From a virus, in the IMG/VR virus record IMGVR_UViG_3300032267_000060, positions 1 through 26,970 of that record: 26,970 bases of DNA; one strand, 5' to 3'. The notes under the pieces were generated by a model. It saw only the letters and a program-made list of their open reading frames with translations. It had not been told where the DNA came from and did not search any database. The translations under genes and the position numbers were made by a program. Shown here piece by piece: positions 1 to 26,970 of the stretch. Position 1 is the stretch's first letter, and each line of letters begins with the position of its first letter.

Positions 1-2
1 CA

Positions 3-599
3 CAAGCCAATGAATTGCTCTACAAAATGTACCAAGAGCAGAAAGGTCTTCAAGAGCCTTTCCGTGGTGCAGGTGTTACTGCGCAAAACAGACTGCTTGA
101 TCTGTTGGGCTTGAGTCAAAACAAGGGCGCCGAAGGTTATGGAAAATATGCAAAAGACTTTGGCATGTCTGACTTTACAGCCGATCCTGGCTACGCTTTC
201 CGTTTGGCTGAAGGCCAAAAAACCTTGGAGCGCAATGCAACAGCTCGCGGTGGTCTGATCTCTGGCGGTGCATTGAGAGCCGCCACACGATACGGTCAAG
301 ACATGGGTTCGCAAGAATATCAAAGCGCGTTCAATCGCTACCAGACAAACCGTGCTAATCAGTTGGCTCCTTTGGGCAGTTTGCTCAGTACAGGCCAAGC
401 GGCGGCAAGCAATCAATCGGCGGCTGCGGGCAACTACGGCACGCAAGCAGGCGGCAACATAACTGGTGCAGGCGCGGCAACGGCAGCTGGCCAAGTTGGT
501 AGCACCAATGCGTTGACAAATGCGTTAAGCTCTTATTTGAATTATTCATCTGGCCAGAATCTGGCTGATGCTATTCGCAAATCTACATACGGCGGGTAA
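3..599 (+). CDS. Virion-internal (ejection-type) protein, 5' truncated by window edge
   Basis: The reading frame is open from base 3, so the true start lies left of the window. The first in-window initiator, TTG at 15, is probably not the start. About 198 residues are visible. The N-terminal part is charged and helical; the middle contains GGLISGGALRAA, a stretch I recognise from small podoviral internal or DNA-transfer proteins. The C-terminal half is low-complexity Ala/Gly/Gln/Ser. Such proteins are ejected into the cell ahead of the DNA. The gene is followed after 9 bp by the next ejection-type gene, and the size and order of the three genes match P22 gp7, gp20 and gp16. The assignment rests on composition, the Gly-Ala motif and position; no catalytic motif is seen. 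Confidence 0.72.
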   Translation, partial: QANELLYKMYQEQKGLQEPFRGAGVTAQNRLLDLLGLSQNKGAEGYGKYAKDFGMSDFTADPGYAFRLAEGQKTLERNATARGGLISGGALRAATRYGQDMGSQEYQSAFNRYQTNRANQLAPLGSLLSTGQAAASNQSAAAGNYGTQAGGNITGAGAATAAGQVGSTNALTNALSSYLNYSSGQNLADAIRKSTYGG

Positions 600-608
600 G
601 GAACGACT

Positions 609-2201
609 ATGGCTCTCGATCCATCTATTGCATTGGGCGTGCGCCCTCTCCAACTGCCAGACCCATTGGCGCAAATGGCGCAAGTCTCGCAGATTCAGGC
701 TTCTCAACGTCAAGGTGAAATGGCACAACGCCAAAATGAAATGGCGCAAATTCAACTTGAACAGTTGAAACAAGACCGTTTGGAAATGCAAAATTTTCAA
801 AGTCAACTTGAGAAAAGTGGTGGAAATCCTGATTTGGATTTGTTGGCCAAGACAATGCTTAAGTCACCCAAATACTTTGAAAAAGGTTTTGAGTTAACAC
901 AAAAACTTAAAGAGCAAAAAGATTACCAGGCTTATTTAGACCGCCAAGCAAAACTTGCGGGTGTCACTATACCAACGGGTGCGCCTTCAGTCATGCGTCA
1001 ACCTGTTTCCGCACTAGCCGCACCAACTCAAGATATGTTGGGCACTGGCATGTATGGCATAGCTCCTACAACGCCTATGAACGCTTTGGCGGCCAATGCT
1101 GGCGTTTCCCCACAGCCATCTGTAAATGCGTTGGCTGCACCTCAGTCAAGACTTGCTGATTTGGAAGCACGGTATCGTGAAGTGTCTCGTTTTACTGCGC
1201 CTGGCGCTAAAGCTGAAGCTGATCTTCTTAAAGATCAGATTAAAGCGCTTCAAGCTGTTCATGTTGTGCCAAATGTGGGCTTGGTAAGCGGTGCTGGCCA
1301 AACCATTGTGGCATCTGGCATGGCTCCAACTGAAATTAAAAAGCTCACTTCAGAGCGTGATTCATTGCCTGCCGGTGATCCTCGCCGCAAAGTATATGAC
1401 CAAGCAATTGCTGATCTTGGCGCAGCAAACAGAAATGCTGAAGCCCGTTTGAAGTTTGATCAAAACAAATTTGCATGGGAAAAAGCTAACCCTGGCTTTG
1501 AACTTAAAGAAGCTGAAGACGGCTCAATTGTGGGTGTTAATAAACGCACCCTGCAAGCCTTCCCTGTTACGGTTGGCGGCGCTGCACCAGCTGCCGCGCC
1601 AATGGGCGGTGCGGGTATACCAGGCGCAAGAATGCCTGCGGCCACCACGGTGCCAGCTATTCCTGGCATGACTAGCGTGTTAGATCAGCAAGCGCCAACA
1701 ACAGCACCTATGGCTGGCACACCATTGCGCGGTAAAGGTCAGAATTTGACAGAAAGCCAAAGCAATGCAACGGCTTATGGCATGAGGATGAAAGAAGCCA
1801 ATGCCATTTTGGACACTATGGCCAAGCAAGGTGCTCTTAGAGGTGCAAATATTGAAGCTGTTCCACTTGTTGGCGAATCATTAGGCAAAGTATTGCCTAG
1901 CGTTCTTGGCGGTACTAGCGCTGCTCAACAACAAGTTAATCAAGCCAAATCAAATTTTATTACTGCTGTGTTGCGTAAAGAATCTGGTGCTGTTATTTCA
2001 GATTCAGAATTTGACAGAGAAGACAAAAAATACTTTCCGCAAGTTAATGACAGTCCAGCAGTTATTAAGCAGAAAGAAAATGCTAGAAAACTTGCAATTA
2101 AAGCAATTGAAGTGCAAGCTGGCCCAGGTGCTAAGAGCATTCAACAACTTCAGCCAAGTGCTGGTGGTGGTGTAGATACATCAAATCCCTTGTTGAGATA
2201 A
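609..2201 (+). CDS. Virion-internal (ejection-type) protein, 530 aa
   Basis: ATG at 609 follows GGAACGACT closely. Residues about 22-70 are a Gln/Met/Glu-rich predicted coiled coil with repeated QxxxMAQ units. The middle is Ala/Pro/Met-rich low complexity. The last 100 residues hold a compact helical segment with FITAVLRKESGAVISDSEF and KKYFPQ, a signature I have seen near the C-terminus of many phage internal or injection proteins. There is no signal peptide or membrane segment. It is flanked on both sides by other ejection-type proteins with 9-10 bp gaps, so co-expression is likely. By order and size it would be the gp20-like member of a P22-type ejection set. That equivalence is inferred from synteny, not from sequence identity. 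Confidence 0.7.
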   Translation: MALDPSIALGVRPLQLPDPLAQMAQVSQIQASQRQGEMAQRQNEMAQIQLEQLKQDRLEMQNFQSQLEKSGGNPDLDLLAKTMLKSPKYFEKGFELTQKLKEQKDYQAYLDRQAKLAGVTIPTGAPSVMRQPVSALAAPTQDMLGTGMYGIAPTTPMNALAANAGVSPQPSVNALAAPQSRLADLEARYREVSRFTAPGAKAEADLLKDQIKALQAVHVVPNVGLVSGAGQTIVASGMAPTEIKKLTSERDSLPAGDPRRKVYDQAIADLGAANRNAEARLKFDQNKFAWEKANPGFELKEAEDGSIVGVNKRTLQAFPVTVGGAAPAAAPMGGAGIPGARMPAATTVPAIPGMTSVLDQQAPTTAPMAGTPLRGKGQNLTESQSNATAYGMRMKEANAILDTMAKQGALRGANIEAVPLVGESLGKVLPSVLGGTSAAQQQVNQAKSNFITAVLRKESGAVISDSEFDREDKKYFPQVNDSPAVIKQKENARKLAIKAIEVQAGPGAKSIQQLQPSAGGGVDTSNPLLR

Positions 2202-2211
2202 AAGGACACAC

Positions 2212-4065
2212 ATGGCCGATTTATCCTCGATCTTGAATGATCCGAATTATGTTAATGCTAATGAAGCAACTAAAGCGGCCATTTTTGACAAATTTTCTGC
2301 ACAAGATAAAAACTTTATTGGCGCTAATCCAGAGACTCAACAAGCCATTCGCGTAAAGTTTGGGATTGTGCCTGCTACTGCGCCTGAATTGTCAATGCGC
2401 GAAAAAGTTATGGGCGCAATTGAAACACCATTTGCACTTGGTGCCACATTGGCTGGTGGACTAATCGAACCATTGGTTGCTGTTGGTGGTACTTTAGCAA
2501 GTGGCAAATATGGCACTCAAGAAGGCATTCGTGCTGGTGAAGAATTTGCCAAAAATGCTGTTAGGTATCAGCCACGCACACAAGTGGCTAGAGAGGCTTT
2601 AGGCGCTGTAGGTGAATTTTTACAACCACTTAGCGTATTACCACCAACATTTGGTTCTGTTGGCACAAGCCTTAATGCTCTAGCCCCTGCTGCCATGATG
2701 CAGGCTAATGCAATTGCTCGCCCTGCTATTACACAAGCAACTGCACCAGTGCGTAATGCTTTGGCCAACGTAATGACACGCGAACAACCTGTTATGCCAG
2801 GCGTTGGTGCAGCCAGTACGGCTGAAGACTTAATGCGTCAGCAACGATTGGAGCAATTTGGTATTCGTGCCACAGCTGGCGAGCGTGAAAAGAACTTGGC
2901 AAAACAACAGTTTGAATCAGACGTTCAAAGAGGTGCATTGCCTGGTGTTTCTGAAGATGTTAAAGCCAAATTAGGCAGAGAACTTGGTGCGTTTAAAGTT
3001 GGTCAAAAGCAAGACATTCTTAATCAATTTGAGCGCATGACAGAAGAGGTCGGCGGCACAATTGACAGAAGCACACCTCGTGCACTTGGTAAGTTTGTTG
3101 ATGACACAGTAAGTAAAATTTACACCGATAAATTTAAAGATTACAAAAATAAATATAAATTAGCTGATGAATCTGGCGAAACTTTAGAACAAGTTCCATA
3201 TCAAAGTTTGCTTGATTACATTAACACTAAAACACCAACACGCCGAGAAAAATTAGATCCAATCTTGAATGATGTGGCTGAATCTTTGGCCATGAATGAT
3301 CCCCAAAAAACTGGGACTATTTCAATTCGTAATTTGGAAGATATTTATCAAGTTGTTGGTACAGCCAAAGATTCGCCAAGTGCCAAACCATTAAAAAATT
3401 TAATTACTCAAATTGGAGATGGTGCTGGTGGCAAGTTATACCAAGAAGCTCGTCAAGCTAGAGCGCAATTGGCTAGAGAGTTTGAAGATGTTCAACGTGT
3501 TGACAAGTTGCTTGGCACAAAAGCTGGATACAAAGATCGTCAAGTAGCGCTTGATGATGTTTACAACCATATTATTGTTGACGGCCCATTGGAAGAAATG
3601 AGAACCGTTACATCATTGTTAAAGAAAACGCCAGAAGGCCAAAAGGCTTATCAAGAATTGCAAGGCTATACCTTGCAACGAATGAAAGATTTATTGCTCA
3701 AACAAGGCGATGAAACAGACAATATCCGTTTAAATAACTTTAATAATTTTATTACGCAGCTTGATCGAGAAGACAAACTTGCTTATATGTTTGGCAAGCC
3801 TGGCAGAGACAAACTTCTTGATTTGAAGCAAAGCATCAGCGATGTGATGGTTAAAGAGCCAGGCGCGGTTAACTACCCCAACACGGCTGGCGCTGTTTTG
3901 CGTGGTCTCGAAGCCCTGCAAAACTTGCCAGTTAAAATCCCTGGCACTCAAACGGCTGCTGAATTTGCGCGTGGATTGCAATATAAAAAACAACTTCAAG
4001 AATCTTTAAAGCAACCAAACGCCATGGCGCCTGCGCAAACCAACAAAAACGCATTAAGGCCATGA
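2212..4065 (+). CDS. Virion-internal (ejection-type) protein, 617 aa
   Basis: ATG at 2212 lies 7 bp after AAAGGACAC, a plausible ribosome binding site. Residues about 60-100 contain a Gly/Ala-rich hydrophobic stretch that could be a membrane-active helix, which is common in proteins that build the trans-envelope channel for phage DNA. The rest is long, charged and predicted helical. No lytic transglycosylase or peptidase motif was recognised. The length is close to P22 gp16 (609 aa), and the gene is third in the string, as gp16 is. Its stop TGA overlaps the ATG of the next gene (ATGA at 4062-4065), joining the ejection genes to the lysis-region membrane proteins. The role is inferred from context. 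Confidence 0.68.
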   Translation: MADLSSILNDPNYVNANEATKAAIFDKFSAQDKNFIGANPETQQAIRVKFGIVPATAPELSMREKVMGAIETPFALGATLAGGLIEPLVAVGGTLASGKYGTQEGIRAGEEFAKNAVRYQPRTQVAREALGAVGEFLQPLSVLPPTFGSVGTSLNALAPAAMMQANAIARPAITQATAPVRNALANVMTREQPVMPGVGAASTAEDLMRQQRLEQFGIRATAGEREKNLAKQQFESDVQRGALPGVSEDVKAKLGRELGAFKVGQKQDILNQFERMTEEVGGTIDRSTPRALGKFVDDTVSKIYTDKFKDYKNKYKLADESGETLEQVPYQSLLDYINTKTPTRREKLDPILNDVAESLAMNDPQKTGTISIRNLEDIYQVVGTAKDSPSAKPLKNLITQIGDGAGGKLYQEARQARAQLAREFEDVQRVDKLLGTKAGYKDRQVALDDVYNHIIVDGPLEEMRTVTSLLKKTPEGQKAYQELQGYTLQRMKDLLLKQGDETDNIRLNNFNNFITQLDREDKLAYMFGKPGRDKLLDLKQSISDVMVKEPGAVNYPNTAGAVLRGLEALQNLPVKIPGTQTAAEFARGLQYKKQLQESLKQPNAMAPAQTNKNALRP

Positions 4066-4286
4066 TGGACACCCAAGTTTTATTCAACATCGCAGTCAGT
4101 CTGGCTGGGTTCTTAGGTGGCTGGGTGTTAAACAACATTTACCGATCCATTGAGCGCTTAGACACTGACGTGCGGGCTATGCCTTTTAATTACGTAAGCA
4201 GAGATGACTACCGCGCTGACATGCGTGATGTCAAAGAAATGCTTGGCAAAATCTTTGATAAACTAGACAACAAAGTCGACAAATGA
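4062..4286 (+). CDS. Small membrane-anchored phage protein, 74 aa
   Basis: This gene starts in an ATGA overlap with the upstream ejection-type gene. Residues about 6-26 form one hydrophobic membrane segment. The remaining 48 residues are polar and charged, with a predicted helix carrying many Asp, Lys and Arg residues. That gives an N-in or N-out single-pass anchor with a soluble tail. The shape recalls small holin-like or spanin-like proteins, and it is the first of a run of membrane proteins ending in holin and lysozyme, so a lysis or superinfection role is possible but unproven. I recognise the family only as a recurrent small phage protein of unknown function. Confidence 0.72.
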   Translation: MMDTQVLFNIAVSLAGFLGGWVLNNIYRSIERLDTDVRAMPFNYVSRDDYRADMRDVKEMLGKIFDKLDNKVDK

Positions 4287-4378
4287 AAAAATGGGCCGAA
4301 GCAATTATTGCGGCGGTTTCTATTGCGGCTTTTGTTATTTTTGGCACTTACATGATTGCATGGGGCGGGACATGGTAG
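4283..4378 (+). CDS. 31-aa single-pass membrane peptide
   Basis: The ATG at 4283 overlaps the upstream stop (ATGA), and the TAG at 4376-4378 is directly followed by the next ATG. The peptide is MKKW followed by a hydrophobic helix at about residues 6-28, ending in GGTW. It is too short for most gene callers. The reasons to accept it are the stop/start overlap on one side, the abutting start on the other, and a clean membrane-helix composition. A tiny holin or antiholin-like role is conceivable from position; nothing in the sequence proves it. Confidence 0.6.
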   Translation: MKKWAEAIIAAVSIAAFVIFGTYMIAWGGTW

Positions 4379-4534
4379 ATGAAATGGCTAATAATGCTGT
4401 TTCTTCTATTTATGCCAATAGTATCTAGCCAAGAAAGAAAAACTGAATACCGCTGTGTGCGGTGGGCGTGGACGGGTGATGTTTACAATCGCAAAGTTGT
4501 TTGCCTAAAGTGGGAAAAGGTTGAACGAAAATGA
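4379..4534 (+). CDS. 51-aa secreted or periplasmic small protein
   Basis: ATG at 4379 directly follows the upstream TAG, and the stop TGA overlaps the next ATG (ATGA at 4531). Residues 1-17 look like a signal peptide: MKW, then a hydrophobic core LIMLFLLFMPIV, then SSQ. The mature part, about 33 residues, has two Cys (positions 26 and 42) and many Trp, Arg and Lys residues, which would fit one disulfide in the periplasm. There is no lipobox Cys, so it is not a classical Rz1-type outer-membrane lipoprotein. Function is unknown; location within the lysis region suggests envelope action. Confidence 0.58.
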   Translation: MKWLIMLFLLFMPIVSSQERKTEYRCVRWAWTGDVYNRKVVCLKWEKVERK

Positions 4535-5025
4535 TTGATCCGATCACAGCTCTTGAAGGGTTACAAAGCGCCATAGGACTTGTCAAAAAAGCAAGTAAAG
4601 TAGCCAATGATCTAGCGGGTTTAACCCCCATGATCGCCAAAATGTTTGATGCCAAGAGCGTGGCCACTAAGGCCATGGTTGAGGCCAAGCGGTCAGGCAA
4701 CAAGTCAAACCTTGGCACTGCCTTACAAATTGAGATGGCGCTTGATGAGGCCAAGCGGTTTGAGGCTGAATTGATGCTCTTATTTCAAGCAACTGGCCGT
4801 GCAGACGTGTGGCAGAAGATCAAAGAACGCCAGCAACAGATGGACGTTGAAGACGCGCATTTATCCCGTCAAGCCAAAGCGGATGAAAAGAAGCGCAAAG
4901 AAGCAGAAAATGAACAAATGGCGTGGGCTATTGGCATTGTGGTGATTGTGATGTTAATTGGTGCAGTTGGTTTTGGTCTTAATGAGATCCAAGAACTATG
5001 TGCCAAATCAAGGTGTGGGCGGTGA
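4531..5025 (+). CDS. Conserved phage protein with C-terminal membrane anchor, 164 aa
   Basis: The gene starts in an ATGA overlap. The N-terminus begins MIDPITALEG, followed by an amphipathic helical region. The middle (about 95-132) is a strongly charged Gln/Lys/Glu predicted coiled coil. Residues about 132-150 are a hydrophobic membrane segment (AIGIVVIVMLIGAVGFG), followed by a short tail with two Cys. I have seen proteins with this MIDPITA start and charged coiled-coil layout in marine and freshwater podoviruses, always of unknown function. The coiled-coil plus membrane-anchor shape could suit an inner-membrane spanin subunit, although here the anchor is C-terminal. Overlaps tie it translationally to both neighbours. 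Confidence 0.72.
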   Translation: MIDPITALEGLQSAIGLVKKASKVANDLAGLTPMIAKMFDAKSVATKAMVEAKRSGNKSNLGTALQIEMALDEAKRFEAELMLLFQATGRADVWQKIKERQQQMDVEDAHLSRQAKADEKKRKEAENEQMAWAIGIVVIVMLIGAVGFGLNEIQELCAKSRCGR

Positions 5026-5171
5026 ATGAGTACCAAAAGCAATTTGACCTGTTTCTTAAAGTGTTTGTTAGGCTTTGCATTGCCTGGTGGGTGCTTGGCC
5101 TGTTACGGTTCTTACCAAACAATTTGTCTGACAAGATTGTAAATAAGCTACTTGGAATGATTGGTCTATGA
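4998..5171 (+). CDS. Small hydrophobic protein, 57 aa (or 49 aa from GTG 5022)
   Basis: Two starts are possible. ATG at 4998 overlaps the upstream gene by 28 bp and gives 57 residues. GTG at 5022 forms the GTGA overlap typical of this genome, has AAGGTG upstream, and gives 49 residues. I slightly prefer the GTG on those grounds but list the longer frame. The segment LFLKVFVRLCIAWWVLGLL is a membrane or amphipathic helix with a few charges, followed by a short polar tail. The stop TGA overlaps the next ATG (5168). It is another member of the chain of tiny membrane proteins here, with unknown role. Confidence 0.55.
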   Translation: MCQIKVWAVNEYQKQFDLFLKVFVRLCIAWWVLGLLRFLPNNLSDKIVNKLLGMIGL

Positions 5172-5779
5172 GTGACGACAAGCCAGCAGACACATTAAGC
5201 AAGGTTCTGTCCTATGTAGACAGCCCATTTAAATTGTTTGCCTTGTTGCTCATGGCGGTGGTTGCGTTCTCTGGTTACTTTGTTTGGCAAAACCAATCGT
5301 TTTTAGTGGATGCGTACAAGGAAAACAAAAAACTGCCAACAATTGCAGAAGACAGAGTAGAAGATGTTGCAGCGCATTTGTTTAAAAACACTGATGCAAC
5401 AATAATAGCCATATTTAAAGTAAACCCTTTATTTGGCACAAGGGTTTTGTTTCGTGCCTATACCCGTGAAGGTAGGGACAAAACACATGATGGTTTGGAT
5501 GTAGGGCTGTTCACCCAGAGTTCTGCCAATAACCGTGATGTGATTGCATTGATGGCCAATGAAACACCTTGTAGTGAATATGCTGTAGCCCAGAGTGAGA
5601 TTGGGCTTTGGTATATTGAGAAAGGCGTGACCTTTGGCTGTCGTGTAAGTGTGCCGCCAGAGCAAGGACGGTTTGTTGGGCAAATTACCGTTGGTTGGGA
5701 CAAAGAACCCAAGGACATTACCAAGGCAATTAGTATGTTGCAAATTGCAAGTAATATGTTGAGTAAAAGCAAACAGTAA
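5168..5779 (+). CDS. Membrane-anchored protein with extracytoplasmic domain, 203 aa
   Basis: The gene starts in an ATGA overlap. Residues about 21-44 form one membrane segment (FKLFALLLMAVVAFSGYFVW); the remaining 155 residues look like one compact soluble alpha/beta domain. Two Cys flank the central part (NETPCSEY and TFGCRVSV) and could form a disulfide if the domain is periplasmic. An N-in topology is likely because the first 20 residues carry Lys and Asp. I do not recognise a named family. Its position three genes before the lysozyme suggests a role at the envelope, but a superinfection-exclusion or signalling role would look the same. Confidence 0.68.
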   Translation: MSDDKPADTLSKVLSYVDSPFKLFALLLMAVVAFSGYFVWQNQSFLVDAYKENKKLPTIAEDRVEDVAAHLFKNTDATIIAIFKVNPLFGTRVLFRAYTREGRDKTHDGLDVGLFTQSSANNRDVIALMANETPCSEYAVAQSEIGLWYIEKGVTFGCRVSVPPEQGRFVGQITVGWDKEPKDITKAISMLQIASNMLSKSKQ

Positions 5780-5788
5780 AGGATCACT

Positions 5789-6304
5789 ATGCTGACACTA
5801 CTTTCAACCCTAATCTCGTTTTTGATGGGCGGCCTGCCTAAGATTCTGGACTTTTTCCAAGATCGAGCCGACAAACTGCATGAGTTGGCTCTGGCTCAGA
5901 TGCAGATTACCCGTGAACTTGAATTGCGCAAGGCAGGGTTTGAAGCCCAAGAACGCATTGAAAGCATTCGGTCTGAGCAGCTGGCCACCGAAAGCGCAGC
6001 CAATACTCAGCAAGTCTTAATTGGCGCACAGCAGGCTGAGATGCAGGCAATCTATGCCCATGACACAAGCCTGAATGAAGGTACATCCATTTGGATGAAG
6101 AACCTTCGCGCCAGCGTTCGCCCAGTTATTACCTATGGTTTCTTTTTTCTGTTAGTCTTTGTTGACGTTGGCTTGTTTGCCTACGGGTGGCATCAAGGTG
6201 CCACATTTGTGGAGTTGGCTGAGATGCTCTGGGACTCTGACACCCAGGCACTGTTTGCCAGCATCATTGCATTCCACTTTGGCGGCAGAGCGTTTGGCAA
6301 ATGA
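5789..6304 (+). CDS. Holin, 3-TM GTA-holin-like family, 171 aa
   Basis: Holins open the inner membrane so that the endolysin reaches the peptidoglycan. ATG at 5789 has AAAGGATC just upstream. Residues 1-17 are hydrophobic or amphipathic, 30-95 are a charged predicted coiled coil, 113-134 are a membrane segment after WMKNLRASVRP, and 153-167 are a further hydrophobic segment ending in FHFGGRAFGK. The R-A/S-x-R-P then aromatic helix and the terminal FGGR pattern match the GTA_holin_3TM type. The gene overlaps the lysozyme start (ATGA at 6301-6304), the classic holin-endolysin pairing. I am fairly sure of the family and less sure of its exact membrane topology. Confidence 0.8.
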   Translation: MLTLLSTLISFLMGGLPKILDFFQDRADKLHELALAQMQITRELELRKAGFEAQERIESIRSEQLATESAANTQQVLIGAQQAEMQAIYAHDTSLNEGTSIWMKNLRASVRPVITYGFFFLLVFVDVGLFAYGWHQGATFVELAEMLWDSDTQALFASIIAFHFGGRAFGK

Positions 6305-6777
6305 ACATCTCAACCAAATGCTTGCACATGATTGAACACCATGAAGGTGTTCGATTTAAACCATACCAGTGCCCAGCAAAGCTGTGGACAATAGGAGTAG
6401 GCCATGTTCTTTACCCAAATCAAGGCAAAATGCCAATTGATCAAAGAAGCAGTTTCCCTTTGGCTCAAGAAGATAACCGAGCGTTTTCAAAAGACGAAGT
6501 AAATGCAATACTTAGGGCCGATCTTGCTCGGTTTGAGAAAGGCGTGGCTACCTATTGTCCTGTGCCTCTTACTCAAGGACAGTTTGACGCACTTGTTTCA
6601 TTTTCATTCAATGTTGGGCTAGGCACGCTTCAGCGCTCAACTATGCGCCAAAAAGTTCTTCGGAACGACATGGAAGGCGCTGCCGAAGAACTATTGAAAT
6701 ACTGCATGGCTGGCGGCAAAGTCTTAAGGGGACTTCAAAAGAGGCGCATCGATGAGCGTGCCTTGTTCCTTAGTTAA
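6301..6777 (+). CDS. Endolysin, GH24 lysozyme (T4/P21 type), 158 aa
   Basis: The enzyme cleaves the MurNAc-GlcNAc bond of peptidoglycan at the end of infection. The N-terminal active-site pattern E-x8-C-x5-T is clear: Glu15 (HEG), Cys24, Thr30, followed by IGVGH. In T4 lysozyme the middle residue is Asp; Cys at this site is known in the P1/P21 branch of the family. A GQFDALVSFSFNVG block near residues 91-104 is the second conserved family signature. There is no signal peptide or SAR segment, so export should depend on the holin whose gene overlaps it. The 3' end overlaps the leftward gene at 6724-6954 by 54 bp, tail to tail. Confidence 0.93.
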   Translation: MNISTKCLHMIEHHEGVRFKPYQCPAKLWTIGVGHVLYPNQGKMPIDQRSSFPLAQEDNRAFSKDEVNAILRADLARFEKGVATYCPVPLTQGQFDALVSFSFNVGLGTLQRSTMRQKVLRNDMEGAAEELLKYCMAGGKVLRGLQKRRIDERALFLS

Positions 6778-6954
6778 GGCGCGGTAAGCCTCAATGGCGG
6801 TCTTTAGATCGCACTGCAACTGCTGAATGATGTCATCCTGTTCGCACAGTTTGACGTAGCATTCGCCTGCAAAGTCAACCAGGCTTTCGCGTTCCCAAAT
6901 GTCAAACTTGGGCATTTGAATTTGGCGTTTGCGCCAGCCGCTTGAATTGGTCAT
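6724..6954 (-). CDS. Small conserved phage protein, 76 aa, last gene of the leftward operon
   Basis: I chose ATG at 6954 because it overlaps the upstream stop (ATGA) and has AAGGAG 8 nt before it. A longer frame reaches 6984 but lacks these features. The product begins MTNSSGWRKRQ, then a mixed charged region with Cys at two sites (AGECYVKLCEQ) and a helical segment near QQLQCDLKTAIEAYRAL. I recognise no named domain. The last 54 bp run antisense through the end of the lysozyme gene, so early leftward and late rightward transcripts collide here. Confidence 0.65.
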   Translation of the reverse strand: MTNSSGWRKRQIQMPKFDIWERESLVDFAGECYVKLCEQDDIIQQLQCDLKTAIEAYRALTKEQGTLIDAPLLKSP

Positions 6955-7583
6955 GTGCTTTTCTCCTTGATGTCGTAAAACCAATCGTCACCCGCAGACC
7001 ACTTGCGGGTGCCGTCCACCGTCCACAATCTTCGCGCCGCTTGGAAGTCAGGAAACTTTGTCTCAGCAGGAATCAGGCTCTGGTCATACCACAGGCATCG
7101 GTTATTTGGCTGGCAAGCAAACTGGCCGTTGTCCAATGCAATGAAGTTAAAACTCTTGTGTTCCTCGGCCTGCTCGGTAAAGCCAGTGTCTACATCCATT
7201 CCGTCTGCGCAAAAGTCTACTGTAAACAAATAACGCCCAAAGTGCCATTCTTTGTCTTTGCCCAAAAACTTTACACCAAGATTGCGCAGGCCAATTTTTT
7301 CAACAATTGTGAACTGGTAACCCATACAGTCCCACAATTGCAAGGTATCAATTGGCAGATTGCCAGCTTCTGCGTGCCAGACATAGGCGTGAATTGGCAG
7401 CTTGTCATACAAAGCGCCATAGGCCGGAAGCAGTGATTCAATTCGGAATACTTGGCCACGCAGGGCTTTGAGGCTGACCCAGACGGCAGGCTCCAGTTCG
7501 CCATGTCCTTTGTGATCGTTGTACAAAAACTCGCGTTTCACAAAGCATTTCATGGGCGGCAGTGATGCCACGATATAACTCAT
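6951..7583 (-). CDS. Conserved phage protein of unknown function, 210 aa
   Basis: ATG at 7583 is preceded by AAGGAG at good spacing. The protein is rich in aromatic residues and looks like a single globular domain, with stretches such as REFLYNDHKGHGELEPAVW, LPIHAYVWH, HFGRYLFTVDF and NFIALDNGQFACQPNNRC. I have seen proteins with the same REFLYN, HKS-NFIALDNGQFA-QPNNR and RKWSAGDDWFY landmarks in other aquatic phages, without known function. It is in the leftward early operon, with its stop overlapping the next start (ATGA at 6951-6954). No catalytic residues can be assigned. Confidence 0.8.
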   Translation of the reverse strand: MSYIVASLPPMKCFVKREFLYNDHKGHGELEPAVWVSLKALRGQVFRIESLLPAYGALYDKLPIHAYVWHAEAGNLPIDTLQLWDCMGYQFTIVEKIGLRNLGVKFLGKDKEWHFGRYLFTVDFCADGMDVDTGFTEQAEEHKSFNFIALDNGQFACQPNNRCLWYDQSLIPAETKFPDFQAARRLWTVDGTRKWSAGDDWFYDIKEKST

Positions 7584-7611
7584 GTATTTTTCTCCTTCAG
7601 TTTGGCTTCAA
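7580..7611 (-). repeat. 32-bp near-repeat carrying a ribosome binding site, copy 1
   Basis: This segment matches 7811-7842 at 29 of 32 positions. Both copies end in the ATGA of a downstream start and contain CAAACT-x-AAGGAGAA. In copy 2 it also encodes the last residues of the 53-aa protein (EAKLKEKNT); here the same codons lie just after the stop of the 68-aa gene and are not translated in that frame. Confidence 0.85.
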
Positions 7612-7814
7612 TGGTCAACACATTGATGCAGTACGACTAGCTTTGCTAGTTCATACATCCATACAGCGTGTTGGTTGTCTACGTTAGAGGACAATGTTTT
7701 TAATTCGTCATCTTCGTAAAACAACACAACACAGGACTGCTCTGGCTCTATGCGTTCTATTGCATGGGTGAGCATGGCAGTAGCATCCCAATCTTTAAGG
7801 TGGTGTACTTTCAT
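7608..7814 (-). CDS. Small phage protein, 68 aa
   Basis: ATG at 7814 overlaps the upstream stop (ATGA) and has AAGGAG just before it. The product is acidic and begins MKVHHLKDWDA, with a central YEDDELKTLSSNVDNQ stretch and a helical C-terminus. It resembles other short early-region phage proteins of unknown function. The gene is bracketed by two copies of a 32-bp near-repeat that contains the ribosome binding site, which suggests that it was inserted or duplicated as a module. No motif points to an activity. Confidence 0.68.
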   Translation of the reverse strand: MKVHHLKDWDATAMLTHAIERIEPEQSCVVLFYEDDELKTLSSNVDNQHAVWMYELAKLVVLHQCVDH

Positions 7815-7842
7815 GTGTTCTTCTCCTTGAGTTTGGCTTCAA
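7811..7842 (-). repeat. 32-bp near-repeat carrying a ribosome binding site, copy 2
   Basis: Partner of 7580-7611, differing at three positions. The two copies flank the 68-aa gene exactly, as expected if that gene arrived by recombination at the initiation sequence or if the segment was duplicated. Confidence 0.85.
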
Positions 7843-7972
7843 CTGCATCCATTACTTGAAAATCGTGCCAATCATCTGCGTCAGCAAGATTGCAAATTGT
7901 TTTTCTTTCCTCATCCGTCAGCCCTACCCAAAAGCGAACGTAATCTTGAATGTCATCGTCATCTTTAGTCAT
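7811..7972 (-). CDS. Small acidic phage protein, 53 aa
   Basis: The ATG at 7972 lies inside the end of the upstream gene (8-bp overlap), and the stop TGA overlaps the next start (ATGA at 7811-7814). The product starts MTKDDDDIQDYVRFW and continues with TDEERKTICNLADADDWHDF, a very acidic helical protein, and ends EAKLKEKNT. The codons of this last segment also form the ribosome binding site of the next gene. Its acidity and size would suit a DNA-mimic or inhibitor, but this is speculation. It is accepted as real because of the overlaps on both sides. Confidence 0.58.
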   Translation of the reverse strand: MTKDDDDIQDYVRFWVGLTDEERKTICNLADADDWHDFQVMDAVEAKLKEKNT

Positions 7973-8156
7973 TGGTTTCTTTCTTTGAAGGTGCGTCTAG
8001 TTCACGGCGGTAATACTTGACCGGCATTTTGGCGTTCTTGTCCAATTGTTTGCGCAGCCATTCAGCGCCGCCAAGTTCTTGCAAGATCATCCAGTGTCTG
8101 TCAGACATCCGAACTTGTCGGCCTAGTAGGGGTTCAGGTGGTTTGGGGCGTGGCAT
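7965..8156 (-). CDS. Small basic phage protein, 63 aa
   Basis: ATG at 8156 overlaps the upstream gene by 23 bp. There is no strong Shine-Dalgarno sequence, so translation may be coupled. The sequence MPRPKPPEPLLGRQVRMSD is followed by a helix with LGGAEWLRKQL and a basic tail. Proteins with an R-V-R-M-S-D start and a GGA-x-WLR helix occur in phages and resemble short ribbon-helix-helix or toxin-antitoxin-like DNA-binding proteins, with RVRMSD as the beta strand. That reading is tentative. Position in the early operon would fit a small regulator. Confidence 0.6.
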   Translation of the reverse strand: MPRPKPPEPLLGRQVRMSDRHWMILQELGGAEWLRKQLDKNAKMPVKYYRRELDAPSKKETND

Positions 8157-8322
8157 TTTGTCTCAAGTGTTTACCGGTTGATCTTCTGACCCAGCAAAGC
8201 TGGCAGTTCCATTTTGTGCCCATCTCAACGCCGCCTTCTGGCGGCTTGTCTTCTTGGCACTTAGTGCAAAACTTTAATTTATGCACGGGTGTTGTTCTGC
8301 CCATTTGAATCGCAGGCATCAT
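8134..8322 (-). CDS. Small zinc-ribbon-like protein, 62 aa
   Basis: ATG at 8322 has TAGGAG 9 nt upstream and overlaps the upstream stop by one base (TAATG). Four cysteines form C19-x2-C22-x17-C40-x2-C43 (KFCTKCQ and NCQLCW), a typical treble-clef or zinc-ribbon layout. The C-terminal 20 residues are basic. Such tiny Cys4 proteins usually bind Zn and often act in DNA or RNA transactions. No closer family was recognised. A second ATG at 8319 is possible and changes nothing important. Confidence 0.66.
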   Translation of the reverse strand: MMPAIQMGRTTPVHKLKFCTKCQEDKPPEGGVEMGTKWNCQLCWVRRSTGKHLRQNATPQTT

Positions 8323-8513
8323 TAGCGCACTCTCCTAAGTTCAAACGCTTTCTCAGGTGGCGGCGGTGTCATGCCTTCGCTGGGCGGTGTCCAGCCATGC
8401 TCGCGCCAAAGCGCCTGCACGTCAGAGCCGCGCTGGTAGTTAAATGCGCGGTCTTGCAGGCTCTTGCTTGGGTAAGTCACTTTGGTTCCTTCTGGGGGTG
8501 TCCAGTTGATCAT
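8322..8513 (-). CDS. Small phage protein, 63 aa
   Basis: ATG at 8513 overlaps the stop of the glutaredoxin gene (ATGA), and its own stop overlaps the next start (TAATG). The product MINWTPPEGTKVTYPSK is Pro-rich at both ends, with a middle LQDRAFNYQRGSDVQALWREHGWTPP. The repeated WTPP at residues 4-7 and 41-44 is notable. No membrane segment or known motif is seen. It is accepted on overlap structure and on codon-like composition matching its neighbours. Confidence 0.62.
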   Translation of the reverse strand: MINWTPPEGTKVTYPSKSLQDRAFNYQRGSDVQALWREHGWTPPSEGMTPPPPEKAFELRRVR

Positions 8514-8788
8514 TGTGTTGCTCCTTTAATTGCTTCTTGTAATGCGGCCAAGCCATCAACGCGCTTGCCGTTAATAAAAATGTGAGGTAAGTCAGGGCTA
8601 GACTCCATGTCCATCTCAACATAGTTAATGTTTTTAGCCCTCAAAAGCTGCTTAACCTCCGTGCAGTTGGGGCACAAGCGCTTGGTGTAAATCACTACCT
8701 CCATGGGTTTCCAATAGTAGGGTTGGCCTTTCATGGCGTTTTCACGCTCAATGCGGTCAAACTCATCATCTTCGTCTGTCTGAATCAT
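8510..8788 (-). CDS. Glutaredoxin, 92 aa
   Basis: Glutaredoxins reduce disulfides, typically supplying electrons to ribonucleotide reductase. I chose ATG at 8788 because GGAG lies 5 nt upstream; a longer frame from 8833 would bury the previous gene's end. About 28 extra acidic residues precede the domain. The redox motif CPNC is at 39-42 (YTKRLCPNCTEVKQLL). The cis-Pro and glutathione-binding region is LPHIFINGKRVDG at 67-79, followed by a helix LAALQEAI. These match class I glutaredoxins such as T4 NrdC. No reductase gene is in the window, so it may serve a host reductase or one encoded elsewhere in the phage. Confidence 0.9.
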   Translation of the reverse strand: MIQTDEDDEFDRIERENAMKGQPYYWKPMEVVIYTKRLCPNCTEVKQLLRAKNINYVEMDMESSPDLPHIFINGKRVDGLAALQEAIKGATQ

Positions 8789-8796
8789 GTTGTCTC

Positions 8797-8997
8797 CTAA
8801 AAAGGAATTTGATCCCATTCCCAGTGTTCGCACTCAACCGTGCCGGTAATCCACTCTAGCGGTGGCTTTGCTCCAAACTGCTTACAAATACCTGTCTCAA
8901 AGTTGTTGCACTGTCGGCAATTTACTTGTATCAAATTTACTTGTTTGACCTGGCTGTCTAGATGCCTCTTGATTGCGTTCAATTCGATTAAATTCAT
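8797..8997 (-). CDS. Cys-rich putative metal-binding phage protein, 66 aa
   Basis: The most convincing start is ATG at 8997, which lies inside the 3' end of the helicase gene, giving a 101-bp same-strand overlap in another frame. A weak GAGG precedes it. The Cys pattern is C27-x2-C30-x7-C38-x17-C56-x-H58 (NCRQCNNF, GICKQFGAKPP, VECEHWEWD), and the protein ends DQIPF. I recognise this C-x2-C, G-x-C-x2-F, final C and W-D-x-IPF layout from short phage proteins of unknown function that often sit near replication genes. Metal binding is inferred. The frame is open further up to 9156, but that part has no homolog-like features. Confidence 0.62.
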   Translation of the reverse strand: MNLIELNAIKRHLDSQVKQVNLIQVNCRQCNNFETGICKQFGAKPPLEWITGTVECEHWEWDQIPF

Positions 8998-10597
8998 AGT
9001 CTTTGACCTCTGTGTACTTTCCATTTTTGCGGGTTGCAATCTTGACTGGTTCTTCAATGTTGTGAAATTCAAGCCACTCAAGCGCGTCTTGCGTGCCTGA
9101 TGGCATAGACTTTCTTTCCCTGCGCATCCACCAGTTCTCAGCCTTCTGCCTGGCATAACCTACATGGCTAAAACAGACCCACTCACTGGCCACGCGAAGC
9201 AGGCCGCTGTAGTAGTCAACCCTCAGTGAGTCTGGCTTGCCTTCTTTGCGGTGCAAGGCGTAGTCAGTGCGGCTGATGTCGTGCCAAACCAGTTCGGCCA
9301 TGGCCGTTTGGCTTGATAGCAGTGCAGCATAAGAAACCTTGGCATCCATGGGCTTGGCTTCTTCTTCCCTAATTTGGCCACCACAATGCACACACACAAG
9401 CGCAGCTGGTGCGTTGCGTTCACCGCAGTCTGGGCAAATGCTGTAAGGCGCTTCCTGTGGGCCTGACCTTTTCTTAGCCCTGCCTTGGATCGTGTCCACT
9501 GGCCCCAAGCGCTCAACGGTGTCGGTAAAGTCAAGCACCAAACAGTCATCTTTGCCGTCTGCAATGCGCGTGCCTCGGCCCATTCCCTGCACATAAAGCA
9601 CTGGCGACTTGGTGGGCCTGCACCAAACAATGCAGTCCACGTCTGGCACGTCAAAGCCAACTGAGAGCGCTAGCACGGTAACCAAGCAGTGAATCTGGTG
9701 GCTTTTGAACTGGCGAATCAAGTCTTCGCGCTCTTGCTTTGGTGTCTCACCGCACACAACGGCGCTCACAATGCCAAGTGCATTTAGCTTCTCAGACAGG
9801 CTTTCGGCGTTAACGACACTCGGTGTAAAGGCAATCCATTTCTTGCGCTCTGAGGCGATTCTAGTGGCTTCTACGGCCACTTTGGCAAGGTATTTCTCAA
9901 CCTCGCGGGATAGTTCGCCAACTTTGTAGTCGCCATTAGAGATGCCAACGTGGCTTGCATCAATGCGTGTCTCAATGCGCTCGGTAGGTGGAACTAGTGG
10001 CGCAATGAACTTGGCATCGAGCAGCTCACGCATGGACACACGGCTGGCAATGCCAGTGAACAATGGATCGTCACCGTCAGTTAGCCAAACTTGATTGCCC
10101 CTAAAAGGCGTGGCCGTCATGCCAACGGTTCTAAACTCACACATCTGGCCAAGGTTTGACAGAAAGTTGCGATACATGCCTGAGTCACTTGCCTTCTGGC
10201 TCACTAGATGAGCCTCATCAATGATCACGGCCTTGATGTTGCCAAGCAAATGCGCTGCCTTGTGAATGCTGCCAATGGTGGCCACAATCACATCTGCGTT
10301 GTACTTTTTTGTGCCCAAGCTTGCGCTCACAAAGCCAACGCTGATGGTATGGGGCAGTAAAACTCTCAGTTTGGCCGCATTCTGCTCGGCCAGTTCCTTG
10401 GAAGGAACCAGCACCACAGTGCGCGGGTGAAACTCTGGCCACTGATCCCACATCTGGCGCACAATCTCAGCGCAAATCACCGACTTGCCTGCGGCGGTGG
10501 GCAAAACAAGCAAGGGAATGTCGGCACTCCCCTGGTGCTTTGTCCACCAGTCAAACAACTCGGTAACTGCGCGTGACTGATACTCACGCAAGATCAC
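8897..10597 (-). CDS. DEAH-box superfamily 2 helicase with zinc ribbon, 566 aa
   Basis: This is an ATP-dependent DNA translocase or helicase for replication or recombination. GTG at 10597 is the start, with GGAG 7 nt upstream; it overlaps the previous small gene by 14 bp. N-terminal REYQSRAV is the Q-motif-like entry. Walker A PTAAGKS is at 33-39, DEAH at 127-130, motif III TATPF at 161-165, and motif VI QGMGRGTR at 337-344. C388/C391 and C402/C405 form a zinc ribbon. The last 160 residues are a less conserved DNA-binding-like region. It resembles phage and RecQ/UvrB-like DEAD/DEAH proteins found beside Sak4 and Cas4-like exonucleases, as here. Confidence 0.93.
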   Translation of the reverse strand: MILREYQSRAVTELFDWWTKHQGSADIPLLVLPTAAGKSVICAEIVRQMWDQWPEFHPRTVVLVPSKELAEQNAAKLRVLLPHTISVGFVSASLGTKKYNADVIVATIGSIHKAAHLLGNIKAVIIDEAHLVSQKASDSGMYRNFLSNLGQMCEFRTVGMTATPFRGNQVWLTDGDDPLFTGIASRVSMRELLDAKFIAPLVPPTERIETRIDASHVGISNGDYKVGELSREVEKYLAKVAVEATRIASERKKWIAFTPSVVNAESLSEKLNALGIVSAVVCGETPKQEREDLIRQFKSHQIHCLVTVLALSVGFDVPDVDCIVWCRPTKSPVLYVQGMGRGTRIADGKDDCLVLDFTDTVERLGPVDTIQGRAKKRSGPQEAPYSICPDCGERNAPAALVCVHCGGQIREEEAKPMDAKVSYAALLSSQTAMAELVWHDISRTDYALHRKEGKPDSLRVDYYSGLLRVASEWVCFSHVGYARQKAENWWMRRERKSMPSGTQDALEWLEFHNIEEPVKIATRKNGKYTEVKDYEFNRIERNQEASRQPGQTSKFDTSKLPTVQQL

Positions 10598-10742
10598 GTT
10601 CGCGCTCCAAAAGCATCTTGTCAGCTATGGCGTAAGCATTTTCCACAGCTGTCTTGCGGTCACCATCGGCAAGCAAACCAGTTAAGGCAGCTGCGGCAAA
10701 GAAGTCACGCAATGTGATGTGGTCAATTGGTGGGGTGTTCAT
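10584..10742 (-). CDS. Small helical phage protein, 52 aa
   Basis: ATG at 10742 overlaps the stop of the exonuclease gene (ATGA at 10739-10742), and the stop overlaps the helicase start by 14 bp. The product MNTPPIDHITLRDFFAAAAL is followed by TGLLADGDRKTAVENAYAIADKML and a basic end. The LRDFFAAAAL-TGLLA and AxxAYxxADxML pattern is one I know from many very short phage proteins of unknown function that begin with an MRDYFAAKA-like segment. Two amphipathic helices are likely. The GGAG of the helicase gene lies within its last codons. Confidence 0.62.
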   Translation of the reverse strand: MNTPPIDHITLRDFFAAAALTGLLADGDRKTAVENAYAIADKMLLERERDLA

Positions 10743-11827
10743 ACGAACCTCGCGTTGTGTTGTTTGCGCAGTTCAAGCGCCTGCTCGTCTACCAAAGCGG
10801 TCTTGTCTGCGCAGGCATGGATTTCTTGGCTGCTGATGTAGTCAGGGTTGACGGCAGGGTCACCATTGACAAACTGCTTACCGTCTGGTGTTTTGTAAAT
10901 CAGCCCATTGTCTTGAGTCAAATCAACGGGACTGGCCGTCTTGGCCAACAGTATGGGAATGTACTGGTGTTTGCCACAACCCTTGCGCTGCTGGTCTGTG
11001 GTCAAGTCAGTGCCAAGTGACGCGCATGACCACCGGCCTTGGCCATCCATCTCTGGCGTGGCGTGAACGCATGACCGGCAAGTTGTTGCCGGTACGTCAG
11101 TGCCGTGGCAAATAGCCTGGTAATCACAGAACTTGCACTCAAACCATGTCGGATCAGTAGACACGCCAACGGGGGGTTCTACACTGGTGATTACCGCCAT
11201 GGCCTTGTCAATCAGCTTCTGGGCTTCGTCAGCATCAAACTCCAAGCGCTCAGTGTAAATGTCATCATTGTCTTTGTTCACCACAAAGTACAGCGCACGC
11301 TTGCAACCGTCTTCACCAAACTGATCAATTGACCACTTCATGTATATTTGCATCTGCGCGTAGTGTTCGGGCTTGGCCTTCTTTACGCCATTTTTTTGCA
11401 TTTCCTTGTACATCTTGTCAGATGCTGTTTTTATCTCCAGTAAATGCGGGGACTTGGGTGCCTGCGGCAAGCCCGTAATGATGCCGTCAGCATTGCCTTG
11501 GAAGTGGTGGCCAGTTGTGCTTTCGCTAAATGACCACTGTTTGCCCGTGGCAGGGTTGATCTGGTAGACCGTGCAGCCAATGCTAGACAAATCAGCATAG
11601 ACACGCGGCTCTTGTAGATGGCCAGACTGAAACACTCGATAAAGCCGGCCAGAGAACTGCGCAGGCTTAGACCAACGAAATGAATACCAGTGCTGGCGCA
11701 GGCAGGGCTTACCAATGGCAGAAGCGCCAAGGTAAGGGCGCTGGGCTTCCGCGCCAAACTTTGCCTTGTAATGGGCAAAGATGGCATCGGCCACAGGATC
11801 AGTAACTGATTGTGGAAGTAAAGCCAT
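10739..11827 (-). CDS. Cas4/RecB-like PD-(D/E)XK exonuclease with Fe-S and second Cys cluster, 362 aa
   Basis: This is a DNA exonuclease that likely makes single-stranded ends for the neighbouring annealing protein. ATG at 11827 overlaps the upstream stop (TAATG). Nuclease residues are visible as GNADG with D114, LEIK with E131 and K133, and the downstream QMQIYM helix (Q159, Q161). Cys42 in KPCLRQHWY pairs with C231, C234 and C240 (FECKFCDYQAIC), the four-Cys iron-sulfur arrangement of Cas4/AddB-type nucleases. A second set, C250, C253, C268 and C284 with a following His, suggests an added zinc site. It is placed between DUF669 and helicase genes, which supports a recombination-replication role. 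Confidence 0.88.
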   Translation of the reverse strand: MALLPQSVTDPVADAIFAHYKAKFGAEAQRPYLGASAIGKPCLRQHWYSFRWSKPAQFSGRLYRVFQSGHLQEPRVYADLSSIGCTVYQINPATGKQWSFSESTTGHHFQGNADGIITGLPQAPKSPHLLEIKTASDKMYKEMQKNGVKKAKPEHYAQMQIYMKWSIDQFGEDGCKRALYFVVNKDNDDIYTERLEFDADEAQKLIDKAMAVITSVEPPVGVSTDPTWFECKFCDYQAICHGTDVPATTCRSCVHATPEMDGQGRWSCASLGTDLTTDQQRKGCGKHQYIPILLAKTASPVDLTQDNGLIYKTPDGKQFVNGDPAVNPDYISSQEIHACADKTALVDEQALELRKQHNARFV

Positions 11828-12342
11828 TACTTGCGTGCCCAGGCTGGTGCTTTAGACTTGGCGGCCTCTTGCTCGGCTGTTGGCCATGCAGGGGTGTCAG
11901 TTGCAGGCGGTGGTGTATACACTGGAGCAGCTGGTGCGCTAACACCACCACCGGCGGCCTCATAACCCTTGATGTTGTTACTTGCCTTGTAGATGCCTTG
12001 GGCTTCGCGCACGGTCACGTTGATGCGCACTGGCTTGAAATGCAGGGCGGCAGTGTCAAGCAACTTGATCACGTTCACCGCGTGGCAAAGCGCAGACAAC
12101 TGGCTTTGTGCAATGCGTTGCGTGTCTTCGTTGCTGTGACGAATGTTCAAGTTCTCCCAAACCTTGCGGCCTTTGAACTGGCCGTCAATGATTTCAAAGG
12201 TCAACTTCAAACCCTCACCGTTGCCAGACTTTAAGGGCTGCACATCGGATTCAATGATGTGTGCCAAATAAGTGCCGGCAGGCAGTGGGCCTGTAGACTG
12301 TTGGGGGGCGACTTGGGATGCGTCAAAATTAAACTGAGCCAT
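11827..12342 (-). CDS. DUF669-type phage protein (ssDNA-binding-like), 171 aa
   Basis: ATG at 12342 has TAGGAAA upstream. The first 110 residues form a beta-rich domain with LPAGTYLAHIIES, GLKLTFEIIDGQFKGRKVWENLNI and IAQSQLSALCHAVNV, which match the DUF669 family that sits next to recombinase and nuclease genes in phages. The C-terminal 40 residues are Pro/Ala/Thr-rich and probably flexible, as in single-stranded DNA-binding proteins. The proposed role is to coat or manage ssDNA for the Sak4-like protein upstream. Family assignment is good; biochemical role is inferred from context. Confidence 0.85.
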   Translation of the reverse strand: MAQFNFDASQVAPQQSTGPLPAGTYLAHIIESDVQPLKSGNGEGLKLTFEIIDGQFKGRKVWENLNIRHSNEDTQRIAQSQLSALCHAVNVIKLLDTAALHFKPVRINVTVREAQGIYKASNNIKGYEAAGGGVSAPAAPVYTPPPATDTPAWPTAEQEAAKSKAPAWARK

Positions 12343-12381
12343 GATAAATTTCCTAAAAAGTTAAGTTACGAACTGGGGTGA

Positions 12382-13128
12382 TCAAGACTGCGCCACGGTA
12401 AGCGCTGCTTGGAATGCCGTCCAGTCAAGCGGCATATTCTGAAGGCCAAAGCGGTTACCACCGCAATGAGCCGGATGTGGTTCGACATGCAAGATGCGCT
12501 CACCAGTTGTCGTGGCCTTGGTTTCTTTCTTAGAAAACCCTGCGTCAGTCTTGCTTGTGAAGATGCGGTAGCCTGCGTAGCCAATGACATCAGCCCATTC
12601 TTGCACCAGGCCGGCAGCTTTGTCGTGCAGTTTGAGGACGTGGCTGTCATAGCCCTCGGTCAGCGGGTCTTCAATGCGCTTGATCTTGTCGTGAGCAATC
12701 AAAATAATGCCCATGCCCTTGGCAGAGCGCAAGACTTCCAAGCCAGACAGAAGGTTGCGCCATTCTTCGGCAGCGGCAACGTAGCCCTTACCAAAGCCTG
12801 GTTGCTCGATGTTCTTCCAGTTGTTCTGCTTGCACACATACTCTTGGATCATGGGTTCAAGCCAGTCAAGCGAGTCAATGAACAAGGTCTGAAAGTCATG
12901 GTCTTGGTTGATCAGCGTGTCAATGGCCGCATAGACTTCGGGCAGGCTGGCGGCCAACGGGAAGGCGTTAGCGTCCACAGCGTCAGCGCCGTCTTCGGTA
13001 AGGATGCCAATGGCGTTAGGCGCCATGGCCGCGAAGGTGGTCTTGCCAATCTTGCCTTGGCCAACCACAACAATCTTGGGTGAGCGTACACGTTTGGTTT
13101 TAGAGATGGATGAGAGATCGAAGGCCAT
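12382..13128 (-). CDS. Sak4-like RecA-fold ATPase (AAA_24), 248 aa
   Basis: This is a single-strand annealing or strand-exchange type recombinase candidate. Walker A is GQGKIGKTT at 23-31, directly after KIVVVG. Walker B is TLFIDSLDWL with Asp85. A GMGIILIAHDKIKR strand follows near 145-158. Length and motif spacing fit the phage Sak4 (Rad51-like) family, which works with an ssDNA-binding protein. The next gene is DUF669 and then a Cas4/RecB-like exonuclease, a coherent recombination set. Start ATG 13128 lies one base beyond the upstream stop (TAATATG). No strong Shine-Dalgarno is visible, so translation may be coupled. Confidence 0.87.
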   Translation of the reverse strand: MAFDLSSISKTKRVRSPKIVVVGQGKIGKTTFAAMAPNAIGILTEDGADAVDANAFPLAASLPEVYAAIDTLINQDHDFQTLFIDSLDWLEPMIQEYVCKQNNWKNIEQPGFGKGYVAAAEEWRNLLSGLEVLRSAKGMGIILIAHDKIKRIEDPLTEGYDSHVLKLHDKAAGLVQEWADVIGYAGYRIFTSKTDAGFSKKETKATTTGERILHVEPHPAHCGGNRFGLQNMPLDWTAFQAALTVAQS

Positions 13129-13129
13129 A

Positions 13130-13498
13130 TTAGTCTTTCAGTTCAATGGATGGTTTTGCGGGTTTGCTTGTGATGAACACAGCCACCTTGTTGTAGGCAG
13201 CAGGGTCAATGTCTGCGAGGGCGCGAAGGAATGCCAAGTTAACTTCAGCCTTCCAGCGGAATGCGTTCTTGGCGTTGGTTGGCAAGTCTTCGTAGTCGGC
13301 GGCCAACTGGTCAGAGTTCACCGTGCGGTTTAGCTTCCAAGTGATGGTGAATTCTTCATCATTGTGTGTGCCTTCGTTGCTTTCGGGCTTGGCAAACTGG
13401 TCTGTAATCAGACCCTCAATGCGCAGGCGCTCGGCCTTGGCGTCTGTCTCAGCTTGTTTAGCCTGGCGCAGTTGCGCCACCAAATTAGAGATCGTCAT
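13130..13498 (-). CDS. Phage protein of unknown function, 122 aa
   Basis: The start is ATG at 13498, which overlaps the upstream gene by 14 bp and has GAGG 9 nt upstream; a longer frame to 13513 lacks a ribosome binding site. The N-terminal 35 residues are a predicted coiled coil (LVAQLRQAKQAETDAKAERLR). A beta-rich middle has EEFTITWKLNRTV, and the C-terminus is FITSKPAKPSIELKD. I recognise this as a small helical-plus-beta family that often accompanies Sak4-like genes in phages, of unknown role. It is immediately upstream of the Sak4-like gene, so a recombination accessory is plausible. Confidence 0.72.
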   Translation of the reverse strand: MTISNLVAQLRQAKQAETDAKAERLRIEGLITDQFAKPESNEGTHNDEEFTITWKLNRTVNSDQLAADYEDLPTNAKNAFRWKAEVNLAFLRALADIDPAAYNKVAVFITSKPAKPSIELKD

Positions 13499-13760
13499 TT
13501 TTAAAGTCCTCAAGTGCGGTGGTTGTGATGTGGTCTACAAGGCCCTGCAAGAGCAAGTGACCAATGTCAACGTCTGTGCCTCTGATGTAGGCGCTGACAA
13601 GTTCCATAGTTTCGGGGTAGTCAGGCTCATTAGATAAGCCATCACTGTCAAGTGAGCCAATTTCTTCGGGCATGTACTCCAAGTGGCAGACCAGATCGAC
13701 ACCCTCTAGTTCGCACTCAAATTCAATAATTCCTTGGGGGCAGGCGGGTGTGGGGTTCAT
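13485..13760 (-). CDS. Acidic phage protein, 91 aa
   Basis: ATG at 13760 overlaps the upstream stop (ATGA). The product is strongly acidic, with three Cys (CPQG, CELEG and VCHL) and a C-terminal helical part ending EDFKNDDL. A central stretch MPEEIGSLDSDG resembles the small phage family in which a beta-sheet N-terminus (IIEFECELEGVDLVCHLEY) is followed by a helical arm. No function is assignable. It sits in the early leftward operon ahead of the recombination genes. Confidence 0.65.
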   Translation of the reverse strand: MNPTPACPQGIIEFECELEGVDLVCHLEYMPEEIGSLDSDGLSNEPDYPETMELVSAYIRGTDVDIGHLLLQGLVDHITTTALEDFKNDDL

Positions 13761-13963
13761 GCTTGTCCCCTTGCTCGGATGGCTTTTTGAATCATTTGCG
13801 GTGCTTGCCCAAAATTGAATTCATCACACACCTTTGCACACGCCTCACGCTCATGCTGTGCTACTAACTTGGCAAATTTTTGAATAAATTTAATGTTGTC
13901 TTTAAAAAATAACGCGCTAGCCCCGGCATTTACAGCCATTACAACAATGTCATCTTCTGTCAT
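13757..13963 (-). CDS. Small phage protein, 68 aa
   Basis: I chose ATG at 13963 because it overlaps the upstream stop as ATGA and follows GGTGG; a second ATG at 13975 would add four residues. The product MTEDDIVVMAVNAG ends with a helical segment containing HEREACAKVCDEF and AIRARGQA. The EREACAKVCDE-to-IRARG layout is common in small phage proteins with unknown function. Two Cys four residues apart could bind metal. It is the second gene of the leftward operon. Confidence 0.66.
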   Translation of the reverse strand: MTEDDIVVMAVNAGASALFFKDNIKFIQKFAKLVAQHEREACAKVCDEFNFGQAPQMIQKAIRARGQA

Positions 13964-14103
13964 GCTGACCACCATGCAACCAGTAAGGCGGCCAAGCTGA
14001 TGCCAATGGCAAGGGCTGTAAGAAAGTCAAGCCCTGCTTCTGCGCGGGCTGTTAGCCTAGCGCTCTTGACTTCGGGGTAGTAGTAGTGTTTGTGGTGTTT
14101 CAT
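13960..14103 (-). CDS. 47-aa membrane peptide, first gene of the leftward operon
   Basis: ATG at 14103 has AAAGGAAA 5 nt upstream, and the stop TGA overlaps the next ATG (ATGA). The N-terminus is His/Tyr-rich and basic (MKHHKHYYYPEVKSARL), and residues about 24-45 form a hydrophobic membrane helix ending AWWSA. It is too short for most gene callers. The good ribosome binding site, the overlap and its location just after the control region support it. Function is unknown. Confidence 0.6.
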   Translation of the reverse strand: MKHHKHYYYPEVKSARLTARAEAGLDFLTALAIGISLAALLVAWWSA

Positions 14104-14229
14104 GTTTTTCCTTTAAGGCCTTTCGGCGTGATGCCAACAAACAATTTCGTTGGCATGTGTGTGACTTTAGCATGGTTTGTGTTAATATTCCCATCAGTTT
14201 GCAAATATTTTTACGAAAAGGTGGTTTTT
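14104..14229 (+). promoter_or_regulatory. Divergent early control region with inverted repeat
   Basis: This 126-bp gap separates the leftward operon from the Cro-like gene. ATGCCAAC at 14131-14138 and GTTGGCAT at 14149-14156 form a perfect 8-bp inverted repeat with a 10-bp spacer, the shape of an operator for a dimeric HTH protein. A rightward promoter candidate is GTGACT (14161) with 16 bp to TAATAT (14183). On the other strand a TGCTAAAGT extended -10 candidate overlaps it. The promoters are weak matches; the inverted repeat is certain. Confidence 0.5.
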
Positions 14230-14424
14230 ATGATGAACTTGGAAGAAATTAAGGCGAGATTGGTAGATGCCAATCTAAAAAAAGTGGCCGAAAAGGCAGG
14301 CATCCATGAGGCGCGGGTTTACCGGCTGATGTCGGGCGAGACTGAGCCAATGTATGAGACTGTTAAGGCGCTGAGTGATTACTTGGAAGGCCGTGGCACA
14401 GAGCAAAATCGGGAGGTGGTGTGA
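14230..14424 (+). CDS. Cro/CI-like helix-turn-helix protein, 64 aa
   Basis: This is a small XRE-type DNA-binding protein. ATG at 14230 has AAGGTGG 5 nt upstream; the next codon is also ATG. The frame is open back to 14086, but that part has no ribosome binding site. The segment NLKKVAEKAGIHEARVYRLMSGETEPMYETVKALSDYLE is the five-helix Cro fold with the recognition helix near residues 28-36. The likely target is the inverted repeat at 14131-14156, which would make it a switch between the two divergent operons. Its stop overlaps the GTG of the methyltransferase frame (GTGA), so they are co-transcribed. Size fits Cro better than a full repressor. Confidence 0.85.
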   Translation: MMNLEEIKARLVDANLKKVAEKAGIHEARVYRLMSGETEPMYETVKALSDYLEGRGTEQNREVV

Positions 14425-15257
14425 ATGAGCTGGCTCTTTTCGCAGGCGCTGGTGGTGGAATACTTGGGGGAAAACTTCTCGGATGGCGAACAGTCTGTGC
14501 AGTCGAGTGGGAACAGTACCCCGCAAGCGTACTGTGCGCCAGACAAAATGACGGGCTTCTCCCGCCTTTCCCGATTTGGGATGACGTTCAAACCTTTGAC
14601 GGAAGCCCGTGGCGAGGAATTGTTGACGTTGTTTCGGGCGGCTTTCCCTGTACGGACATCAGCATTGCAGGCAGAGGCGCAGGGCTTGACGGAGAGCAGT
14701 CCTCAATGTGGTATCACATGGCGCGGGTGGTTAGCGAAGTTAGACCCAGATTTGTATTTGTGGAAAACAGCCCAATGCTCATTCATCGAGGACTCGGACG
14801 AGTCCTTGCAGACCTTTCCAACCTCGGGTATGACACGCAATGGACTGTTATGGGAGCAGTCGATGTCGGCGCACCGCATCAAAGGGATAGAGCGTGGATT
14901 GTGGCGCACGCCAGACACGGGGGGGGGGGGGGGACATCTGGATTGCTCAAGCAGGGCCAGAATCATCGCCAGAACGGCCAGCCCATCCAGATCAGACTGG
15001 TGGATCAAGTGAACAATCCAAGACTATGGCCAACACCAGTGGCCAGAATGCACAAAGACGGTGGAAATCCCTCGGAGTACAAGAGGAACGAGATCCCCCT
15101 TGCGGCACAGGCTGGTGGGCCGTTGAACCCAGAGTGGGTAGAGTGGCTGATGGGGTGGCCGCAAGAGTGGACAGACTTAAAGCCATTGGCAACGGACAGG
15201 TTCCAAAAGTGGCAGCAACAGCATGGAAATTACTTAGTGAAAGAATTTAATGACTAA
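14421..15257 (+). CDS. dcm: DNA (cytosine-5) methyltransferase, frameshifted at a 15-G tract; 278 aa as read
   Basis: The enzyme methylates cytosine in DNA with S-adenosylmethionine. GTG at 14421 overlaps the upstream stop. Motif I is LALFAGAGGG (4-13), motif IV GGFPC with catalytic Cys77, motif VI ENS (115-117) and motif VIII QRDRAWIVAH (154-163). Directly after it the gene runs through 15 consecutive G (14919-14933). Beyond the tract the expected target-recognition and motif X part is not in this frame but in the third frame (RVDRLKAIGNGQVP, ending at 15250 in a TAATG overlap with the next gene). As read, the C-terminus instead belongs to the overlapping protein (WVEWLMGWP). One extra G, or two fewer, restores a complete enzyme ending at 15250. 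Confidence 0.88.
   Translation: MNELALFAGAGGGILGGKLLGWRTVCAVEWEQYPASVLCARQNDGLLPPFPIWDDVQTFDGSPWRGIVDVVSGGFPCTDISIAGRGAGLDGEQSSMWYHMARVVSEVRPRFVFVENSPMLIHRGLGRVLADLSNLGYDTQWTVMGAVDVGAPHQRDRAWIVAHARHGGGGGTSGLLKQGQNHRQNGQPIQIRLVDQVNNPRLWPTPVARMHKDGGNPSEYKRNEIPLAAQAGGPLNPEWVEWLMGWPQEWTDLKPLATDRFQKWQQQHGNYLVKEFND
14425..15012 (+). CDS. Second protein encoded in the +1 frame across the methyltransferase gene; 195 aa as read
   Basis: ATG at 14425 is 4 nt after the methyltransferase GTG and lies 8 nt from GGGAGG (14411-14416), a better spacing than the GTG has. The product carries landmarks I know from a recurrent phage protein family: LSRFGMTFKPLT, FPVRTS, a W-K-T segment (LWKTAQC), TFPTSGMTRNG and GLWRTP. 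Its expected end (LNPEWVEWLMGWP, then TDLKPLATDRF) lies in the methyltransferase frame after the 15-G tract. One extra G would join the parts into a protein ending at 15257. It has no known activity. Caution: a frame overlapping a conserved gene can look conserved passively; codon-level tests are needed. Confidence 0.6.
   Translation: MSWLFSQALVVEYLGENFSDGEQSVQSSGNSTPQAYCAPDKMTGFSRLSRFGMTFKPLTEARGEELLTLFRAAFPVRTSALQAEAQGLTESSPQCGITWRGWLAKLDPDLYLWKTAQCSFIEDSDESLQTFPTSGMTRNGLLWEQSMSAHRIKGIERGLWRTPDTGGGGGHLDCSSRARIIARTASPSRSDWWIK
14919..14933 (+). repeat. Homopolymeric G tract, 15 G
   Basis: Fifteen consecutive G residues lie inside both overlapping reading frames, directly after methyltransferase motif VIII. 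Such tracts slip during replication and are the standard basis of on/off phase variation; they are also a common site of sequencing or assembly error. The recognisable parts of both proteins shift by the same one base here. Confidence 0.95.
14934..15250 (+). other. Displaced C-terminal part of the cytosine methyltransferase (third frame)
   Basis: The third forward frame, open from 14894 to the TAA at 15248-15250, reads DIWIAQAGPESS after the G tract and then WAVEPRVGRVADGVAARV, followed by DRLKAIGNGQVPKVAATAW. The last part is the motif IX-X region of phage cytosine-C5 methyltransferases, where RLKAIGNGQVP closes the cofactor domain. The stop overlaps the primase ATG (TAATG at 15248-15252), the usual junction style in this genome. 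In contrast the frame as read from motif VIII ends 7 bp later, inside the primase gene. This supports the third frame as the authentic methyltransferase end. Confidence 0.85.
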
Positions 15258-17298
15258 CTTAACAACAATATTCCCCAACGGCTTTGCCGCTGCCACAGAG
15301 AGCCAAGACCTGATCAACCCAGAGGAAGGGTTTCGCAGGCACTGTGAGGCTGCGGGCCTTGTGATCAAAGACCAGATCGTGGCAGATGGTGAGATTCACA
15401 GGGTGGCTCACATCTCATCCAAGAAGGGTGCGCTGGACGGGTGGTACATCTTGCACACCAGTGGCAAAGTGCCTGTGGGCATTGCAGGGTGTTGGAAAGA
15501 GCCAGTGTTTGAAGCCAAGTGGATTGCAGATACTGGCCGTGCAATGTCATTTACTGAGCGCTTTGAGCATGACAAGTGGGTGGCAGAGGTCAAGGCCAAG
15601 AAAGATGCAGACAGACTGGCCTCGCAGGCGGTGGCTGCAGAGCGTGCAGAGGATGAGGTGGGAACGTATGCCGATGCAAGCAATGACCATCCATACCTTG
15701 TGCGCAAGCATGTTAGCGCCAACGGGATCAAGATTGATCGTGCAGGCAGGTTGGTTGTGCCAGTGATTAACCAAGCAGGGGAAATCCTAAGTTATCAGAC
15801 CATTGATGCAGATGGCAATAAGCGGTTCCTCAAAGGCGGCAAGATCGAGGGTGGGTTCTACGAGTTGCGTGGCAACCGCAAGATTGTGTTCATTGGGGAG
15901 GGCTTTGCCACATGCGCATCAATCCATGAGGCGACTGGCTACACCGTGCTGGTGGCGTTTGACTGTGGCAATCTAGCCAAGGTGGCCAAGAGCGCCAAGG
16001 AGATGTTTCCAGGCTCCAAGATCATCATTGGCGCAGACAATGACCAGTTTACTGAGGGCAACCCAGGTGTTGCCAAGGGTAGGGCAGCTGCGGCACTGGT
16101 GTTCGGTGAGATTGTGTACCCATCATTTGGAGAGTCTGACATGGTGGACAACAAGCCTACAGACTTCAATGACTTGCATTGCTTGCAGGGACTTGATGCC
16201 GTGAAAGAGCAAATTGAGCGCGTGGCTGGGCCAATGAAAGACAAGTTGGCGTTTGAGTTCTCCAGAATCGATAGCTTGGAACTTAGCCAGATCAATTGGA
16301 TTGTGGATGACTACATCGAGAGCGACAGCTTGGCGCAAGTGTTTGGAGACCCAGGCGGCGGTAAGTCATTTGTGTCCATCGACATTGCGTGCTGTGTGGC
16401 CACCGGACGGCCATGGCATGGCCATGAGGTCAAGCAAGGCTCGGTGTTCTACATTGCCGGCGAAGGGCATAACGGGTTAGCCAGGCGCTTTAAGGCGTGG
16501 CAACTAGGCAATGGCCAGACCCTTGACGGTGCGCCACTGTACAAGAGCCACCGTGCGGCGCAGCTGTATGACGCAACTGAGGCGGCAGTGGTGGCAGAAG
16601 CCATCAAAGAGCTGTCAGCGCAGGCGGGAACCGTGCCTAGCATGATCATCATTGATACTCTGGCCAGAAACCATGGCGGGGATGAGAACAGCACCCAAGA
16701 CATGAACGCCTTCATTCAGCACCTCGATGTTTACCTTCGCCAACCATGGAAGTGTTGCGTCTTAGTGGTTCACCACTCAGGCGTGGCTGACAAGGATCGG
16801 AGTCGGGGTAGCACGGCATTGAAGGGCGCACTGGATGCGGAATATCGATGCCAGCTAGATTCGGGCACAAAGACCATAGCGTTTGAATCCAAAAAGATGA
16901 AGGATGCAGAAATGCCTGCACCCAAGAATTTTCAGATCACACAAGTTGATTTGCCCATCCAAGATAAGCACGGCCTGCCAGTCAAGGGGGCTTATTTGAC
17001 GGCAGTTGACATTAGCGGGTTGATGGGGAATATCCAAAAAAGAACCGTCTTGTCAGGCAACCAGCGCATAGCTTTGAATTGCTTGGTGGCCATTGAAGCC
17101 AAGAGAATGGCAGATGGGATTGAAGGGTTTGCTGCCATGGTGGATTACGATCAATGGCGGGAAAGCGCCAAGGGGCATGGTCTGAATTCACGCAGATTTA
17201 AGGAATGTTTAGATGCTTTAATGAAAAAAACCATGGTTTTAGAGAACGCTGGCTTGTACCGAACCTTACCAAAAATAGAGTCAGATGCTACAGTTTGA
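15250..17298 (+). CDS. TOPRIM primase fused to RepA-type hexameric helicase, 682 aa
   Basis: This is the replication protein that primes and unwinds DNA. ATG at 15250 overlaps the TAA of the third-frame methyltransferase end. The N-terminal part (about 25-100) is a DUF-like region. The TOPRIM domain covers about 205-310: GEG with Glu217, GADND with Asp263 and Asp265, then TDFNDLH. The ATPase domain follows: Walker A GDPGGGKS at 366-373, YIAGEGHNGL, Walker B MIIIDT with Asp469, VVHHSG at 507-511, and RGSTALKGALD. This matches RSF1010 RepA-like (AAA_25) helicases of phages and plasmids. It is followed directly by an iteron-like array, which fits an initiator-helicase with its origin alongside. 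Confidence 0.92.
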   Translation: MTNLTTIFPNGFAAATESQDLINPEEGFRRHCEAAGLVIKDQIVADGEIHRVAHISSKKGALDGWYILHTSGKVPVGIAGCWKEPVFEAKWIADTGRAMSFTERFEHDKWVAEVKAKKDADRLASQAVAAERAEDEVGTYADASNDHPYLVRKHVSANGIKIDRAGRLVVPVINQAGEILSYQTIDADGNKRFLKGGKIEGGFYELRGNRKIVFIGEGFATCASIHEATGYTVLVAFDCGNLAKVAKSAKEMFPGSKIIIGADNDQFTEGNPGVAKGRAAAALVFGEIVYPSFGESDMVDNKPTDFNDLHCLQGLDAVKEQIERVAGPMKDKLAFEFSRIDSLELSQINWIVDDYIESDSLAQVFGDPGGGKSFVSIDIACCVATGRPWHGHEVKQGSVFYIAGEGHNGLARRFKAWQLGNGQTLDGAPLYKSHRAAQLYDATEAAVVAEAIKELSAQAGTVPSMIIIDTLARNHGGDENSTQDMNAFIQHLDVYLRQPWKCCVLVVHHSGVADKDRSRGSTALKGALDAEYRCQLDSGTKTIAFESKKMKDAEMPAPKNFQITQVDLPIQDKHGLPVKGAYLTAVDISGLMGNIQKRTVLSGNQRIALNCLVAIEAKRMADGIEGFAAMVDYDQWRESAKGHGLNSRRFKECLDALMKKTMVLENAGLYRTLPKIESDATV

Positions 17299-17571
17299 AA
17301 CAAAGTTACCATGGACTTGTACCGAAATGTACCGAAATGGTAATTTAGTTACATGTCAAAAGTACCGAACTGTACCGAAATGTACCGATTTCGGTACATC
17401 GGTACACGCTAAATGTACCGATCTATGTACCGATATGTACCGAAACGTACCGAAATGTACCGAAGCACCCCACCTCTGGTGTACCGAAACGTACCGAACG
17501 TATCTACAGATACGTTCAGGTTCGGTACATAAAGGGGTTCGGTACATCCGTACTTTGGACAGGGGGTTAGT
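17299..17571 (+). repeat. Iteron-like array of GTACCGA repeats, candidate replication origin
   Basis: The heptamer GTACCGA occurs 12 times forward (starts 17319, 17329, 17362, 17372, 17382, 17415, 17427, 17437, 17447, 17457, 17481, 17491) and 4 times inverted as TCGGTAC (17391, 17399, 17522, 17539). Within clusters the step is exactly 10 bp, and two cluster gaps are both 33 bp, so sites tend to lie on one face of the helix. A perfect inverted repeat with 9-bp arms (17496-17517) sits near the right end. Position directly behind the primase-helicase gene fits an iteron origin or a multi-site operator. A 96-codon open frame crosses it, but the 10-bp unit contains no stop in any forward frame, so openness is expected. 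Confidence 0.8.
17496..17517. repeat. Perfect inverted repeat, 9-bp arms and 4-nt loop
   Basis: GAACGTATC at 17496-17504 and GATACGTTC at 17509-17517 are perfect reverse complements around TACA. The left arm grows out of the last forward iteron. No T-run follows, so it is not a typical terminator; an origin hairpin or a protein-binding palindrome is more likely. Confidence 0.7.
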
Positions 17572-17919
17572 GTGATTGAAGTTGAAATGGATATGAAAAT
17601 TGTGTCGGTGGCTAACATGCGACTGCATTGGGCGGCGAAAGCTAGGCTGGTTAAAAGTCAGCGGCAAAAGACTAGAAATGCGTTAGCGGCTGTTGCTCAG
17701 TCCTTTGGTATGGAAGTGTTGCCAGTCACCGTGGTGTTGACCAGAATCGCTCCAAGGCAGTTGGATGGGGATAACCTACAGTCTGGGTTTAAAGCGGTCA
17801 GGGACGGCGTTGCTGACTGGCTTGGCGTTGATGATGGGAGCAGTTTGATTGATTGGCAATATTGTCAGCGTTCTGGTGGCCCAAAGGTTTACAAGGTTGA
17901 GATTGAGGTGATAGGATGA
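17572..17919 (+). CDS. RusA-like Holliday-junction resolvase, 115 aa
   Basis: This is an endonuclease that would resolve branched DNA before packaging. GTG at 17572 follows AGGGGG by 5 nt; ATG at 17587 is an alternative. Near the C-terminus DGDN (Asp65, Asp67, Asn68), the helix FKAVRDGVADWLG and the VDDGS pair (Asp87, Asp88) reproduce the RusA pattern of conserved acidic residues that bind Mg. The length of 115 aa is close to RusA (about 120 aa). Its place between replication genes and the small terminase matches other phages. The overall match is by motif only, so a distant RusA-like fold is safer than a firm RusA name. Confidence 0.78.
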   Translation: MIEVEMDMKIVSVANMRLHWAAKARLVKSQRQKTRNALAAVAQSFGMEVLPVTVVLTRIAPRQLDGDNLQSGFKAVRDGVADWLGVDDGSSLIDWQYCQRSGGPKVYKVEIEVIG

Positions 17920-17977
17920 CGGTGTGCGCAGTTGCCATTGCCGCACCTTCAGGGAAAGCGCTGCTAGCGTGAGTACC

Positions 17978-18000
17978 TTCTTTTTTTAAGGAGTTTACAA
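17978..18000 (+). promoter_or_regulatory. T-run and ribosome binding site before small terminase
   Basis: A T-rich run (TTCTTTTTTT) is followed by AAGGAG, 8 nt before the GTG at 18001, which fixes the small-terminase start. A weak CGCT/AGCG stem just upstream of the T-run might form a minor terminator, but it has only four base pairs. Confidence 0.55.
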
Positions 18001-18513
18001 GTGACTGAAAACTTGGCGTCAGAAATGACAGTGCAAAAACATCCTGGTGGCCGACCTGTTGTTTTTGGAATTGATAACCCGTGCTGGAGAACCATCTGTG
18101 AACAGATGTCAATTGGCAAAAGTCTAAGCACCGCAATTAAGGCAGAAGGAATGCCTTCGTACCATGCCGTCATGCTTATGGTTAAAAACAACCCTGAGTT
18201 CCGCACAATGTACGAGAAAGCCATTGAGAGCCGCGCAGATCGTTTGGCTGAAGAAATCCTTGAACTAGCTGACGAACAAATGCCAGAAGGCTTAGAAGGC
18301 CCGTTAGCGAGCGCTTGGGTACAACAGAAGCGTATGCAAGTGGATGCACGCAAGTGGGTTGCAAGCAAGCTGAAGCCTAAAGTCTATGGTGATCGCATTG
18401 ATGTTGCGGTTACAGACAATCGGATCAGCGTCATGGATGCGCTTAAAGAAGCAAAGCAGCGTGTGTTACGAGATGACAGCAACGTAGTTGATGCCGAGGT
18501 TAAAGAAGCATGA
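18001..18513 (+). CDS. terS: Terminase small subunit, 170 aa
   Basis: This subunit recognises the packaging site and feeds DNA to the large subunit. GTG at 18001 has AAGGAG 8 nt upstream. Residues 15-20 are GGRPVV, followed by a helix-turn-helix-like N-terminal domain with STAIKAEGMPSYHAVMLMVK. The central helices include MYEKAIESRADRLAEEIL. Residues about 115-130 contain DARKWVASKLKPKVYGDR, the landmark of Sf6-type small terminases. The C-terminal tail is acidic and probably contacts the large subunit. The large terminase follows after a 365-bp noncoding gap, so the packaging site may lie in or near this gene or gap. Confidence 0.88.
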   Translation: MTENLASEMTVQKHPGGRPVVFGIDNPCWRTICEQMSIGKSLSTAIKAEGMPSYHAVMLMVKNNPEFRTMYEKAIESRADRLAEEILELADEQMPEGLEGPLASAWVQQKRMQVDARKWVASKLKPKVYGDRIDVAVTDNRISVMDALKEAKQRVLRDDSNVVDAEVKEA

Positions 18514-18521
18514 AGCAAGGT

Positions 18522-18546
18522 TATGCGCTTTTTGCATAGATTTTTG
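18522..18546 (+). terminator. Weak terminator-like hairpin after small terminase
   Basis: TATGC and GCATA form a 5-bp stem with a 7-nt T-rich loop, followed by GATTTTTG. It lies 8 bp after the small-terminase stop. The stem is AT-rich and short, so termination would be weak at best. Confidence 0.25.
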
Positions 18547-18660
18547 TGAACTACGCACGTGCGCGGCCAGCGTTGCGCAAACGCAACGAAAAGAAGGCTC
18601 GACAAGCAAAAAATACGTTTCTACTTAATACAATGGCCATTATGTTAAGTTGACCCTAAG

Positions 18661-18749
18661 TTATCCACAGAATTTAGAATGAATTAGTACTACAGTTTAA
18701 GTTATGCACAAGCAAATGTGGACAAGTGTGCATAACTGCCTGTGGACAA
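18661..18749. repeat. Cluster of five DnaA-box-like 9-mers
   Basis: TTATCCACA (exact consensus) is at 18661 forward and TTATGCACA at 18702 forward. The reverse-strand copies are TGTGGACAA at 18717, TGTGCATAA at 18727 and TGTGGACAA at 18741. Each of the four non-exact copies differs from the consensus by one base. Five such sites in 89 bp is far above chance. They lie about 80 bp before an AT-only run. Confidence 0.8.
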
Positions 18750-18830
18750 TCGCCCGCAGCCTGCCCGCTGGCCGAGGGGGAGGGGGTAGGGCCGGCGGCG
18801 AAAGGTCACAGGAACGGTAGCCCCGCGCAC

Positions 18831-18861
18831 ATTTTTTAATATTTTTTATTTTTATTTTTTT
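18831..18861. other. AT-only run, candidate DNA unwinding element
   Basis: Thirty-one consecutive A/T bases, mostly T-runs, lie between a GC-rich stretch and the large-terminase start. Placed beside the DnaA-box cluster this is the expected position of an unwinding element. It could equally be a bent or packaging-related segment. Confidence 0.55.
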
Positions 18862-18878
18862 CGTTTAACATCGCGCAA

Positions 18879-20405
18879 ATGCAAACCACGATCTACAAGC
18901 CCGAAGACGAGCAGGAACTAATGGCCACGCTGTGGACACCGGCGATTGCCGATGACCCTGAAGCGTTTGTGTTGTTTGCCTTCCCTTGGGGTCAAGAGAA
19001 CACGCCACTTCAAAACTTCAAGGGGCCGCGCAAGTGGCAGCGCGAAGTCTTGAGAGAAATAGCGCAGCACATCAAAGACAACCAAGGCAAGATAGATTTC
19101 AGCACCCTGCGCAGTGCCGTCAGTTCTGGCCGAGGGATTGGCAAGTCTGCCTTAGTCAGTTGGCTTACCATTTGGATGTTATCCACGCGCATTGGATCGA
19201 CAACGATCATTTCGGCCAACAGTGAGGCCCAGCTGCGTGCAGTCACTTGGGCTGAGATTACGAAATGGTTGGCGATGAGCATTAACAGCCACTGGTTTGA
19301 GGTTGCGGCCACGAAGATCACACCGGCAGCGTGGCTTACTGAACTGGTTGAAAAAGACCTGAAAAAAGGCACAAGGTATTGGGCTGTTGAGGGCCGCTTG
19401 TGGTCTGCGGAGAATCCTGATGCTTATGCGGGTGTACACAACTTTGACGGTGTGATGGTGATTTTTGACGAGGCATCAGGTATTGATGACTCGATCTGGG
19501 CTGTGACGGCTGGTTTCTTTACCGAGAACACACCGAACCGCCTTTGGCTAGCTTTCTCCAATCCACGGCGCAATACTGGTTATTTTTATGAGTGCTTTAA
19601 CTCTAAGCGCGACTTTTGGAATAACAAGGTTGTGGATGCTAGAACCGTAGAGGGCACTGATAAGGCGGTATACCAGAACATCATTGACGAGTACGGCCCC
19701 GACTCCTCGCAAGCACACGTTGAGGTTTATGGCATGTTTCCCTCGGAAGGTGATGACCAGTTTATACCGGCTGACATTGTGGATGAGGCCATGTCACGCC
19801 CCAAGTACAAGGATCAGACTGCCCCCATCATCATTGGAGTTGACCCTGCACGCTTTGGCGCTGATGCCACGGTGATTGCGATTAGGCAAGGCAGGGACAT
19901 CATCCGCATTGACCGCCACAGGGGTGATGACACGATGACGGTGGTTGGCCATGTGATTGAGGCCATTGAAGAATTTAAGCCCACATTAGTAGTCATTGAT
20001 GAGGGTGGCCTTGGGGCCGGCATTGTTGACCGTTTGAAGGAACAACGCTACAAAATCAAAGGTGTCAACTTTGGCAATAAATCGGCAAATCCGATCATGT
20101 ATGGCAATAAAAGGGCTGAAATGTGGGGCAAAATGAAGGATTGGCTACGTTCTGCATCAATTCCTAAAGATAGGTTCTTGAAAACTGATTTAGTTTCGCC
20201 TATGATCAAGCCAGATTCTAGGGGCACTATATTTTTGGAGTCAAAGAAGGACATGAAGGCGCGTGGCCTAGCAAGTCCTGACGCAGCAGACGCAATTTGT
20301 GTTACTTTTGCGTTTCCTGTGGCTCATCGTGAGTACAATGCTCGAGAAATAAGCCGCAAGTACACTGACCGCACGGCGGTTGCAACTTCATGGATGGGCA
20401 GTTAA
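18879..20405 (+). CDS. terL: Terminase large subunit, 508 aa
   Basis: This is the motor ATPase and nuclease that packages and cuts phage DNA. Walker A is GRGIGKS (84-90), Walker B VMVIFDEAS (192-200) with catalytic Glu198, and coupling motif LAFSNPR. The RNase H-like nuclease carries Asp322 (IIGVDPARFG), Asp374 (LVVIDEGGLG) and Asp468/Asp471 (SPDAADA). ATG at 18879 has no visible Shine-Dalgarno sequence. ATG at 18921 (residue 15) has AGGA 5 nt upstream and leaves the domains intact, so the true start is uncertain. The gene lies directly behind the origin-like gap. The sequence type fits P22/Sf6-like packaging systems with a separate small subunit. Confidence 0.95.
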   Translation: MQTTIYKPEDEQELMATLWTPAIADDPEAFVLFAFPWGQENTPLQNFKGPRKWQREVLREIAQHIKDNQGKIDFSTLRSAVSSGRGIGKSALVSWLTIWMLSTRIGSTTIISANSEAQLRAVTWAEITKWLAMSINSHWFEVAATKITPAAWLTELVEKDLKKGTRYWAVEGRLWSAENPDAYAGVHNFDGVMVIFDEASGIDDSIWAVTAGFFTENTPNRLWLAFSNPRRNTGYFYECFNSKRDFWNNKVVDARTVEGTDKAVYQNIIDEYGPDSSQAHVEVYGMFPSEGDDQFIPADIVDEAMSRPKYKDQTAPIIIGVDPARFGADATVIAIRQGRDIIRIDRHRGDDTMTVVGHVIEAIEEFKPTLVVIDEGGLGAGIVDRLKEQRYKIKGVNFGNKSANPIMYGNKRAEMWGKMKDWLRSASIPKDRFLKTDLVSPMIKPDSRGTIFLESKKDMKARGLASPDAADAICVTFAFPVAHREYNAREISRKYTDRTAVATSWMGS

Positions 20406-20666
20406 ATGGCTACAAAGAAGAATGTGTCTCTCAGCGTTGGACGTGGTGAAAAACTACCCGTATCCAAGGGTGCTGGCTTGACTGAAAAAGGCCGAGCCAA
20501 GTACAACGCAGCCACTGGCAGTAACCTCAAAGCGCCAGCGCCTAACCCCAAGACCAAGGCAGATCAGGGGCGTAAGGATTCATTTTGTGCAAGAATGGGC
20601 GCAGTAGCCGCCAACGCCAAGGATGGCGAACGCGCTAAAGCAGCTCTTAAACGATGGAAGTGTTAA
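20406..20666 (+). CDS. Small basic conserved phage protein (DUF6321-like), 86 aa
   Basis: ATG at 20406 follows the large-terminase stop directly. The product contains GAGLTEKGRAKYNAATGSNLK, PNPKTKADQGRKDSFCARM and a final AALKRWKC, landmarks of a short basic family found in many aquatic phages beside the terminase or portal genes. Pairs of Lys and Arg and a possible Cys pair (SFCARM and KWKC) suggest nucleic-acid contact. No function is established to my knowledge. It may be a packaging or head-assembly helper because of position. Confidence 0.8.
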   Translation: MATKKNVSLSVGRGEKLPVSKGAGLTEKGRAKYNAATGSNLKAPAPNPKTKADQGRKDSFCARMGAVAANAKDGERAKAALKRWKC

Positions 20667-20669
20667 ATC

Positions 20670-20825
20670 ATGGCCACTAAACCACCTGGCTTGTATGCCA
20701 ACATTCATGCAAAACAGGCTCGCATAGCCGCTGGCAGCAAAGAAAAAATGAACAAGCCTGGCAGTAAAAACGCGCCTACCGCTAAAGATTTTAAAGACTC
20801 AGCCAAGACGGCCAAGAAGAAATAA
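20670..20825 (+). CDS. 51-aa basic phage protein
   Basis: ATG at 20670 comes 3 bp after the upstream stop; the stop TAA at 20823 precedes the next ATG by 2 bp. The product begins MATKPPGLYANIHAKQARI and continues with GSKEKMNKPGSKNAPTAKDF, ending in Lys-rich AKTAKKK. The LYANIHAKQ-x-RIAAGS and MxKPGSKxAPT stretches are ones I recognise from tiny proteins near phage portal genes. It is highly basic, possibly unstructured, and probably binds DNA. It is too short for many gene callers. Confidence 0.7.
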   Translation: MATKPPGLYANIHAKQARIAAGSKEKMNKPGSKNAPTAKDFKDSAKTAKKK

Positions 20826-20827
20826 TC

Positions 20828-20983
20828 ATGCCACTTGTCAAATCAAAATCACCCGAAGCCTTTCGCAAGAACGTAAAAGCTGAAGTGGCTGCAGGCAAGC
20901 CAGTCAAGCAGGCAGTTGCAATTGCTTACGCAGTCAAGCGTGCTGTACAATCTAAGCCAGCACCGAAAGGTAAAAATGGCTGA
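20828..20983 (+). CDS. 51-aa basic phage protein
   Basis: ATG at 20828 lies 2 bp after the upstream stop, and the stop TGA (20981-20983) overlaps the portal start by 8 bp. The product MPLVKSKSPEAFRKNVKAEV continues with AAGKPVKQAVAIAYAVKRAV, a recurrent small phage family in which an N-terminal strand is followed by an AIAY helix. A Lys-rich tail follows. Along with its two upstream neighbours it forms a trio of small basic proteins between terminase and portal. Function is unknown. Confidence 0.72.
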   Translation: MPLVKSKSPEAFRKNVKAEVAAGKPVKQAVAIAYAVKRAVQSKPAPKGKNG

Positions 20984-23165
20984 TCCAACAGGAATAATTG
21001 CGGCAGCCAATGTAGCGGCTGGCGGCAAACCACTAAAGTCTGATTCAGACATATTGACAGTCGCCCGCGCACGGTTGGACATGGCTGTCTCCGCGTTGGC
21101 CGAAAGCCGTGAAGACGAAATTGACGATCTGCGCTTTTATGCCGGCTCGCCTGACAATCACTGGCAGTGGCCTGCTGACGTTTTGGCTACCCGAGGTGCG
21201 GTGCAAGGCCAGACAATCAATGCCCGCCCAACATTAACAATTAACAAACTGCCGCAACACGTTCGTCAAGTGACAAATGACATGCGTCAGAACCGCCCAG
21301 GTGCAAAGGTCATCCCAGTCGATGACAATGCCGATGTGGAAGTGGCCGACATTTTTAATGGCATGATTCGCCACATTGAGTACATCTCTGACGCTGACGT
21401 GGCCTACGACACGGCCTGCGAGAATCAGGTGTCTTATGGTGAGGGCTATATCACCTTGATGACCGAGTATTGTGATGAGAACACATTTGATCAAGACATC
21501 AAGATTGGCCGTGTGCGTAACAGTTTCTCGGTTTATATGGATCCTTTGATCCAAGACCCAACAGGTGCGGATGCAACGTATTGCTTTATCACCGAAGACT
21601 TAACCAAAGCAGAGTATGAGCGCCAGTACCCTGATGCCGCGCCTATTTCGACACTCCAGTCGCTTGGTGTGGGTGATCAGTCAATTAGCAACTGGCTGAA
21701 TGAAGATACCGTGCGCATTGCTGGTTACTACTACATTGACTATGATCAGACAACGCTGAATTTGTACCCCGGCAATCAGACTGCTTTTGAAGGCACGCCC
21801 GAAGACAAGGTTTTAAAGTTGCAGTTTGGCAAGCCCAAGCGCAGCCGTGAGTCCGACCGCCCACGGGTTAAGTATTGCAAGATCAATGGGTATGAAATTC
21901 TTGAAGAAAAAGAATGGGCTGGCAAATGGATTCCTGTGATCCGTGTTGTTGGCAACGAATTTGAGGTTGATGGCCGCCTGTACGTGTCCGGCCTTGTGCG
22001 TAACGCCAAGGATGCCCAGCGCATGTACAACTATTGGGTGAGCCAAGAAGCCGAGATGCTGGCTCTGGCACCCAAGGCACCGTTCATTGGCTATGGTGGC
22101 CAGTTTGAAGGTTACGAAGACAAGTGGAAGACCGCTAACACAAACAATTGGCCTTATTTGGAAGTCAACCCTGATGTGACTGATGGCCAAGGTGCGGTTT
22201 TGCCGATACCCCAACGTGCCCAGCCACCAATGGCTTCGAGTGGTTTGCTTCAAGCCAAGGCTGGCGCATCTGAGGACATCAAGTCTACAACTGGTCAGTA
22301 CAATGCCTCTCTTGGCATGGGTTCCAACGAGCGTTCTGGCAAAGCCATTTTGGCTCGTCAGCGCGAGGGTGATGTAGGTACTTACCACTATGGTGACAAC
22401 CTGACACGCGCTGTGCGCCATGTGGCTCGTCAACTGGTAGATTTAATCCCCAAGATTTACGACACCCAGCGCATTGCTCGCATCATTGGTGAAGATGGTG
22501 AGACAAAGATGGTCAAGATCAACCCAGAGCAGCCACAACCTGTTAACAAGATTGTGGATCAGGCTGGCATTGTGATTGAGAAAATCTACAACCCTGGCGT
22601 TGGCAAATACGATGTTGTGGCCACCACTGGCCCAGGCTACGCAACCAAGCGCCAAGCCGCTTTGGAAGCCATGGCTCAACTTTTACAGGGTAATCCCCAG
22701 CTTTGGGCTGTTGCTGGCGACTTGTTTGTCAAGAACATGGACTGGCCTGGTGCGCAGGAGATGGCTAAGCGCTTTGCTAAAACCATTGACCCCAAGTTTT
22801 TGTCTGATGGTGACGAAGACCCAGCATTGCAGGCCGCGCAACAGCAGATTCAAGCCATGGGTCAAGAGATGGAGCAGATGCACCAGATGATCCAAAATGT
22901 TGGCAAGTCTATTGAAGCACAGGACATGGAGCGCAAGGACTTTGAGGCGCAGGTCAAGGCTTATGATGCTGAAACCAAGCGCATTTCTGCTGTGCAGGCA
23001 TCAATGTCGCCAGAGCAGATTCAAGATATTGTTTTGGGCACCGTGCATGGCATGATTACTTCTGGTGACTTGATTGCCGAAATGCCGGGCCGCGAGCCAA
23101 TGGAAATGATGCCTGAAAGTGCTGAATATGCACAAGGAATACCACCACAAGGAATGCCACAATGA
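20976..23165 (+). CDS. Portal protein, P22 type, 729 aa
   Basis: The portal is the dodecameric ring at one capsid vertex through which DNA enters and leaves. I chose ATG at 20976 with AAGG 5 nt upstream; a longer frame from 20916 lies inside the previous gene. Landmarks are the N-terminal helical region with ESREDEIDDLRFYAG, the segment RPTLTINKLPQHVRQVTND, SFSVYMDPL, and a central wing and stem region with ERSGKAILARQREG. The last 110 residues are a Gln/Met-rich coiled coil, as in the barrel of P22 gp1. The length is near P22 gp1 (725 aa). Its stop overlaps the next start (ATGA). Confidence 0.93.
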   Translation: MADPTGIIAAANVAAGGKPLKSDSDILTVARARLDMAVSALAESREDEIDDLRFYAGSPDNHWQWPADVLATRGAVQGQTINARPTLTINKLPQHVRQVTNDMRQNRPGAKVIPVDDNADVEVADIFNGMIRHIEYISDADVAYDTACENQVSYGEGYITLMTEYCDENTFDQDIKIGRVRNSFSVYMDPLIQDPTGADATYCFITEDLTKAEYERQYPDAAPISTLQSLGVGDQSISNWLNEDTVRIAGYYYIDYDQTTLNLYPGNQTAFEGTPEDKVLKLQFGKPKRSRESDRPRVKYCKINGYEILEEKEWAGKWIPVIRVVGNEFEVDGRLYVSGLVRNAKDAQRMYNYWVSQEAEMLALAPKAPFIGYGGQFEGYEDKWKTANTNNWPYLEVNPDVTDGQGAVLPIPQRAQPPMASSGLLQAKAGASEDIKSTTGQYNASLGMGSNERSGKAILARQREGDVGTYHYGDNLTRAVRHVARQLVDLIPKIYDTQRIARIIGEDGETKMVKINPEQPQPVNKIVDQAGIVIEKIYNPGVGKYDVVATTGPGYATKRQAALEAMAQLLQGNPQLWAVAGDLFVKNMDWPGAQEMAKRFAKTIDPKFLSDGDEDPALQAAQQQIQAMGQEMEQMHQMIQNVGKSIEAQDMERKDFEAQVKAYDAETKRISAVQASMSPEQIQDIVLGTVHGMITSGDLIAEMPGREPMEMMPESAEYAQGIPPQGMPQ

Positions 23166-23524
23166 AAGCGAATGAATTTCTAGGTTTGCTGTTTTTGGCG
23201 CGGGATGTAGCCCATTCCGTGCATTTGAACACCCGCAGCTATAGCAAGCATGTGGCGCTCAACATTTTTTATGACCGCATCATTGGTGCGGCTGATGATT
23301 TTGCCGAAGCCTACCAAGGCAGGCATGGTTTGATTGGCCCTATTACCTTGCATTCGGCTAAAAAGACGGCCAATATCATTGAATTTTTGCAAGATTCACT
23401 TGCTGAAATTGAGGCCGCAAGATACGATGTGGCTGATAAATCTGATTCATCACTGCAACAATTGATAGATAATATCGTTGAGATATATTTAAGAACTCTG
23501 TACAAGCTCAAATTCTTGGCATAA
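23162..23524 (+). CDS. Ferritin-like DUF5856 protein, 120 aa
   Basis: ATG at 23162 overlaps the portal stop (ATGA). The product is fully helical, with NEFLGLLFLARDVAHSVHLN, TRSYSKHVALNIFYD and DDFAEAYQGRHGLI. The pattern of His, Asp, Glu and Tyr residues along four helices (H17, H21, H30, D38, D46, E49) fits the DUF5856 ferritin/Dps-like family found in aquatic phages. It may bind metal or act as a small virion or head-assembly factor. Its position between portal and tail-region genes is unexpected for a metabolic enzyme and suggests a structural or DNA-protecting role; this is inference. Confidence 0.75.
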   Translation: MKANEFLGLLFLARDVAHSVHLNTRSYSKHVALNIFYDRIIGAADDFAEAYQGRHGLIGPITLHSAKKTANIIEFLQDSLAEIEAARYDVADKSDSSLQQLIDNIVEIYLRTLYKLKFLA

Positions 23525-23532
23525 GGATCATC

Positions 23533-23835
23533 ATGGAACTTCTGAACCCTCTATCACAAGCCGACTTCCCTGGCCGCACTGCGTCTTACACTGCTTCTGC
23601 TGCCAACACTTCTGACTGGAGTCCCGGCCCAGAGGGTGTGGTGGTCTGGTCTACGACTCCTTGCTACGTGCAAGTTGGCCCAGGTGCTGTGGCGACAACT
23701 GCCAGCACGCCAATTCCTGCATACACACCAATCCCGTTTTACGTGATTATGGGCACTGGCGCTCCTTTTCGCGTGAGCGCCATTCGTATTGCGGATGACG
23801 GCGTGATCTATTGCAAACCGATCAATAAGCAATGA
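23533..23835 (+). CDS. Phage structural-region protein of unknown function, 100 aa
   Basis: ATG at 23533 has AAGGATC upstream. The protein is beta-rich and low in charge, with many Thr, Ala and Pro residues: SYTASAANTSDW, GVVVWSTTPCYVQVG, a TPIPAYTPIPFYVIMG stretch, and a C-terminal DDGVIYCKPINKQ. This looks like a small beta-sandwich such as a head-decoration or tail-attached protein. The frame is followed by an ATGA overlap with the next gene. No named family was recognised. Confidence 0.68.
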   Translation: MELLNPLSQADFPGRTASYTASAANTSDWSPGPEGVVVWSTTPCYVQVGPGAVATTASTPIPAYTPIPFYVIMGTGAPFRVSAIRIADDGVIYCKPINKQ

Positions 23836-23996
23836 GTTTTGGTGTAGCCCTTCGCAATTCGGTGGCCATTGGCCTAGCCGGTATTGCCACGTTGTTCTCA
23901 GGCACACGGGACAGTGGGGCTTCGGTGGGCAATCTTCTCACCGAGTCCGGTGACAATCTTGTCCAAGAGGACAACGGTTTAATTCTTTTGGAGTAA
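23832..23996 (+). CDS. 54-aa small tail-region protein
   Basis: ATG at 23832 overlaps the previous stop (ATGA). The N-terminus MSFGVALRNSVAIGLAG is mildly hydrophobic. The C-terminus NLLTESGDNLVQEDNGLILLE is the ESG-x-xL-xxE-D pattern that often ends small phage proteins next to tail-fibre genes, where it is thought to contribute a short beta repeat. It is too short for many gene callers; the overlap and the recognisable tail support it. Confidence 0.65.
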   Translation: MSFGVALRNSVAIGLAGIATLFSGTRDSGASVGNLLTESGDNLVQEDNGLILLE

Positions 23997-23999
23997 AAA

Positions 24000-24563
24000 A
24001 TGGCTGATTTAAAAATTTCCCAACTGACCGGCGCAACAACGCCGCTTGCAGGCACTGAGGTTGTTCCTCTTGTTCAAAGTAGCACAACCAAAAAAGTATC
24101 TGTTGAAAACTTAGTGAACGGGTATGCGGCAAGCACCAATCCTACATTTAGTGCTTATGGCGCGGCGGCACAGAATATTTCAACTGGTGCTTTTACCAAA
24201 GTAACATTGGGTAGCGAAGATTACGATACAAATAGCAATTTTGCGTCAAGCACTTTTACGCCCACGATTGCTGGCTATTATCAATTAAATTTAAAGCTGT
24301 CAGTAGCAGCCGTAACAAGCTTGACTCGTGTGATTGCCGAATTTCGCAAAAACGGCAGCGGCGCGACAAACGGTCGTTGTTTAGATATGACAGCGGCTCT
24401 TAGCACATTGGCTATTCTTAACGCTACAAACATCATGTATTTCAATGGTTCAACAGATTATTGCGAAATCTATGTTTATTTGGATGGTGTTGGTCAAATG
24501 TCTGTCAGCAGTGCAGATAAAAACACTACCTTCTTCCAAGGTTCTTTACTAAGGAGCGCATAA
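24000..24563 (+). CDS. Head/tail fibre-like protein with C1q-like domain, 187 aa
   Basis: ATG at 24000 comes 3 bp after the upstream stop; GGAG is 9 nt before it. Residues 1-38, starting MADLKISQLTGATTPLAGTE, are the anchoring strand motif common at the N-terminus of phage fibre and head-fibre proteins. Residues about 50-187 form an all-beta domain with FTKVTLGSEDYDTNSNF, FTPTIAGYYQLNLKLSV and FFQGSLL, the jelly-roll pattern of C1q/TNF-like trimers. Such proteins usually decorate the virion and may bind the host surface. The stop overlaps the next ATG (TAATG). Confidence 0.78.
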   Translation: MADLKISQLTGATTPLAGTEVVPLVQSSTTKKVSVENLVNGYAASTNPTFSAYGAAAQNISTGAFTKVTLGSEDYDTNSNFASSTFTPTIAGYYQLNLKLSVAAVTSLTRVIAEFRKNGSGATNGRCLDMTAALSTLAILNATNIMYFNGSTDYCEIYVYLDGVGQMSVSSADKNTTFFQGSLLRSA

Positions 24564-24736
24564 TGACAATCCGCGACAAACTTATTGCTTTATATCCTGA
24601 GTTGGCGACACTTGATTTTGCTTCAGGTGTAATTACTTTGCAAAATGATTCTGATGGTAACGGTGACTACATTGCCGAATGGAATCACTCCACGCTGGCT
24701 AAACCCACTGAAGCTCAATTGGCTGCGGTGAACTAA
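24563..24736 (+). CDS. XkdW-like small phage protein, 57 aa
   Basis: ATG at 24563 overlaps the preceding TAA, with AAGGAG 8 nt upstream. The product MTIRDKLIALYPELATLDF is followed by ITLQNDSDGNGDYIAEWNH and KPTEAQL. The Y-P-E-L, LQNDSDG-x-GDYI and EWNHPTLAKPT-like layout is that of XkdW-family proteins, which occur near tail genes in phages; their precise role is not known to me. Confidence 0.72.
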   Translation: MTIRDKLIALYPELATLDFASGVITLQNDSDGNGDYIAEWNHSTLAKPTEAQLAAVN

Positions 24737-24746
24737 GGGGTTTTAA

Positions 24747-26666
24747 ATGACTGTCAGTCTTTCTTGTTTTGCTGGTGTAGGCTGGCAATTTTTTGACAAC
24801 AGCGGCGTGCCGTTGTCTGGTGGTTTAATTTACACCTACGAGGCTGGCACTACTACCCCCGCAGCTACTTACACAAGTTCTTTAGGGACTACTGCGCATA
24901 CAAATCCGATTGTCCTTGATTCAGCAGGCCGCGTACCAAGTGGTGAGATTTGGTTAGATGATTCTTTAACGTATAAGTTCATACTTAGAACTTCAACTGG
25001 CGTATTGATTGCAACATACGACAATGTGCCTGGCGTTGCTCCAGCGTCTTTTATTGCTGATTTAGCAAACGCAAGTGATCCAACCAAAGGCGACGCGCTT
25101 GTTGGGTTTCGTCAATCAAATTCTGGTGGTAATTTAACCAATTCAGTAAATCGAACTGTTCACACAAAATTGCAAGAATTTATCAGCGTCAAAGATTTTG
25201 GCGCCGTTGGTGATGGTGTGACCAATGACACTACCGCAATTCAAAATGCGCTGTCCCAAGCGTACAAAAAGACGGTTATTTTCCCTTCTGGTCAATACCT
25301 TATTAACTCGCTTGAGGTAACTCAACAATACACCACCATCTTTTCTGAAGGTGCGGAATTGGTATTGAATTCTGCTGGCGCGTACACTCATGCCTTAAAA
25401 TTGTCCACAAACTTTTTGACCATTACGGGCAATCTGATATTTGAGGGCAATTTAAACAGCAACTATGACAGCACCCTTTGGATCAAAGGTGGTTATGGCC
25501 GCTATGAAAACATTTCATTTCGCAATTGCAAATTGGCAATTCGCATAGGCGAAACAGGCATTAATCAGCCAAGTTTGTCTGAAATGTTTTTTAGCAAGTG
25601 CATTACCAATGGTTGCCGCAATGCCGTTGAAATGTATGGTTTATTTTCTGTTGCAAATTTTACAGATTGCATTCTTATCGGCAACGAAAATACCGCGTGG
25701 GCGGGTCAAGACGGAACAACCATTAAAAATTATGGCGGTCGTTTATATATAGAAAACACATATTTATATGGTGGCTCTAGCCTGACGCAACCAATTATCG
25801 AAGTGAACCAAACAGATTATTTGGGGACTTTTTACACGGGCAGCGTTTATTTAAACAATATTGACAGCGAATCGTACGGAAAACCATTTTTAAGGGTCAC
25901 TAATTTATCAGCAACAAACCAAGCACCAACAAGCGGTGATGTGTTTATTTGCAATAGCCGAATTGATTTCTTTTTGTATGCCGCATTGTCACCGCAACCA
26001 GATTTTTTCTACTTTAATAACTCCTACACAGGCAGTTTTAAAACAATAAATAATCGGTTTAAATTTTGGGATACTTTAAATAAAAGGCCAATTGCACTTG
26101 GCGCAAATACAAAAGCGCAAGTTAATGTCGAAGACATTGTTGCAAACTTGCCATATTACGGCACGAATGCAATGTCTTATCCAGGCTTGCCGCCTCAAGT
26201 GCCATTTCAAAACGTGTTAAGCGTTACCATGAACAGTGCTTTTACAGCGGGTTCTGGTAGTGTTACGCAGCCTGTTATTTTTGACACTATTCGCCAAGGC
26301 ATTCAAGCAAACAGAATTCCATTGTCAGATTATTACAGCACATCAACTGGCGCGTTTACTGTTCCAAAAGGTGGTTTGAGCAGTATTATGGTGATTGCAA
26401 ATTACATAGTATCTGGCGCATTGGGTGCAGGCGCTTTTACATTTATTAAACACGTAAGTACATCAGGCTCTTTTACAAGACAATATGGCTATCAACCAAT
26501 TGTTGCGGCTGGTGGTCAAGTGATCGCCAACATTGTTGAAGCTGCCGAAGGTGATTTGATTACGTTTCAAATGAACACTCAGAATGCTGGCGCTGCTTTG
26601 GATGTCACGTTAAACTTTAACAATCAAATGACAATTTGCGCGTACATCACAACTCCAAACGAATAA
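24747..26666 (+). CDS. Tailspike with pectate-lyase-like beta-helix, 639 aa
   Basis: This receptor-binding spike probably recognises or degrades surface polysaccharide. ATG at 24747 has AAGGGG upstream. Residues about 10-100 form a head-binding-type beta domain (GWQFFDNSGVPLSGG, IVLDSAGRVPSGEIWL). Residues 146-170 hold FISVKDFGAVGDGVTNDTTA, the entry of a Pectate_lyase_3 right-handed beta-helix that runs to about 470. The last 150 residues are a Gly/Thr-rich beta domain (GAFTVPKGGLSSIMVIANY), which may be a trimerising C1q-like cap related in type to the upstream 187-aa protein. No catalytic residues can be picked with confidence. A lytic or merely binding role remains open. Confidence 0.88.
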   Translation: MTVSLSCFAGVGWQFFDNSGVPLSGGLIYTYEAGTTTPAATYTSSLGTTAHTNPIVLDSAGRVPSGEIWLDDSLTYKFILRTSTGVLIATYDNVPGVAPASFIADLANASDPTKGDALVGFRQSNSGGNLTNSVNRTVHTKLQEFISVKDFGAVGDGVTNDTTAIQNALSQAYKKTVIFPSGQYLINSLEVTQQYTTIFSEGAELVLNSAGAYTHALKLSTNFLTITGNLIFEGNLNSNYDSTLWIKGGYGRYENISFRNCKLAIRIGETGINQPSLSEMFFSKCITNGCRNAVEMYGLFSVANFTDCILIGNENTAWAGQDGTTIKNYGGRLYIENTYLYGGSSLTQPIIEVNQTDYLGTFYTGSVYLNNIDSESYGKPFLRVTNLSATNQAPTSGDVFICNSRIDFFLYAALSPQPDFFYFNNSYTGSFKTINNRFKFWDTLNKRPIALGANTKAQVNVEDIVANLPYYGTNAMSYPGLPPQVPFQNVLSVTMNSAFTAGSGSVTQPVIFDTIRQGIQANRIPLSDYYSTSTGAFTVPKGGLSSIMVIANYIVSGALGAGAFTFIKHVSTSGSFTRQYGYQPIVAAGGQVIANIVEAAEGDLITFQMNTQNAGAALDVTLNFNNQMTICAYITTPNE

Positions 26667-26676
26667 GGAAAGCATC

Positions 26677-26940
26677 ATGGCTTTGCAAAAAACTGTTACT
26701 TTAAAAACCAATTTTGGAACTGAAGTTGAATTTACAAACGCTTACGTCCGTGTTGATAGCGTCAAAGTTGATAAAAACTTTGCTCAAGCATTGGTGCAAA
26801 CACACAAAGAAAAAGATGGTCAAGTGCTTGAACAAAAAGGATATTCGTTTGAATATGCAATCAATGGATTGAACCCAATTGCCCAAACATACAACCATTT
26901 AAAAACATTGCCAGAATTTGCTGGCTCTGTTGATTGCTAA
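26677..26940 (+). CDS. Small tail-region protein, 87 aa
   Basis: ATG at 26677 has AAGGAAA upstream, 10 bp after the tailspike stop. The product MALQKTVTLKTNFGTEVEF ends with NPIAQTYNHLKTLPEFAGSVDC. The pattern of a beta-rich N-terminus followed by N-P-I-x-Q-x-Y-x-H-L-K-x-L-P-E-F is one I recognise from short proteins encoded beside tail-fibre genes in phages and prophages, without known function. No signal or membrane segment is present. Confidence 0.78.
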   Translation: MALQKTVTLKTNFGTEVEFTNAYVRVDSVKVDKNFAQALVQTHKEKDGQVLEQKGYSFEYAINGLNPIAQTYNHLKTLPEFAGSVDC

Positions 26941-26950
26941 AGTTGCATAG

Positions 26951-26964
26951 CCAGAGTAATCTGG
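26951..26964 (+). terminator. Short inverted repeat after the last gene, possible terminator stem
   Basis: CCAGA, then GTAA, then TCTGG forms a perfect 5-bp stem 10 bp after the stop of the last gene. A following T-run, if any, is outside the window, so the terminator reading cannot be confirmed. Confidence 0.25.
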
Positions 26965-26970
26965 TGTAAG

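Follow-up and report, generated by a model that had tools for sequence, protein, structure and literature searches.

On bacterial chromosomes, recombination at XerCD sites is under the control of FtsK, and on small plasmids accessory sequences that bind ArgR or ArcA together with PepA restrict recombination at Xer sites to one molecule (PMC11724359, PMC5357621, PMC2409434). The known accessory sequences, those of ArgR or ArcA plus PepA, are located on the XerC side of the site. A better kept XerD arm, a less kept XerC arm and a variable centre are a known trait of Xer sites (PMC11724359). Among phages, dif-like sites have been reported in those that integrate (PMC5357621, PMC7062461). The locus considered here carries a site of this known kind between two phage terminase genes, adjoined by a putative accessory array of DnaA boxes for which no earlier description was found. 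Indeed, the open-licence literature searched yielded no case of DnaA boxes paired with a Xer site, while an earlier mention elsewhere is possible.

The window, that is the whole stretch of DNA analysed, comes from a freshwater phage and is a linear IMG/VR record of 26,970 bp (IMGVR_UViG_3300032267_000060). From comparison with the relatives MW202483 and DSL-LC05, the complete genome would measure about 37-38 kb and be that of a P22-type podophage, of which the window is a part. The small terminase gene terS (18001..18513, + strand; Sf6_terminase, Pfam 3.9e-31; phrog_1482) and the large terminase gene terL (18879..20405, + strand; phrog_2, 1e-41; 77% to MW202483, 69% to DSL-LC05) bracket a gap containing the Xer site, the DnaA boxes and an AT run. 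Upstream, a primase/helicase gene (15250-17298) is directly followed by an iteron array (17309..17553, + strand) made of GTACCGA with a period of about 10 bp; the iteron-like array mentioned in the first-pass annotation of this DNA is thus present. The phage has recombination genes of its own, Sak4, a Cas4-type exonuclease and SSB, and encodes a small XRE-type regulator. A leftward operon includes genes for a predicted ferredoxin-related protein (phrog_3704, 6951-7583) and for a thioredoxin/glutaredoxin-like protein (8510-8833), both possible auxiliary metabolic genes.

The Xer site had been overlooked in the first-pass annotation and lies just outside the interval described there (18661-18861). 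When relatives are aligned, the conserved block begins upstream of the boxes, with a dif-like Xer recombination site of 28 bp and 11-6-11 layout placed directly before them (18623..18650, + strand). It consists of the XerC arm ACTTAATACAA (18623-18633), the centre TGGCCA (18634-18639) and the XerD arm TTATGTTAAGT (18640-18650), all on the + strand. The family chosen for the search of chromosomal dif sites was that of a Rhodoferax MAG (G001), which contains related viral contigs. This family nearly lacks the canonical CGCATAA-type dif (1 of 121 genomes), which led the search to another dif that does match, found by pattern search, for example ACTTTATACGA-TGTATA-TTATGTTAAGT. The arms of the phage site agree at 20 of 22 positions with this dif of the presumed host family (ACTTTATACGA-N6-TTATGTTAAGT); elsewhere in the window, no place that does not overlap the site exceeds 15 of 22. 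The probable host family is Burkholderiaceae in a wide sense. Among 77 relatives retrieved through terS (see below), the XerD arm is exact in 70 whereas the XerC arm is exact in 23, and 12 different 6-bp centres are found. By sequence criteria, i.e., the 11-6-11 layout, the arms of host-dif type and the stronger conservation of the XerD arm than of the XerC arm, 18623-18650 is a Xer site. Exactly one exact XerD arm was detected in 12 of the 13 near-complete genomes searched.

Five DnaA boxes had been announced within 89 bp, and five are there, from 18661 to 18749, one matching the consensus exactly and four with one mismatch. Box 1 (TTATCCACA, 18661..18669, + strand) lies at +10 from the XerD arm and box 2 (TTATGCACA, 18702..18710, + strand) at +51. 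The three others are on the - strand: box 3 (TTGTCCACA, 18717..18725) at +66, box 4 (TTATGCACA, 18727..18735) at +76 and box 5 (TTGTCCACA, 18741..18749) at +90. In the 76 terS-found relatives that have the site, box 1 is in register in 72, box 2 in 63, box 3 in 50, box 4, the least conserved, in 38, and box 5 in 66 (at +90 or +89). A relaxed consensus yields nine box sites in the entire 27-kb stretch, five of which belong to this cluster, and 200 first-order Markov simulations gave a maximum of two sites in any 90-bp stretch. In relatives, the letters of the boxes vary mostly toward other box variants. Furthermore, the spacing stays exact across relatives of divergent lineages while the sequence between the boxes drifts, which bears out their identification as DnaA boxes.

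As judged from these relatives, the Xer site and the DnaA boxes form one unit. The 77 loci mentioned above were found by terS alone and were long enough to be tested, no motif having been used in their selection. A XerD arm (at most one mismatch) is present within 500 nt after terS in 76 of them. The boxes are therefore kept in relatives with the same terS (Xer site in 76/77, first box in register in 72/76), and the case named in the first-pass annotation as speaking against its reading, the same terminase pair without the boxes, did not occur among the 77 loci. An independent scan based on the dif arms only led to 60 new loci, not fetched by the earlier searches, one of which had demanded a box. 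In 58 of these loci, a DnaA box lies on the XerD side no further than 130 nt away, the background rate being 0.02 box per 130 nt. For 32 of these loci, none of them of the class with a CGGG-type centre, box 2 is in register in 28 and box 3 in 24, and only seven off-register boxes were counted in all. As controls, a nearby box was found for 2 of 20 host chromosomal dif sites, and a DnaA box on the XerD side for 3 of 115 gamma-type dif-like sites in viral contigs. In 21 representatives whose spacers share less than 60% identity, the arms and boxes carry 1.0-2.0 bits per position (0.5 for box 4) and the spacers 0.4-0.65 bits, whereas the lengths of the spacers are constant to the base. Because two or more boxes in register were required for inclusion among these representatives, the counts from the terS-found and dif-arm loci provide the stronger test.

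The module is also inherited as a block when it changes orientation, since site and boxes are inverted together in 16 of the 77 terS-found loci. Repeated GTTAGTGAGNGCTTACTTAC-like sequences occur alongside inverted modules (L012:680-760, L087:630-690). In a second class, whose centre is CGGGCA or similar, boxes flank the site on both sides in another register. In another locus (L358), about ten DnaA-box-like repeats with an 11-bp period follow a dif-like site. Judged by sequence, DnaA boxes and Xer sites are thus paired in at least three layouts. The module adjoins terS-terL even in lineages whose TerL are only about 30% identical to that of the window, and two genomes with short end repeats (G409 and G410) each have one Xer site with the only DnaA-box cluster of the genome beside it. 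No convincing homologue was found by DNA similarity to the module in phage and plasmid collections. A mobile cassette precisely inserted between terS and terL had been suggested by terL relatives without boxes near terL. This reading was dropped, as most of these relatives have cargo genes between the module and terL, or a different module. Variable cargo genes of 1-2.5 kb separate the module from terL in many relatives (e.g., L007:1600-3200), and in the second lineage the stretch between module and terL is hypervariable from +600 to +800 from the Xer site.

The remainder of the gap behaves as a separate half. It is made up of a G-rich stretch, a GAACGGT..CGCG..ACA core and a 31-bp AT run (18770..18861, + strand), is conserved before late genes and lies ahead of the next late gene's start codon. 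The AT run (18831-18861), correctly reported before, is the longest of the window, the next one being 18 bp long. Of 144 forward modules, 137 have an AT run of at least 14 bp after the boxes, and of 21 inverted ones none has (79/80 and 0/14 in the lineage of the window, 58/64 and 0/7 in the second lineage). Moreover, the GC-rich/AT-run half is retained in relatives that lack the Xer/DnaA half. The absence of the run after inverted boxes ties it to the region preceding the late genes rather than to a DnaA origin. The earlier view of boxes and AT run as one origin unit was abandoned, as the run stays in place when the module inverts or is missing; 18770..18861 is probably a late-gene promoter region. 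The G-rich stretch also holds two overlapping KOPS-like GGGNAGGG motifs, at 18777 and 18784 (18777-18791). GGGNAGGG orients FtsK in E. coli and Vibrio. Such a role was not read into this locus because the motif, found in 116 of 178 right halves, also occurs in relatives without the Xer site. Some relatives without dif-like module show other repeats ahead of the late genes: tandem TTGTCCACA with a 9-bp period (L045:4050-4530, L050:2080-2400, L063, L064), which amounts to DnaA boxes used like iterons, or, in L042, ATGACCCAA repeats.

Observed features are the site itself, its match to the host-family dif, the fixed register, the joint inheritance of site and boxes, and the position next to the terminase genes. 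A function that would account for them, to which we give about even chances, is that of a site for the host XerCD recombinases with the DnaA array as accessory sequence, serving to circularise or monomerise the phage genome. On the XerD side, host DnaA would occupy the five boxes, which extend over about 90 bp, and would assemble with XerCD into a nucleoprotein complex whose geometry is fixed. This complex would allow two copies of the site to recombine if they are carried by the same DNA molecule. The copies could be located at the two ends of a terminally redundant virion DNA that has just been injected, or could belong to a multimeric circle, and the product would be a unit-length circle. 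Protein binding, recombination, the part of DnaA and the timing are all deduced. The host recombinases are the likely actors, since neither a tyrosine integrase nor a partition ATPase ParA (AAA_31, PF13614) was found in 23 near-complete relatives; ParA being a mark of phage-plasmids, these relatives do not show it.

The position of the site is consistent with such a function. The pac of P22 lies in terS (PMC9611059) and, in phiM5, a relative of the second lineage, a 357-bp terminal repeat ends in the terS-terL gap. Together with the proximity of the site to terS, these locations favour circularisation or monomerisation. They suggest that packaging likely starts near terS, in which case the first genomes to be packaged would have the site in their terminal redundancy. 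Contig ends were considered as physical genome ends and set aside: they accumulate upstream of the site in one lineage (19 of 47, 3.9 expected), a suggestive enrichment that sequence diversity could nevertheless cause, and show no clear clustering in the lineage of the window (12, 8.2 expected). Some points weigh against the proposal. Sak4, the Cas4-type exonuclease and SSB could circularise the phage, a resolvase would reduce the concatemers on which headful packaging depends, and the boxes are on the XerD side whereas the known accessory sequences are on the XerC side. To our knowledge, no case of DnaA is described among Xer accessory proteins. That DnaA acts as an architectural and control protein of a XerCD site in phages of freshwater Burkholderiales is plausible, with a probability that we put somewhat below even. 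No phage-encoded DnaA-like protein was found in the window or in 23 relatives. A small protein with a DnaA DNA-binding domain (PF08299, E 3.4e-19) is encoded at 31477-31671 of MW202483.1 (near L002:7083-7379), a genome without the module.

The boxes could instead be a replication origin at which the host helicase is loaded, the Xer site resolving the multimers born from replication and being close to the boxes by mere convenience. This reading, rather unlikely though the most probable of the rivals, fits the dense, ordered and strongly conserved boxes, arranged in two inward-facing groups that are the only cluster of the genome, the GC-rich stretch and AT run that follow them in forward modules, and the TTGTCCACA or other iteron arrays found at this place in some relatives without Xer site (L045, L050, L042). 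It accommodates less well the lack of an AT run beside the boxes in all 21 inverted modules, and a base-exact distance between dif and boxes would be superfluous for an origin. GC skew gave no informative signal. Furthermore, the iteron array that follows the primase/helicase gene is likely the phage's own origin, and is a more likely candidate than the DnaA-box element. Titration, in which the phage copies would act as a sink for DnaA (and XerCD), could benefit from the five boxes that each of many genome copies carries. It requires neither exact spacing nor a Xer site. Likewise, bound DnaA could time the late genes, just upstream of which the element lies, although the module is found in either orientation relative to them (16/77 inverted). 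A sink or regulator of this type appears quite improbable.

The Xer site could also be the attachment site of a temperate phage of the IMEX type, integrated by XerCD at the host dif. Arms matching the host, the lack of an integrase and the small XRE-type regulator would suit such a phage, and the centre TGGCCA and the host TGTATA have TG in common on the XerC side, as in phages integrating by XerC-only exchange (PMC5357621). However, CGACCA, the commonest centre in relatives, has only two scattered bases in common with TGTATA, and the other viral dif-like sites sampled rarely have DnaA boxes. Integrated forms were sought and rejected: the motif is in 0 of 84,980 species genomes, and the junction between XerD arm and DnaA box in 0 of 401 host-family genomes. 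Integration is thus considered improbable. Finally, the module is always beside terS/terL in divergent phages and the pac of P22 is within terS (PMC9611059), as would be the case if it were part of a packaging start region recognised by terminase, its likeness to dif and DnaA boxes being incidental. This seems very improbable for arms that match the host dif and boxes that match the DnaA consensus, in a module that flips while the terminase genes do not.

If the proposed Xer function is true, control of Xer recombination by DnaA would be a third mode, added to those of FtsK and of ArgR/ArcA-PepA, and circularisation or monomerisation of the phage would be coupled to the availability or nucleotide state of DnaA. 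To be a fixed partner of Xer would be an unexpected non-origin job for the initiator. This would explain how unit circles arise in phages without integrase, partition genes or own site-specific recombinase, and the module would serve as a sequence signature by which such phages, and their hosts, could be recognised.

Several known systems share part of these features. Bacterial oriC and plasmid origins also show clustered DnaA boxes in both orientations, but the boxes of the phage are tied to a Xer site and not to an AT run, and chromosomes keep oriC and dif apart. The IMEX phages CTXphi, VGJphi and TLCphi, as well as enterogokushoviruses, carry a dif-like site on which the host XerCD acts (PMC5357621, PMC7062461). 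They integrate into the host dif, whereas no integrated copies were found here, and no DnaA array is known or was seen beside comparable sites (3 of the 115 gamma-type viral sites with a box). In P1, loxP lies near the packaging start. The Cre-loxP site makes and keeps unit circles of the P1 genome (PMC2409434), which is the job proposed here; P1 encodes its own recombinase, whereas the phage studied here seems to borrow XerCD, and no plasmid partition gene was found. The sites cer of ColE1 and psi of pSC101, which resolve multimers, consist like the phage site of a XerC arm, a centre of 6-8 bp and a XerD arm, are used by host recombinases and have adjacent protein sites at fixed positions, as are the phage boxes. 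Their ArgR/ArcA and PepA sequences are on the XerC side, whereas the DnaA boxes are on the XerD side. The fixed DnaA array beside the XerD arm would thus resemble a cer/psi accessory sequence working with a different protein.
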